Part shown: piece by piece, positions 1 through 64,000 of the stretch
Position numbering within the stretch: the stretch's first letter is position 1
How the letters are laid out: every line of letters starts with the position of its first letter
Origin: Candidatus Woesearchaeota archaeon
GTDB taxonomy: Archaea; Nanobdellota; Nanobdellia; Woesearchaeales; SM23-78
Length of the DNA: 64,000 bases
Reading direction: 5' to 3'
Assembly (NCBI GenBank): GCA_016935175.1
Contig: JAFGRK010000018.1
Location: 44,773 to 108,772 of the forward strand
Program-made: the position numbers and the translations under genes
The notes under the pieces: model-generated
Database searches by the model: none
What the model saw: only the letters and a program-made list of their open reading frames with translations
Told to the model about the DNA's origin: nothing

Positions 1-693
1 AGTGCTCCAGGCAACTTCCATCTCGCAATGCCAGTATTCTGTGAGGTGCCTTGAGGTCTTGCTCTTTTCTGCCCTAAAGCTAGGTGCCATGGTATAAATC
101 TTTTCAAGCGCAAATATTGCAGGCTCAGCATAAAGCTGCCAGGTCTGGGCGAGGAAGACGTCTTTCTTATCAAAGTATTCTGCGCGAAAGAGAGTGCTTC
201 CTCCTTCGCATTGCACAGACTGGAATATGGGGCTCTGGTACTCATAGAATCCATTGCTCCTGAAATATTCATGCAAAGCACCAAATACTGTGCTCCTTAT
301 CTTGAGTATGGCAGTCATCTTCCTAGTCCTCAAGGAGAGGTGCCTGTTGTCATCCATGAACTCCCTGTTCTGGTCAGCAGCCAATGGGAAGTTATCGCTC
401 ATGCCTACCACTGTGAACTCCTCAACTTCAATCTCAAACCCCGAAGGAGCTCTCTTATCCTCCTTTATAGTCCCAGTCACCTCAAGAGATGCTTCTATCT
501 GTAGCTTGTCAGCTTCCTTGAACTTGTCCTCAGAGAACTTCTCTTTCTTGATGACGCACTGGATGATGTCAGTGGCATCCCTGAGGACGACAAATTTGAC
601 TTTGTTGCTTCCTCGCTCACGATAAACCCAGCCCCTTACACTGACCTTGCCAGTGGCTTTCTTCATTGCTTCCTTGATTGACAAATATTTCAT
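1..693 (-). CDS. asnS: Asparaginyl-tRNA synthetase (N-terminal part, truncated by window edge)
   Basis: Reverse-strand translation from ATG at 693: MKYLSIKEAMKKATGKVSVRGWVYRERGSNKVKFVVLRDATDIIQCVIKKE...YFRSNGFYEYQSPIFQSVQCEGGSTLFRAEYFDKKDVFLAQTWQLYAEPAIFALEKIYTMAPSFRAEKSKTSRHLTEYWHCEMEVAW; OB-fold plus class II motif 2; open to window edge. Confidence 0.85.
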   Translation of the reverse strand, partial: MKYLSIKEAMKKATGKVSVRGWVYRERGSNKVKFVVLRDATDIIQCVIKKEKFSEDKFKEADKLQIEASLEVTGTIKEDKRAPSGFEIEVEEFTVVGMSDNFPLAADQNREFMDDNRHLSLRTRKMTAILKIRSTVFGALHEYFRSNGFYEYQSPIFQSVQCEGGSTLFRAEYFDKKDVFLAQTWQLYAEPAIFALEKIYTMAPSFRAEKSKTSRHLTEYWHCEMEVAWST

Positions 694-769
694 GAATATC
701 ACCTTCCTAAACCTATTTAGTGGACAAGATTTTATAAAATTAACTGATATTGGCTGGCTGATGCAAGAA

Positions 770-1231
770 TCATATTGAGAAATCCTCAATCCTTGGCTTG
801 AGGAGTGCAAGATAATCTTTTGTCTTCAGCTTCAATGATTTTGTCCTCTCACCTGCATTGAAAGCCATGAATTCATTCGCAGGGATGGTCCTATCCACTA
901 TTAAGTCAAACCCAAAGATGTTGGCAAAAGGAGGCACTCCTCCTGGCAAGCAGCCAGTGAGTTGGGTGACTTCATCAGGATTTGCAAACCTCAGGCTCTC
1001 TATTCCTAGCAATTCCTTTACCCTGCGCGAATCAATCTTTTTTGCTGCGCTAAGCACTAGCATGACAAACTTGCTGTCTGCCTTGAGAATCATGGCCTTG
1101 GCGCCAATCTTAATATCTTCCCCTCGGGCTTTTGCAGCCTCTTCGCTAGTGCGAACTTCTTCATGCTCCTTGAACTCATAGCTTATCTTGTTCTCGTCAA
1201 GGAATGATTTTAATCTCTCAAAAGCTCCCAT
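770..1231 (-). CDS. YbaK/EbsC-type aminoacyl-tRNA deacylase domain protein
   Basis: 153 aa; EEVRTSEEAAKARGEDIKIGAKAMILK ... LTGCLPGGVPPFANIFGF pattern of YbaK/ProX editing domains. Confidence 0.8.
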   Translation of the reverse strand: MGAFERLKSFLDENKISYEFKEHEEVRTSEEAAKARGEDIKIGAKAMILKADSKFVMLVLSAAKKIDSRRVKELLGIESLRFANPDEVTQLTGCLPGGVPPFANIFGFDLIVDRTIPANEFMAFNAGERTKSLKLKTKDYLALLKPRIEDFSI

Positions 1232-1254
1232 TGTTCATCTTTCCTTGTTTTTCA

Positions 1255-2109
1255 TTAAGCCTTGATTATCTCTTTAAGCATCTTATTGACATAAAGCATG
1301 TCCTTGTTGCCAGTGATTATAACGTCATAGCCTTTCTTGTACTTGCTCATCCTTTGCTTATCATGCTTGTGATTATAAAACCCTATCTTGACTATGCACT
1401 CATGCTTCATACCATCTGCCATGGTCAGGTCGCCGAGTGAGTCTCCTAGCAGGATGACGTTTTTCCTCTTCTTGATTTGCTTTTTATAAGCAGAGATCCT
1501 TATTAGCCCCTCATTCTTGTTAAATACATGTACCAATGGCCGGCTATAGCCTACAGCAGCGCCTTTCTTATTGAAAATGAAAAAATTAGATACTATGTGT
1601 ACATTGGCTGAAAGCAAGCCTTTGTCCTTAAGATGCTTTTCTATGAGGTTGCCTACTCCTGCTGAGAAAACCAGGAACGGGATGTTATTTTTCTTAAGGC
1701 TGCTGAAAAGCTCCCTGGCGCCTCGGCGCAAATAAAGATTGTACTTATCAATGGCTTGCTGGATTATTGCCTTGCTCATCCCGTGCTTTACAGCCAATTC
1801 AAAATATTTTTCCCACCACTCATCCATCTTTCTTTTCTTGTAGCCCATTTGAAGCAAAGGCGATATCTCAATAGGATAATAGTATTTTAGCATTTCCTTA
1901 GCTTTCCTTATGAATTCCTCTGAGCCTATGTCTCTTTCCAATGGGTCGTAAGATGTGGATGCTCCTGCTTTTTTTGAGGTTACCCTGGTAAGTGTTTTGT
2001 CAAAGTCGCTAATGACGTGCAGCAGCTCGGTGCCTCCTTTTTTCATCTGCCTAATCTTTTTCTCGAGCTTATTCTTGTCTCTTATGATGATGTTTTTTGC
2101 TTTAGCCAT
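1255..2109 (-). CDS. HAD-superfamily 5'-nucleotidase (UMPH-1/pyrimidine 5'-nucleotidase-like)
   Basis: VISDFDKTLTR motif I, VFSAGVGNLIE, LLGDSLGDLTMADG motif IV. Confidence 0.75.
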   Translation of the reverse strand: MAKAKNIIIRDKNKLEKKIRQMKKGGTELLHVISDFDKTLTRVTSKKAGASTSYDPLERDIGSEEFIRKAKEMLKYYYPIEISPLLQMGYKKRKMDEWWEKYFELAVKHGMSKAIIQQAIDKYNLYLRRGARELFSSLKKNNIPFLVFSAGVGNLIEKHLKDKGLLSANVHIVSNFFIFNKKGAAVGYSRPLVHVFNKNEGLIRISAYKKQIKKRKNVILLGDSLGDLTMADGMKHECIVKIGFYNHKHDKQRMSKYKKGYDVIITGNKDMLYVNKMLKEIIKA

Positions 2110-2119
2110 AAGAAATGCC

Positions 2120-3541
2120 TTATTTGCCTTTGCCCTTGACCTTTATGCCTAGCTCGTCAAGCTGCTCATCTGTCACTTCAGATGGCGCATCCATCACAGG
2201 GTCCCTTGCAGACTTGTCTTTTGGGAACGCAATCATCTCCCTTATTGAGTCTGCGCCGCTGATGACCATTAGCAGCCTGTCAATTCCAGGAGCAATCCCT
2301 CCGTGCGGTGGCACTCCGTAGCTGAAGGCTTCGAGCAAGTGCGCAAATTCTTTTTTCTGCTGCTCTGTAAATCCTATCAGGTCGAATATCTTGGCTTGGA
2401 CAGCTGCATCATGTATCCTTATGCTTCCTCCACCCACTTCAAAGCCATTAAGCACCAGGTCGTGCTGGTATGACTTGGCCTTTCCAGGCTCCTTGTCCAG
2501 CAAGGGGATGTCTTCTTCCTTTGGGGCTGTGAACATGTGGTGTGAAGGCCCCCATTCCTGGCCTGCGCCGTGGAAGAAGTCTTCCTGGGTCTGCTTTACA
2601 AACAACGGGAAGTTGAGCACCCAGCAGAATGCCAGCTCATCCTTGTCATTCTTGTCCTTCCTCATGTCGGGCTTGTCACTGCCGTACTTAGCCTTTGCAT
2701 CTGCGTGGTTAATCCTTGGGAAAGGCACCTGGCTTATCTTCTTGTCTGGGAAAATCTTTTTTATCATCTCAATGAACAGCTCTTCCACCAGGTTCAGGAT
2801 GTCTTCCTGCTCTACAAAGCTCATCTCAATGTCCAGCTGGTAGAACTCTCCAGGGCACCTGTCAGCCCTTGCATCCTCATCCCTGAAGCAAGGAGCAATC
2901 TGGAAATACCTGTCCATGCCAGCAACCATCAATAATTGCTTGTACTGCTGGGGTGATTGCGGCAAAGCATAGAATTTTCCTTGGTGAATCCTACTTGGCA
3001 CTAAATAATCCCTTGCCCCTTCAGGCGTTGACTTGGTAAGTATAGGTGTGGTTATCTCCAGGAATCCTTTCTTGTCAAGGTATTCCCTTATGAACTGGAT
3101 AGCCTTATGCCTCAAGGTCATGCTCTTGACCATCTTTGGCCTTCGCAAGTCCAAGTACCTGTACTTTAGGCGCACGTCCTCTGTTGAGGCAACATTCTCG
3201 CTGAGCTCCAAAGGAAGGGGGGCTGCTTTGCTCAGGATGTTGACTTCGCTTGCAGAGAGCTCAACTTCTCCTGTCACAAGCTCTTTTTTCACCTGGTTCT
3301 CAGGCCTCTTCTTCACTTCTCCCTTGGCCTGGATTACTGTCTCCCTCCTTATCTCACCGAGCTTCTTGGTAATCTCAGGGTTGACAAACACCTGGGTTAT
3401 GCCATACCTGTCCCTTAGCATTATGAAGCTTAATTTCCCCTGAATCCTATGGGTCTCTACCCAGCCGCAAAGAGCCACTTTCTTTCCAGCATCACTTCCC
3501 CTTAATTCTCCGCAAGTATGTGTCCTTAGCATGCTTATCAC
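2120..3541 (-). CDS. aspS: Aspartyl-tRNA synthetase, bacterial-type but without GAD insertion
   Basis: LRTHTCGELR, RYLDLRRP, FYALPQSPQQYKQLLMVAGMDRYFQIAPCFRDEDARADRCPGEFYQLDIEMSF, GIAPGIDRLLMVISGADSIREMIAFPK. Confidence 0.9.
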   Translation of the reverse strand: MISMLRTHTCGELRGSDAGKKVALCGWVETHRIQGKLSFIMLRDRYGITQVFVNPEITKKLGEIRRETVIQAKGEVKKRPENQVKKELVTGEVELSASEVNILSKAAPLPLELSENVASTEDVRLKYRYLDLRRPKMVKSMTLRHKAIQFIREYLDKKGFLEITTPILTKSTPEGARDYLVPSRIHQGKFYALPQSPQQYKQLLMVAGMDRYFQIAPCFRDEDARADRCPGEFYQLDIEMSFVEQEDILNLVEELFIEMIKKIFPDKKISQVPFPRINHADAKAKYGSDKPDMRKDKNDKDELAFCWVLNFPLFVKQTQEDFFHGAGQEWGPSHHMFTAPKEEDIPLLDKEPGKAKSYQHDLVLNGFEVGGGSIRIHDAAVQAKIFDLIGFTEQQKKEFAHLLEAFSYGVPPHGGIAPGIDRLLMVISGADSIREMIAFPKDKSARDPVMDAPSEVTDEQLDELGIKVKGKGK

Positions 3542-3619
3542 CTAGTTTTTCGTTTTCCCCCGGAGGGCAAATATTATTTTTCGTTTTATCATCTTAGTCT
3601 TTACTTTTTTTCTTGTTAA

Positions 3620-3660
3620 CGTGAAAAATGATTTGGTCCTCACACGCCGGACTGGCTTAC
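3620..3660 (-). ncRNA. Copy A of a two-copy ~40-nt hairpin + U-tract motif (3' UTR of 3665-4297 gene)
   Basis: GTAAGCCAGTCCGGCGTGTGAGGACCAAATCATTTTTC. Confidence 0.35.
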
Positions 3661-3664
3661 TCAT

Positions 3665-4297
3665 TCACATCAAAAACTTCACTTCGCAGCCAGCGTTCTC
3701 CCTGAAAGTTTCAGCATCGCTTGCGCTGCCTACAATGGTGCCATAGTGCATGGGTATTGCTACATTGCACCTCTTGAAAGTCTTTGTGGCCTGGGCTGCT
3801 TCCATTGCGTTCATGGTATAAGTGCCTCCTACAGGCAAGAGTGCTATGTCAACATCAATGTCTTTCATCTCAGGTATCAGGTCTGTGTCTCCTGAATGAT
3901 AAACCTTGACTCCGTTCATCTGGACTATGAAGCCAACCCAGTCATTATCCTTAGGGTGGTATTGCTTGTTAATGTTATAGGCAGGCACAGCAGTGATAGT
4001 CTCGCTGTTAATCTTAATGGTCTTGCCAGGCTCAATAAGCACAATGCCCTTAACTTTGAGGTGGTTGAGCTTGCTCATGGCATCAGCTACTGTGATGATA
4101 ATGGTGTTTTCATCGCTTATCATCTCAACATCATTAGGGCTGCAATGGTCATAATGCGAATGGGTTACCAGCACGACATCTGCCTTTTCCAATCCAGGAC
4201 CTGAAAGCTCAAAAGGGTCAATATAGATGACCTTGCCGTTCTTGAGCTTAACAGAGGCATGATGGAACAATTCAATGTCGATTCCCAGTACTTTCAT
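3665..4297 (-). CDS. Metal-dependent hydrolase, beta-lactamase fold (UlaG/UPF0173-like)
   Basis: VTHSHYDHCSPND, VYHSGDTDLIPEM, LLPVGGTYTMNAMEAAQ, IPMHYGT motifs. Confidence 0.85.
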   Translation of the reverse strand: MKVLGIDIELFHHASVKLKNGKVIYIDPFELSGPGLEKADVVLVTHSHYDHCSPNDVEMISDENTIIITVADAMSKLNHLKVKGIVLIEPGKTIKINSETITAVPAYNINKQYHPKDNDWVGFIVQMNGVKVYHSGDTDLIPEMKDIDVDIALLPVGGTYTMNAMEAAQATKTFKRCNVAIPMHYGTIVGSASDAETFRENAGCEVKFLM

Positions 4298-4430
4298 GAT
4301 ATCACCTTGCCAATGTCAACTTATGGATTATCGCACCCTATTAGTCCTTATAGAAGCAGCATCCTTATTTAAAGTTAATGCTCAAATAAGCGCTAAAATT
4401 AATGCTCGTAACTCGTATCTAATAAAAAAG

Positions 4431-4440
4431 TTTATATAGC
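4431..4440 (+). promoter_or_regulatory. TATA-box-like promoter upstream of giant surface protein
   Basis: AAAAAAGTTTATATAGC about 50 nt upstream of ATG at 4491. Confidence 0.5.
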
Positions 4441-4490
4441 TTTATCCCAAATAAGCAGGTTACACTAGTGTATTAAGGGTGGTTTAATAG

Positions 4491-7400
4491 ATGAAGAACC
4501 CATTTTATAGAGGGAGCGCTTTAGTCATATTTCTAAGCCTTATAGTCCTCGCCCTAGTTCTTGCTGCGCCTTCAGAAGATGAAGGCAAGACCACCCTTAT
4601 TTCTGATCATGGTAAGGCCTATAAGGTCCAGGAAAATCCAACCATTGACTTTGACTATGAGAGAGGGTTCGACCCAATCAAATATGTAATCCAAATTTTC
4701 TCAGACCCAAGGGAAGCCAAGCTCACAAAAGACGGGAAGGAAATAGCTGCAGACATAAGAGTAGAGAAGACAGCTTACGGCAAGTACTCAGTTGAGATAC
4801 CCAAGCCAAGGCAGTTCAAGCCAGGGCTCTATACTGTAACATTGACTAATGACGGAGAGACCATAGAGCAAGACTTCCTTTGGGGAGTGTTAGCTATCAA
4901 CACGCATAAGTCAATCTACCTACCTGGGGAGGAAGCCTTCATAGCAATGGCAGTATTGGATGATGGGGGAAGGATGGTGTGTGATGCTGATGTGACACTT
5001 GAGATAACCAATCCTTCAGGAATAAAATCAACCCTTAGCACTGGTGAAGGAACAATAGTTGTTTCTCCTACCTGCCATTATTATTCAGTCACTGACATGC
5101 CTGATTATTATTCTTATTACACTATGCAAGAAGCAGGCACTTATCAGGTAGTTCTTACAGCCATTACTAAGAATGGTGAGAGGACTCTTACAGACAATTT
5201 CTTTGTTCAGGAAACTGTTGATTATGATGTTTCAAGGAAAGGCCCTACAAGGATTTATCCAAGGGATATTTACACAATGGAATTCACCATCACCCCCGGT
5301 AGGGCTTATTCTGGTGTTATCAGAGAGTATGTTCCTGCTAGCTTTAAGATTATGCCTCAGGAGGGATTATCAGTTATGACAGTTGGTGATTTAAAGGTTC
5401 TTGAATGGAGAACAAGCCTTAGCCAAGGCCAATCCCAGGTCTTGAGCTATGATTTTGATGCTCCTGACATCTCACCTTATTTCTTTACTTTGGGAAAGCT
5501 TGAGATAGGCAACTGGCAAGAGGCAAGGGATTGGATGATTGCTAGTGATGCGGTTTATGTTGTTAATTACACTGGTGATGATACTTGGAGTGCCCCTGAA
5601 GGAATTGCTTGGGCATTTATAGAGTGCTGGGGCGGTGGAGGTGGTGGTGGAGGCTCAAATGCTGGTAAGACTAACTTCGGTGGTGGTGGTGGTGCTGGAG
5701 GTCAGTATGCTGCTAGCAACATTACTAATCTTCCAGCAGGAAATTATGCTATTGTTGTTGGTAGTGCAGGAGCTGCTGGTCTTGCTGCTGGCGGCAATGG
5801 CGGTGCTGGTGGTAACAGCACATTCAATGGGTCCACTGTTAAAGCTGTTGGAGGAGCAGGAGGAATTGCTAATGCAGGAGCAGGAGGCACTGGTGAAAAT
5901 AGCACTGGAATTGGTCAAATAGTATATCGTGGTGGTAGCGGTTACACTGGAGGCGCTTCTGGCGGTGCTGGAGGCGGAGGAGCTGGAAGTAGTGGTGCTG
6001 GAGGTGACGCTACTGGTGTTGGCACTAACCCTGGATCTGGCACTGCTGAATTCGGCGGTGCTGGCGGCAATGGTGGCGCTGATGCTGATGGCAGCCCTGG
6101 AAGCGATTATGGCGGTGGCGGTGGAGGAGGCGAGACTGGGCCGTCTGGTGGAAGCGGTACTCCAATGGCAGGTGGTGCTGGCGCTCAGGGATATGTAAGG
6201 ATTACTTATATGATTGCTGACGCTGCTGATGAGGAAGCTCCAACAGTCACTATCAACACAGGTCTCAACAATACTGTCTTCACTACTAGAACTCCTACTT
6301 TTGACTATACTTTCTCAGACAGCATTAGCGAATATGCTAACTGCACCCTATACATTAATGATACAGCCCGTAATACTACCCTTAATGTTGCTAACGGCAC
6401 AGCAACCAAGTACCTAACAGCCAACACTTCTCTTGTTGACAGCAACTACTCTGTTTACATCAACTGCACTGATGCCTCTGGCAATGTTGGCATGTCTGGT
6501 GTTTTGAGGGTTGCTGTGGATGCTACTGCTCCAGCTATTACAGGGGTGCTTAACCATAGCATCACAGACACTTTTGCGATGATTAACTGGACTACTGACC
6601 AGATTGCCAATGGCAGTGTCAAGTACGGCACAGGGCTTGACATGAGCACCGGGACTGTAATTCATACAAGCCTGCTCTCTGCGCATAATATCTCTTTGGC
6701 TGGCTTGAGTGCTAGCACGCTTTACTATTACAATATCACTAGCTGTGATGCCCATGGCAACTGTAATATGACAGGGCCTTATAACTTCACCACTACAGCA
6801 GCTCCTGATAATACTCCTCCTACTGTGAATATCAATGCTGGGCTTAACAACACTGTTTTCACTACTAGAACCCCTACTTTTGACTACAATTTTAATGACA
6901 CCACTAGCTCTGTTGCTAATTGCACTTTGTTCATTAATGATACTGCCCGCAATACTACCCTTAATGTTGTTAATGGAACATCAACGAAGTACCTTACATC
7001 TGATTCTTCTCTTGTTGACAGCAATTATTCTGTTTACATAAACTGCACTGATGCCTCTGGCAATATTGGAAAGTCTGATGTTTTAAGGGTTGCTGTGGAT
7101 GCTACTGCTCCTGCAATCACTGGTGTGCTTAACCATAGCATCACTAGCAGCTTTGCCATGGTTAATTGGACTACTAGCGAGCTTGCTAATGGCAGTGTCA
7201 AGTACGGCACAGGGCTTGACATGGGTACTGGGACTGTGGTCCACACCAATCTGCTCACTGCGCATAATATTTCCCTTAGCGGCCTGGGCAGCACCACATT
7301 CTACTACTATAATATTACTAGCTGCGACCCTCATGGATGGTGCAACATCACAGGACCTTATAACTTCACCACCTCAACAGGACCAGATACCACTGCGCCA

Positions 7401-10400
7401 ACAGTTTCCATCAACACTTCATTGGATAATTTCTGGACCAATGATAACACTCCTGAAGTCCAGTATTACTTCACTGACAGTAGGAGCAGCACTGCTAACT
7501 GCACCTTGTACTTTGATGATGCAGTATATAATTACACAGCCAGTGTGGCCAATGGCACAGCATGGAAAGCCATGATTGCTAACAATTCCTTGCCTGATAA
7601 GAACTACAGTGTGTATGTGAACTGCACTGACAACAGCAGCAACATAGGCAAGAGCAGCGTAGTGCACATAATTGTTGACACAGCACTCCCGGGTGTGAGG
7701 GCAATAACTCCTATAACAGCTAACTGGAGCTCAACAGCCACCCCTAATTTTATTTTTAACTTCACTGACAGCTCAAGCTCAACTGCTAACTGCACATTAT
7801 ACGTTGGCACTAGCAGCAGAGGCAACAATGCCAGCACTATCAACATTACAGCCACCACCATAACTTCTAGCTCTCTCTCAGCAGGAACTTATTCCTGGAA
7901 TGTGACTTGCATTGACATGGCTGGTAACAGTAATGGAAGCACTGCCAGGACCATAACCATTGATAGCTCTGCTCCTACTGTCACTCCTAGCAGCCCAGGA
8001 GACAATGAATGGACGACTGACACAACCCCTGATTTTGTGTTCACAACTACAGATTCGCTAGATAACCTTCTCAACTGTACCCTCTGGGTTGATGGCACTA
8101 GTTATGCTAACAATGCCAGCACCATAAATAATACAGCCACTACTCTTACTGCCAGCCCTGCCTTGTCTGAGGCTAGCCATTCATGGGCTGTTAATTGCAC
8201 TGACGATGCCAGCAACACAGGCCACACCACTGCCAGGACTATTTACATTGACAATACCGCTTCAACAGTCAATATCAACATCACCCAGAACGGCTCTGCA
8301 TTTGGAACAAGCACTCCTATCATCGGGTTTAATTTCAGTGACAGCGTAAGCACTACTGCGAACTGCTCATTATACTTCAATAACACAAAATACAACCACA
8401 CCAACAACATGAATGTAAACACCCAATATTCCTTGCTTGTAAATACAAGCCTTACAGACAGCAATTACACCGTTTACATCAACTGTTCTGACAAGGCTGG
8501 CAAAATAGGCAAGTCAGGAGTGCTGACAGTTGAGATAGATACAAGAGCCCCAGCAATAACTAGTGTGAATAATAATAGCATCACCACGAGCACTGCCAGG
8601 GTTAATTGGACTACTAATGAGGAGGCTAATGGCAGTGTCAAGTATGGCACAAGCCTTGCTATGTCTGACGGAACTTCTGTTCACACTAATCTGCTTGCTT
8701 TGCATAATGTCTCGCTTTCAGGACTTAGCAGCGAGACAGTTTATTATTATAACATCACTAGCTGCGATGCGAGCTCCAATTGCAACATTACCGGTCCCTA
8801 CAACTTCACCACGGCGTCTGGAGCCACACCCGACACAACCGCCCCCACAGTCAATATAAATGCGCTTTTGGATAATATCTTCACAACAGATACTACGCCT
8901 GATGTTGACTTTAATTTCACTGATAGCAGGAGCAGCACTGCTAACTGCACGCTATATTTTGATGATACAGGCAGGAATCATACGAGCGGCATAGCGAATA
9001 ACTCCCAGAAGACCCTGACAGCGAATGCCACCTTGAGCGATAAGAACTATAGTGTCTATGTGAACTGCACTGATAATTCTAGCAACATCGGCAAGAGCAG
9101 CGTAATCCGCATCATCCTCGACACTACCGCTCCCACCGTCAGGATTAACGCAACCCTTAATAACACCATCATTGCCAGCTATACTCCTAGCTTTGACTTT
9201 AACTTCACCGATGGCTTAAGCCCTTCTGCTAATTGCACTTTGTACGTAAATGGCACAGGCTATGATTATGTGGCTAGTTTAGCTAACTTCACCCAAGACA
9301 CCCTTACAGCCAATGCTAGCGTCCAAAACGGGAATTACTTTGTGAATATTAATTGTACTGACAGGGCTGGTAGGGTAGGAAAATCAGGCACTCTTAACAT
9401 CACTATCTATGTTGCTTCATATGTTATAACTAATCCTCCTGCTGATACTAAGTTTGTGTTAACTAATGACACAGGCACGGATATTACAAGCATAGGTCAG
9501 ACTGGCATAATTAATGTGCTTGCAGGAAAATATGCAGGCTCAGGCAATTATTCGGCAATTTTGATCTTCAACTTCTCAGAAGACATAGACACGACCAACC
9601 TGGTACTTGATATAAATCTCTCAAGCAGGAAATCACTGTTCCATAATAGCTCAACTATAACCGGCTTGATAAACATATCGCTCTTAATCCCTAATGTGAG
9701 GAATACCAATAAGGTTTACATATGCCCTGGAGCTACAAGCCTTGAGCAAGTCAATGCTAGCTGCCCAGGGGTGATAAACATAAGTGTAGGCCAGGAAAGC
9801 AACGGCATGACAGTCTCCTCTGTCTCTTATGATGGAGAAGACTATTATCTCGTGACCAACATCACTGGCACTGGAGGAGGAGAGCCAGACCCTACTTCGC
9901 CTCTGCAATGCGTGTTTGTCCAAGACACTACTTGCCCTGCAGGCACTGCCAAGCTTATTGGCTTAAAGAATGACTCCGGTGGCTATATTAATGCCCATGC
10001 CCAGAACAAGACCATTGAGACCTATCCTTATTCATTATGCTGCAACAGCACCAATGCCTCAATTACCATATCCACTGACTGCCCGGGTGACGACACAGTC
10101 ATAAGGCTTTCTAACCAGACCAACGCCCACGTGGAGCTTGGGAACCTAAGCAACTATTCATACACTGCGTGCATAGGGAGTGACTGGAAAAAAGCTAATT
10201 GCGAATACCCAACTAGCAGCTGCGCTGAGAATTATGCCTGCATCATGAGCATTGCCAGCAGTGAAGGAGACAATCAGACCAATGCCCATGTCGGAGCCTG
10301 CTTAACCTATGACCAGAAGGTTTGCTGTGCCCTGACCAATTTTGCTCCTCCAGCCCCAACCCTTGTAAGCCCAGACGATGATAATACCACTGTGTTTGAT

Positions 10401-11069
10401 AGGAGAGTCAATTTTGTCTGGAGCTCTCCAGGAGCAGATCCTGATGGGGATACTGTAGATTACACCCTCAATGCAAGCTGTGGAGGATGCTCTGCAGGCT
10501 GCTATGAGCCATCCATATCAGACATATCCACCGCCAATTACACAGTCCCGAATGCCTTGTGCGTCGATGTGGACTATAACTGGACTGTGAGCGCCTGCGA
10601 TACCTATGATAGCTGCAATACATCTACACAATTCACTTTCAGGATTACCAGCGTAGCAGACATGATACTGACAGTGAATGCCACCAGCTTTGGGGACATG
10701 GCATTAGGAGAGAACAATGATACTGAGGATGATAGCCCTGCTCCAATGGTAGCAAGGAACGTAGGGAACGTGCTGCTCAATGTGACTATTAACGCAACCA
10801 ACCTTTTCAGCACAGTAGATATGAATGCCTATAACTTCCAGTTCAAGGCTGATGACGAGCCAGAGCCAGGTAGCTACGAGATTAGCTGCTCACAGGACTC
10901 TGCATTCGCCTTCATGAGCAATGTCACTCCAAAGACCCTGTTCTGCAACCTATCCTATGTCGACGCTAATGATGAAAGCCAGATAGAATACAATGTGACT
11001 GTGCCCATTAGCGAGCCGCCAGGTGCCAAGAGCAGCAGTATAGAGGTAAGCTTTGTTAAGAGTGAATGA
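4491..11069 (+). CDS. Giant secreted/surface protein (2192 aa): signal peptide, Gly-rich domain, repeated Ig/FN3-like modules, dense N-x-S/T sequons
   Basis: N-terminal MKNPFYRGSALVIFLSLIVLALVLAAP; Gly-rich stretch GGGGGGGGSNAGKTNFGGGGGAGGQY...; repeats of TAPTVNIN...ANCTLY(I/F)(N/D)D...DSNYSVYINCTDASGN(V/I)G and INWTT..ANGSVKYGT...YYYNITSCD....NFTT. Confidence 0.85.
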   Translation: MKNPFYRGSALVIFLSLIVLALVLAAPSEDEGKTTLISDHGKAYKVQENPTIDFDYERGFDPIKYVIQIFSDPREAKLTKDGKEIAADIRVEKTAYGKYSVEIPKPRQFKPGLYTVTLTNDGETIEQDFLWGVLAINTHKSIYLPGEEAFIAMAVLDDGGRMVCDADVTLEITNPSGIKSTLSTGEGTIVVSPTCHYYSVTDMPDYYSYYTMQEAGTYQVVLTAITKNGERTLTDNFFVQETVDYDVSRKGPTRIYPRDIYTMEFTITPGRAYSGVIREYVPASFKIMPQEGLSVMTVGDLKVLEWRTSLSQGQSQVLSYDFDAPDISPYFFTLGKLEIGNWQEARDWMIASDAVYVVNYTGDDTWSAPEGIAWAFIECWGGGGGGGGSNAGKTNFGGGGGAGGQYAASNITNLPAGNYAIVVGSAGAAGLAAGGNGGAGGNSTFNGSTVKAVGGAGGIANAGAGGTGENSTGIGQIVYRGGSGYTGGASGGAGGGGAGSSGAGGDATGVGTNPGSGTAEFGGAGGNGGADADGSPGSDYGGGGGGGETGPSGGSGTPMAGGAGAQGYVRITYMIADAADEEAPTVTINTGLNNTVFTTRTPTFDYTFSDSISEYANCTLYINDTARNTTLNVANGTATKYLTANTSLVDSNYSVYINCTDASGNVGMSGVLRVAVDATAPAITGVLNHSITDTFAMINWTTDQIANGSVKYGTGLDMSTGTVIHTSLLSAHNISLAGLSASTLYYYNITSCDAHGNCNMTGPYNFTTTAAPDNTPPTVNINAGLNNTVFTTRTPTFDYNFNDTTSSVANCTLFINDTARNTTLNVVNGTSTKYLTSDSSLVDSNYSVYINCTDASGNIGKSDVLRVAVDATAPAITGVLNHSITSSFAMVNWTTSELANGSVKYGTGLDMGTGTVVHTNLLTAHNISLSGLGSTTFYYYNITSCDPHGWCNITGPYNFTTSTGPDTTAPTVSINTSLDNFWTNDNTPEVQYYFTDSRSSTANCTLYFDDAVYNYTASVANGTAWKAMIANNSLPDKNYSVYVNCTDNSSNIGKSSVVHIIVDTALPGVRAITPITANWSSTATPNFIFNFTDSSSSTANCTLYVGTSSRGNNASTINITATTITSSSLSAGTYSWNVTCIDMAGNSNGSTARTITIDSSAPTVTPSSPGDNEWTTDTTPDFVFTTTDSLDNLLNCTLWVDGTSYANNASTINNTATTLTASPALSEASHSWAVNCTDDASNTGHTTARTIYIDNTASTVNINITQNGSAFGTSTPIIGFNFSDSVSTTANCSLYFNNTKYNHTNNMNVNTQYSLLVNTSLTDSNYTVYINCSDKAGKIGKSGVLTVEIDTRAPAITSVNNNSITTSTARVNWTTNEEANGSVKYGTSLAMSDGTSVHTNLLALHNVSLSGLSSETVYYYNITSCDASSNCNITGPYNFTTASGATPDTTAPTVNINALLDNIFTTDTTPDVDFNFTDSRSSTANCTLYFDDTGRNHTSGIANNSQKTLTANATLSDKNYSVYVNCTDNSSNIGKSSVIRIILDTTAPTVRINATLNNTIIASYTPSFDFNFTDGLSPSANCTLYVNGTGYDYVASLANFTQDTLTANASVQNGNYFVNINCTDRAGRVGKSGTLNITIYVASYVITNPPADTKFVLTNDTGTDITSIGQTGIINVLAGKYAGSGNYSAILIFNFSEDIDTTNLVLDINLSSRKSLFHNSSTITGLINISLLIPNVRNTNKVYICPGATSLEQVNASCPGVINISVGQESNGMTVSSVSYDGEDYYLVTNITGTGGGEPDPTSPLQCVFVQDTTCPAGTAKLIGLKNDSGGYINAHAQNKTIETYPYSLCCNSTNASITISTDCPGDDTVIRLSNQTNAHVELGNLSNYSYTACIGSDWKKANCEYPTSSCAENYACIMSIASSEGDNQTNAHVGACLTYDQKVCCALTNFAPPAPTLVSPDDDNTTVFDRRVNFVWSSPGADPDGDTVDYTLNASCGGCSAGCYEPSISDISTANYTVPNALCVDVDYNWTVSACDTYDSCNTSTQFTFRITSVADMILTVNATSFGDMALGENNDTEDDSPAPMVARNVGNVLLNVTINATNLFSTVDMNAYNFQFKADDEPEPGSYEISCSQDSAFAFMSNVTPKTLFCNLSYVDANDESQIEYNVTVPISEPPGAKSSSIEVSFVKSE

Positions 11070-11124
11070 TGTGATGATGTGATGATTAGCAAAACCAAAG
11101 CTAGCCAAAAAGAGGTCACCTAGA

Positions 11125-12300
11125 ATGAAAATAAAACCTTTCAAAGAGAAGAGCTTATTCCCATTTATATCGCTGATCTTAATCCTATTTTTGAATTTGG
11201 CGCTAAGTGCAGCACTAGTAACTTCCCTTGGGGTCAGCCCTGCAGGCAAGACTGTCACATTCACCCCAAATACTGATTTTGAAATAGATTTTTACATAAT
11301 CAACTCTGAAAGGAATAATATGCAGATTAGCGTTGGAGGAGTAGGAGAGCTTTCAGACATGATGTTCTTTGACCAGCAGATAATAACCCTGACTGAGTCA
11401 GATGATAAGGTCCCTTTTAGGCTAATCCTGAAATTGCCAGCTGGCATGGAACCTGGCATCAGGACCAGCAACATCAAGCTGACTCCTATTCTGCCAGAGA
11501 ATGAGGACGATATGCTCTCTGCCTATCTAGCACCGCAGATACCTATCAAAGTCAGGGTGCCATACCCGAGCAAATACGCTGACATATCCATAGTTGTGCA
11601 GAGCGTGGATGAAGGCACCCCAGTACCAATATATATTGAGTTTGACAACCTAGGCTCTGAAAGGATAACAAGCGCAGGGGCAGAGCTAAGGCTTTATGAC
11701 CCTGAAGGAGAGCTGATATCAGAAATGGCAGCTCCTGAGATCAGCATTGAAAAAGACTCACTTGGCAAGACCAAGGCAGAGCCTGCCCCGATCCTAAGAA
11801 GAGGAATATACAGGGTAGTAGCTGATGCTTACTATGATGGTGTTGATAAGGTTATAGACATGAATATCTCTCTTGGAGACCCCTTGCTGACTGCAAGGGA
11901 GCTGCTGACTAAGCAGCTAGAGATACAGCCAGTCAGCAAGGTAGGCTTGAAGGCTTATAATGATTGGAATGCAGAGCTCTCAGTCACAGGGTTCTTGGAG
12001 ATAGAGGACAAAAAGACAGAGATGCCTGTGTTCAAGTTCGAGAAGAATGCAGAGCAGGAGATAAGCAGCTTCCTTGAGACATCAGGGCTTGAGCCTGGAG
12101 AGTACAACCTCACAGTCACATGGGTTTATGCTAACCAGATGAAAAGGGACGTGTTCCCTGTCAAGATTATTGAGAAAAAGCCAGAGCCAGCCATATCCTG
12201 GCCAAGGATACTCATAGGGTTGGCTGCCTTGGCAGTGATGATAGCGACCTTGGCAATTTTGCTCGCATTGCTGAAAAGAAAAAAGCCTCGCACAAACTAA
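11125..12300 (+). CDS. Secreted/membrane-anchored protein with N-terminal signal and C-terminal TM helix
   Basis: MKIKPFKEKSLFPFISLILILFLNLALSAALV..., C-term RILIGLAALAVMIATLAILLALLKRKKPRTN. Confidence 0.7.
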   Translation: MKIKPFKEKSLFPFISLILILFLNLALSAALVTSLGVSPAGKTVTFTPNTDFEIDFYIINSERNNMQISVGGVGELSDMMFFDQQIITLTESDDKVPFRLILKLPAGMEPGIRTSNIKLTPILPENEDDMLSAYLAPQIPIKVRVPYPSKYADISIVVQSVDEGTPVPIYIEFDNLGSERITSAGAELRLYDPEGELISEMAAPEISIEKDSLGKTKAEPAPILRRGIYRVVADAYYDGVDKVIDMNISLGDPLLTARELLTKQLEIQPVSKVGLKAYNDWNAELSVTGFLEIEDKKTEMPVFKFEKNAEQEISSFLETSGLEPGEYNLTVTWVYANQMKRDVFPVKIIEKKPEPAISWPRILIGLAALAVMIATLAILLALLKRKKPRTN

Positions 12301-12440
12301 TGACATACCAGTATCATCCAATATCATCTAGTATCATATCCGGTATCATATTAATACTCATTAAATAATCATTAAGAGGGTTAAAGAAGCCCAAAGGAGC
12401 GAAACCTTTAAATAGGTATGCTTACAGAAATGGAGGTATT

Positions 12441-12998
12441 ATGGCAAGTTCGTTTGGTAATGCAATAGGCTTCATGGGAGAATTAGGAGTCTATGACGTG
12501 GTGCTGCCTTTCTTGATGATATTCACCCTTGTCTTTGCAATACTTGAGAAGACCAAGATATACGGCACAGAAAAGATTGGTGGTCAGGAGTACACCAGGA
12601 AGAACCTTAATGGCATGACAGCCTTTGTAATGGCATTTTTTGTCGTCGCATCAACCAGGCTGGTAGCAGTCATCAACGAGGTCCTGGCAAGCACAGTGCT
12701 CCTTCTCTTGCTTTCAGTATGCTTCCTGCTCTTAGCAGGCAGCTTCCACTCTGGCAAAGAGGAATTCTTCCTCAAGGGAGGCTGGAACAAGCTCTTCATG
12801 TTCATCATGTTCATCGGCATAGTCCTGATTTTCCTGCACGCGCTGGGCTGGCTCGATATAATCTGGGTAAGCCTAATCCATAATTTTGACTCAGTAATCA
12901 CCTCTACCATAGTCCTCCTGGTAATAGTAGTAGTTGCGATAGTCTATATAACAGGAGGATTTGACAAGAAGAAAAGTGGAGGAAGCAAAGAAGGATAA
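12441..12998 (+). CDS. Small polytopic membrane protein, paralog 1 of 3
   Basis: LGVYDVVLPFLMIFTLVFAILEKTKIYG; several hydrophobic segments; TATA-like CTTTAAATAGG upstream. Confidence 0.75.
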   Translation: MASSFGNAIGFMGELGVYDVVLPFLMIFTLVFAILEKTKIYGTEKIGGQEYTRKNLNGMTAFVMAFFVVASTRLVAVINEVLASTVLLLLLSVCFLLLAGSFHSGKEEFFLKGGWNKLFMFIMFIGIVLIFLHALGWLDIIWVSLIHNFDSVITSTIVLLVIVVVAIVYITGGFDKKKSGGSKEG

Positions 12999-13091
12999 GG
13001 GCAGGATAAGTGCAAGATATAAAAGCCTAAGTGCAATAAAAAACGAAAACATAATAAGCAAGTTATGTTATAAAAAAGCCAAAGGAGGTTA

Positions 13092-13694
13092 GTGAAAATG
13101 GTGTTTCAGAACTTTATATATATGTTGGATATGTGGGGAGTGACAGATGTTCTTTTGCCGTTTATACTGGTGTTTACCATAGTCTTTGCCACATTGCAGA
13201 AGACCAAGATTCTTGGTGATGGCAAGAAAAACTACAACGTAATGGTAGCCCTAGTCATGGGCTTGGCAGTTGTCATACCGCACATAGTGGGCAGGTACCC
13301 TTTCAACTTTGACCCTGTCAATGTGATAAATGCATCACTGCCCCAGGTATCAATAATCCTAGTGGCAATAATAATGCTGCTGCTGATAATAGGTATATTC
13401 GGGAATGAGATAGACATCGCAGGTACATCCCTTGCAGGATGGGTTGTACTGCTTGCCATCATTGCAGTGTTACTGATATTTGGTTCAGCAGTCGGCTGGT
13501 TCCCATTGCCAATCTACCTGAACTTCCTGCTTGACCCAGAGCTCCAGGCTCTCATAGTGATGATTCTTGTCTTTGGCATCATTATCTGGTTCATAACCAA
13601 GGATGATACCCAGAAGGAACAAAAAGGAGAGAAGGGTTTAGGCCACTTCCTCGAGGAGATGGGCAAGGGACTAAAAAAGAAAGGTGGAAAATAA
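13092..13694 (+). CDS. Small polytopic membrane protein, paralog 2 of 3
   Basis: WGVTDVLLPFILVFTIVFATLQKTKILG, same N-terminal motif as upstream ORF; RBS-like AAAGGAGGT upstream. Confidence 0.75.
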   Translation: MKMVFQNFIYMLDMWGVTDVLLPFILVFTIVFATLQKTKILGDGKKNYNVMVALVMGLAVVIPHIVGRYPFNFDPVNVINASLPQVSIILVAIIMLLLIIGIFGNEIDIAGTSLAGWVVLLAIIAVLLIFGSAVGWFPLPIYLNFLLDPELQALIVMILVFGIIIWFITKDDTQKEQKGEKGLGHFLEEMGKGLKKKGGK

Positions 13695-13799
13695 GCTTAA
13701 AGCCCTAACAAATTATTTTATTAGCTTTTTTACTTATGATTTTTTGACTAACTGATAACACAGACATGATTAAGTTCCATAATAATCCCTAAAATTAAA

Positions 13800-14414
13800 A
13801 TGGCCACACTCCTTGATGTCGGATTACTAGAGCATTTCGGGATAATCTTTGTAATCCTTCTTGTATTCCTCATCCTCTTCGGCCTTCTGGAATATATCAA
13901 GGCCTTTGGCGAGGGAAAAAAGGGCATGCATGCCATGATAGCCCTTTCAGTGGCATTCCTCTTCCTTGTCTCAAAGCTAGCCACTAACATGGTGTCCTTC
14001 ATGGTGCCCTGGTTTATGGTGGCTGTCATCTTCATCTTTTTACTCTTATTCCTCATAAGGATGTTCGGGGTTGGAGAAGGCGACATGGTAAAGCTTATCA
14101 AGGACCCTAATGCCTACCCATGGATAATAGCCATAGCAGTGATTATACTCTTGTTCGCCTTGAGCAACACTTTTGGCCAATCCCTGCTTGAGAAAGGCGG
14201 AGGCGGTGGAGGCGCTGGCACTCCCACATCAGACCCTGCTATAAGCCAAGACCCAGGCACAATATCACCTGATTACAGCACTACCAGCACAGCAACATCA
14301 AGCTTCGCAACTAATTTCCTTAACACGTTAAGGAATCCGAAAGTTCTTGGGCTATTGTTCATATTCTTAGTGGGAATGTTCGCACTTATCTTCCTGACCA
14401 AGACTGCCAAGTAG
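13800..14414 (+). CDS. Small polytopic membrane protein, paralog 3 of 3
   Basis: LLDVGLLEHFGIIFVILLVFLILFGLLEYIKAFGEGKKGMHAMIALSVAFLF; multiple TM segments plus Gly/Thr/Ser linker. Confidence 0.7.
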   Translation: MATLLDVGLLEHFGIIFVILLVFLILFGLLEYIKAFGEGKKGMHAMIALSVAFLFLVSKLATNMVSFMVPWFMVAVIFIFLLLFLIRMFGVGEGDMVKLIKDPNAYPWIIAIAVIILLFALSNTFGQSLLEKGGGGGGAGTPTSDPAISQDPGTISPDYSTTSTATSSFATNFLNTLRNPKVLGLLFIFLVGMFALIFLTKTAK

Positions 14415-14523
14415 GAGAAGGCTAAGATAAGAATAAAAATCCTAAAATAAGAAAATAACCTTTCTAGGGGCTAATCTTTATTCTTTATCAGGCAGCGGCC
14501 TTTATGAGATGTTTTTTAAGTTT

Positions 14524-15126
14524 TCAGATCGGCCCTTTTTTTAAGGCTTGGGTTATCCTTGCAAGCTCGCTCACATTCTCAGTGAACAAGGGCAGGACCT
14601 TGGAGAACACCTTTTCCATGGCCTTGACTTCAGCACCCACTTCCAGGATGTTCTTGTCATATTCCCCTATCTTTCCGATAACCGCCTGGTGGAGCTTGTC
14701 AAAGCTGTCCTGAAGGCTTTCAAAACGCTGCTCAATCCTGGCAAGCTTGTTCTCCACCTCGTTCTTCCATTCAACAATCTTGTTAATATCCTTGCCTAGC
14801 TCATCCCATTTCTCCTCAATCACGCTCTCGATGAGCTCCTCAACTTCCTCATTACCCATTCCAACCATGCTTCCTCCCTCCTCATAGCCTTGTCCAAGCC
14901 CCTGGCTTGCATCCCCAGCACCGCTAGGCAGCGGCGCATTGCTTCCCCCTTGGAAAGCTGGCGCTCCAGATACCAAGTCTGCCTGGTTTAAGGCATCGAA
15001 TATCTGCGTGGATGAATACCCATTCCTCTGCAAAGCCTGTACAATCTGGTTATTGTCAAAGCCCTTTATCCTCATAGCCCTGACTTGGTCAATAGGCAGG
15101 TTATCAGGCTTATTGAACAAAGGCAA
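14524..15126 (-). CDS. Coiled-coil protein with N-terminal UBA-like helical repeat; candidate pilus/archaellum-like accessory protein
   Basis: IDQVRAMRIKGFDNNQIVQALQRNGYSSTQIFDALNQADL followed by long coiled coil; located beside ATPase/T2SSF genes. Confidence 0.5.
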   Translation of the reverse strand: MPLFNKPDNLPIDQVRAMRIKGFDNNQIVQALQRNGYSSTQIFDALNQADLVSGAPAFQGGSNAPLPSGAGDASQGLGQGYEEGGSMVGMGNEEVEELIESVIEEKWDELGKDINKIVEWKNEVENKLARIEQRFESLQDSFDKLHQAVIGKIGEYDKNILEVGAEVKAMEKVFSKVLPLFTENVSELARITQALKKGPI

Positions 15127-15213
15127 CCATGCACCTCTTTTGCTTCAGCGCAATCTTTTATAAAAATTCACTGACACTTTTCAAATTTATAAAATCCAGC
15201 TATATAAATGTTA

Positions 15214-15413
15214 TGTTGTAACCCCGGCTATGTTGAAAAAGTCACCCTCGGCACCCCGGCTGGGGTGACCCCCGCCTCTGCAGCCATTGTGCAAGCCATT
15301 CGCAAAGCTCATGGCGTTGCACTTGCAGCAGGTGCTCAGAAGTGCGCTTCTGGCACCGCAAGAGGTTACTCTTGCAGGCTGCGGCAACTTTTTCAACGCA
15401 CCTGTTGTAACCC
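15214..15413. ncRNA. Candidate structured non-coding RNA (or MITE-like hairpin element)
   Basis: Outer stem GTTGAAAAAGT (15232-15242)/ACTTTTTCAAC (15387-15397); inner GCAGCC/GGCTGC; hairpins CACCCC-GGCT-GGGGTG, GTGCAAGCCAT...ATGGCGTTGCAC, CAGAAG-TGCG-CTTCTG inside GGTGC/GCACC, GCAAGAG-GTTA-CTCTTGC; flanking direct repeats TGTTGTAACCC; GC-rich island in AT-rich intergene; TATA-like TTTATAAAA at about 15187. Confidence 0.6.
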
Positions 15414-15437
15414 TGTGGTCTTTAGCCTATTTGCAGC

Positions 15438-15890
15438 CTATTGCTTCCTTTCACTCAACAGCTTTTCCCTGACCTTCTCCTCAAGCATCTTCTTGAGCTC
15501 AGCTCTCGTCACAAAATTCATAGGCTGCCATATGTCTAGGTAGCGCTCAACCACCTTGAAATCATTCTTGCTCACCAAGTTTTTTATCTCACTGCTGATG
15601 AGCCTTAGCTTGTCCTTGATGTCATTTATGTCGCGCTTGACTTCAACAGTATCATCTGACAAGAGCTTCACATCAGCCCTTATGTCCTTGTCCATGGCTA
15701 TTATGCCCTGCTCAGAAGCCTGCAGCCTGCCCCTTAGGTTAGAGTACCTTTCCTCAAGAATCCTAAGGTTAGCTGCAAGGCTATTGACGCTCTTGGCAAT
15801 CCTGCCAACCATCTCTATATCAACATCCTGCTTCCTAAGGTGCTCCTCGGGTGGAGGCGGCTGTCCTGCCACAAAACTAGGGTCAACCAT
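15438..15890 (-). CDS. Coiled-coil protein, candidate archaellum/pilus accessory protein
   Basis: Heptad-rich; C-term VVERYLDIWQPMNFVTRAELKKMLEEKVREKL; genomic context. Confidence 0.5.
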   Translation of the reverse strand: MVDPSFVAGQPPPPEEHLRKQDVDIEMVGRIAKSVNSLAANLRILEERYSNLRGRLQASEQGIIAMDKDIRADVKLLSDDTVEVKRDINDIKDKLRLISSEIKNLVSKNDFKVVERYLDIWQPMNFVTRAELKKMLEEKVREKLLSERKQ

Positions 15891-16039
15891 GAGATTAGTG
15901 TCTTGCTCCTTTAGTATTTAATGTTTTTGGTATGAATATTTACAATAAATCCCAGCCTAGTGATAACTTAAAATTTGATTATGCCCCATCATATTATTAT
16001 TTTATAATTATTCTTATTGTTGATAGTTTAAGCAAAAGA

Positions 16040-16048
16040 TTTATATAC
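16040..16048 (+). promoter_or_regulatory. TATA-box-like promoter upstream of secretion ATPase
   Basis: AAAAGATTTATATACC about 70 nt upstream of TTG start at 16117. Confidence 0.5.
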
Positions 16049-16116
16049 CTTGCTTGGCGTATTTGAATCTGGCTAGATAAAGCTATAGAAAATTTGAAAA
16101 AAGAGGGCGGGATTAG

Positions 16117-18414
16117 TTGATTACGGACAAGGGAAAGCCAGGGCTTCCTTCAGAGGTGGTGAGGGAAGGAGAGGACACTATTCTTAGGATTAATTGCGAT
16201 GAACTCACCACAGTGCCTTCTATCGAGGAAAACCCAAGCCTAATGTCCTATACTATTGACAGGCTTATTGAGAATAAGGCCACTACCAAGATTGTCTTCA
16301 CCCAGAAAAGGGACTATGAATACGACTATGCCCAGACCCGCCTGCTGCTTGAAATGGCCTTGCTCTATAACAGGCTGATAAAGCAGAAAGACCTGTTCAG
16401 CTATGAGGCTATGCGCCTGAAGACAGCTCCGAGGTATGTCGATAGCATCTACACCCAGATTCACCAGCTGATTTTTGACATATTGAAAAAAGATCCTATA
16501 ACCTGCTATACTGAGCTTAGGAGGCTGCTAAGGCATGAGAAGATATCAGCTGATGCTGAGCAAGGGGAAGCAGCCAACGCCCACAGGCTATACGTCAAGC
16601 TTATCACTTTTCTGTTGCAGGAGCTTGACAAGACCAGGCTGATAACCATAGCAATGCCCTTCCTTCCAGGGCATAAGCCCTATGACAGGAGCATTTACAC
16701 CAAGATATTCACTCCTACCATCAAGCCTGACTTCATGTTCACCAAGCTCATGGCTACCTATCCTAGGGGAGGGGTAGAGCTTGAGAACTATAATGTCGGC
16801 AACACAGAAGTGGTTGTTTTTGACCAGGAAGATGATGTGCAATACCTTTATCACATAACCCCTCCTGAATTTAAGCTTAACGAGGAAGAATACGAGCTGC
16901 TTGACCTTGCAAGGAATATCATAGCAGAGCATAAGCCAACAAGGCAGGAATTTATTGACCCGACCAGAATGAGGGAGGTATTCTATAATGTCGGGCATGA
17001 CTTATTAGAGGAGCTCTCAACCTACAGGAATGTGAAGGTTAATGATGAGAAGCTTCACGAGCTAACCATGATACTAATAAGGTACACAGTCGGGTTTGGA
17101 CTTATTGAAGTCTTATTAGAGGACCCGAGGATACAGGACATAACCTTCAACAGCCCTCCAGGCCAGAGCCCGATATTCCTAGTGCATCAGGATTACGGTG
17201 ATTGCAAGACTAACATAATACCAAGCATAAGCGATGCTGAGAGCTGGGCATCCAAGCTAAGGATGATTAGCGGAAGGCCATTGGACGAAGCCAACCCTGT
17301 GCTAGACACTGAGATAACCATTCCGGGCATTGCAAGGGCAAGGGTAGGCGCAATAGCCCCTCCCCTGAATCCTTTTGGGATAGCATATGCTTTTAGGCGC
17401 CACCGTGACAAGCCATGGACCCTACCTTTATTTGTGCACCAGAAAATGATAACCAGCCTTGCAGCAGGGCTAATAAGCTTCATAGTGGACGGCAACAGGA
17501 CATTATTAGTGGCAGGAACCAGGAGTGCAGGAAAGACCAGCCTGCTAGGGAGCGTCATGGTGGAGATAATGAGAAAATACAGGATCATCACCATCGAGGA
17601 CACATTAGAGCTGCCTACTGAAAGCTTGCGCAGCCTAGGGTATAATATCCAGCCAATGAAAGTGGCATCAGCACTATCAAAAGGCTCAGCAGAAGTGCCT
17701 GCTGATGAAGGCATAAGGACCACGCTAAGGCTGGGGGATTCTGCGCTTGTCGTGGGAGAAGTAAGGAGCACTGAAGCAGCTGCCTTGTACGAGGCTATGA
17801 GAGTAGGAGCCCTTGCTAACGTGGTAGCAGGAACCATCCACGGAGACAGCCCTTACGGAGTATTTGACAGGGTGGTCAATGACTTGAAGGTCCCAAGGAC
17901 CAGCTTCAAGGCAACAGACATAATAATCGTCGCTAACCCTATCAGGAGCCCTGATGGGCTGCACAGGTGGAGGAGAGTCACCCAGATAACCGAGGTGAGA
18001 AAGGAATGGGAAGATGACCCGCTGCGCGAGCATGGCTTTGTTGACCTAATGAAGTATGACGCCAAGACCGACCAGCTAGAGCCTACTGACGAGCTGATTA
18101 ATGGCGATAGCGACATCCTCAAGGCAATAGCAGGCAATGTAAAGGACTGGGCAGGCAACTGGGATGCTGTCTGGGCTAATATCCAGCTTAGGGCCAGGAT
18201 GAAGGAAGAGCTGGTCATGACTGCAGAATCAGAGAAGAACATGGACTTATTAGAGGCCAAGTTTGTCATCCAGTGCAATGACCATTTCCACAAGATATGC
18301 GACAAGGTAAAGGAGAAGACAGGCAAGTTGGATGCTGACAGGATATTCTTTGAGTGGAAGGAATGGCTTCACAGGGAGATACGCAAGGAGAAGAGCAAAC
18401 TAGGCCGGGTTTAG
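16117..18414 (+). CDS. Type II/IV secretion system ATPase (VirB11/GspE/ArlI superfamily)
   Basis: Walker A VAGTRSAGKTSLLGSV, ITIEDTLELP, Walker B SALVVGEVRSTEAAALYEAMRVG, GTIHGDSPYGVFDRVVNDL; TTG start. Confidence 0.9.
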   Translation: MITDKGKPGLPSEVVREGEDTILRINCDELTTVPSIEENPSLMSYTIDRLIENKATTKIVFTQKRDYEYDYAQTRLLLEMALLYNRLIKQKDLFSYEAMRLKTAPRYVDSIYTQIHQLIFDILKKDPITCYTELRRLLRHEKISADAEQGEAANAHRLYVKLITFLLQELDKTRLITIAMPFLPGHKPYDRSIYTKIFTPTIKPDFMFTKLMATYPRGGVELENYNVGNTEVVVFDQEDDVQYLYHITPPEFKLNEEEYELLDLARNIIAEHKPTRQEFIDPTRMREVFYNVGHDLLEELSTYRNVKVNDEKLHELTMILIRYTVGFGLIEVLLEDPRIQDITFNSPPGQSPIFLVHQDYGDCKTNIIPSISDAESWASKLRMISGRPLDEANPVLDTEITIPGIARARVGAIAPPLNPFGIAYAFRRHRDKPWTLPLFVHQKMITSLAAGLISFIVDGNRTLLVAGTRSAGKTSLLGSVMVEIMRKYRIITIEDTLELPTESLRSLGYNIQPMKVASALSKGSAEVPADEGIRTTLRLGDSALVVGEVRSTEAAALYEAMRVGALANVVAGTIHGDSPYGVFDRVVNDLKVPRTSFKATDIIIVANPIRSPDGLHRWRRVTQITEVRKEWEDDPLREHGFVDLMKYDAKTDQLEPTDELINGDSDILKAIAGNVKDWAGNWDAVWANIQLRARMKEELVMTAESEKNMDLLEAKFVIQCNDHFHKICDKVKEKTGKLDADRIFFEWKEWLHREIRKEKSKLGRV

Positions 18415-18539
18415 TCAGGATTAATAAGGGCAATAAACAGCCAGTAAGAATGACCAAGGTTAAGTTATCATAAGCACTTACTCATCACAAAGGCACTAAA
18501 TCATCACTTTCATAGATTGCATAAGAGGCTAAAAAACCA

Positions 18540-20807
18540 ATGGCCACTGAAAAAGACCAATTATCGCAGCTAAGGGCAAAGTATGAGAAGCAGATACAAA
18601 AGAGCTTTGGCGAGAAATCAGACCACAGGGGCAGCCCTGGGAAGCCAGAGGACCAGCCCCTGACTTCAAAAGATTATGATGAGTTCAAGAAAGAAAACCT
18701 ATCTGCACATCTTTCTGCTTATGAGAAGCTATGCAACTGGTCAGAGAAATTGCTGAAGGCAGAGCCTGACAAAAAAAAGCTTCCTGAGCTTGAAGAGGCA
18801 ATCAAGATATGCCACTTGAACGTCACGCCACAAGGAGTGACCAGCCTTTCTTTGACAGCGCCATTGATAGTAGCCTTAGGCCTGATAACCATAACTTACC
18901 TAATCCCTTCTTTTATATCGCCTGGAAGCGGCAGCATGTTCTTTGTAATGTTCGGGCTATTCGCAGCAGCAGGGATGATAATACCCATCCAAAAGATGCC
19001 TTTTTTTCTTGCCAATAACTGGAGGATGAAAGCAAGCAACCAGATGGTACTTTCCATATTCTACATAGTCACTTACATGAGGCACACCAGCAACCTTGAG
19101 AGGGCTATCAGCTTTGCAGCAGAGCACCTAGCCCCGCCTCTCTCATTAGATCTGAAAAAAGTGCTTTGGGACATAGAGTCTGAGAAATTTGACTCGCTAA
19201 AGGAAAGCCTTGATGACTACCTCCAGACATGGAGAAAATACAACATGGAATTCATAGAGGGGATGCACCTGATAGAGTCATCCCTTTACGAGACCAACGA
19301 AGGAAGAAGGCTTGATGCCCTTGATAGGGGCTTGAACGTGATACTAGAGGAGACTTATGAGAAGATGCTCCACTACGCCCATAATCTCAAAGGTCCGCTT
19401 ACAACTCTGCACATGCTAGGGATCATCTTGCCAATATTGGGGATGGTAATCCTGCCGTTGATGGTAAGCTTCATGCCAGAGGTCAAGTGGTACCATTTGC
19501 TTGTGATTTACAATATAGTCCTTCCAGTGCTTGTTTTCTATTTGTCAAGGACCATCCTCTCTACTCGCCCAACAGGCTATGGCGAGAGTGACATCTCAGA
19601 GACCAATAAGGAGCTGAAAAAATTCAAGTACATACTCATACCTGTTGGCAAGGAAGAGCTCAGGCTCAGCCCCGCAGTCGTTTCAACCATAATATTTATC
19701 GTCTTGTTTTTCATAGGCATAATACCTTTACTGATGCACGCCCTCAGCCCTAACTTTGACTTGGCATTAGTGGATGATGGGTATGAAAGGGGGATCAAAG
19801 TTATAAACGAGCCAACCCACCCTTCAGCAAGCTTTTATTTCTTAGGCTATAGGGAAGAGATATTCAACGGGGAAACTACTGGCAATTTTGTAGGGCCTTT
19901 TGGCATTGGCGCAACAGTACTAAGCATGTTTGTGGTGCTCGCAATAGGCCTAGGGGTGGGGCTTTATTACAGCTTCAGGAGCAAGAACGTAATAAAGATA
20001 AGGGAGCAATCAAAGGCCTTAGAGCAGGAATTTGCATCTGCACTCTTCCAGCTTGGCAACAGGCTAGGGGACGGCTTGCCTGCAGAGATAGCCTTTGGCA
20101 AAGTATCTGAGGTGATGGAAGGAACCCTTAGCGGCAAGTTCTTTGAATTGGTGAGCATCAACATCTCAAAGCTAGGAATGAGCGTGGAGCAGGCCATATT
20201 TGACCCGAAAAGAGGAGCATTAGTCTATTACCCTTCCAACCTGATAGAGAGCAGCATGAAAGTTTTGGTTGAGAGCAGCAAGAAAGGTCCCACCATAGCA
20301 AGCCAGGCAATAATCAATGTTGCTGAGTACATAAAGCAGATCCACCGAGTTGATGAGAGGCTAAAGGACTTGATGGCTGACATCATAAGCAGCATGAAAA
20401 GCCAGGTACGATTCCTCACTCCTGCCATCGCAGGAATAGTCGTAGGCATAACTAGCATGATAACCCAGATACTAGGCCACTTAGCAATAAGGCTCTCAAC
20501 ACTTTCATCAGAGGCAAGCGCTGCCAATGTCGGAGCAGGCTCAAGCATACTAGGGCTTTTCGGCACAGGCATACCAACTTATTATTTCCAGATAGTTGTA
20601 GGATCCTATGTTGTCGAGATAACCTTCATAATATCAGTGCTTCTTAACGGCATAGAGAATGGGAGCGACAAGCTAAGCGAAAGGTTTGTGGTAGGCGATA
20701 ACATGGTCAAGACTACCATAACCTACATTGCCATATCACTATTGGTGACCTTGCTCTTCAGCGTGGTCGCAGGCTCAATCCTCACCAGCTTTAACACACC
20801 TGTCTAA
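18540..20807 (+). CDS. TadC/ArlJ/T2SSF-like membrane platform protein, apparently duplicated domain
   Basis: 755 aa; two halves each with cytosolic helical region (LERAISFAAEHLAPPLSLDLKKVL; LFQLGNRLGDGLPAEIAFGKVSEVM) followed by TM segments; directly downstream of ATPase. Confidence 0.75.
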   Translation: MATEKDQLSQLRAKYEKQIQKSFGEKSDHRGSPGKPEDQPLTSKDYDEFKKENLSAHLSAYEKLCNWSEKLLKAEPDKKKLPELEEAIKICHLNVTPQGVTSLSLTAPLIVALGLITITYLIPSFISPGSGSMFFVMFGLFAAAGMIIPIQKMPFFLANNWRMKASNQMVLSIFYIVTYMRHTSNLERAISFAAEHLAPPLSLDLKKVLWDIESEKFDSLKESLDDYLQTWRKYNMEFIEGMHLIESSLYETNEGRRLDALDRGLNVILEETYEKMLHYAHNLKGPLTTLHMLGIILPILGMVILPLMVSFMPEVKWYHLLVIYNIVLPVLVFYLSRTILSTRPTGYGESDISETNKELKKFKYILIPVGKEELRLSPAVVSTIIFIVLFFIGIIPLLMHALSPNFDLALVDDGYERGIKVINEPTHPSASFYFLGYREEIFNGETTGNFVGPFGIGATVLSMFVVLAIGLGVGLYYSFRSKNVIKIREQSKALEQEFASALFQLGNRLGDGLPAEIAFGKVSEVMEGTLSGKFFELVSINISKLGMSVEQAIFDPKRGALVYYPSNLIESSMKVLVESSKKGPTIASQAIINVAEYIKQIHRVDERLKDLMADIISSMKSQVRFLTPAIAGIVVGITSMITQILGHLAIRLSTLSSEASAANVGAGSSILGLFGTGIPTYYFQIVVGSYVVEITFIISVLLNGIENGSDKLSERFVVGDNMVKTTITYIAISLLVTLLFSVVAGSILTSFNTPV

Positions 20808-20828
20808 AGAAATACAATTGTCTAATAA

Positions 20829-21335
20829 TCACCTAATGAATCCGCCCACAGAAACTAAGTAAACACTATTCTTAAGAAACTCATCATTTACCAGGATGTG
20901 GGCTGGAGGCCAATCCCACCTAAGATGAAAACCATTATCTGCCATTAGCTTACTTATGTTAATGCCTGAAGCTTCAGGGTTGCTGACAATAAGCTCTAGA
21001 CTTTTTTCGCTCAGTGCGAGTCTTTCCTCCTCTCTATGGATTTTCCTTGCCTTAGGCTGCCAATACCTAGGATTATACCATTGCCTTGGGCTTTGCCATT
21101 TAGGATGGGACTTTCTGATTCTCTCAGAAAATTGACCTACATTAAACTCAGTGAAGATTAGAAAGACTCCTTTGTTTAAGTCTAGAATTTCATCAATCAA
21201 GGGAGCATCAGGCGGGCATCCTTGCTTCTTCCCATAGTTAGGGCAACCATTCGGATGCCCATAAAAAGGATGTAGGCAAAGGTTCTGGAACTTCTTGCTG
21301 TATTCAAGCTTACTAGGATCAATCTCCTTTATCAT
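20829..21335 (-). CDS. DUF2284-like Cys-rich predicted metal-binding protein
   Basis: LCLHPFYGHPNGCPNYGKKQGCPPDAP cysteine cluster. Confidence 0.5.
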   Translation of the reverse strand: MIKEIDPSKLEYSKKFQNLCLHPFYGHPNGCPNYGKKQGCPPDAPLIDEILDLNKGVFLIFTEFNVGQFSERIRKSHPKWQSPRQWYNPRYWQPKARKIHREEERLALSEKSLELIVSNPEASGINISKLMADNGFHLRWDWPPAHILVNDEFLKNSVYLVSVGGFIR

Positions 21336-21378
21336 TCAGTAAAGAAACCAGCAATCGCTTATAAATGTTAGGGAAGGC

Positions 21379-21744
21379 TCAGAGTATAATCTCTTCGCCA
21401 AGCTTAATCCTGTCAGTCTTAATCCTGTAGGAATTCTGGTAAAGAACATCCCCGATGGCAGCCCTGAATATCCTTGTGCTAACAGAATATTTCTCTTTCA
21501 TGTACTTGTTGAGCATTTTAGCAGCGCTCAAGCTTCTGGCAACCCAGATACCTCCATAATCGCCTTTTCCAGGAACAACCTTTTCTCTTGGAAGAAAATA
21601 CCACTCTCCTTCAGGATAGATGATTATGTTAGGGTTCCTGCGCAAGCCCAATGATTTCATGTCTTTAGTTACGACTTTGTAAGCAGCAGAAACAGCATTC
21701 TCCAAGCCAAGCTTACTGCCTTTATTGCTTTGCCTTTTTTTCAT
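21379..21744 (-). CDS. Conserved hypothetical protein (121 aa)
   Basis: Open reading frame with coding-like composition; no recognised family. Confidence 0.5.
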   Translation of the reverse strand: MKKRQSNKGSKLGLENAVSAAYKVVTKDMKSLGLRRNPNIIIYPEGEWYFLPREKVVPGKGDYGGIWVARSLSAAKMLNKYMKEKYSVSTRIFRAAIGDVLYQNSYRIKTDRIKLGEEIIL

Positions 21745-21748
21745 GAAA

Positions 21749-21864
21749 TGGGCCGGGTGGGATTTGAACCCACGACACCACGGTTTCCAGTAGCCAAAGC
21801 AGCTGCCTTTGCTGCCTTGCGCTAAACTTCAGCCGTGTGCTCTCCCAGTCTGAGCTACCAGCCC
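21749..21864 (-). tRNA. tRNA-Phe(GAA) with about 42-nt intron at 37/38
   Basis: GGGCTGG...CCGGCCC acceptor; D arm TAGCTCAGACTGGGAGAGC; anticodon stem CACGG/CCGTG; loop C-T-GAA-G...A; T arm GTGGGTTCAAATCCCAC. Confidence 0.9.
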
Positions 21865-21921
21865 AAGTTTTTAGGAAAAACTTGACAAAAACATAGGCTA
21901 TTCGACTTTCAGTCGAATAGC
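21865..21921 (-). promoter_or_regulatory. Two perfect hairpins forming the 5' leader of pre-tRNA-Phe
   Basis: AAGTTTTT-AGG-AAAAACTT (21865-21883) and GCTATTCGACT-TTC-AGTCGAATAGC (21897-21921); TATA-like ATTTATAAAT at about 21940. Confidence 0.5.
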
Positions 21922-21982
21922 AGCTGTGACTTAAAGGGGATTTATAAATCTTTTCCAGCCATTGCTCTCATCGCCCTAGAGC

Positions 21983-22552
21983 CTAGAAGCCTTTATGGGT
22001 CTTGATGTATTCCAGGAGCTCTGGTAAGATGAGTGGCTTTCCATCCACTAAGACGTACCTGAAAGGCATGATTACTGACTCTCCTGGGGCAATATCAATC
22101 TCAACCTCATCCTGGAACTTGAGCTCATCCATGCTTTTGCCGTCAATTATCTGCTTACAGACGTAGACTGCGTTGTCTGTTGGGAACTGCTCCTCGCCAA
22201 TGTTCCTTCGCTCTAAGCCTTCGAGAATCAGCTCTTCCTTTGTCCTTTTTCTTGGAGGATTGTCTCCTAGGATTCCGCCGAATATAAGGAAATCAAACAC
22301 TTTCGCATCTTCTGCGCTTAGGGTTTTATCTGCCTCCGGGTCAAGCACGCACATATTTGTAAAGCCAATCTCAGGCAAGTCTTTTATGCTCTTGGTATAG
22401 CACTCTCCAAATGGCTTTAGCTTTTCAGCCTGGCTCTTGTTAAGGTTAGTGAACACCAGGTTTTCCTTGCCAACAATGCTGGAGATGTGCTGGTATTCCA
22501 GGAAGCACCACTTGTAAAGCCTTTTTTCCATGTGCTCAATAATATATTTCAT
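21983..22552 (-). CDS. SPOUT-like methyltransferase (SFM1/DUF431-like family)
   Basis: KYIIEHMEKRLYKWCFLEYQHISSIVG..., FDFLIFGGILGDNPPRKRTKEL, MPFRYVLVDGKPLILPELLEYI. Confidence 0.75.
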   Translation of the reverse strand: MKYIIEHMEKRLYKWCFLEYQHISSIVGKENLVFTNLNKSQAEKLKPFGECYTKSIKDLPEIGFTNMCVLDPEADKTLSAEDAKVFDFLIFGGILGDNPPRKRTKEELILEGLERRNIGEEQFPTDNAVYVCKQIIDGKSMDELKFQDEVEIDIAPGESVIMPFRYVLVDGKPLILPELLEYIKTHKGF

Positions 22553-22602
22553 CTTTTATCACACTATAGCTATTAACATCTTGCTGTTAGCATCTTGCTG
22601 CT

Positions 22603-24357
22603 TTATTCTAAATAAGAGAATCTGTAAGCCTTTTTTAAGTATTCCTTTACCATCCTGTGGCTGTTGAAATAAGCAGCATTCCTTATTGCTCCCCGCATCA
22701 TCTCGATGTACTTGTCAGGATTATTTATGCCAGGTATTATCTCTTCTTTTAGGGTTTTATAAAAGTCTTTCATGTCAGCATGGTCGTCGCTCTTCCACCG
22801 GTTTTCGGCAGTAGGCTCTGCTCCTATCTCCCATACTCCTTGCCTTGCCACTCTACTGCCTCCTCTGCCTCTTTTTTTCTTTTCAACCTCTGCAACCCAG
22901 CCATCAAGTGTAGAGCCTGTTGGAACGCCATTGTGTGCTGCTTTCATGCCTGAGGTGCCTGAAGCTTCATGAGGCCTTCTTGGAAGATTAAGCCAGACAT
23001 CGCTTCCCTGGGTCATTAGCATGCCTATTGCCATGTTATAATCCTCAATAAAGGCTGCGTTTAAATTGCCATCAAGAGACGCTGCCTGGTGAAGAACATA
23101 AGCTAGTAAATCTGCTGCTGGCCCGTCCCTTGGGTGAGGCTTGCCTGCATATATTGGCTGGGCTTTCCCATTGCAAATTTCTACAAGTGTATCCTTATCC
23201 CAGAATGGCATGCCTGCCCTTTTGTATTCTGCAATCCTCCTTGCAAAGCCTAGCGCTACCTGGTTCTTGTCAAGCCTTTTGCCTAAAGAGTTGTTTCCTG
23301 AATTAATAAAATCAATTAGCCTTGACTTGGTTTTGTTATGAGCTTCCAGTATTTCAGATCCAGGGATGTTCTTCTCATTAATCAATAGCTCAGGGTCAAG
23401 CCTCCAACCAGGGATATACTTATCATAAACCTCTTGGAATTCTGGAGAGGCCCAGGTGAGCGAATGGATGCCATTAGTTATATAATCAATCTCGTGATTA
23501 GGGAACATTTCTTTTGACACGTCTCCGTGCATCTTGGATACGCCATTAGCATACCTGCTCATGTTAAGGGCAAGTGCAGTCATGTTAAGGATGTAAGGCC
23601 CTGCTAGTGCTTCTAGGTCAAACCCTTTTTCATAGCCATTCATCATTGAGCTTATCTTGCCATGGTGGAACCTATCATGGCCAGCAGGTACTGGGGTGTG
23701 AGTTGTGAACACAGTCTTGTCCTTGGCTTTTTGCTTGCCATAGGTCCTCATCAGCTCAAGGGTTGCAAAAGCCCCATGGCCTTCGTTGAGGTGAAATACT
23801 TCTGGCAAAGGGAACTTTTCAGGGTATTTCTTGTTGAGCTGATGCACCATCCTTACTCCGCCGATGCCAAGTATCATCTCCTGGGCTATTCGCCAATAAT
23901 TATTGTCATTGCATTCCTGCTTGTAAAGCCATTGGGTTATCTCCTCATCCCAGTAAGGGTTTCCTACCCCGTTTGTGGCTAGGTAGATGATTGGGTTAGT
24001 GAAGCCTGTGATACCTTTTTGCTCGTAAAGCCAGGACTTTACCTTTACATCCCTACCTTCAATATTGACTTTCACTACTTCATCAAGCTCAACCATATAT
24101 TTCTCAGGCTCAAAATCCTGCGGCAGCACTATCTGGCGGTTATTCTCAATCTTTTGCTTGAAATAGCCCCTGTTATAAAGAAGGCTTACCCCGATTATAG
24201 GTGCTTCCAAGTCAGAGGCTGACTTCATGAAATCACCTGCAAGCACTCCAAGTCCTCCAGAATATGTTGGTATTTCTGGCTTTACGCCTATCTCCATGCA
24301 GAAATATGCTGCTGCAGGCTTGCCATTGTCATGTCTGCCTGGGTTATCTAAGCTCAA
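22603..24357 (-). CDS. glgP: Alpha-glucan (glycogen/maltodextrin) phosphorylase
   Basis: AYFCMEIGVKPEIPTYSGGLGVLAGDFMKSASDLEAPIIGVSLLY; FHLNEGHGAFATLEL; EASGTSGMKAAHNGV. Confidence 0.85.
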   Translation of the reverse strand: MSLDNPGRHDNGKPAAAYFCMEIGVKPEIPTYSGGLGVLAGDFMKSASDLEAPIIGVSLLYNRGYFKQKIENNRQIVLPQDFEPEKYMVELDEVVKVNIEGRDVKVKSWLYEQKGITGFTNPIIYLATNGVGNPYWDEEITQWLYKQECNDNNYWRIAQEMILGIGGVRMVHQLNKKYPEKFPLPEVFHLNEGHGAFATLELMRTYGKQKAKDKTVFTTHTPVPAGHDRFHHGKISSMMNGYEKGFDLEALAGPYILNMTALALNMSRYANGVSKMHGDVSKEMFPNHEIDYITNGIHSLTWASPEFQEVYDKYIPGWRLDPELLINEKNIPGSEILEAHNKTKSRLIDFINSGNNSLGKRLDKNQVALGFARRIAEYKRAGMPFWDKDTLVEICNGKAQPIYAGKPHPRDGPAADLLAYVLHQAASLDGNLNAAFIEDYNMAIGMLMTQGSDVWLNLPRRPHEASGTSGMKAAHNGVPTGSTLDGWVAEVEKKKRGRGGSRVARQGVWEIGAEPTAENRWKSDDHADMKDFYKTLKEEIIPGINNPDKYIEMMRGAIRNAAYFNSHRMVKEYLKKAYRFSYLE

Positions 24358-24394
24358 AAATCAATCCCTCCAATAAATCACTGATTCACTATGG

Positions 24395-26005
24395 TTAGTT
24401 ATCGCCCTTTGGCGGCTCTTCATTGGCTTCATCATTATTCTTGCTTTTCTTTTTCTTCTCTTTCAATTCAGGGCTTTTTAGCTTGTCAAAGGATTTTTCT
24501 CCTTTTATCAAGGAGATGATTACTTTATTCAGCTCGCTAACCTTTACCCTTACCTGCTTTTCGCTATCCCTGTCCCTTATGGTGACTGATGCAGGGCTTT
24601 TTTCTATTGTCTCAAAGTCAATTGTGACGCAGTAAGCAGTGCCTGCCTCTGCAGCCCTTAAATATCTTCGGCCAATTTGGCCTGCCTCGTCATAATTGCA
24701 CACCAATTCCTTGCTCAGCTCATCATAAATCTTCCTTGCCTTTTTGGTGAGCTCTTCTTTTTTCATTAATGGGAAAACTGCAACAGGAATTGGGCTGATT
24801 TGATAGGGAATCTTGAATATGGTCTTGCCTTCATCCTTTTCTTTCTTGTCATAGAACGTGTCAAGAAGCGCAAACGTGGGCCTGTCTGTGCCAAAGGCAA
24901 TCTCAAGCACATGAGGGATGTATTTTTGCCCTGTGGCCTCATCATGGGCTTCTAGCACTGTGCCGCTGAACTTGGCATGCTGCTTAAGGTCATAGTCTGT
25001 CCTGTCATGCACTCCGCACATCTCAACCCATCCAAAGCTCTTGGTAAGTATCTCAACGTCCCAGGCATCATCTGCATAGAATGCTTTTTCGTCAGGGAAG
25101 TGCTGCCTTAGTCTAATCCTCTCCTCTGGTATTCCCATGTTCTTGAAAAGCCTGTAAGCGACAGTGATGGTCCAGGCATAGGCCTGGCTCTTGAAGAACC
25201 CTTTTTTCAGGGCATCATTCACTTTTACTTTAGGCACTTCTTTTTTCTCTTCCTGGCTCTTATAATCCCAAAGAGGCAGGGTTTCATCTTTTACTTTCTT
25301 GAACTTGTCAAAGCTTGCTTTTAGCTCTTTTTTTATGAATAGTTGGGCTTCTGCCTGGGTGAACTCCCTCATTCTCACAACATGCTGGCGAGGGCTTATC
25401 TCATTCCTGAAAGCCTTGCCTATCTGAAACACTCCAAACACAGGCTGCTTCCTGAAGAAATCAGTGAACCTCATGAAAGGAAGATAAGTTGTGGTGGCTG
25501 TTTCTGGGCGATTATAAGCTTCCTGGTCAATGCCTACAGTGGTCTTCATCATCAGGTTATGCTTCTTTACCTCAGCTGAAAGCTCTCCGCCGCAGCTAGG
25601 GCACTTAATCTTTTTTTCTGCTATGAACTTCAAGTGCTCTTCTGGCTGCTTGAAATGCTTGGTCTCAGGATGGTCGCCAAGTAAGTGGTCAAGCCTGAAG
25701 TTTGACTTGCACTTAGAGCAAGAAATAATGGCATCTGTGAACCCTCCTAGGTGGCCTGAAGCCTCCCAGACCTTTCGCTCCATGACAATAGGGCATTCAA
25801 CCTCAAAGAATTCCTCTGCCTGAAGGGTCTTGCGGATGGCGTTCTCAACATTGTTCTTAAGAAGCTTGCCTAGGGGCGCATAGGTGTAGAACCCTGCTGT
25901 TCCCCCGTAAATCTCAGGCTCAGGGCCCCAAATATAGCCTTTCCTCTGCATAAAGCCAGTCAGCTCCTGCAAAAACTCCTTGCTGTCCTTCTCCTCCCCT
26001 GCCAT
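24395..26005 (-). CDS. glyS: Glycyl-tRNA synthetase (archaeal/eukaryotic type)
   Basis: GFMQRKGYIWGPEPEIYGGTAGFYTYAPLGKLLKNNVENAIR; RNEISPRQHVVRMREFTQAEAQ; VIEIAFGTDRP-like HVLEIAFGTDRPTFALL. Confidence 0.92.
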   Translation of the reverse strand: MAGEEKDSKEFLQELTGFMQRKGYIWGPEPEIYGGTAGFYTYAPLGKLLKNNVENAIRKTLQAEEFFEVECPIVMERKVWEASGHLGGFTDAIISCSKCKSNFRLDHLLGDHPETKHFKQPEEHLKFIAEKKIKCPSCGGELSAEVKKHNLMMKTTVGIDQEAYNRPETATTTYLPFMRFTDFFRKQPVFGVFQIGKAFRNEISPRQHVVRMREFTQAEAQLFIKKELKASFDKFKKVKDETLPLWDYKSQEEKKEVPKVKVNDALKKGFFKSQAYAWTITVAYRLFKNMGIPEERIRLRQHFPDEKAFYADDAWDVEILTKSFGWVEMCGVHDRTDYDLKQHAKFSGTVLEAHDEATGQKYIPHVLEIAFGTDRPTFALLDTFYDKKEKDEGKTIFKIPYQISPIPVAVFPLMKKEELTKKARKIYDELSKELVCNYDEAGQIGRRYLRAAEAGTAYCVTIDFETIEKSPASVTIRDRDSEKQVRVKVSELNKVIISLIKGEKSFDKLKSPELKEKKKKSKNNDEANEEPPKGDN

Positions 26006-26070
26006 AGACGATAATAGTGGTGGCGGTTTTATAAATTTATTGATAAATACAGCTAGAACTCAATCATATT

Positions 26071-27288
26071 TTAGCGAACAAGCCACTCAACTTGCTCTTG
26101 GTCCAGCTCAAGATAAGATGTGAGCCTCTCTGCCTCTTTCTTGTTCTTCTTGAACACAGGCTTGAGATAGGGCAGGGTGTCCTGCAATGCCCTTTTCTTG
26201 CTAGTATGGGTCTTATCAGCTATCTTCTCAGCAATGGCTTTCTTCTTAAGGTTCTTCTGCTTGGCTATCCATAGCTTAAGGATTCTGGTAGTGGGCTTGT
26301 AGGATATGAAGCTCTTGTATTTCTCATCCTTGGCAATGGCCACTCCTGCGCTGAGCAGGTTATAGCAGTAAACATAAAACCTGTAGTGCTGCCAGCGTAT
26401 AATCCTTCCCTTGAACACATCTGCCTTGCTTATGGCATCAAACCCTCTTGCCAGGTCAGCTGGCTTGGTATATTCACGGGGCATGTTCTCATCCATCCAC
26501 AAGAATACCTTATCAAGGTCCTCATCAACATTGTCAAAGGCTTTGAGAGCCACCTCGGCGTCTGTGGTTTTGAGCACTTTCATGAGCGCCTGGATGATGC
26601 TATCAGTCCTGTCTCTCTCATTGCTCATGGCCTCGACTTCTTTTCTAGTCAGCTTCTTGCCATCAGCTGCAAGGCTTTGCAAGTCATTGATAGCAGCCCT
26701 CATATCCCCTCCTGAGCTTCTGGCAATCATGGACAAGGCTTCCTCGTCATACTTGATGCTTTCTTCCCTGCAAATCTTCTTGAGATAGCTAAGGATGCTG
26801 GTGTAAGGCCTGGTCTTGAACTCAACCATCGCGCATTTCTTCCTAAGGCTTGCGAATTTCTGGTCATAAGGGTTATTTGCAACCATGATTATGGGATAAG
26901 CGCTGCTCTGTATAAGGCGAAGGATGGCTTGCACCCCTCCCCTGTCTTCCCTTCCTGTTATGCCGTCAAGCTCATCCACAAGTATTACTTTGCTCTTGAA
27001 GAAAAGGCTCATCTGCTTGGAAGCATTGCCAAGCAAGGAATCAATTTGGTCAGCATTCCTTGTGTCGCTAGCATTGATCTCAATCAGCTCAAGCCCAAGC
27101 TCATGCGCCAATGCATACACGCTGCTGGTCTTGCCTCCCCCGCTCTCTCCATAAAGGAGAAGGGCTTTTCCTTTCTTGAAATGAGTTACAAACTTCCTAA
27201 GCTCCTCAATAGCCTGAGCATGTCCTTCAATATCTGCAAGCTTCTTGGGATTATACTTCTTGGTCCAAGGCACAAAATCAGCGGGCAT
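26071..27288 (-). CDS. rfcL: Replication factor C large subunit
   Basis: PWTKKYNPKKLADIEGHAQAIEELRKFV...LLLYGESGGGKTSSVYALAHELGLELIEINASDTRN; VDELDGITG. Confidence 0.9.
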   Translation of the reverse strand: MPADFVPWTKKYNPKKLADIEGHAQAIEELRKFVTHFKKGKALLLYGESGGGKTSSVYALAHELGLELIEINASDTRNADQIDSLLGNASKQMSLFFKSKVILVDELDGITGREDRGGVQAILRLIQSSAYPIIMVANNPYDQKFASLRKKCAMVEFKTRPYTSILSYLKKICREESIKYDEEALSMIARSSGGDMRAAINDLQSLAADGKKLTRKEVEAMSNERDRTDSIIQALMKVLKTTDAEVALKAFDNVDEDLDKVFLWMDENMPREYTKPADLARGFDAISKADVFKGRIIRWQHYRFYVYCYNLLSAGVAIAKDEKYKSFISYKPTTRILKLWIAKQKNLKKKAIAEKIADKTHTSKKRALQDTLPYLKPVFKKNKKEAERLTSYLELDQEQVEWLVR

Positions 27289-27424
27289 GAAAGCTGAAAA
27301 CCAGGTGTAATTTATTAAGTTTGTCCAAACACCCTGATTTTCTCAAAACCTTTTTAAACCCTGCCCAAAGCCCATACCTAAGGCTATAGAATAGTCATAA
27401 AACCAGAATACAAAGGGTGATAAT

Positions 27425-27574
27425 ATGATTGAGTACGGAGAGTTCAAAGGCAACAAGATGATAATCCTAAAGAGAGATGAGAATGACAAGTTCCCATTCC
27501 AGTTCGGCAAGGGAAAAGCCAAGCTTATAGTTGATAACTACGAGGCGATAAAGCAATTCGCCGAGGAAGAATAA
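27425..27574 (+). CDS. Small protein, 49 aa (not in supplied ORF track)
   Basis: ATG at 27425: MIEYGEFKGNKMIILKRDENDKFPFQFGKGKAKLIVDNYEAIKQFAEEE*; preceded by AAGGGTGATAAT. Confidence 0.7.
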   Translation: MIEYGEFKGNKMIILKRDENDKFPFQFGKGKAKLIVDNYEAIKQFAEEE

Positions 27575-27600
27575 TTCTAAAATAAAAGCCTAGAATAAAA

Positions 27601-27614
27601 ACTACGGCTGCCGG
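27601..27614. repeat. Direct repeat of tRNA-Gly 3' end (copy 2; copy 1 at 27718-27731)
   Basis: ACTACGGCTGCCGG identical at 27601-27614 and 27718-27731. Confidence 0.85.
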
Positions 27615-27719
27615 CAGACAAAAATCGTTACACGATCGTTGATTCGTCAACTTTGCAGTTGTCGAGGACAAAAACATTTCACAATTTTTGGGCCGCCAGC
27701 CTCCGTTCGCTTTGCTTAC

Positions 27720-27855
27720 TACGGCTGCCGGGAGTTTCGTCACTCAGCATATCAATGCTGTAGTTGTTGTCGAACCCGAACCAAGAGCTCTTTTCATGAG
27801 GCTTTATTAAAGCTTCATATGGGAAGCTCCGATCATACCGCTAGACCACAGCCGT
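27720..27855 (-). tRNA. tRNA-Gly(CCC) with two introns (about 30 nt at 37/38; about 35 nt in the T-loop)
   Basis: Acceptor ACGGCTG/CAGCCGT; D arm TGGTCTAGCGGTATGATC; anticodon stem GGAGC/GCTCT with loop TT-CCC-A|intron|A; T stem TCGGG-TTCGA|intron|CT-CCCGG; intron hairpins ATGAAGCTTTAATAAAGCCTCAT and CAGCATTGATATGCTG. Confidence 0.8.
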
Positions 27856-27909
27856 ATGAGACGCAGAGAAATACTGGCATATTATAAAGTTTTCTTTAGA
27901 ATATGATGG

Positions 27910-28461
27910 CTAGGAAGCATCTGCCTGCTTAGTGGCTTTTTCCCTTTTCTTCCCAAGCTTTTTGCACCCGAATAGCTTGCAAACAATGAGCAGGCCTGAC
28001 AGCACCAATAATATCACGCCCCCATCCCTTACCTTGTCATGGCTCTTGAATATAAGGAAATAGGCTGCAGCCAGCAAGCAAAGTATCATGAACAGGACTG
28101 TCATGAAGCTTACCATCTCCTTGGGGTGGGCGCTATCCTTGTTCCCTGACTTGGTATTAGCCACCCCTTGAAGTATCATCATTATGGCCATTATGAAAAT
28201 TATTATCACGAATGACTGGATGACAAAGCCAGTGGTGACCATGGAGTATTCCCTCATTTGCAGGCTGGTTATCATCTGCTCGTTAGTAAGGCTAATCTCG
28301 CTGTCATGGAATACCTTATTGATGGTATAGTCAACCCAGAAATAGGAGTTGTCTGCGTGATTCCTAAGAATGTCATAGCCTATGAAACAGGCGAATATGA
28401 GCATTATTCCCAATGATATTTGCACATAGCCAACTGACTTCTTATGGTACATCATTGACAA
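27910..28461 (-). CDS. Membrane protein (183 aa), unknown
   Basis: Multiple hydrophobic helices; basic C-terminus. Confidence 0.6.
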   Translation of the reverse strand: MSMMYHKKSVGYVQISLGIMLIFACFIGYDILRNHADNSYFWVDYTINKVFHDSEISLTNEQMITSLQMREYSMVTTGFVIQSFVIIIFIMAIMMILQGVANTKSGNKDSAHPKEMVSFMTVLFMILCLLAAAYFLIFKSHDKVRDGGVILLVLSGLLIVCKLFGCKKLGKKREKATKQADAS

Positions 28462-28534
28462 TAAGGATCTTGTGCCTTTAGGTATATAAAGCTTTTCAAT
28501 AGCTTTTTATAGCCCTGGAAATTCCTTCTTTTCC

Positions 28535-29743
28535 ATGATTATAGGGGTGGTTGGAAAGGCCAATGTAGGCAAGAGCACTTTCTTCAAGGCTACAACGCTT
28601 GCCAACGTAGAGATAGCCAATTACCCTTTTGTTACTATCAAGCCTAACCACGGCATAGGATTTATTAGGATTGAGTGCGTTGATAAGCTCTTTAATGTGC
28701 AGTGCAATCCTCGAGTAGGCTACTGCATTGAGCATAACCGCTTTGTGCCTACAGAGCTAATCGATGTGGCAGGCCTTGTGCCAGGAGCGCACGAGGGCAA
28801 GGGCATGGGAAACCAGTTCCTTAATGACCTTAACCAGGCAGATGCCCTTATCCACGTCATTGATATTAGCGGCAGCACCAATGCCAATGGAGAGCCAGTC
28901 AAGCCCTTGTCATATGACCCTGCCAATGATGTTCGCTTCCTAGAGATAGAGCTTGACCACTGGTATCATGGCATACTGAAGAAAGGCTGGGAAAGGCTCG
29001 CAAGGCAGATTCAGCAAGAGCAGTCATTAGTGCAAAAAGTATTGGCCAAGCAGCTAGGCGGTATGGGAGTGGATGAGGATCTCATGAAGCTTGCGCTTAA
29101 AGAGGCTGGCTTAACAGATAAGGTGGTCATCCATTGGTCAGACGACGACTTGTTCAGGATTTCAGCTTTCCTGAGGAAAAAGACCAAGCCTATGATAATC
29201 GCTGCCAACAAGATAGATGTGCCAGGAGCATATGATAATTACGAGCGGCTAAAAAAAGATTTTCCTGACAGGCTTTTTGTGCCTTGCAGCGCAGAGTCAG
29301 AGCTGGCACTTAAAGAAGCAGCTAAGCATGGCCTGATAAAATACATCCCCGGGGATAAGGATTTTGATATAAATTCTGAAGGCGAGTCTAAGCTTTCAGA
29401 CAAGCAAAAGGCCGCTCTTAACTTCATAAAGTCGAATGTGCTTAAGAAATATGCTTTTGGCACAGGAGTGCAGCAGGTCATCAACACAGCAGTGTTCGAA
29501 CTGTTGGGGCTGATAACCATCTTTCCAGGAGGGGTGAGCAAGCTGGCTGATAAGGACGGCAATGTGCTTCCTGACTGCTTTCTCTTAAAAAAAGGCAGCA
29601 CTACACTAGACTTTGCCTATAAGATACACACAGACCTGGGAAATAATTTTGTCAAGGCAATTGACGTCAAGACTAAAAGAGCCTTAGGCAAGGAGCATGT
29701 TCTGCAGAACAATGATGTGATTGAGATAATTACGAGCAAGTAA
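28535..29743 (+). CDS. Obg/YchF-like GTPase with C-terminal TGS domain
   Basis: GVVGKANVGKSTFFKATTLANVEIANYPFVTIKPN; DVAGLVPGAHEGKGMGNQFL; ANKIDVP; C-term TGS-like HTDLGNNFVKAIDVKTKRALGKEHVLQNNDVIEI. Confidence 0.9.
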   Translation: MIIGVVGKANVGKSTFFKATTLANVEIANYPFVTIKPNHGIGFIRIECVDKLFNVQCNPRVGYCIEHNRFVPTELIDVAGLVPGAHEGKGMGNQFLNDLNQADALIHVIDISGSTNANGEPVKPLSYDPANDVRFLEIELDHWYHGILKKGWERLARQIQQEQSLVQKVLAKQLGGMGVDEDLMKLALKEAGLTDKVVIHWSDDDLFRISAFLRKKTKPMIIAANKIDVPGAYDNYERLKKDFPDRLFVPCSAESELALKEAAKHGLIKYIPGDKDFDINSEGESKLSDKQKAALNFIKSNVLKKYAFGTGVQQVINTAVFELLGLITIFPGGVSKLADKDGNVLPDCFLLKKGSTTLDFAYKIHTDLGNNFVKAIDVKTKRALGKEHVLQNNDVIEIITSK

Positions 29744-29804
29744 AAAAAGTTTTGAAAAGAAAAAATGATAATAGTATTTGTGCCTCGTCGGTGGGGCTTT
29801 TCTA

Positions 29805-30428
29805 CTATTCCTTCTTCCTTACAAGCTCATACTTCTCCAGTACTGCTTTATAATCCTTGAAGTCAGAGCTGTTCTTGAAGTCACGCTTTTTTGCTGGAGG
29901 AAGCTCATTAAGCCACTTGTGCATGCTCTTAAGAACGTTTATGACATCAGGGTCAAGCGCAGGCACATTTTCAATCTCGTCCTCAGGGACTTCAGTTTCA
30001 TCATCCATCCTTCTCCTCTTGAAGACATTGATCTTGCTGAAGAAGCTTGTGAGCATGCTCTCTCGCTTCTGCACAAGCTCTTCCTCTTCCTGCTTTATCT
30101 CCCTGACTTCCTCTTCCTTTTCCATTATCTTATGCTCAGTCTCCTCAATATCATCTTCCATTGCCCTAAGCTTGGCCATGTCCTCGGGGCTCAGGTCTTC
30201 TGAGCGCTCAGCCTCCTTGATCATACCTCTTCTGAAGGAAAAAAGCTTGCCTAGAAACCCTGGCTGCTTGTACTCGACTTTTACCTCTCCAGGCTCGACA
30301 TCAGGCACTGTTTCCACTTTCCTTTGGCTAGGGAACCTTATCCTAAAGCCTTTCTTTTCCATTGACCTTCTCTTGCCAATATAACCCATTAATTCCTTGT
30401 TAAAGTCCTTATCTGCGATTTTGACCAC
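29805..30428 (-). CDS. Coiled-coil protein, unknown
   Basis: Acidic coiled coil EDIEETEHKIMEKEEEVREIKQEEEELVQKRE. Confidence 0.55.
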   Translation of the reverse strand: MVKIADKDFNKELMGYIGKRRSMEKKGFRIRFPSQRKVETVPDVEPGEVKVEYKQPGFLGKLFSFRRGMIKEAERSEDLSPEDMAKLRAMEDDIEETEHKIMEKEEEVREIKQEEEELVQKRESMLTSFFSKINVFKRRRMDDETEVPEDEIENVPALDPDVINVLKSMHKWLNELPPAKKRDFKNSSDFKDYKAVLEKYELVRKKE

Positions 30429-30510
30429 CTCATAAGTTCTAAAGCATTATTCAGGTGTTGATTAGGATTAGGCTATTTATAAAACTTTTCCAAAAATAAA
30501 AAAGTAAGAA

Positions 30511-30632
30511 TGGGGATGCAGGGATTCGAACCCTGATCCGAGGCTTTCTTCGTGGAAGGTTTAATCATTGCCTTGCGGCTCATCCCTCCAAGACTGGAGG
30601 CCACTATTCTAGCCAGGTTATACTACATCCCC
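30511..30632 (-). tRNA. tRNA-Trp(CCA) with about 46-nt intron at 37/38
   Basis: Acceptor GGGGATG/CATCCCC; anticodon stem GTGGC/GCCTC (one U-U mismatch), loop CT-CCA-G|intron; T arm CAGGGTTCGAATCCCTG. Confidence 0.85.
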
Positions 30633-30738
30633 GACATGGTTCTAGTGGAGGAGATGCTTATTTAAAGCTTACTGTTAAGCCATGGCAATCAATCAATAAC
30701 AGAAAACTATTTAAACTCATCATACTAGCTTTTAGCAT

Positions 30739-30996
30739 ATGCAGATTGTTGAGATTCCGCCAGAAAAGTACTTTTACGTGAATGACGGCACTGTAATCAA
30801 GAACCTGGGAGAATTGCCAGATGCGCTTAGGAACATGCATCCAGACACCTTTGCGCACCACGTGAATGAGGAGAAGAATGACTTCTACAGCTGGATAGCT
30901 GGCGTGTTTGAGCACACAAGCCTTGCAAGGAAGGTCAAGAGCGTGAAGCGCAAGGAGACCATGGCCAAGAAGGTCTTTACTGAGATATTCTCATAA
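30739..30996 (+). CDS. DUF5752-like small protein
   Basis: VIKNLGELPDALRNMHPDTFAHHVNEEKNDFYSWIAGVFEHTSLA. Confidence 0.7.
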   Translation: MQIVEIPPEKYFYVNDGTVIKNLGELPDALRNMHPDTFAHHVNEEKNDFYSWIAGVFEHTSLARKVKSVKRKETMAKKVFTEIFS

Positions 30997-31096
30997 CATT
31001 ATCCGTGACCAGTAGGGTTAAGACAAGAATTCTTTGATAAATGCCTAAGCAATAAAAAGAATTTGAAAAATATATTAAGATAATAAAAAAATACTC

Positions 31097-33505
31097 TTAC
31101 CCTTTCTTGCCCCTGTTCTTGTTTGGATTGTAATAGGTGTAGCCTTTCTCCTCAACTATGTCCAAAAGCAAGAGTACCAGCAGGATGAGCACTATGAGGA
31201 GCACCAGGTTGATGTGCTTGCAGTAAGTGTTCCAGTAGCCCATGACGCCTACCGGCTGCTTCTTGAGCACTTTTAGAGCCATGACAGGGCTGTCAGTTAC
31301 TCCTCCTTTATCATCATTGGCTGTGAAGACTACAGGCTCTTCCCCTGCCCAATTATGCTCTGGCCTTAGTATTGCCATGTCTCCTTCTATCCTGATATCA
31401 ATGTGGTCTGGCTGGCTTGCGCTGTAGCTTAGCACATCATCCATGTCAGGGTCCTGGAAGTATTGTGCCAGGTTTATCTGGTAGGCAGTGTTCTGCTTCC
31501 ACTCATGCCTTAGCCCTGTCTTGTCAGGTGTAGGCTCCTCGTAGAACTTGTCTGTGTTGGGATTGCCTATCAGTATGAGCGCCAGTATGCTCAGGATGAG
31601 CAGCAGTATAAGGATGATGTTGAAGACCCTTATCCTTTTCATGCAGCTGGCTTTTATCCTCTTCATCTTGAGCCCAGGCTTGAACCTCATGTAGATCACT
31701 ATTATCAGGAGCACTCCTGATAGCCCCAGAAGTATTAGGCTTACTACCCCACACCATCCAATCCTTGAATAGTTGAAGCTCCTTATGTAGTCTATTGCTT
31801 TTGAGATGAAGTTCTTGTCCTTGAGCACTATCCAGAACTGCCTGTGGTAGTCAATGCTGGTCTCCTGGTCATCTGATATCAGGCTCAGCGTCAAGGTTAT
31901 CCTGTTAAGGTAGGTTCCTTCCTTGTAGGCCTGGTAGTCTTTTGGGTAGATGTGCAGCACCTTGGTCTCTCCTGGCTCAAAGCTCATGGTGTCTTGGCCT
32001 AGCTCAACAAACCTTGACTCAAGCTCTCCTAGCTTTAGCTTGTAAGTGCCTCCCCTTATGCCTGTGCTCTTAAGCAGCATTGGTATGCTATTAGCCTGGT
32101 AGTTGATCCTGTACTTATCCTGCAACAAGTCAATATTATAGCATGTCCTTTGGCTTGTGCTTTCCAGGTCTAGCCTGATTTCGTGTGTGGTATATGGAGC
32201 CCTTAGCTGCTTTATCACAATGAATGAGGCTTGCTTTTCATCAACGCAAGGCAGCTTGATGTTGACTGGCACATTCATGTTCTGGCTTGGCTTAAGCCTT
32301 ACAAACCTGTGCTCTTGGCTCACGCTAGCCCACCCAGGGCTGTCTGCTATTATCTCATAAGCTTCTTCATACAAGCCGTCATTCCTTAAATTAAGGGTGA
32401 AGATTTTCTCCCCACAGCAAGCCTTCTCACCTATTACCTCTTCCTGCCCTTCAAGGGCTGCCTTGGATGAGAAGCAGTCATTTACTGTGAGCTTGAAGCT
32501 TTTTTCCTTGAAGGCGTCGCCGTACTCAGTCCTAATCTTGAGCACCATCTCGTATTGGCCTACATCTTTTTGTGTTGGCTTGATTATGAGGTTGACTGCC
32601 TGGATTTCCCCTGGCTCAAGCTCTACTATTTCCCTGCTTAGCTGCACAAACCCAGGGCCTATGAGCTGCAGGTAGTATTTGTTGGCAGACTTGGCAAGGT
32701 TGGTCATGGTTATTGCGCTTTCCATTGCCAGGTCTTCGCATGCCTCTAGCTCTAAGGCTTCTGTCTTGATGCTGAAGTCATAATTCTTCTCTATGATGAA
32801 GCTCTCTGAGCCGCTTGCAGTGTTGGCTCCCTTATCAGAGGTTATGGTGAAGGGATAATCTACTTTTCCGTACTGTGATAATGGCAGCTTGACATAGAAG
32901 TAGACTGTCTTTTCCTCATCAGGCGCAAGGGTCACTTGCTCTGAGCTCAGGACTGTGAAATCATGGTATGCCTGCGGCCTTATCCTGAAAGTGTCTGTGA
33001 AGTCAGCTACGTTCTGCAAGTCTAGCTTGATGGTGACTATATCCCCGGGGTTTATTTCTTGGTTCATAATTTGGCTGGTGAACTTGATATTCTGGCATTT
33101 GCTTGAGACCACTTCCTTGTAAATCTCCTTGCTCCTGCCGTAGTTAGTCTGCACGCTGGCAACATAGAAGCTGTTCAATGGGTTGTCGCACGGGATTTGG
33201 ATATAGACATAGACCTTTTGGCTCTCTCCTGGCTTGAGGTCAAAGGTGTCGTCGCTAAGGGTGATCAGGTCTTTGATAGGGGAGTATACCTCGACCTTGA
33301 ACAATGCCTCAAAATCACCTATGTTCTTGACTTCGATTATGTCTTGCCTGCTGCTGCATTGGCAAGCCTTAAGGCTGGCAGCCGGGTAAGGGCTTTCCAC
33401 TGAGAACTCATCAGTGACTTTGTTGACTATTAGTGCTGCCTGGGCTGCGCTAGCAACCAGTAAAAGCATTGTTATAAATGCCAGATAATTTTTCACTCCT
33501 TTCAT
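31097..33505 (-). CDS. Large secreted/membrane protein with NEW3/COG1470-like beta-sandwich repeats
   Basis: Signal peptide; repeated 'LKPGESQKVYVYIQIPCD', 'LAPDEEKTVYFYVKLP', 'LEPGEIQAVNLIIKP'; three C-terminal TM helices. Confidence 0.75.
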   Translation of the reverse strand: MKGVKNYLAFITMLLLVASAAQAALIVNKVTDEFSVESPYPAASLKACQCSSRQDIIEVKNIGDFEALFKVEVYSPIKDLITLSDDTFDLKPGESQKVYVYIQIPCDNPLNSFYVASVQTNYGRSKEIYKEVVSSKCQNIKFTSQIMNQEINPGDIVTIKLDLQNVADFTDTFRIRPQAYHDFTVLSSEQVTLAPDEEKTVYFYVKLPLSQYGKVDYPFTITSDKGANTASGSESFIIEKNYDFSIKTEALELEACEDLAMESAITMTNLAKSANKYYLQLIGPGFVQLSREIVELEPGEIQAVNLIIKPTQKDVGQYEMVLKIRTEYGDAFKEKSFKLTVNDCFSSKAALEGQEEVIGEKACCGEKIFTLNLRNDGLYEEAYEIIADSPGWASVSQEHRFVRLKPSQNMNVPVNIKLPCVDEKQASFIVIKQLRAPYTTHEIRLDLESTSQRTCYNIDLLQDKYRINYQANSIPMLLKSTGIRGGTYKLKLGELESRFVELGQDTMSFEPGETKVLHIYPKDYQAYKEGTYLNRITLTLSLISDDQETSIDYHRQFWIVLKDKNFISKAIDYIRSFNYSRIGWCGVVSLILLGLSGVLLIIVIYMRFKPGLKMKRIKASCMKRIRVFNIILILLLILSILALILIGNPNTDKFYEEPTPDKTGLRHEWKQNTAYQINLAQYFQDPDMDDVLSYSASQPDHIDIRIEGDMAILRPEHNWAGEEPVVFTANDDKGGVTDSPVMALKVLKKQPVGVMGYWNTYCKHINLVLLIVLILLVLLLLDIVEEKGYTYYNPNKNRGKKG

Positions 33506-33555
33506 CTTATCTCCCCCATAAGTTATTATATTAATTATCCTTTTCTCCCTATGCT

Positions 33556-34170
33556 TTAGTAATAGGTTTCAACGTTCTCCTCTACTTCCTGGTTGAAATC
33601 CTTTTCAAGCTCTTCCTCTTCTTTTTTTCTCATCTTAATTATAGACAGTATTATTGCTATCAGGATGATTATTACCAAGGCCATTATAACTGCTATCTTA
33701 AAGGCTGCTGCAAAAGGAGGGCTTACCTCATCTTTGGGCTGGGCTGGTGCGATGCTTCTGGCGACAAGCTCTATATTTGTGCTTGAAAACCCTGTCTTTA
33801 TCTCAACAGGTATGACAGCCCTTCCTGTGATCTGCTTCTCAACAGATATATAGATGTAGATAGCCTCTTTTTTTCCAGCTTTCAGGATTATTTTGTCAGA
33901 AGGGTCAATGCTGTAGCTGCCTATCTCCCTTATTGCTTCTGCCTTGGGCATTATCTCGTATTCTTTCTCATGAGTGCCAGTGTTGGTTATCTCTATTTGG
34001 TAGACTGCTCCCTTCCCAACTTCAATCTCCCTGTAGCCTGTGTAATCAATCTTGGTCTCTGTCAGTGGTGTGCTTTCTGCAGCTGCAAGGCTGCCTAGCA
34101 TGAGAAACATGCTTATTAACAAGAACGTGCCGATTAAGATGTGTTTACCCATTTTTAACCCTCCTCTCAA
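33556..34170 (-). CDS. Membrane-anchored secreted protein with one beta-sandwich-like domain
   Basis: Signal peptide LIGTFLLISMFLMLGSLAAAE; KAGKKEAIYIYISVEKQI; C-term TM AAFKIAVIMALVIIILIAIILSIIKMRKKEEEE. Confidence 0.7.
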   Translation of the reverse strand: MRGGLKMGKHILIGTFLLISMFLMLGSLAAAESTPLTETKIDYTGYREIEVGKGAVYQIEITNTGTHEKEYEIMPKAEAIREIGSYSIDPSDKIILKAGKKEAIYIYISVEKQITGRAVIPVEIKTGFSSTNIELVARSIAPAQPKDEVSPPFAAAFKIAVIMALVIIILIAIILSIIKMRKKEEEELEKDFNQEVEENVETYY

Positions 34171-34242
34171 GAGAGTAATATTTTATATTTAAAGCTTTCG
34201 TTTGATAACCATTTTAGAGTGGTTAAAGAAACTTCAAAGGAA

Positions 34243-34283
34243 AAGTGAGCCTGTCCGGCACCTGAGGACCAGATAATTTTTTG
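34243..34283 (+). ncRNA. Copy B of a two-copy ~40-nt hairpin + U-tract motif
   Basis: AGTGAGCCTGTCCGGCACCTGAGGACCAGATAATTTTTT; matches minus strand 3620-3660. Confidence 0.35.
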
Positions 34284-34331
34284 TTAAACGCTTTCTTTTT
34301 TTATTAAAAAGGATTTCCTGTTTCAGACATC

Positions 34332-35405
34332 TCAATAATACTGCACATCGCTCTCTTGCTTTACGCTGGCAGTGTATTTAGCAATGGCTATTATAATGGC
34401 TATGACTATCAAGGCTATCAATATGCCTATTATTATATTCTTTACTGAGAACCATAAGTAGAAGCTGTTGTCAGGGGCGCCTGATTCCTTGACATTGGCA
34501 ATCAATAGGAACCTCTGCACTTCTTCTCCGCTCTGAACACTCACCACAAAAACCCTTTCTCCAGGGCGAACATCCATGCCATTATAAGCACCGACATATA
34601 AGTCCATTATCCTCTCAGTCTGGTCTGGGACAATTATCAGGCTTCCAGGCTCAAGCCTGTAGTAGCCCCAGCTGGAGTCAATGCCTGTGACGGTGAAAAT
34701 ATATTCCTTGTCGCTCTCTTCCCTGTTGGATATCCTGATAGGGAACACTGCTTCCTGGCCCTTGTAGACATCCTGTATCTCCATAACATCAATTATTGTG
34801 TCACCTATGGTCTGGTTATTCTCCATCACCATCTGGCAGTATTGGTCAGGCATGATCCTTATGGTGGTGATTCCTGGTATTACCTCTGTGTCTCCCCAAA
34901 GGTTCATGAAGCTTATCTCGACTATGAGCCTTTGCTCTAATGCAGGAGAGCACATAGGCGCCCTAAGGAAGAACTCAATGGTCTTTGAGCCGCACACCTC
35001 TAGGTTGTCAATATATTGCACTGACTCTATGCCTAGCTCAGGAGCTATTAATCTTACTTTCATGTTGCGGATGTTGTAATCCCTGTTATTATGGATTGTC
35101 ACCAAGGTTTCAAAGGCCCTTCCATTGTAGACAAAGTCTGAAGGGCTGGTCCTTATGCTCTCAATGTAGATGTCGCAAGAATCTCCTAGCCCGTTTCTCT
35201 CAGCATCCCTTTGCATAGGGTTAGGTATGACTGGGCAGTTATCCTCTATGTCTATTATCCCGTCGCAGTCTGTGTCTGGGAACAGCTTGTAAGGTATTCC
35301 CCTGCTTATCATGCAAGCCTGCGCAGAAGCCAAGGTTGTAGCCATGGCTAATAGCGTTAATACAATAATCCCCCAAACCAATGCCTTTTTCATGTTCAAA
35401 CCCAA
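34332..35405 (-). CDS. Secreted membrane-anchored protein with thrombospondin type-3-like Asp-rich motif
   Basis: Signal peptide; LFPDTDCDGIIDIEDNCPVIPNPMQRDAERNGLGDSCD; C-term TM IIIGILIALIVIAIIIAIAKY. Confidence 0.75.
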   Translation of the reverse strand: MGLNMKKALVWGIIVLTLLAMATTLASAQACMISRGIPYKLFPDTDCDGIIDIEDNCPVIPNPMQRDAERNGLGDSCDIYIESIRTSPSDFVYNGRAFETLVTIHNNRDYNIRNMKVRLIAPELGIESVQYIDNLEVCGSKTIEFFLRAPMCSPALEQRLIVEISFMNLWGDTEVIPGITTIRIMPDQYCQMVMENNQTIGDTIIDVMEIQDVYKGQEAVFPIRISNREESDKEYIFTVTGIDSSWGYYRLEPGSLIIVPDQTERIMDLYVGAYNGMDVRPGERVFVVSVQSGEEVQRFLLIANVKESGAPDNSFYLWFSVKNIIIGILIALIVIAIIIAIAKYTASVKQESDVQYY

Positions 35406-35510
35406 TTATATTATAAGCCTAATAATAAATTAATTTACCACTAGCGAATAGTTAAGCATTTATATGTTTTTTGAATTTAGCAATTCCACCCATCAAAAGC
35501 AACCATTCTT

Positions 35511-37052
35511 TCAAAACTTGAAATCCAAAATCACAATAGGGCCGAAAAATTCCTGCTGGAACAATTTCAAGCCAACCTCGCTAGCTTCCATATTATGGTA
35601 AAACACTCCTGCATTGATATTGACCTTAGCATTGCTCAGCCTCTTAGACAAGCTGCTCAGGTTCAAGAGTACCTCGCCATTGTACATAGTCCTCTTGCCA
35701 CCCAGTTCCTTGGATGAGTTGTCATACTTACCATCCATGTAGTTTCCCTTGACGAGGAAAGGACCTAGCAAGAACTTACCATGAACTTTCAGGGATTGGT
35801 CAGTAATGCTCTCGGTGTTGGTTATGTATTCTGTGCCATAAGTAAGGCTAGGGTTGTTTAAAGACTCAATCACTTTGCCTTTGCCATAATAATATAATGC
35901 CTCAATGAAAGACTTGTCAAAGTCACCAAGTATAAGCCCAGCGCCTCCGTATATGCCATTGCTCCTGTATTTTTCCATGTAAGGGCTCCACACACGAGTC
36001 GTGTCAGGCCAATCAGTCTCCCATTTCAAGTCATAATTAAGGTACTCTGCTCCTAATGCGATGATCCCTAATACTTTGGCCTCAACACCTACATTGAACT
36101 GGCTGGATACATGCCTCAAGTTTCCTCCGAACACTGGAAGCCTGCAGTCATCCTTATAATGAAGAGTGTTGAAAAAGACATGGTAATTAGGCTTGGCAAT
36201 CAATCCTTCAAAAATCCAGCCCTTGCCAGTTTTCTCAGCAGTCTCAATATTATCATCCTCGGGGATTGACAAGGTGCTTCCCTGCAAATAAGCAGCCTTG
36301 AAAGAGAACAACGACTCACCAGGCTGGCGAGGCATCCTAGGCTTGGCCGGCACCATCCTCTCTGACTCCTTGTCAAGCATCTGCCTTGCAATATCAATAT
36401 GCTTAGAAGGCTCTTCTCTCCTTTCTGGAGGCGCAAGGGACGTTTTAGGAGTGTGCAAATCAATTATACGAGCTCCCACTCTCATACTTTCATTTATATA
36501 ATCTCCAAGTTCTCCATTAATACTTAGTGAAGGATTATCACCGGGTTGAAGTTCGTGAGTTTCTAAATCTATTTTTTCAGAGGCTCTAGGTCTAAGTTTT
36601 TTTCCTAGTGAATCGTAAATCATTAAATCAGTCACAATTCCATTGATTGGAGGAACATGCTGCATCTTGATTATGCCTCCCTGCGGGATTTCAATAGTAA
36701 TCTGGTTTTTTTGCCCAAGCGACTGGTCATAGGTTATGTTTGAGTATTGCTTGTAGAAATTTCCTTGGCTATCAAAAACGTCAATGGTGACAGGCGGAAG
36801 CACATATCGAACCGTCTTAACTTTGGCATCAGCTTTTCTCTCGGATTTTTTCCCCCCATCCTTTCTTTTAAGGTTCTTGAACTCAATCTCCTGGCTAGGC
36901 TGTGCCGAGTAGCCTTGCGATATGCTGGCTGATCCGTTGATGCTGGGCATGGGCGCTGCCTGCAATGGCTGCATCCCATTGAAAACGAACATGCTTGCCA
37001 GTATGCTTGCAGGGATGAATCCTTTAATCCTTTTCTCTAGGTTAAGTGCCAT
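35511..37052 (-). CDS. Secreted protein with putative beta-barrel-like C-terminal half
   Basis: N-terminal hydrophobic signal; C-terminal alternating strands ending FFGPIVILDFKF. Confidence 0.6.
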   Translation of the reverse strand: MALNLEKRIKGFIPASILASMFVFNGMQPLQAAPMPSINGSASISQGYSAQPSQEIEFKNLKRKDGGKKSERKADAKVKTVRYVLPPVTIDVFDSQGNFYKQYSNITYDQSLGQKNQITIEIPQGGIIKMQHVPPINGIVTDLMIYDSLGKKLRPRASEKIDLETHELQPGDNPSLSINGELGDYINESMRVGARIIDLHTPKTSLAPPERREEPSKHIDIARQMLDKESERMVPAKPRMPRQPGESLFSFKAAYLQGSTLSIPEDDNIETAEKTGKGWIFEGLIAKPNYHVFFNTLHYKDDCRLPVFGGNLRHVSSQFNVGVEAKVLGIIALGAEYLNYDLKWETDWPDTTRVWSPYMEKYRSNGIYGGAGLILGDFDKSFIEALYYYGKGKVIESLNNPSLTYGTEYITNTESITDQSLKVHGKFLLGPFLVKGNYMDGKYDNSSKELGGKRTMYNGEVLLNLSSLSKRLSNAKVNINAGVFYHNMEASEVGLKLFQQEFFGPIVILDFKF

Positions 37053-37053
37053 T

Positions 37054-37527
37054 TTATCTCTTCATGTATCTTTCCATAGCTTCGGCACGGCTTCTGATTA
37101 GCCTCTTGCCTTGTGCATCTTTTGCTGTTAGGAATGCCTTATCTACGTTATTCCGTGGGTTTTCATAAGCCTGGCTCTTGCGGAAAGCGCCTGTGCGCTT
37201 ATCAACATATCTTATTATCCTTAGCTTGCGGTCATCAAGCTCAAACAATGACTTTATTGGAGGGCCCCTGTACAAGTAGTCCTCTTTACCTTCTACTTCT
37301 ATCTTGATTATTGATGAATTATGGTTAGAATAGAAGTTGATGCTTCCTCCGTCATAGAATTTCTTTAGCCCAGCATCAATTTTGGGCTCGCTTCCGCATG
37401 CAAGCGTGGCTGCTAGTGCCATTGCCAGCCCTAGGCTCTTGGCTTTGCCAAGGCTTTTTTTGGGCAGAGCTTCCTCGTTTGTGAGCTTGTCATCAATAGA
37501 TTGGTTAAAATAGTCAGTTACCTTCAT
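37054..37527 (-). CDS. Small exported protein with weak lipobox-like sequence, adjacent to 35511-37052
   Basis: SLGLAMALAATLACGSEPKID; start-stop nearly adjacent to downstream gene. Confidence 0.55.
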   Translation of the reverse strand: MKVTDYFNQSIDDKLTNEEALPKKSLGKAKSLGLAMALAATLACGSEPKIDAGLKKFYDGGSINFYSNHNSSIIKIEVEGKEDYLYRGPPIKSLFELDDRKLRIIRYVDKRTGAFRKSQAYENPRNNVDKAFLTAKDAQGKRLIRSRAEAMERYMKR

Positions 37528-37607
37528 CGTGCTGTCGAGAAAGCAGAAATCATTTATAAATATTTCGCTATTTAACTACTAAAAAATGATAACAAAATTA
37601 ATTCGGG

Positions 37608-38069
37608 TTATGCTGCTGAATCAGGCACAAACTCTTCCCTTTTTAGGTCCTCGATGATGTAATGGGTCTGCTTCTCCTCTATGCCAAACTCCTTGTCAAG
37701 CTCATCTAGGAAGTCCTCAAGGTCCTTTACATGGCAGAATATGCCCTCTGCAAGGAAGTCATACCCGTTATTGATCTTGAAGAGGTTATTTATGGCTGAG
37801 TGCACCTTAAGATAGCTTCCTAGCTTGTCCCTTTGCTCTTTCTTGCTCTTAAGCAGGATATTAGCCCTGCAGTTAAAGCCCAGCTTGGTAAAGTCAATAA
37901 GGCTGGTGTGCTTGAGGATTACTGAGCCCTCATGAGACCTAAGCTTGTCATACAATGTGCTTATGGGGATTCTTGTCCTCTTGCTTATCTCTGTCAAGGT
38001 TTGCCTGGAGTTCTTTCTCAGGTATGCTATGAATTTTAAGTCCACTTGCTTCATTCTTTTGCACCTCAC
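37608..38069 (-). CDS. Lrp/AsnC-like winged-HTH transcriptional regulator
   Basis: DLKFIAYLRKNSRQTLTEISKRTRIPISTLYDKLRSHE HTH; C-terminal ligand-like domain. Confidence 0.7.
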   Translation of the reverse strand: MRCKRMKQVDLKFIAYLRKNSRQTLTEISKRTRIPISTLYDKLRSHEGSVILKHTSLIDFTKLGFNCRANILLKSKKEQRDKLGSYLKVHSAINNLFKINNGYDFLAEGIFCHVKDLEDFLDELDKEFGIEEKQTHYIIEDLKREEFVPDSAA

Positions 38070-38089
38070 TAAATCCTTTTTAATAAATC

Positions 38090-38136
38090 CCGGAATCTTT
38101 TCCGGACAATTCGGAGCTCCTTTGTCTTTGCCGGAA
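38090..38136. promoter_or_regulatory. Inverted/direct CCGGAAT repeats, candidate operator
   Basis: CCGGAATCTTTTCCGG, TCCGGACAATTCGGA, CCGGAATTC within 50 nt upstream of the regulator gene. Confidence 0.4.
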
Positions 38137-38252
38137 TTCTTACAATGAGGGTTAGCGAGTAAGCATATATACTTTTTTCTTATACTATATATAACGGCTT
38201 ATAATTATATAATTTCGAAAACTTTAAAAAAACAGGCAAGCTACTCTAATAC

Positions 38253-39185
38253 ATGAAAAGGAAAGTAATACAGCTGGCAGGCAAGACACTCGTCGTAAGC
38301 CTGCCCAACAAGTGGGCCAAGAAGTACGGGGTTAAGAAAGGGGATGATATACATGTTGAGGAAGAAGAGCATAAATTAGTGGTAAAAATAGATGAGGCTG
38401 GCATTGGAGGGATAAACAAAAGAGTCCTGGATGTTAAAGACTTATACATTATGCTGAACCGTACAGGAGGAGCTCTATATAAAGCAGGGTATGATGAAGT
38501 GGAGATTATATATCATTCTCCAGAGCAATATGCGATCTTAAGAGATCTCCTAAACTACACTTGCATGGGATTCGAAATAATGAAGCATGATAAAAGGACC
38601 ATTACAATAAAAAACCTCTCGGATCTTCATTCACAGGAGTTTGACAATATAATGCGCAGACTTTTTCTCACCCTGTTATCATCAGTTGATGATGCTCTTG
38701 AATTCATGAAACGGGGAGATTTAAAAGGCATGGAAGAGATAGTACTTAGGGACGCTAATGTGAATAAATTTTGTGACATGTGTAGGAGAATACTAAATGT
38801 TCGAGGGCATGGTGTCCTTAAAAAAACCACAACTTATTATCACATCTCTGAAGAGCTTGGCAGGATCGGGGATGCTTATGCTGATCTCATGGGATTCATG
38901 GTAAAAAACGATGTCAAAAAGGCGGATGAAGACATAATTAACCTAATGGTAGATTTAAATAAGTACCTGAGAGATTTCTACGAGTTATTCTACCAATTTG
39001 ATTTGAAAGGGCTTGAGAATTTCGGAGAAAAGAGCAGGAAGATTAGAGATGTGATTGAAAAAAGGTTGGACTCAACAGCCAAAGCAAGTTCAAACCGGAC
39101 TATGATTATGATTAATAACTATTTCTTCAGGATATATCTTCTAATTTTCAATATGAACGGCGCATTAATTACTGCTAACATCTAA
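38253..39185 (+). CDS. PhoU-like regulator with N-terminal AbrB/SpoVT-type domain
   Basis: MKRKVIQLAGKTLVVSLPNKWAKKYGVKKGDDIHVEEEEHKLVVKI; helical PhoU-like remainder. Confidence 0.8.
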   Translation: MKRKVIQLAGKTLVVSLPNKWAKKYGVKKGDDIHVEEEEHKLVVKIDEAGIGGINKRVLDVKDLYIMLNRTGGALYKAGYDEVEIIYHSPEQYAILRDLLNYTCMGFEIMKHDKRTITIKNLSDLHSQEFDNIMRRLFLTLLSSVDDALEFMKRGDLKGMEEIVLRDANVNKFCDMCRRILNVRGHGVLKKTTTYYHISEELGRIGDAYADLMGFMVKNDVKKADEDIINLMVDLNKYLRDFYELFYQFDLKGLENFGEKSRKIRDVIEKRLDSTAKASSNRTMIMINNYFFRIYLLIFNMNGALITANI

Positions 39186-39224
39186 TTTTTTCCTAAGTAC
39201 TTTGCTAAGCCAATAATTAGAAAA

Positions 39225-41399
39225 TTAAATTATCCTCATTAGGTCTTTTGCACTGCTATTCCTTAAATATGCGGTTAATTCTTTTTCAAAAGGCTTTCCT
39301 TTAGAAATCCTAATAGTTTCCTCAAGAATTTGAGCTGCTTCATCTTTATTACCTTGTGCTTTTATTGAGGCAGAAAGGCAAAGGCTGTTACATAAATATT
39401 GCACGTCATAAGCATTAATGAATTTTGGTTCTAAATCGGCAGGTTTTAATTCATAAATATCATTTAGTTTCACAAAATTTATTTCCATTCTTTGTTCTTT
39501 ACTCAAAGCCACAAAAACAGGATCGAGAGATATATGAGTGGTATCGTATAGCGTGTCAGCGACTATATGCCTAGCATCAATCCTCGCATATGCATCTGTG
39601 ATATTAGTAGTGAAGAAATCTCCGTGGTTAACTGTCAAAAGCACCGGCGAATAGTTTTCTTTCACATATCCCGCAATTTCCTTTAGCAAAGGCTCGAGGT
39701 GTTCGTTTACCCCAAACCTATTTTTCCTTTTATTATCTCCTATGAATGCTCTGTGAAGCAATTGCTGCTCTAAATCTATTAATTCAAGCTTTGTCGAATA
39801 ATCTCTGTCGCCAAAGCGAACATCCATAATGAAATCGCCTTTTTCCTTCCTTACTCGCTCATGAAGAATTTTTTGAGCCTTCATCCCATCTTCAATAACC
39901 CTTTCAAAGGCTTCTTTCCTTTCTTTTTTATCCTTGCCTTTAAGCGCTTCCCTAAGAGTTGACTTGCCCACTCTTGTTGTCAATGCATACAGCTTTTGGT
40001 TTTCCTCAAAAAATCCAAGTGGCTTTTCACTTTTAATACCTGTCTTGATAAGTGTTTCGTATTCAAACCTTTGCTGGATAAGCCTAGTTAAGTAGTCTAA
40101 ACTCCTCTCCTTGCTTACAAGGCTCAAATTGATTATTTTTGAGCCAGTGTAAACCCATGTTCTTCCTTCTGAGCTTTCGAACGATTCGATTAATTCTCCT
40201 TTTCCAGATAGTTTTTGGAGGTTGCGTGCCAGATTAATCCAGTTTTCCTCTTGAGGCTCTTTCAATATTTCTTCTGAGAATGTGTTTAAGAGATAATGCA
40301 CATCCACCCTCTCATCCGGCATCTCCTTCCTTACTCGCTCTACTATCCTCTTGGCTGCTTCTGGGTTTTCCTTATATATGTCTAGGGTGAAATCTAATAG
40401 TGTTGACCAGTCCTCTTTCATTTCGTTAAGTTGAATTAACTCATTTCCTATTCCGAGTTTCTTTAGTCTAACATATTCCATCCTTTTTTCCCCTGAATTA
40501 ACGCTGTCTAACCATTCTTTGCAGTATATCAGCCCTTCGTTCAGGTCTTTTTTCAGGATGTCCCTGGATAATTTATGTTTTAGATAATGGGAGCCTCTTT
40601 TTTCGCAAGCTTTCTTCATTAGCTCTATCTTTTTTTCTTTTGAGAAAAGCCCAACCATCTCTAAAGGCAGGCTCCTGAAGTATTCAGAAATCTCTTTGAA
40701 TCCTCGCTTTCCATTATGTTCTATCTCTCTCATTAAATAATATGTCATTGAGCTTAACCCAAAAAAAATAAGAAAAAATCCTGCATTGGAAATCTCTTGG
40801 TTGATTGCTAAAACATTGAAGCTATCTTTAAGATTGCCGGGAAACACTTTCTCATATACCTGCATCTTCATGCTTATCCTTTGCGGAGTTTCGATTATCA
40901 TTTTATAATTATGATTTGTGATCAATGCAGTTATTAATCCCATTGTCTTTGGGTACCTGAATATTTTACCTATTTTTTTCTTTTTTCCCTCTTCTTCATG
41001 AGGCTTTATTTTTGAGTAAACCCCTTTTCCTACATGATTAGGAATGGCGAACTTGCTAGTTATATAACCTATCGATGCACCTGTAAAACTGAAAAGCGCT
41101 CTTGATCCTTCAGAGAAATGATTCCACCAAAACCCGTTTTTGTTTGCAAATTCATTTGCAAAGGCTTGGGGATCGATGTCTTTTAAACCAATCATTACGT
41201 TCTGCATTGATTCTCCTACATATGACCCGTATAGGTACCCTGTAGCTCCTAGCAGCACTGTTGATCCTAGAATGATTTCTGACTTGTGACTGGATGCGAA
41301 GGTAATTAGCGAGTTCTTGATTTTTTCCCATCGTCCTTTTGGAGGAGAATACTCGGCTATTGCTTCATCTACAATATCCCCTAGCGTCTTCTTTTTCAT
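39225..41399 (-). CDS. Membrane-anchored protein with APH/choline-kinase-like C-terminal domain
   Basis: TM segments in first ~250 aa; VLLTVNHGDFFTTNITDAYARIDARHIVADT resembles APH catalytic loop. Confidence 0.5.
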   Translation of the reverse strand: MKKKTLGDIVDEAIAEYSPPKGRWEKIKNSLITFASSHKSEIILGSTVLLGATGYLYGSYVGESMQNVMIGLKDIDPQAFANEFANKNGFWWNHFSEGSRALFSFTGASIGYITSKFAIPNHVGKGVYSKIKPHEEEGKKKKIGKIFRYPKTMGLITALITNHNYKMIIETPQRISMKMQVYEKVFPGNLKDSFNVLAINQEISNAGFFLIFFGLSSMTYYLMREIEHNGKRGFKEISEYFRSLPLEMVGLFSKEKKIELMKKACEKRGSHYLKHKLSRDILKKDLNEGLIYCKEWLDSVNSGEKRMEYVRLKKLGIGNELIQLNEMKEDWSTLLDFTLDIYKENPEAAKRIVERVRKEMPDERVDVHYLLNTFSEEILKEPQEENWINLARNLQKLSGKGELIESFESSEGRTWVYTGSKIINLSLVSKERSLDYLTRLIQQRFEYETLIKTGIKSEKPLGFFEENQKLYALTTRVGKSTLREALKGKDKKERKEAFERVIEDGMKAQKILHERVRKEKGDFIMDVRFGDRDYSTKLELIDLEQQLLHRAFIGDNKRKNRFGVNEHLEPLLKEIAGYVKENYSPVLLTVNHGDFFTTNITDAYARIDARHIVADTLYDTTHISLDPVFVALSKEQRMEINFVKLNDIYELKPADLEPKFINAYDVQYLCNSLCLSASIKAQGNKDEAAQILEETIRISKGKPFEKELTAYLRNSSAKDLMRII

Positions 41400-41454
41400 C
41401 CTCCCCCGGTATTCCAGTAAAATATATAAACCTTGTTATTTTATCTACCAAGTA

Positions 41455-42540
41455 ATGATAACTATTATTGGCGCTGGCCCTGTTGGCTGCTATGCTGCCA
41501 GCCTCTTGGCTGAGGATTTCGAGGTGGCAGTCTTTGAGGAGCACAGCCAGGTAGGCCTTCCAGTCCAGTGTACAGGCATCCTGACTCAAGAAATATATGA
41601 CTACTTCCCTAGAAGAAACAATTCTGTTCTCAACCAGGTGAATAACGTCAGAATTTTTGCGCCTGACAAGAAGTCTCTCAAATTGCAGCTGGAAAAGCCA
41701 GACCTAATCGTTGACAGGCAAAAGTTTGACACTTACTTCTACAACCAGGCAAGAAAGAAAGGAGTGAAGTTCTATTTCAGCTATAGGTTCATGGGAATAA
41801 AAGACAGCAAAATCCTGGTCAAGGACTTGAATTCAGGCAAGACCAAGAGTATCAAGTTTGATTACCTTATCGGTGCAGACGGCCCTCTTAGCCCTGTTGC
41901 AAAAGCAGCAGGCATCTTCAAGAATAGGAAGTTCTTCATAGGAGTCCAGGCTGTTATAAAAAAGAAGAACAGTAACATTATAGACTTCTACCCTTTTAAG
42001 CATGGCTTTGGCTGGGCAGTGCCAGAAAACAAGAGCATATTAAGAGTTGGAGTAGCAGCCACAACCAACCCCAAGGAGCATTTTGCTAGGCTGCTTAAGA
42101 GATATAAGGGTAAGATAGTCACAAGGCAAGGAGGATTGATTCCTGTTTTCAACCCCGCTGCCATTGTCAGGAAAGCCAACATATTCTTAATCGGCGATGC
42201 AGCAGGCTTTGTGAAAGCCACGACTGGCGGAGGCATCATCCCAGGGCTTAGGTCAGCACAAATACTTGCCCATAGCCTAAAATACAATCTTAGCTATGAA
42301 GCAGGGCTTTACCTTCACCTCTATCCTAGCTTATGGGCGAATCTTAAGATGAGAAAAGCTATGGATGATTTCAGTGAGCAGGAATGGAGCCAGCTCGTCA
42401 AAGACTTGAACAGCGCCAAGGCAAGAAAGGCTTTGCAAAGCATTAATAGGGATGAGATTTTCTCATTGCTCTTCAAGCTGGGAAGCTCCAAGCCATCTCT
42501 TGCCAAATATGGGCTTAAGCACTTGAGAAGTTTTTTCTAA
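41455..42540 (+). CDS. Geranylgeranyl reductase family FAD-dependent oxidoreductase
   Basis: MITIIGAGPVGCYAASLLAEDFEVAVFEEHSQVGLPVQCTGIL; LIGADGPLSPVAKAAG; FLIGDAAGFVKATTGGGIIPGLRSAQ; internal ATG at 41455 preferred to ORF-track start 41317. Confidence 0.88.
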   Translation: MITIIGAGPVGCYAASLLAEDFEVAVFEEHSQVGLPVQCTGILTQEIYDYFPRRNNSVLNQVNNVRIFAPDKKSLKLQLEKPDLIVDRQKFDTYFYNQARKKGVKFYFSYRFMGIKDSKILVKDLNSGKTKSIKFDYLIGADGPLSPVAKAAGIFKNRKFFIGVQAVIKKKNSNIIDFYPFKHGFGWAVPENKSILRVGVAATTNPKEHFARLLKRYKGKIVTRQGGLIPVFNPAAIVRKANIFLIGDAAGFVKATTGGGIIPGLRSAQILAHSLKYNLSYEAGLYLHLYPSLWANLKMRKAMDDFSEQEWSQLVKDLNSAKARKALQSINRDEIFSLLFKLGSSKPSLAKYGLKHLRSFF

Positions 42541-42565
42541 CTTGCAAAATTATCTAAGATACTGC

Positions 42566-43273
42566 CTAATGAGTGAGCCTTCTCACTATCATCTTAAAGA
42601 AAACCTTTAAGGCTCCCTTGAAAGAGCCATGGCCTTTTTGCATAGAGTAGCCAGTGTACCTTATCACCACAGGCACTTCCTTGTACTTAATCCTTTTCTT
42701 CACAATCTCCTCAAGTATCTCAGAAGCATGCTCCATCCTGTCAGAGTCAATCCTAATCCTCTGGGCAGCCCTCCTGCTTATAACCCTGAAGCCGTTGTGC
42801 GCATCACTCAGCTTAACTCCATAGAAGAGCCATTGGACAAATACTGAGCCTTTTAATAATATTTTCCTGCCTAAAGGAATCCTGCTTATATCACCTTTTT
42901 TAATGAACCTAGAGCCTAGCGTAACATCAGCCTCTTCCTTGATGACAGGCTTTAGCATGGCAGGAAGGTCTTCAACCCTGTGCTGGCCATCGCTGTCAAA
43001 TGTCACTATGAACTCTGCGCCTTGCATAAGCGCGTACTCAATCCCAGTCCTAAGGCTTGCTCCTTGGCCTCTATTGATTATGTGCTGGAGCGCATGGATT
43101 CTTCGCTTCTTGGCTTCAGCAAAGGTACTGTCTTGGCTGCCATCATCAATCACTACGATGTTGTCATAGCCTGCTTCTTTCAGCTCATCAACTACCCTAC
43201 CGATGCTCTTCTCCTCATTAAATGCAGGGATGACAAAGAATATCTTTTTGTTTGGAAAAGGGTTAGTTTTCAT
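42566..43273 (-). CDS. Glycosyltransferase family 2 (dolichyl-phosphate mannose/glucose synthase-like)
   Basis: IFFVIPAFNEEKSIGRVVDELK; VVIDDGSQDST; FDSDGQHRVED; HNGFRVISRRAAQRI. Confidence 0.88.
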   Translation of the reverse strand: MKTNPFPNKKIFFVIPAFNEEKSIGRVVDELKEAGYDNIVVIDDGSQDSTFAEAKKRRIHALQHIINRGQGASLRTGIEYALMQGAEFIVTFDSDGQHRVEDLPAMLKPVIKEEADVTLGSRFIKKGDISRIPLGRKILLKGSVFVQWLFYGVKLSDAHNGFRVISRRAAQRIRIDSDRMEHASEILEEIVKKRIKYKEVPVVIRYTGYSMQKGHGSFKGALKVFFKMIVRRLTH

Positions 43274-43379
43274 TTGTTCTTCCTCCTCGCGATCATTGCG
43301 AGCGAGCAAATATTTATTTGTTTTTGCATTATTGGTGTTTAAGGAAAAATTATCTGGGCCTCAATCGGCGGCCGGCCTT

Positions 43380-45317
43380 TCACAAAACTATTTTCTCTTT
43401 CTCTATGAATATCCTGTGCCACAGCTCAAAGCTTAACAAAGTCCAGAGCTGCCTTGCATAAAACAATTTTCCTTCATTATACTTGTCCATTATCTTCCTT
43501 ACCTGGTTATGGTCTATGATTCCCTGCCTGAAAAGCTTGGTAGTGTTCAAAAGGTCTTGCACCGTAGCTTTTAAGTCTTTGTCAAGCCAGTTCTCAACAG
43601 GCACATGGAAGGTCTGCTTTTTCCTCTGAAGAATATCTTTTGGCAGGTGCTTTCTCAAGGCTCTCCTAAAAACGTACTTGGTTCCACTGCCAGAGAAGCC
43701 TTTGAGCTTGTAGCTGCTGGGCATCCTGAAAGCCAGCTCCACAATCCTGTGGTCAAGCAAAGGCACTCTTGCCTCTATGCTTGCTGCCATGGTCATCCTG
43801 TCAGTCTTCATAAGGAAGCTTTCAGCAAGCAGCCTCTTAACATCAAAGTACTGGTATTGCTTAAGGTAATCCTGCTTAAGATGATGGCTACTTGCAAAAT
43901 ATTCCTTGTTAATAGCATCATAATCAATCCTTTCAAAATACTCAGGCTTCAAAAGCTCTTTTCTTTCCTCCTCATTGAACATGCCGTTGAGCTCATAGTA
44001 AGCCTTGGCCTTGTTATGCTTCACATCCTTGATCACAGCTTCCCCTCGCTTATAGGCAGCCTTTCCAAGGTTGGATGAGTGCTTATAGAACTTGTCCCAA
44101 GCCTTAAGAGGAATCATCCTGGTCATCCCATGCCCTAGCTTTCCAAAGAGAGGCATCTTATGAGCGCTGCTCACAGCCTTCAAGAACCTATAGTGGTCAT
44201 AGCCTGCAAATATTTCATCCCCTCCATCGCCTGTGAGTATTACAGTAGAGCTCTTTTTTGCCTCTTTAGACAGCAAATAGACTGGTATTAATGCAGGGTC
44301 TGCCATTGGCTCATCGCAATGCCACGCAATCTTTGGCAAAAGCTTGACAACATCAGGCTCTATCATGAGCTCTTGGTGCTCTGTGCCAAAAAGCTCACTC
44401 ACCTGCCTTGCATAGGCATTCTCATTGACCTTTTCACCGTGGGCAAAGCCCACAGTGTAAGTCCTTATGGGAGCATTGCTCTTCTCCTCCTTCCTTATCA
44501 GGTCCATCATCATCACAATGGCGCTGCTGTCAATGCCACCGCTAAGATAAGCGCCAAGGGGCACATCGCTTATGAGCTGTTTCTTAACAGAATCCTTGAG
44601 CAGGCTGAAAAGCTCTTTCTCATAATAGCCAAGGCTTTTTCTTTCCTCCTTATCAAGTTCCATGTCCCAGTACTTTACAGTCCCAAGGGTCTTTTCCTTT
44701 AGCCTGAACTTAATGCAGTGCCCTGGCAATAGCCTCTTTATACCTTTGAACAAGGTCTCCTCAAGAGGATTGTAGCGAAGGGCAAAGAACTGGTTAAGGG
44801 CAGTAAGATTCATCTCCCTCTTGATGCTGTTAAGCTCTAATATGCTTTTTATCTCGCTTGCAAAAACCAAGTTGCCCTTGTGGAAATAATAATAAAGCGG
44901 CTTAATGCCTAGCCTGTCCCTGGCAATGAACAGCTCCTTTTTCCTTGAGTCATAGATGCAGAAGGCAAACATGCCATTGAGGTAGTTGACAAAGCCCTCG
45001 CCAAACTCCTCATAGCCATGCACAATGACTTCGCCATCGCTCTTGGTCCTGAAAAAATGCCCTTTCTCCTCAAGCATAATCCTGAGCTTCTGGAAATTAT
45101 ATATTTCCCCGTTGAAAACCAGGAAAAGATTGCCTTCCTCATTAGTTATAGGGTAAAGCCCTTTCTTTAAGTCAATTATGCTAAGCCTTCTCATTCCCAG
45201 GCTAATCCCGCTGTCTGTGAAAACAGCATAATCATCAGGCCCCCTGTGGGTGATTGCCTCAGCCATCCTCCTGGCAAGAGTCTTATCCTCCCAGTTAAAC
45301 CCTAAAATACCGCACAT
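43380..45317 (-). CDS. asnB: Asparagine synthase (glutamine-hydrolysing)
   Basis: MCGILGFNWEDK; THRGPDDYAVF; FNGEIYNFQKL; GAYLSGGIDSSAIV. Confidence 0.93.
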   Translation of the reverse strand: MCGILGFNWEDKTLARRMAEAITHRGPDDYAVFTDSGISLGMRRLSIIDLKKGLYPITNEEGNLFLVFNGEIYNFQKLRIMLEEKGHFFRTKSDGEVIVHGYEEFGEGFVNYLNGMFAFCIYDSRKKELFIARDRLGIKPLYYYFHKGNLVFASEIKSILELNSIKREMNLTALNQFFALRYNPLEETLFKGIKRLLPGHCIKFRLKEKTLGTVKYWDMELDKEERKSLGYYEKELFSLLKDSVKKQLISDVPLGAYLSGGIDSSAIVMMMDLIRKEEKSNAPIRTYTVGFAHGEKVNENAYARQVSELFGTEHQELMIEPDVVKLLPKIAWHCDEPMADPALIPVYLLSKEAKKSSTVILTGDGGDEIFAGYDHYRFLKAVSSAHKMPLFGKLGHGMTRMIPLKAWDKFYKHSSNLGKAAYKRGEAVIKDVKHNKAKAYYELNGMFNEEERKELLKPEYFERIDYDAINKEYFASSHHLKQDYLKQYQYFDVKRLLAESFLMKTDRMTMAASIEARVPLLDHRIVELAFRMPSSYKLKGFSGSGTKYVFRRALRKHLPKDILQRKKQTFHVPVENWLDKDLKATVQDLLNTTKLFRQGIIDHNQVRKIMDKYNEGKLFYARQLWTLLSFELWHRIFIEKEKIVL

Positions 45318-45432
45318 ACCAATACAGGGTGGAATTTGGCTATAAATAGGTTATGAATTTGTTCTTCATGTCAAATCTTAAACAAAATTTATTTAAATAA
45401 CAAAATTAGTTTTTCAAAAGGAAGGTGATATT

Positions 45433-46038
45433 ATGGGTTTGTTTAGCAATAAAAGTCCATTTGATGCTGTAACTAAAATATCTGTTTTTCCTACAATAAG
45501 CGCGGTGGTTCTTAGGAAAGATGATAGATTAGTTGTATTCAATCCCCGTTATTTGCTTGGTAAGCACGGAACCGGAACCGACCAGATAGCATCCAAATTC
45601 ATGAATCTAAGGACTGCAACTCAATTGTTAGAGCTTATTGACAGGAACATTTCAGCTAGCGCATTACAAGGGCAGAAAGTAGAGCTAAAAGAGATTAATT
45701 TCGGGGAGCCTGTGGGATTCGATGCACTTGTAAAATTACCTCTGGATTTGGTCGATAGGCTAAAGACTGAGGATGTGAGGGGAAACGAGATAAATGTGAT
45801 ACCAACTGATAGAGGTAAGGTTCCTCAGACATCACTTCTCAACATTATACTTGTTCCTTTTGATCCGAAATACGGTGATGGAGTGGATAATTTATTCAAA
45901 GCTAAGTATGGCAATTTTATGAAATTTGAGAATTTTAAGTTCGTTTACGCCATAGTCACAATTTATCCTGGTAAGTTTGCCCCTCCAATGACAGATAGGA
46001 ATTGGTGGCGAGAGCATGCTTTATTGAGAGAGATTTAG
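45433..46038 (+). CDS. Hypothetical protein (201 aa)
   Basis: Promoter ATTTATTTAAATAAC and AAGGAAGGTGAT RBS upstream; no recognised family. Confidence 0.6.
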   Translation: MGLFSNKSPFDAVTKISVFPTISAVVLRKDDRLVVFNPRYLLGKHGTGTDQIASKFMNLRTATQLLELIDRNISASALQGQKVELKEINFGEPVGFDALVKLPLDLVDRLKTEDVRGNEINVIPTDRGKVPQTSLLNIILVPFDPKYGDGVDNLFKAKYGNFMKFENFKFVYAIVTIYPGKFAPPMTDRNWWREHALLREI

Positions 46039-46078
46039 TTCTTAGATAGAGCCACCCTATAAACTAGTAAGAAATGAA

Positions 46079-46891
46079 TCAAAGCAGTGGGTTCTGGCCG
46101 CCATAGAGAGCATGGAACTTGTCATGCTTGTACTCAAGCGAGAAAATGTCATTATTGCAGGCAGTAGCCCTCATCTTGATGATGCTGATTTCCCTGACCA
46201 CGTTCCTCCTGAAAGGAGTAAGCCTCACAAACACTATCCCATCGCAAAGGAACTCCTCAATCTCAAACTCGCTGAACCTTCCGCTCTGGGGCTGGCACTC
46301 AGATATAAGGAAAGCTGTTATGTCCATGTCCCTCAGGAATTCAAAAAGGTAGAATAATTCAATCCTCGGGTTCTCAAACCTTGAAAGCACGTATAATGCG
46401 CTCAAGGAGTCAAGGCAGAACAGTTGGCACCCAATCTCTTCCTTTATCTTCTTAACAACATTCTTTATTACGTTAAGCCAGCTTTTGTTGTCAGCAGTCT
46501 TCACATCCAATATCTCTTTTCTTATGCAGCCGATATCAACCATTATCAGGGCTCCGCTCCCGCTGCCCTTGACCTTTCCCAGTGTCAATCTGAGATCCCC
46601 AAGGTCCTTTATTATCACTAGGTTGACCTTGGTCATGTCAAAGTTCATGTTGACCATCTGCTTGATAATGGAATTATACGACTGCTCAAGTGAGCAATAG
46701 ACGCAGATCTTTCCCCTTATGGCCTCGTTATACAATATGTTGAAGGTAATGGATGATTTCATGGTGCCAGCGCTGCCGCTGATAAGGGTTATGTGGCCTT
46801 CAGGCACTCCTCCCTGGACATTCTCATCCAAGCCTTCAATGTACAAGGGCACTCTCTTTATCTCTGATTTGGTAGAAACAATACCTGCCAC
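46079..46891 (-). CDS. KaiC/RecA-superfamily ATPase
   Basis: VPLYIEGLDENVQGGVPEGHITLISGSAGTMKSSITFNILYNEAIRGKICVYCSLEQSYNSIIKQM; CLDSLSALYVL. Confidence 0.8.
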   Translation of the reverse strand: MAGIVSTKSEIKRVPLYIEGLDENVQGGVPEGHITLISGSAGTMKSSITFNILYNEAIRGKICVYCSLEQSYNSIIKQMVNMNFDMTKVNLVIIKDLGDLRLTLGKVKGSGSGALIMVDIGCIRKEILDVKTADNKSWLNVIKNVVKKIKEEIGCQLFCLDSLSALYVLSRFENPRIELFYLFEFLRDMDITAFLISECQPQSGRFSEFEIEEFLCDGIVFVRLTPFRRNVVREISIIKMRATACNNDIFSLEYKHDKFHALYGGQNPLL

Positions 46892-46999
46892 TTCAAAAAT
46901 ACCTCTTTTTTGCTATCTATATCCTTCTTGGTGGTTATTCATATTTAAAGCTTTCTCCTAATGGCAACATACCTGCATTTAGCCTTGCTTCTTTTAGCC

Positions 47000-48265
47000 C
47001 TATTCCTTCTTATGGATAAGGCTGTTAACCTCTCCTTTCTTAGTGTTAACCACCAGGCTGTTATCATCAGGGATATAGGCGCAGCCAACAATGACTCCGT
47101 CAACCTTGAACTGCCATATCTTCTTGCCAGTAACCTTGCCAGGCTCCTTGGTTATTATGTCGCTGTAATGGCCTGCCTGCTGAACCACTCCGCTAAGGCC
47201 AGGCATATAGTCAAGCACATAGCTGCCTTCTGAGTCAAGCACATAAACATTATTGTCATAGCTGCCAATAACCACTTCTTTCTTGCCATCCCCATCAATA
47301 TCCTCGACTATAGGCTCGCTCACAATCCAAAAGTCAGTCTCATAGCTCCAAATCTTGTCGCCATAAGGGGTCAAGGCATAGACGTTGTTGTCGCAGCTGC
47401 CAAACACCACCTCTAGCTTCTTGTCATCATTAAGGTCAACAAGGCAGGCCTTGCCAAGGATCGCCCCTCCTGTCTTGTACTTCCAGAAAAGCTCCCCGTT
47501 CTCATTCAGAACATAAAGATGGTGGTCTGTGCTCCCTATTACTATGAATACCCTGTCATCACCAAATAGCTTGCCTATGCTTGGCTGTGAGAAAATCTTG
47601 TCCTGAGTCTCAAACTTCCATTTCAAATCCCCTTTTTTGTCAAGGCAGAAAACAGTGCCTTGGTTAGTGCCAAAGATTATGCTTGGCTTGTCCTTGTGGA
47701 GGATGCAAGGAGTGCTCTGCACAGGGCTTCCGGCATCAAACCTCCAGACCAGCTTTCCACTGCTGTTGAGAACATACAGCTTTCCATCGCCGCAGCCAAA
47801 AATGACCTTTACGTCATCATCCTCATACAAGTCGTAAAGCAATACCTGCCCCCTTATGGCTCCTCCAGCCTTGTACTTCCAGAGCAGCTTCCCCTTCTCA
47901 TCAAGGACATAGATTATCCCTAGCTCTGTCCCGAAAACAACCTCTTTCTTTCCATCACCGTTGATGTCCTCTACATTAGGGGGGGCTTCTATGCTGCTGA
48001 CGCTGTCAACATCCAGGAACATGAGCTCAACCTCATCAACAGTCTCATTAGAGTCATAGAACCACTTGATGCCTGCCTTGCCATCAAGCACAAAGAGCTT
48101 TCCCTTCTTGGTGCCGAAAAGAATCTCTTTCTTTCCATCACCGTCGATATCAGCAACCAGGGGAGGGCTAGAGATAGGGCTCTTAGCATCAAAATCCCAT
48201 TGCCTTCCAAGGCGGCCAACCCTCTTTTTTGAAAGCGCCTTAAAGCCGAAAGTAACCATTCCCAT
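47000..48265 (-). CDS. PQQ-like/FG-GAP beta-propeller protein
   Basis: Repeated 'VEDINGDGKKEVVFGT...IYVLDEKGKLLWKYKAGGAI' units. Confidence 0.85.
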   Translation of the reverse strand: MGMVTFGFKALSKKRVGRLGRQWDFDAKSPISSPPLVADIDGDGKKEILFGTKKGKLFVLDGKAGIKWFYDSNETVDEVELMFLDVDSVSSIEAPPNVEDINGDGKKEVVFGTELGIIYVLDEKGKLLWKYKAGGAIRGQVLLYDLYEDDDVKVIFGCGDGKLYVLNSSGKLVWRFDAGSPVQSTPCILHKDKPSIIFGTNQGTVFCLDKKGDLKWKFETQDKIFSQPSIGKLFGDDRVFIVIGSTDHHLYVLNENGELFWKYKTGGAILGKACLVDLNDDKKLEVVFGSCDNNVYALTPYGDKIWSYETDFWIVSEPIVEDIDGDGKKEVVIGSYDNNVYVLDSEGSYVLDYMPGLSGVVQQAGHYSDIITKEPGKVTGKKIWQFKVDGVIVGCAYIPDDNSLVVNTKKGEVNSLIHKKE

Positions 48266-48378
48266 TTACATAATACCTTTAGCCTATCATTATAAATAGT
48301 TTTTGCTTTTTCCTAGCGCCAGCTCCCTCCATCCTAGCCAATAACTTTATAAACCAACAATATCAAAATAAGGTTAGC

Positions 48379-49797
48379 ATGGGAACAGGTTTAGATGAGA
48401 AGATAAGGCAAGCCTTCACTGAGGGAAGAGTGGCTGATGAAGTGCAGGCAGAGCTGGTCAGCCAGGGATTCATGGAAGATGAAGTCATGGATGCAATCCA
48501 GAAGATCAAGGGCCCTGAGCGCAGCAAGGAAGAGAAGAGTAACATAAGGCTGCTCACAGTAAAAGAGGTATTGGACAGGGTTGGCTATGGCTTTTCCAGC
48601 ATACAGTTCATCAACATCCTTTTCTTCCTCTCAGGAGCAGGCTTCTTGCTCATCGGCATAATCAATGGCTTGAAAACAATATTCTCCCTCATAATATCCT
48701 CTTTTCTGCAGGAATATTCCAAGCTAAGGAGCATTAGCAAGAGCTTTATGGGTTGGGCAGGCATATTGTTTGGCATAAGCTTCTTGGTGATAGCTGCTGC
48801 AGTGGTGGCCAAGTCCTTGGCATTGTTCTCAATAGCCCTCCTTATAGGGAGCATAGGTGTTGTAACCTACGGAGACCTCTACAACCAACTAGTAGAGCAG
48901 ACCATCAAGAAGGAGAAGATGAGCAAGTTCCTGCTAAGGATATCGCACTACGGCGTCATAATAACAGCAATATCATTAATACTTGCAGGTTTCTTGTTTG
49001 ACCAGCTGCCGATGATGAATGCTGAGAAGATAAGCTTGTTTGGCAGGAGCTACCCCATCTATGGCTACCTGATAGCATTTGAGATAACAGCCATAGCCTT
49101 CATACTGTCTGGCTATGTTCTTCACTTCATTAAGGAGAAGAAGATTGAATCCCAAAAAGTCAAAGGCTTCTTCAGCAGCTACTTCAGGAAGATAAGGCTG
49201 CAGATAGGCAGTTTTTTGAAAAACAAATACCTGGTCACCTTGCTTTTCGCAAGCGCAATAACAGGGCTTGTGCAGATCCTTGGCAACTCATTCTACGGAA
49301 TATTCATATACAACAAGTTCAGTTACCTCGCATTCAAGGGCTTCATGAACATAGCAATTATTTTCACCTTTGCCATACTAGTGTCATTCCTAGGGCCTGC
49401 ATTCTCAAAAGCCCTTAACAAGAAAGTAGGGCTAGCGCCGACAATGGTCTTTGGCACCCTGCTTGTTGCGATGATGCCCCTTGTTGCTGCTTACAACCCT
49501 CATTTCATGAGCATCACCCTGGCCAATGCGTTTTCAGTGCTAGGAGCAGCTATACTTGGAACGAGCCAGGGTTTATTGATAAGGAAATTGCTCTCAGAAG
49601 AGCAAAGAAAGCTCTACTTCGCAGCCCTTAGCATCTTAGTAATAATACCATTCATAATCTTAATACCTATAGGATCATGGATAGCCCAGGCTTATGGGCT
49701 AGTGCCATTATTCAAGATTCTTGCCATCATATTGCTAGCCATAGGAGCACCCTTATATTTCATCCTGGTGCTCATGGCCAACAAGCTAAGGCTGTGA
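48379..49797 (+). CDS. Polytopic membrane protein (MFS-like) with short N-terminal helical domain
   Basis: N-term MGTGLDEKIRQAFTEGRVADEVQAELVSQGFMEDEVMDAIQKI; many TM helices. Confidence 0.6.
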   Translation: MGTGLDEKIRQAFTEGRVADEVQAELVSQGFMEDEVMDAIQKIKGPERSKEEKSNIRLLTVKEVLDRVGYGFSSIQFINILFFLSGAGFLLIGIINGLKTIFSLIISSFLQEYSKLRSISKSFMGWAGILFGISFLVIAAAVVAKSLALFSIALLIGSIGVVTYGDLYNQLVEQTIKKEKMSKFLLRISHYGVIITAISLILAGFLFDQLPMMNAEKISLFGRSYPIYGYLIAFEITAIAFILSGYVLHFIKEKKIESQKVKGFFSSYFRKIRLQIGSFLKNKYLVTLLFASAITGLVQILGNSFYGIFIYNKFSYLAFKGFMNIAIIFTFAILVSFLGPAFSKALNKKVGLAPTMVFGTLLVAMMPLVAAYNPHFMSITLANAFSVLGAAILGTSQGLLIRKLLSEEQRKLYFAALSILVIIPFIILIPIGSWIAQAYGLVPLFKILAIILLAIGAPLYFILVLMANKLRL

Positions 49798-49854
49798 ATT
49801 TATGCTATTTCTGGCAAATTTTATAAAGAAAACAAGACACTTCTATGTTCTAGT

Positions 49855-50098
49855 GGGCCCGTAGCCTAGCCTGGCAAGCCTTTAACGAAAGCCTTGAGGG
49901 AAAAACTTAAGGGGGATATTCGCTAACGCTCAATCCCCCGAACTAAGAAAGATTTCGTTTTGGCTTGAGCACATAGGGCGACAGCCTTCTACCCAATGGA
50001 TGAGAAATCCTTGGGATGAGAGCTGTAGGTCGTGGGTTCGAATACTTTCGGACTGGTTCGAAAGGAACAAGACAAAGTCGACTTTCCCACCGGGCTCA
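49855..50098 (+). tRNA. tRNA-Arg(UCU) with three introns (about 97 nt in D-loop, 29 nt at 37/38, about 42 nt in T-loop)
   Basis: Acceptor GGGCCCG/CGGGCTC; GCCTAGCCTGG|intron|CATAGGGC; ACAGC-CT-TCT-A|intron|A-GCTGT; GTGGG-TTCGA..|intron|..CCCAC; removing the three inserts leaves a 76-nt cloverleaf. Confidence 0.88.
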
Positions 50099-50112
50099 CT
50101 TTATTTTTATCT

Positions 50113-50820
50113 TCACTTCCTCATATAGAACTCTTTCTTTTTCTTGTCAAACCTTTCAATAGCATACCTTAGCATAGTCCTGGGCATTGTTTTATAGTGT
50201 TTTTTTAAGAATTTTTCCTCTTCTACCTGGCTTACTCGCTTGCCTACTTCCCTAAGCATCCATCCTACAGCTTTCTGGATAAGGTCGTGCTTGTCATTGA
50301 CAAGGGCTTCTGCGATTGCAAGAGCATCCTTGGCCTCGCCATTGGCTATGAACTCAAAGGTTGCAAGCATTGCAATCCTCTTTTCCCATATGCTTTTGCT
50401 TTTTGCCAGCTTGTAAAGAATGCCTCTTGGCTTGTCAAGAAGATAATTACCAATAATATTCGGAGAAGAAAGGTCAATCAAGTCCCAGTTGTTGATGTTA
50501 TGGGTGTTTTTTAGGTACATTCCAAAGATTTCTTTTCTAACCTCAGAATCTTCCTCTGCGGCATAATACTTTTGCATCAGGATTAGCAGAGCAATGAGCC
50601 TATATTCGTGAATCTTACTATCCAGCAGTTGCTGTATTGCGTTCAGGCTTAAATCCTTATGCCTCTTTGCAACACTTCTCTGCACAGGCACCTTAAGCCC
50701 AAGAAATACATCTCCCTCGCCATACTCGCCAGGCCCTGTCTTGAAGAATCTCTGGAGATTGGCTGCCTGCTTCTTGTCAGCAAGGCTTTCAACTTCTTTT
50801 TTTAGCTCAGCAAGGCTCAT
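50113..50820 (-). CDS. DNA alkylation repair enzyme (AlkD-like HEAT-repeat)
   Basis: FFKTGPGEYGEGDVFLGLKVPVQRSVAK; HNINNWDLIDLSSPNIIGNYL. Confidence 0.88.
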   Translation of the reverse strand: MSLAELKKEVESLADKKQAANLQRFFKTGPGEYGEGDVFLGLKVPVQRSVAKRHKDLSLNAIQQLLDSKIHEYRLIALLILMQKYYAAEEDSEVRKEIFGMYLKNTHNINNWDLIDLSSPNIIGNYLLDKPRGILYKLAKSKSIWEKRIAMLATFEFIANGEAKDALAIAEALVNDKHDLIQKAVGWMLREVGKRVSQVEEEKFLKKHYKTMPRTMLRYAIERFDKKKKEFYMRK

Positions 50821-50902
50821 CTCATAGATGGGCTATAAGCACAGGTATATATCTTTATCGTAATCTTTATTAACCCAGGTTTTATCCTTTTACCTCGTAG
50901 AC

Positions 50903-50974
50903 GCACCCGTCGCCAAGCGGCTAAGGCACAAGGCTGCAACCCTTGCATCATGAGTTCGAGTCTCATCGGGTGCT
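50903..50974 (+). tRNA. tRNA-Cys(GCA), intronless
   Basis: GCACCCG/CGGGTGC acceptor, CAAGG-CT-GCA-AC-CCTTG anticodon arm, ATGAG-TTCGAGT-CTCAT T arm, U73. Confidence 0.92.
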
Positions 50975-51018
50975 TATTTCAACATCTTGTTCCAATGTCA
51001 TTCTTCTTTATCAGCTAA

Positions 51019-52335
51019 TTATCTCAGAATCTCCAGTGCATCACAAGCCTTGATATAGCCGTTCTCAGGATGAGCTTTTTTCCATTCCTTAAAAGAATAA
51101 ATTCCCTCAAGAAACACGCTGCAAGCATCTCTCAGGGCATCTTCATTTATCACAAATGCAAGCCTCACCTGGCTTTTGCCTAGCTTCTTGTTCACATAGA
51201 ACTCTCCTGCAGGCGCGCTTGAAGTAGTCTTACCGTCCTTATCAAACTCCTGTAGCATGTACCAGGCAAACTCCTCTGCATCAACCTTCTCGCCATTAAG
51301 ATGATTTCCCAGGTCTACCATCATATAGAACGCGCCATCGGGCCTGGAGAACTTGATGCCTTCTCCTCCTGAGATAACCTCACGGGCAACATTCCTCCTT
51401 TTGAGGTATTCTTCCTTGACAGATTGGATGTAATGCTTGTTGCCCAGCACTGCCATCCCTCCCAGCTGCTCAGTGGTTGACACTGAGAGCCTTATCTGTG
51501 CAAGCTTCATGGCTGCATTCATTACCTTAGGGTTCTTGCTGACTATCCTTCCAAGCCTTGCGCCGCAAAGATTATACCTTTTGGAGTCGCTGTCAACCAT
51601 TATCACATTGTCTTCAAGCCCAGGGAAGTGCATGGCGCTGATGTGAGGCTCACATCCAAAGCAAATCTCCCTGTAGACTTCATCAGATATGACAAATAAG
51701 TTATGCTCTTTGGCGCAATCAGCCACTGCCTTCATCTGCTCAAGGTCATAGACTGCGCCAGTAGGGTTATTAGGGCTGTTGATGAGTATGGCTTTTACTC
51801 CTTTTTCCTTCCTGATTATGTCCTCAAGCTTGGGCTTGAAGTCCTTGAGCTGGAAATTGTCATCAATAGAAGTGGTTATGGGCAAGAGCTTCCTGCTCTC
51901 GCTTTGCACCCTTGAAAAGTAGGCTAAAAAGAAAGGCTCTGGAGTGACAATCTTCTCGCCAGGGTCTGCCACTATCTTGAAAGCCATCTCCAAGGCTTCG
52001 CTACCTCCCATAGTGATTATTATATTGTCAGGCTTAAGGATGATGTCATACAAGGCATAATACTCTGTGAGCGCTGTTCTGTACGCGTCAAGCCCACCGC
52101 TTTTGGCATAGGCCACAGTGCTTTCTGTGAAGCCTTCTTTTAGGTCTTCTTTCCATTCATAATGCCTCAAGGCATCAAAATATTCCTGAGGGGACTTTAA
52201 GTCTGGCTGTCCAATGTGCAAAGGATAGACTTTCTTGCCGCTCTTCCTTGCAAGGTCAATGAAAGGCATAAATTTCCTTATGGAAGAAGGAGGAACGCTC
52301 TTTGCGCTAAGAGATATTTCTGGCATTTGCATCAC
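51019..52335 (-). CDS. Class I/II aminotransferase
   Basis: GQPDLKSPQEYFDAL; ILINSPNNPTGAVYD; FVISDEVYREICF; SDSKRYNLCGARLG. Confidence 0.88.
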   Translation of the reverse strand: MMQMPEISLSAKSVPPSSIRKFMPFIDLARKSGKKVYPLHIGQPDLKSPQEYFDALRHYEWKEDLKEGFTESTVAYAKSGGLDAYRTALTEYYALYDIILKPDNIIITMGGSEALEMAFKIVADPGEKIVTPEPFFLAYFSRVQSESRKLLPITTSIDDNFQLKDFKPKLEDIIRKEKGVKAILINSPNNPTGAVYDLEQMKAVADCAKEHNLFVISDEVYREICFGCEPHISAMHFPGLEDNVIMVDSDSKRYNLCGARLGRIVSKNPKVMNAAMKLAQIRLSVSTTEQLGGMAVLGNKHYIQSVKEEYLKRRNVAREVISGGEGIKFSRPDGAFYMMVDLGNHLNGEKVDAEEFAWYMLQEFDKDGKTTSSAPAGEFYVNKKLGKSQVRLAFVINEDALRDACSVFLEGIYSFKEWKKAHPENGYIKACDALEILR

Positions 52336-52382
52336 CCTAGAAATGGAAACATTAAAGAACTATATAAAATTATCCGCTGAAA

Positions 52383-53150
52383 ATGGCAAAAGTGCTGATA
52401 AAAAAGGAAAAGACAGCAATGGTTGATGGCAAGGAGAGGGTTGTCTCTAGCTTTGAAAAGCATTACGTCAAGGAGGAGGCTGACTTTTCTACCAAGCACG
52501 GAACTGTGAGGAAGAAAGAGCTGAAAAAAAAAGCTGGCTCAAGGATAAAGATGGGCAATCATGAGTTCATAATCCTAGACCCTGTGTTCCTTGACCATTA
52601 CAAGCAGATAAAAAGAGGAGCCCAGATAATCACGCTAAAAGATGTTGGGGCCATAATAGCCCATACAGGCATAAACAGGGACACAATGGTGCTGGATGCT
52701 GGCAGCGGCTCAGGAGCGCTAGCGTGCTTCATGGGAAGGATTGCCAAGCAAGTGATAAGCTATGACATTGATGAAAGGAGCCTTGAGATTGCAAGAGGCA
52801 ATGTGGAGCTGCTAGGAGCAAAGAACATCTCAATCAAAGAAGGAAACATCTATGATTACAAGAAAATAAACGAGAAGGGCATTGATGTGTTTGTTCTTGA
52901 TGTGCCAGAGCCATGGAAAGCAATGAAGACAGCCCAAAAAGTGCTTAAGATTGGAGGCTTTTTGGCAGTTTACCTGCCTAACATCAGCCAGATGCAGGAG
53001 TTTGTCAAAGCCCTGCCTGAAGAGTTTCTCATTGAGAAAACAGTAGAAGTAATTGAGAGGGAATGGGCAGTGGATAAATTCAGGTGCAGGCCAGCTACCA
53101 AGGACCATGCTCACACAGGATTTCTTACATTTTCGAGGAAGCTATTATGA
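52383..53150 (+). CDS. tRNA (adenine-57/58-N1)-methyltransferase, TrmI-like
   Basis: IITLKDVGAIIAHTGINRDTMVLDAGSGSGALACFMGRIAKQVISYDIDERSLEIARGNVE; VFVLDVPEPWKAM. Confidence 0.85.
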   Translation: MAKVLIKKEKTAMVDGKERVVSSFEKHYVKEEADFSTKHGTVRKKELKKKAGSRIKMGNHEFIILDPVFLDHYKQIKRGAQIITLKDVGAIIAHTGINRDTMVLDAGSGSGALACFMGRIAKQVISYDIDERSLEIARGNVELLGAKNISIKEGNIYDYKKINEKGIDVFVLDVPEPWKAMKTAQKVLKIGGFLAVYLPNISQMQEFVKALPEEFLIEKTVEVIEREWAVDKFRCRPATKDHAHTGFLTFSRKLL

Positions 53151-54043
53151 ACTTCTTAAGGAACATATTAAGGAACTCATCACTGCTTTTGCTCATATTC
53201 GTGGCAATGGCATTCATCTTTCCTGGACCGGCAGAAGGCATGAAATCACTTATCATACCTTCCCTTATCCTGGCAATGACTCTCTCATTGCAAGGCACCA
53301 AGATAGGCAAGCTTGGAAAGGAGAACAGGCAACAGGTGTTATGGCTTATCCTAGCAAACTTTGTCCTGTTTACAGGGCTCTTGATACTAGCTTCTTTCCT
53401 TGTGCCTGACCCTGAGTTCATGCAGGGAATGATAGTGATAGCAGCAGTTCCTCCTGCAATAGCAGTCATAACAGCATCCTTCCTAATGAAGGCTGATACA
53501 GAAAGGGCTTTGCTTGCAGAGGCAGCATGTTACATCCTAAGCCTTGCGCTCACCCCGCTGATAATATGGCTTTTCTTCAGGGGGCAAGTGGATATTTGGG
53601 AGCTTGTCAAGATATTATTGCTCCTGATAATCTTGCCGTTCATCCTTGCAAAAATCCTTGACTGGCTAAAGAAAAAGCTAAGCATAAAGTATGATTTTAA
53701 GGAAGTAGCCAATCTTACCTTTGGGTTCACATTCTACCTTAGCGTAGCCTTGGCAGTAGGAAGGATACTATCTTCACTGAGCGCTGTTATCATACTCATA
53801 GTCATCATGATAGCGCTCACGTTTGGGCTTGGCACTCTGACAATCTACCTTGGCAAGAAAATGCGAATAGAGAAAAAAGACCTGGCGCTCTATCCCTTGT
53901 TTGCGACTTTTAAGAACGGCAATCTGGCGCTAGGCATCTGCATATCCCTTTTTGCAGTTGGAAGCTATGTTCCCATAGCCATCAAGAGCATAGTTGATGC
54001 TGTCTACCTAGTGTTCTTGTTCTGGATGTTTAGGAAGATGTGA
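53147..54043 (+). CDS. BASS/bile-acid:Na+ symporter-like membrane protein
   Basis: FLRNILRNSSLLLLIFVAMAFIFPGPAEGMKSLIIPSLILAMTLSLQGTKI; about 10 TM; ATG overlaps TrmI stop (ATGA). Confidence 0.7.
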   Translation: MNFLRNILRNSSLLLLIFVAMAFIFPGPAEGMKSLIIPSLILAMTLSLQGTKIGKLGKENRQQVLWLILANFVLFTGLLILASFLVPDPEFMQGMIVIAAVPPAIAVITASFLMKADTERALLAEAACYILSLALTPLIIWLFFRGQVDIWELVKILLLLIILPFILAKILDWLKKKLSIKYDFKEVANLTFGFTFYLSVALAVGRILSSLSAVIILIVIMIALTFGLGTLTIYLGKKMRIEKKDLALYPLFATFKNGNLALGICISLFAVGSYVPIAIKSIVDAVYLVFLFWMFRKM

Positions 54044-54105
54044 TAATAAGGATAAGATAATAAAGATAATAATATTTATATCTTACTTCTAGTTCTCTTG
54101 CAATT

Positions 54106-54672
54106 ATGAAGCGCGAACTCCGTGTCATTGGCATTGATGATGCTCCTTTTGACAAGTTTGACCCATTGCAGAAGTATGTCCTTGTGGTTGGCACTGTTTT
54201 CCGTGGAGGCAGCTTCATGGACGGCATGCTTTCCTGCAAGGTTGAGAAGGATGGCGAGGATGCAACCTTGCGCATTGTTGAGATGATCAACAATTGCAAG
54301 TTCAAGCTTCAGCTCCAGGTAATCTTTCTTGACGGCATTGCAGTAGCAGGGTTCAATGTCATTAACCCAAAATCAGTCTATAAAGAGACAGGCATACCAG
54401 TCATCGTAGTCATAAGGGACTACCCTGATTACAAGAAGATGTTCTCTGCCTTGGAAAAGCTCGGCATGCAAAAAAAGATTGACATCATAAAGAAGATGAC
54501 AAAGCCAGTGGAGATGAATAATATTTATGTCCAATGTGTTGGTATTAGCAAGGACAAGGCTAAGAAAATCCTTAAGATCTGCTGCACCCATTCCAACCTT
54601 CCAGAAGCAATAAGGGTTGCTCATCTAGTGGCGTCTGGGGTTTCTGAAGGAGAGAGCAGAGGAAGAGCCTAA
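54106..54672 (+). CDS. DUF99 family protein
   Basis: RVIGIDDAPFDKFDPLQKYVLVVGTVFRGGSFMDGMLSCKV. Confidence 0.88.
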   Translation: MKRELRVIGIDDAPFDKFDPLQKYVLVVGTVFRGGSFMDGMLSCKVEKDGEDATLRIVEMINNCKFKLQLQVIFLDGIAVAGFNVINPKSVYKETGIPVIVVIRDYPDYKKMFSALEKLGMQKKIDIIKKMTKPVEMNNIYVQCVGISKDKAKKILKICCTHSNLPEAIRVAHLVASGVSEGESRGRA

Positions 54673-55329
54673 GAATAGCAATATCAAGCTGATTATGATG
54701 ACATGGAAGAATATCTTCTTGGCATAATCATTAAAGAATGCTTCTGGAAACAGCTTTATCAGCAAGTAATGCTCTGGGAAAGAATAGTTGCCCTGGGGGA
54801 AAAGCACTCTATGGAATCCTTCGAAGAAAGCTGGGAAGTTAAGGCTTAGCAAGAAGACTATTAGCAGCACTGCCAATGAGCTTATGCCACTATAGATCAG
54901 CATCCTCCTCAGGTTGTCCTTAAAGCCTTGAAGCCTGCTTAACCTAAAGATGAATAAGGGAACTATGAGAAACGAGCCGATAGCCACGAACTTCACCCAG
55001 CTTATTAGTCTGTGCACATCTTCCAAGTGTGACCTTTCCTCTGGCAGGAAGATCGATAGCCTTTCTTGGCTGTCCGCATCTCTATTTTCACTAGTTAAGT
55101 AATTAATTAAATAGTCAACTGTGTTCCTAACTCCCTGCACCCCAAGCTCATCGTATTGCCCGTACTTCTCAAACTCCTTGTCATAGAAGCTCTTGTCAAA
55201 GAGCACCAGGAAAAAGCTGGCTGAGAACACAATGAGAACTAGCAAGGCTATGGATATTATGACTAGAATTTTTTGCTCAGCAGTTCCCTCAGGATGCTTT
55301 TGCTTTTTATTCCTAGTATGTTTACGCAT
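54625..55329 (-). CDS. DUF1461/TIGR01906-like integral membrane protein
   Basis: SFYDKEFEKYGQYDELGVQGVRNTVDYLINYLTSE; EERSHLEDV; FHRVLFPQGNYSF; overlaps 3' end of DUF99 gene convergently. Confidence 0.75.
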   Translation of the reverse strand: MRKHTRNKKQKHPEGTAEQKILVIISIALLVLIVFSASFFLVLFDKSFYDKEFEKYGQYDELGVQGVRNTVDYLINYLTSENRDADSQERLSIFLPEERSHLEDVHRLISWVKFVAIGSFLIVPLFIFRLSRLQGFKDNLRRMLIYSGISSLAVLLIVFLLSLNFPAFFEGFHRVLFPQGNYSFPEHYLLIKLFPEAFFNDYAKKIFFHVIIISLILLFLGSSSALSFRNPRRH

Positions 55330-57118
55330 AGTACAGCTTCCCGCTCTTCTTCTGCTCCTGGTCTTTCTGGCTTCCAGGCTTGTTGATCCTGGGTCGCTTG
55401 CTCTCTTCATCTCTCCTGAAAGTCAGGTCAATGCTTTTCAAGAACTTGTTCATGCCTTCCTCCATGAAGAATGGGCCTTCTGCTTTTCCGTGAACTGCCG
55501 GTTTTCCCTCAAACACCACCAGCCTGTCAGAGATGGTATCAATGAATAGTATGTCGTGGTCAACAATCAAAATGCTTCTTCCTGTGATGTTAAGCATATC
55601 CCTGACTATCTTGCCCAATCGTAGCCTTTGCTCTACATCAAGATAAGCAGAGGGCTCGTCCATAAGTATGATATCTGCATCTTCGCTCAGGCACTTAGCA
55701 ATCCACAGCCTTTGCAGCTCTCCTCCGCTAAGCTCATTCATCTTGCGCATGAAAAGCTCTTTTAATTCAAGAGGCCTGATGAGCTGCACCTCGTACTTGT
55801 TAATGGCTTCCTGGATGAAAGTCATCACCAGCTCATCCTTTGCCTCAAGGTACTGTGGCTTATAGCTGACCCTCAGGCCTGCCAGTGCAAGCTCATGCCC
55901 TTTAATATCAGAAAGCTTTGCTTTCTGGACCAGCGGGCTTTGCCCGCTGATTTCTCCTGCCAACACTCTCACAAAAGTAGTCTTTCCAATGCCGTTTTCC
56001 CCAAGCACTCCTATTATATCATTCTTGTAGATTTTTCCAGTTCCTGCTTCTAATTCAAAGCTTCCTAGCTTTTGCCTGGAAGCCTGCCATTCTGTCAATA
56101 GGTGAAGCCTTTTGATGTCAATAGGAGGCCTTGCCTCAAACTTAATAGCGTTTTCCCTGAACCTCACATTCTCCTCTTTTAGGAATCCTGATAAGTAGGT
56201 GTTGATGCCTGCTTTTGCAGCCTTAGGCTGGCTAACCACTCCATAAGCAGCAGGCTTTCCATACATCATGTGGATCAGGTCTGCCATGTAGTCAAGGATT
56301 ATAAGGTCGTGCTCAACCACTATCACTCCAACTTGCTCTGTTGCAAGGCTTCTTATGAACTGGCTTATCTTTAGCCTTTGCTTAACATCAAGGTAGCTTG
56401 TGGGCTCGTCAAAGAAATATACATCTGCTTTCTTAAGCACGCAAGCAGCAATTGCCACTCGCTGCAATTCTCCACCGCTAATCTTGGAAATATCATGGTC
56501 TAGGAAGGCTTTTAGCTCAAGAGCATCAGCAATCTTTTCAAATTCCTTTTTCTCATCAACTTTCTTTAGCAAGTCCTTGACAGTGCCCTTGTACTGCCTA
56601 GGGATAAGGTCAACCTGCTGAGGCTTATAGCTAAGCTTGACCTTGCCTTTTTTTACTTTTTCAAAAAAAGTCTGAGCTTCGCTGCCCTTGAAGTAGTCTA
56701 TGAGCTGATCATGAGTTATCTCTTTGCCTGGAATTCCGAGGTTTGGCTTTTCAACACCAGCAAGAATCTTAAGAGCAGTGCTCTTTCCAATGCCGTTCTT
56801 GCCAACAATGCCTACGACCTTGCCAAAGATAGGCACAGGCAGGTTGTAGAGGGCAAAGCCATTCTCACCATACCTATGGACAGGCTCCTTGGTGAGCGCT
56901 TCTGGAAGGTTGACAATATCAAGGGCTTCAAAAGGGCATTTATTAGGGCATATTCCACAGCCTATGCAAAGCTCCTCATTAATTCCAACCTTGCCATCTG
57001 GAGTCTTGATTATGCAGTCTTCTCCCTTGCGATTGATTGGGCATATCCTGATGCAAAGGTAGTTTCCGCAGGCCAGCGGGTTGCACTTTTCCTTTTTCAC
57101 TATACATATACGCTTCAT
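55322..57118 (-). CDS. ABCE1/Rli1 ribosome-recycling ATPase
   Basis: N-terminal Fe-S (CNPLACGNYLCIRICPINR, CIGCGICPNKCPFEAL) and two ABC domains (GIVGKNGIGKSTALKIL, GVLGENGIGKTTFVRVL). Confidence 0.95.
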   Translation of the reverse strand: MKRICIVKKEKCNPLACGNYLCIRICPINRKGEDCIIKTPDGKVGINEELCIGCGICPNKCPFEALDIVNLPEALTKEPVHRYGENGFALYNLPVPIFGKVVGIVGKNGIGKSTALKILAGVEKPNLGIPGKEITHDQLIDYFKGSEAQTFFEKVKKGKVKLSYKPQQVDLIPRQYKGTVKDLLKKVDEKKEFEKIADALELKAFLDHDISKISGGELQRVAIAACVLKKADVYFFDEPTSYLDVKQRLKISQFIRSLATEQVGVIVVEHDLIILDYMADLIHMMYGKPAAYGVVSQPKAAKAGINTYLSGFLKEENVRFRENAIKFEARPPIDIKRLHLLTEWQASRQKLGSFELEAGTGKIYKNDIIGVLGENGIGKTTFVRVLAGEISGQSPLVQKAKLSDIKGHELALAGLRVSYKPQYLEAKDELVMTFIQEAINKYEVQLIRPLELKELFMRKMNELSGGELQRLWIAKCLSEDADIILMDEPSAYLDVEQRLRLGKIVRDMLNITGRSILIVDHDILFIDTISDRLVVFEGKPAVHGKAEGPFFMEEGMNKFLKSIDLTFRRDEESKRPRINKPGSQKDQEQKKSGKLYYA

Positions 57119-57223
57119 ATTATATACTGGTGCTCAAATGAATTTTATAAAGTTATGCCTCTTAAGGCTGGATATGATTAAATACGAATAATTATATAAA
57201 CTTCTCCTAATTATTTTGTTTAC

Positions 57224-59575
57224 ATGAAGGGCTTCATCATCCACCCAACCTACGTTACCAGGGATGGCAAGGCTTTTGTGCACTTGTATGGCAGACTGGA
57301 GAATGGAGATAGCTTTCTTGCCATCAATGAGCTCAAGCCTTATTTCTTCATCAGGAAAGAAGACCTGAACAAGGCATTGAAGGTCGAGGAGTTTGACTAC
57401 GAGGCTACTCATCTCAAGAATTTTGATGATGAGGCAGTTGCCAAAGTAGTCTTGAGCATACCTTCAGATGTGGCCAAGCTTAGGGATAGGCTGCACGCCA
57501 AGAATATACCGACCTATGAGGCAGACATAAGGTTTGCCTACAGGTTCATGATTGACAAATCATTGCAAGGGGCTGTTAATATAGAAGGCAAGCATGAGAA
57601 AGGAAAATATGATGCTGGAGAAGGAGCAGATAGGGTTTATACTGAGCCTGAGCTTAAGCCAGCTGACTATTTCCCAAAAAACCTAAAAGTCCTTTCTATT
57701 GACATTGAGACTGACAAGAAAGGAAAAGAGCTCTACTGCATAGGGCTTTACTCTGACAACCTTAAGAAGGTCATCATCAGGAGCAATGAAAAGCTCAGGA
57801 ATGCCATTAGCGTTGGGTCTGAGCAGGAAATGCTGCTCAAGTTCAGGGAACTGGTGCTAGAGCAGGATCCTGACATCCTGACTGGCTGGAACTTCATAGA
57901 CTTTGACCTTAACATACTGGAGAAAAAGTTCAAGGATTATAAGTTGCCATTTACCATAGGAAGAAACGACACTCCCTGTAGGCTAAGGCTTTACAGCTCA
58001 TTCTTCCAGGACTCAAAAGCAGACTGTGCAGGCAGGATGGTGCTTGATGGCATACAAGTGCTGAAGAACAACTTTGTTGCATTGCAGGATTACAAGCTAG
58101 CCACAGCAGCCAAGGCCTTTCTTAATGACTCAAAGATTTTTGAGGGGGAAGGCCGATGGGAGCTCGTGGAGGATGCTTTCAGGAAAAACCCTCAGCTGCT
58201 TGTTGATTATAACCTGAAGGATGCAGAGCTGGTGCCTAGGATCCTTGATAAGACAACTGCCCTTGAGCTCTCAATCCAGCGCTCATTGCTGACAGGCATG
58301 CCTCTTGACAGGGTAAGGGCCAGCATTGCCAGCCTTGACTCAGTATATCTTAAGGAATTAAGGAAAAAAGGCTATGTCGCATCATCGGTTGGAGCAGAGG
58401 AAAGGGATGACCAGGGAAAAGGCGGTTATGTGATGAGCTCAAAGCCTGGAATTTATGATTATATAATCGTTTGCGACTTCAAGAGCCTGTACCCGAGTAT
58501 CATCAGGACTTTTAACATCGATCCATGGAGCTATTTGCCAGCCTGCAAGGAAAAGCATGGCAAGAAGGGTTATGGCAAGAAGCCAGTGGTGCAGGTTCCT
58601 AGCGGTGCATGCTTCAAGAACCAGGAAGGCATATTGCCTGAAATAATCCAGCATTTATGGGACCAAAGGGAAAAAGCCAGAAAGCAGAAGAATGAACTGG
58701 CTCGTTATGCCATCAAGATCCTCATGAACTCATTCTATGGAGTGCTTGCTAACCCTACCTGTAGGTTCTATAGCAGGGAGATGGCCAATGCCATAACCCT
58801 GACAGGACAGCATATTATTAAGCTGACTGCAAAAAAAGTCGAGGAGATGGGATATGAAGTGATTTACGGAGATACAGACAGCATCTTTGTCTATCCTCAT
58901 ATAGATGATTATAAGCAAGCGCAAAAAATAGGTGAAGAGATAGCAAGTAAAATCAACGGGTTCTTTGAAAAGCATGTGAAGGAAGGATACCATCGCAAGA
59001 GTTACATGGAACTGCAGTTTGACAAGGTCTACAAGAGGTTTATCATGCCAACAGTAAGAGGCTCTGAGGTAGGGAGCAAGAAACGATATGCAGGCCTGTT
59101 GATTGACTCCGAAGGCAAGGAGAAGATGGATTTTGTAGGCTTGGAATTTGTTAGGCGAGACTGGACTGACCTTGCTAAGACTTTCCAGCTGGAATTGCTC
59201 AATAGGATATTCCGCAAGGAGGAAGTCGCAGACTACATCAAGCAACTGGTGCAAGAAGTCAAGGAAGGAAAGCATGATGATTTACTGGTGTATAAGAAAG
59301 CCATAAGAAAAGAGATTGATGACTACACCAAGACCACACCACCCCATGTCAAGGCAGCAAGGCTTCTAGGCAAAGACCGCACAAGCAACATAATAGAGTA
59401 TGTCATGACAAAAGAAGGGCCAGAGCCGATACAGAAGCTAAAGCATAAGATAGATTATGAGCACTACATTGAAAAGCAGGTAAAGCCAATAGCAGACGCA
59501 GTGCTAGGGTTCTACGAACAGAGCTTTGATGATATAATCAAGGGCAGCTCTCAGAAGACGCTGTTTGGATTTTAA
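57224..59575 (+). CDS. polB: DNA polymerase family B
   Basis: LSIDIETD exonuclease I, VCDFKSLYPSIIRTFNI, KILMNSFYGVLA, VIYGDTDSIFV; no intein. Confidence 0.95.
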   Translation: MKGFIIHPTYVTRDGKAFVHLYGRLENGDSFLAINELKPYFFIRKEDLNKALKVEEFDYEATHLKNFDDEAVAKVVLSIPSDVAKLRDRLHAKNIPTYEADIRFAYRFMIDKSLQGAVNIEGKHEKGKYDAGEGADRVYTEPELKPADYFPKNLKVLSIDIETDKKGKELYCIGLYSDNLKKVIIRSNEKLRNAISVGSEQEMLLKFRELVLEQDPDILTGWNFIDFDLNILEKKFKDYKLPFTIGRNDTPCRLRLYSSFFQDSKADCAGRMVLDGIQVLKNNFVALQDYKLATAAKAFLNDSKIFEGEGRWELVEDAFRKNPQLLVDYNLKDAELVPRILDKTTALELSIQRSLLTGMPLDRVRASIASLDSVYLKELRKKGYVASSVGAEERDDQGKGGYVMSSKPGIYDYIIVCDFKSLYPSIIRTFNIDPWSYLPACKEKHGKKGYGKKPVVQVPSGACFKNQEGILPEIIQHLWDQREKARKQKNELARYAIKILMNSFYGVLANPTCRFYSREMANAITLTGQHIIKLTAKKVEEMGYEVIYGDTDSIFVYPHIDDYKQAQKIGEEIASKINGFFEKHVKEGYHRKSYMELQFDKVYKRFIMPTVRGSEVGSKKRYAGLLIDSEGKEKMDFVGLEFVRRDWTDLAKTFQLELLNRIFRKEEVADYIKQLVQEVKEGKHDDLLVYKKAIRKEIDDYTKTTPPHVKAARLLGKDRTSNIIEYVMTKEGPEPIQKLKHKIDYEHYIEKQVKPIADAVLGFYEQSFDDIIKGSSQKTLFGF

Positions 59576-59585
59576 GGGTGATAAC

Positions 59586-60947
59586 ATGCGGGTGTATGAT
59601 TCAATCGGAGTGCAAGTGCCAAGGATTCTTTTGCCAAAAAAAAATCTTGACATGACCAAATGGGCAGTTGTTGCCTGTGACCAGTACACTTCCCAGCCTG
59701 ATTACTGGAAAAAAGTAGATGAGCTGGTGGGAAGCTTTCCATCTACTTTTAGGATTATTTACCCTGAGATTTACCTTGAAGAGGCTGACAAGGAAGAGCG
59801 CATAAAGAAAATACAGGACAGCATGAAAAAGTACCTTAATGACAGCCTATTTGAGGAGCATGAGGCGATGGTGTATGTGGAAAGAAAGCTTCGCTCTGGC
59901 AAGGTGAGGCGAGGCATTGTGCTTGCTTTTGACTTGGAAAAATATGACTATGCCAAGGGAAGCCAGAGCCTGATAAGGGCAACAGAAGGGACCATACTTG
60001 AGAGGATTCCACCCAGGATGAAGATAAGGGAGAATGCGATGCTTGAATCACCACATATCATGATACTTATAGATGACCCAAAAAAGACAGTTATAGAGCC
60101 AGTTGCAAGTGTTCTGAGCGTGAGCCCTAGGCTAAAAAAGCTCTATGACTTTGAGCTCATGATGGACTCAGGCCACCTGACTGGCTATGCAATTGATTAT
60201 GCAAGCGAGGCTAAGGTTATAGCAGCTTTGAGAATGCTTGCAAGCCCTAATGTTTTCAAGAAAAAATATGGGTTGAAAGATATGAAAGATGACAAGCCTG
60301 TGCTCTTGTTTGCCATGGGTGATGGCAACCACTCGCTAGCCACAGCCAAGGCTATCTGGGAGAAGATAAAGGAGAATTCTGGCAATGTTGAAGCAGAGCT
60401 GGCAGACAATCCTGCCAGATATGCACTGGCAGAGATAGTCAACCTGCATGATGAGAGCCTGGTTTTTGAGCCAATCCACAGGATAATCTTCAGCCTAAGG
60501 GTTGATGCAGAGGGTTTGCTCAAGGAGATGGAAAAATACTATCCTGGAAAGGTTAGCTATAAGGCTTGCTCTGGCTTTAAGGAGATGAAGCAGCAAGTTA
60601 GCCAGAGCAATGCAAAGCTCCAGAGAATAGGATTTGTAAATGAGAATGGCATTGGCTTAATTGAAATAGCAGATGCCTCTCATAGCCTTGCAGTAGGCAC
60701 TCTCCAGGCTTTCCTGGATGATTTCATGGCAAAGAAGGCAGCAGAGAAAATTGACTATGTTCACGGGGATGAGATTGTGCAAAAGCTTGGCTCAGAGAAA
60801 GGCAATGCAGGCTTTTATTTGCCGGCAATGGCCAAGGATGAGCTTTTCAAGGCAGTCATACTTAGCGGAGTTGTCCCAAGGAAGACCTTCAGCATGGGAG
60901 AGGCTGATGAGAAAAGGTTCTACATGGAGTGCAGGAAGATAAGGTAG
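59586..60947 (+). CDS. DUF1015 family protein
   Basis: VVACDQYTSQPDYWKKVDELVG; LFAMGDGNHSLATAKAIWE. Confidence 0.88.
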   Translation: MRVYDSIGVQVPRILLPKKNLDMTKWAVVACDQYTSQPDYWKKVDELVGSFPSTFRIIYPEIYLEEADKEERIKKIQDSMKKYLNDSLFEEHEAMVYVERKLRSGKVRRGIVLAFDLEKYDYAKGSQSLIRATEGTILERIPPRMKIRENAMLESPHIMILIDDPKKTVIEPVASVLSVSPRLKKLYDFELMMDSGHLTGYAIDYASEAKVIAALRMLASPNVFKKKYGLKDMKDDKPVLLFAMGDGNHSLATAKAIWEKIKENSGNVEAELADNPARYALAEIVNLHDESLVFEPIHRIIFSLRVDAEGLLKEMEKYYPGKVSYKACSGFKEMKQQVSQSNAKLQRIGFVNENGIGLIEIADASHSLAVGTLQAFLDDFMAKKAAEKIDYVHGDEIVQKLGSEKGNAGFYLPAMAKDELFKAVILSGVVPRKTFSMGEADEKRFYMECRKIR

Positions 60948-61024
60948 ATGTTGTTTTTATTTAGTTACTGTTGTTTTTATTTATCTACAAGCATTTAAAT
61001 AATATTTATCCATTTCAAAATCTT

Positions 61025-61642
61025 ATGATTGGCACTTCATTCCCAAAAAGCCAGCTTGAGAAGATTATGCATGAGGTTAAAGTTGCGCGCGTAATAGACC
61101 TATATGAACATAAGGTTTACTGCCCTTCTGACTTCATCAATGCCCAGGGGCCTGAGTCCTTGCACTGGAAAGAGCTTGGATACCTGCGTGAGCATGACCG
61201 TTCATTGGATTCCACACATGCTACCGGAGGAATGGACTTTTTCATGACATCATTACTAGATTATTTAGTGAAAAAAGGAATTTTTACTTTAGGTCATGAA
61301 CCTTGCCAAGGGGATTATTTGATAAATGATCATGGAATAGTAGTAGACCTATCGCATGTTTATGATAGCATGAGAATTACTTCAGTTACAGAAGTGGTTA
61401 AGTATTACCCGAGAAGACAAGAAGATGCTGTAGCTATTGCCAAGTCTTTTTTTTATGAGCGCAAGCCTTCATTTGTCACCCAAGTTCTATCTGTCCATAA
61501 TGTTAATTGGGACATATCAAGAGAAGCTCATGATTCTCACCCTTATTACCTAAATCTGCTTGAGGACCAAAAAAAATTGCGCTCAGCTTTTCTCAATAGG
61601 ACAGGGCATAATGACCAGAATTTTATAGATGCCGAGTATTAG
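61025..61642 (+). CDS. Hypothetical protein
   Basis: MIGTSFPKSQLEKIMHEVKVARVIDLYEH...; TATA-like ATTTAAATAATATTTATC upstream. Confidence 0.55.
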   Translation: MIGTSFPKSQLEKIMHEVKVARVIDLYEHKVYCPSDFINAQGPESLHWKELGYLREHDRSLDSTHATGGMDFFMTSLLDYLVKKGIFTLGHEPCQGDYLINDHGIVVDLSHVYDSMRITSVTEVVKYYPRRQEDAVAIAKSFFYERKPSFVTQVLSVHNVNWDISREAHDSHPYYLNLLEDQKKLRSAFLNRTGHNDQNFIDAEY

Positions 61643-61863
61643 AAATCAGAACCGCTATAAGGATAAGGTGTCTTTTTTATTTCTATAAAGTTATAGTTGC
61701 ACTTGGCGCATTTTTTTTGCTCATAATAAGGTTCAGGGACTTCTGACCCGCAGTGGCCGCAAGAAGCCAACCCATAATGCCCTTGATCTAAAGAAATTGC
61801 AGAAATGTGCGTGGTTTTAATTTTTTCTTCCAAATCAGGACTTTTCTTTTTTTCCTTTGCCAT
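61639..61863 (-). CDS. Zinc-ribbon small protein
   Basis: CGHCGSEVPEPYYEQKKCAKCNYNF. Confidence 0.6.
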   Translation of the reverse strand: MAKEKKKSPDLEEKIKTTHISAISLDQGHYGLASCGHCGSEVPEPYYEQKKCAKCNYNFIEIKKTPYPYSGSDF

Positions 61864-61864
61864 T

Positions 61865-62137
61865 TCAAGCCCTCTTAATGAATCCTGGCTCTGGCTCCAT
61901 TATCATATGGTCTTCTTTTAGCATGATAAGCACTCTCTCAACTTCTGACTCGCTCATGCCCTCTAGCTGGGCCTCGATGAGGACTGCTTCCTTGTGGACT
62001 TTTTTGTTCCTGTCAGTGACCAGGTTATTGATGATGTCCATGAGCTTTATCTTGCTGTCTGTCTCGCTCTCATTCGCTACTGCGCGAAGCGCCATCCTCT
62101 GCCTTCGCATCAGCTCTTCAAATTCTTCCTCATCCAT
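61865..62137 (-). CDS. Small winged-helix-like protein resembling MCM C-terminal domain
   Basis: VLIEAQLEGMSESEVERVLIMLKEDHMIMEPEPGFIKR. Confidence 0.5.
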   Translation of the reverse strand: MDEEEFEELMRRQRMALRAVANESETDSKIKLMDIINNLVTDRNKKVHKEAVLIEAQLEGMSESEVERVLIMLKEDHMIMEPEPGFIKRA

Positions 62138-62365
62138 TTTTTTGCTTTTATTTTTTTAGCTTATTTTTCTCTTGCTAGTTTTTTTGCCTGTTTCTTTTTC
62201 TTGGTCTATCCACTAGCTGGAGAATATGATGCTCCACCCCCTGGGATAAAGTAGCGTTTTTCAGTATAAATAGTTTTCGCTATTAATATAGCAATGAGTA
62301 TATCTGACTCAAAACATTTAAAAACACAATCCTAGTCACACAAAATAGATTTTGGGGGGGCGATT

Positions 62366-62524
62366 TTGGAATTTTTAACTCTTACTGAGAGCGGTGTCTC
62401 AAGAGTCTATAATTTCATCAGCATAGATGATAAGAAACAGTTAGTTATACATAAGCAGCTTGAGAGCCGCAATGGCAGGATATTCATGCGCGCTAAGCGT
62501 CGTTCTTTGCAAACTTTATCCTGA
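62366..62524 (+). CDS. Candidate small protein with TTG start (52 aa; absent from ORF track)
   Basis: Preceded by GGGGGGGCGATT; LEFLTLTESGVSRVYNFISIDDKKQLVIHKQLESRNGRIFMRAKRRSLQTLS*. Confidence 0.45.
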   Translation: MEFLTLTESGVSRVYNFISIDDKKQLVIHKQLESRNGRIFMRAKRRSLQTLS

Positions 62525-62795
62525 TGGGTGATTTGAATTTTCTTACTTTCTCACCTACCTTCTGGAAACTGCTGCTCTCTGTCTCAGTTGCCTCAGCGCT
62601 ATCTATCATCTGGCTCAGCTTTGCCATGGCCTCTTCTTCTCGGTAATTGTCCATCAGCCTCAGGACATGGTCCAGCTCCTTTATTGCGCCGTACATCTGG
62701 TGCTGCTTTTCCAGCTCAATGAAATCTTTCTTGTTCTTCAGCGTGTAGATAAGGTTTTCTTTCCTGTTCTCAAGCTCTTTTCTAAGCTCCCACAT
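62493..62795 (-). CDS. Small coiled-coil protein
   Basis: WELRKELENRKENLIYTLKNKKDFIELEKQHQM. Confidence 0.55.
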   Translation of the reverse strand: MWELRKELENRKENLIYTLKNKKDFIELEKQHQMYGAIKELDHVLRLMDNYREEEAMAKLSQMIDSAEATETESSSFQKVGEKVRKFKSPIRIKFAKNDA

Positions 62796-63088
62796 TATTC
62801 CACCACTCCTCTCTTCTGCTTTTTTATCTTGTCCAAAAAGTACTCAAGGCAGTCCATTGCGCAAAAAGTGGCTTTCTTCCTGAAGTCTTTAGGCCCGAAA
62901 ATCAGGGTCAGGCCCTCGTCCTGAATAGATGCCTGGCACACAGGGCATACCTTGTTGAAATCCTTCTCCTTCTTTTCCTGGAGTTTCTTGTTTATTAATC
63001 TTTCTATGTTGCCAGCTTCAAGGTCTTTCTTGATAAGATTCAGGTCCTCTTCATCCAGGCTTGCTATGAGGTTGGCTAGACGGTTCAT
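62795..63088 (-). CDS. Small Cys-containing (zinc-binding?) protein
   Basis: CPVCQASIQDEGLTLIFGPKDFRKKATFCAMDCLEYFLDKI; ATG/stop overlap with downstream gene. Confidence 0.55.
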   Translation of the reverse strand: MNRLANLIASLDEEDLNLIKKDLEAGNIERLINKKLQEKKEKDFNKVCPVCQASIQDEGLTLIFGPKDFRKKATFCAMDCLEYFLDKIKKQKRGVVE

Positions 63089-63112
63089 TATTTTCCTTTC
63101 CTTTATTTTTAC

Positions 63113-63796
63113 TTAAGTGCTTAGTTCTTGCCTAAGCTCCTTAAGATTGTCTTTCTTGTCAACCAGGACCTTGCTATTTTTCACCAGGTTCACAAAATAT
63201 TCGTCTTTCTTCTCAACCCCTTCTTCCAGCTCTTTTCTATTGTGGCTCCAGCTTATAATCTTTTTGGTTTTGCCATCCAATCCAGAAACATGGTAATTGC
63301 TGTATTTTTCCCTGAAGTCATCCAGGTGGTGCTCAGTTATCACAAAAAGCTCAATTTCCTTGTCATTTGACTGCAGGAAGGCTATGGTATCAGCTTTCTT
63401 AAGGACATCAGACTCGCATACAAACTTGACAATAGGGTAATGGTCTTCCTCGCTTAGGGAAAAATAGGCATTTAGCACGAACCTTGGGAACAGGTCCTGT
63501 TCCCTTAGCTTGATAACGCTCTTTTCTGCCATGCCAGGCTTGAGAAAGCAAAAGGCAAAGACCTCCTGGCTTAAGGTATAAGGCTGCTTGGGCTTGCCTG
63601 GCTTTTTTTGCTTTTCAGGCTTTACCTGCTTGAGCTTCTTCACCAGCTCATAAGCTTCAAGGATAGCCAACTGTTGGGTAGTGTTGGCTACGCTTTGGCT
63701 GGTCTTCCTGGCTATCTCAACTGCTGACTTGCTGCCCTTAGCTAACTCTTTTAGTATGCTCCACTTGCTCTTGCTCAGTAGGTTTTCAAACTCCAT
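63113..63796 (-). CDS. ArsR-type winged-HTH protein
   Basis: LLSKSKWSILKELAKGSKSAVEIARKTSQSVANTTQQLAILEAYELVKK. Confidence 0.65.
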   Translation of the reverse strand: MEFENLLSKSKWSILKELAKGSKSAVEIARKTSQSVANTTQQLAILEAYELVKKLKQVKPEKQKKPGKPKQPYTLSQEVFAFCFLKPGMAEKSVIKLREQDLFPRFVLNAYFSLSEEDHYPIVKFVCESDVLKKADTIAFLQSNDKEIELFVITEHHLDDFREKYSNYHVSGLDGKTKKIISWSHNRKELEEGVEKKDEYFVNLVKNSKVLVDKKDNLKELRQELST

Positions 63797-64000
63797 GCTG
63801 CTCAGCTCTATACCCTCATTGCCATAGCGACTATATAAAGCTTTCTAATATTTAATTATTAAATAACTTAATTAATTTAAAAGTAATTATGGCTGTGGTT
63901 TTGGATAAATTTATAAACAACAGAACACCATTAAATATAGCTTGATTAAATATGGTATTATGAGGGGGGTGAATAATTTCTGGTTTGACTAGTATAATCT

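Follow-up and report, generated by a model that had tools for sequence, protein, structure and literature searches.

We consider it very probable that the tRNA-Gly(CCC) locus of this Woesearchaeales genome is a functional gene with two archaeal-type introns, that these would be removed by the BHB endonuclease EndA and the exons ligated by RtcB, and that the second intron belongs to a large class located at position 59/60 of the T-loop, which would act as a shared landing site for introns copied among tRNAs.

The tRNA-Gly(CCC) gene

The window, a stretch of 64,000 nucleotides, belongs to a genome of 1.22 Mb in 35 contigs (93.6% complete). The genome lies in the Woesearchaeales, and the best named matches of the RfcL protein encoded next to the gene are mostly Candidatus Woesearchaeota MAGs. 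The gene is located on the minus strand (27721..27855) and has 135 nt, with a mature tRNA of 70 nt. Read on that strand, it starts with ACGGCTG TG GTCT AGCGGTAT GAT C GGAGC TTCCCA, followed by a 30-nt intron (27790..27819, minus strand) at the canonical position 37/38, and continues with A GCTCT TGGT TCGGG TTCGAC, a 35-nt T-loop intron (27734..27768, minus strand) and T CCCGG CAGCCGT. The first-pass annotation had described inserts of about 30 nt at 37/38 and about 35 nt in the T-arm, and both lengths proved exact. The acceptor stem, ACGGCTG/CAGCCGT, has 7/7 pairs. In silico removal of both inserts gives a perfect Gly(CCC) cloverleaf with every stem intact, and ARAGORN calls tRNA-Gly(ccc) after excision of the T-loop insert. 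The same T-insert finder detected two tRNAs in the real window, Gly(CCC) and Arg(TCT), against none in 20 dinucleotide-preserving shuffles of it.

Both standard tRNA finders, ARAGORN and Rfam, miss the gene in the unedited sequence, which would speak for a tRNA pseudogene with random insertions. However, both inserts fall at known intron sites, no stem is damaged once they are removed, and the intact, intronless tRNA-Gly(CCC) that the first-pass annotation had set against its own reading was not found in the 93.6% complete assembly, nor was any other second copy; a pseudogene is therefore extremely improbable. Regarding the exact site of the T-loop cut, it is ambiguous by one C, because this residue can belong to either side: 58/59 and 59/60 give an identical product, so that "after A58" and "after C59" are equivalent. 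The earlier placement after A58 thus holds for the product; an insertion strictly after A58 was rejected, since BHB geometry prefers 59/60. Downstream of the gene, a 17-nt near-perfect direct repeat of its 3' end (27601-27617 and 27718-27734, 117 bp apart) has an att-like look, or could be a partial duplication.

Splice junctions and the splicing endonuclease

In the BHB register of the Gly T-loop junction, the T-stem is the outer helix, and the exon U54-U55-C56-G57 pairs with CGAA of the intron 3' end (CGAAAC) in a four-pair central helix, with the bulges A-C-A on the 5' side and A-C-U on the 3' side. The cut rule applied takes two nucleotides before and one after each cut, and this standard two-plus-one bulge therefore places the cuts at 59/60. 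In the minimum-energy fold of the pre-tRNA, the central helix and the 3-nt 3' bulge are present, with a 6x2 loop on the 5' side, so that the site is a relaxed and not a strict BHB. The fold shows a symmetric loop at the 37/38 junction, where the BHB register keeps 3/4 central pairs, with one C.A mismatch. The BHB folding named as a check by the first-pass annotation was thus recovered only for the central helix and 3' bulge of the T-loop junction. In the wider set of 160 T-loop introns, a strict inner helix is formed by 43 (9.6 expected after shuffling) and a near-strict one by 67 (21.7 expected), and 50 have no helix beside the 5' bulge, against 129 expected by shuffling. Many of these introns are simple hairpins.

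Covariation between tRNA nucleotide 57 and intron nucleotide -6 was analysed in 96 genomes with a completeness of 95% or more (the genome described here is at 93.6%), using patterns that differ only at these two nucleotides and a reversed-pattern control. The A-U combination gave 235 matches against 18 in the control, G-C 90 against 26 and G.U 37 against 22; A.C gave 25 against 25, which is background overall, although a few A.C-pattern loci nevertheless resolve as tRNAs. As most introns were found with patterns assuming TTC/GAA, the covariation is informative for 57 : -6 and not for 54-56. At the sequence level, it supports exon-intron pairing in a BHB helix built from the conserved U54-U55-C56-R57. 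We propose that in the 59/60 introns of Woesearchaeales tRNAs the T-stem would be the outer helix and U54-U55-C56-R57 would pair with an intron YGAA as the central helix, EndA probably cutting after nucleotide 59 and before nucleotide 60 and RtcB probably joining the exons. U54-U55-C56-R57 hardly varies among tRNAs, so that an intron with YGAA near its 3' end would fit almost any isotype, and the T-loop would therefore be a shared landing site, at which introns may be gained by copying from tRNA to tRNA.

The genes for EndA and RtcB are both present in the genome. PF01974 genes are as a rule one per genome, including the single-contig genome G016 (177 aa), and by gene count the Woesearchaeal EndA should be of the alpha4 type, with a diverged partner subunit possible. 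The EndA of this genome aligns with that of M. jannaschii (1a79) without the gaps that appear, matched by position, opposite the insertions of the A. pernix (3p1z, CSL) and ARMAN-2 (4fz2, ASL) enzymes. A broad-specificity endonuclease of the CSL or ASL type was accordingly rejected, both loop insertions being absent from the aligned protein. The ARMAN-2 (epsilon2) and crenarchaeal ((alpha beta)2) endonucleases belong to the same family and occur in hosts rich in non-canonical introns, whereas the Woesearchaeal enzyme is short, encoded by a single gene and without ASL or CSL insertions. The alpha4 type is described as inefficient at removing introns with relaxed motifs (PMC6379350), and there is a real tension between the many relaxed predicted junctions and this loop-less, single-gene EndA. 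The EndA of this genus also has at its N-terminus a Lys/Glu-rich extension (about 30 to 75 aa; L098:239-988, L061, L064), absent in G016.

Recurrence of T-loop introns

The tRNA-Arg(TCT) gene (49855..50097, plus strand), 22 kb away, is interrupted at the same T-loop site, as the first-pass annotation had noticed. It has three introns on the plus strand: one of 96 nt in the D-loop (49876..49971, junction approximate), one of 29 nt at 37/38 (49992..50020) and one of 42 nt at 59/60 (50043..50084). A search allowing T-loop inserts identified T-loop introns in ten tRNA genes of the genome, namely Gly(CCC), Arg(TCT), Asp(GTC), Gln(TTG), Gln(CTG), Pro(GGG), Val(TAC), Ser(CGA), Ile(TAT) and Ile(GAT), in a census that is incomplete, being drawn from searches and sequence stretches. 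Only 11 tRNAs of the genome are above the Rfam cut-off. As for other sites, D-loop introns after G19/G20 recur in the genome and its relatives (49876-49971; L016; L106; L084), and this is likely a second hot spot; introns near 37/38 also occur in tRNA-Phe(GAA) (21864-21750, minus strand) and in a probable tRNA-Trp(CCA) (30632-30512, minus strand).

The suggestion of a site recurrent in the lineage extends well beyond this genome. The strict G-C T-loop pattern matches 154 of 359 Woesearchaeales genomes; of 98 genomes sampled from the phylum beyond this order, 12 match by hand count, some of them by chance. From the fetched loci we resolved 147 distinct T-loop introns (median length 38 nt) from 80 genomes, spanning 17 isotypes and 38 anticodons; in 58 of the genes the resolver detects no further intron. 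Some tRNAs with D-loop introns escape the automatic resolver, which may also misassign anticodons or choose wrong D-loop introns, so that isotype and D-loop counts are approximate. Most of the genomes compared are draft metagenome assemblies; G016, however, is a single contig rated 100% complete, and all five of its G-C pattern matches resolve as T-loop introns, therefore assembly error is not the cause.

Similar introns in different tRNAs

The T-loop introns appear to move between tRNAs. The Arg(TCT) intron is identical at 40 of 42 positions to the T-loop intron of Asp(GTC), on another contig of the same genome (L016), and in both the central helix has only 3/4 pairs. Gene conversion, or a partial duplication of a tRNA 3' half, would have carried exon sequence together with the intron, as may be seen in a few pairs with an identical 3' exon (for example Val/Ser of G147, 12/12) and in the 17-nt repeat found 117 bp downstream of tRNA-Gly. 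In the Arg/Asp pair, in contrast, identity is only 8/20 in the exon before the intron, 6/12 in the exon after it and 8/30 in the trailer. Exon and trailer flanks are dissimilar in most similar-intron pairs, and in Arg/Asp, G216 and most G205 pairs the similarity stops exactly at the intron boundaries; we regard conversion or duplication as very unlikely. The spreading site proposed by the first-pass annotation thus gains support from Arg and Asp and not from the Gly-Arg pair that it had named: a comparison of the Gly and Arg T-loop introns shows no homology (19/47 identical, z -1.7).

Similar introns within one genome also include Arg/Gly of G216 (24/24), Val/Pro of G214 (24/25), Gly/Gln of G206 (46/51), Arg/Gly/Cys/Leu of G205 and Arg/Glu of the single-contig G016 (41/47). 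Regarding different isotypes, 15 of 133 pairs from the same genome are similar (11%), against 36 of 9606 from different genomes (0.4%), about 30 times as frequent, in a sample enriched for genomes with several matches, whose rates are not order-wide frequencies. These likenesses could in principle be convergence on a constrained hairpin, the introns being ancestral to each tRNA and now being lost, since splicing constrains the YGAA 3' end and many introns are simple hairpins. However, the scoring of similarity left out the final 6 nt, and neither the same-genome enrichment nor cross-isotype identities of 40/42 and 24/24 are expected under convergence; introns of the same isotype in different genomes are seldom similar (6 of 839). 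An ancestral origin with convergence is therefore very unlikely, a little more so than conversion or duplication, and copying between tRNAs is the preferred reading.

The intron most similar to the Gly(CCC) T-loop intron itself lies in a Glu(CTC) gene of G004, a genome of the same genus (28/38, z 5.2). Upstream of RfcL, G004 has a tRNA-Gly(CCC) with no intron and G005 one with a 37/38 intron only; within the genus, therefore, the T-loop intron either was gained in the genome described here or was lost in others. The probe used found no tRNA-Gly near RfcL in the near-relative L067.

Introns in the T-arm or T-loop, tRNAs with as many as three introns and the transposition of introns are already established for Thermoproteales and others (PMC4090602, PMC4033280, PMC6379350, PMC3293823). 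The transposed BHB introns of Thermoproteales are credited to Fujishima et al. 2010 on the citation of PMC4090602 and PMC4033280. These introns and those of the Woesearchaeales have in common that similar introns occur in different tRNAs, with up to three per tRNA and at non-canonical sites; the Woesearchaeales, a DPANN order, differ in their recurrent generic T-loop site at 59/60, in the 57 : -6 covariation and in an EndA lacking the Crenarchaea-specific loop. For other archaea, BHB introns of the T-loop or T-arm have already been reported (PMC6379350, PMC12397907; Caldiarchaeum, PMC3293823); in the accessible text of these papers such sites are mentioned without an order-wide hot spot, unlike that of the Woesearchaeales. 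Our literature search, with subscription journals mostly outside its reach, found no paper on tRNA introns of Woesearchaeota, and the order-wide hot spot appears to be previously undescribed.

In the current view, many non-canonical tRNA introns are tied to endonucleases with special loops, and in the Woesearchaeales abundant T-loop introns occur alongside a loop-less, single-gene enzyme. Because ARAGORN and Rfam RF00005 miss many tRNAs with T-loop introns, such genomes may seem short of tRNA genes. We put forward tentatively, as somewhat short of probable, that these introns may be small mobile RNAs for which the universal U54-U55-C56-R57 is a generic half-BHB landing site, hopping between isotypes and possibly lineages, and that their endonuclease may process relaxed motifs although it has neither the CSL nor the ASL loop. 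The shared T-loop sequence would explain how one intron suits any tRNA, and how introns move in archaea could be studied on the many similar copies found in different isotypes.
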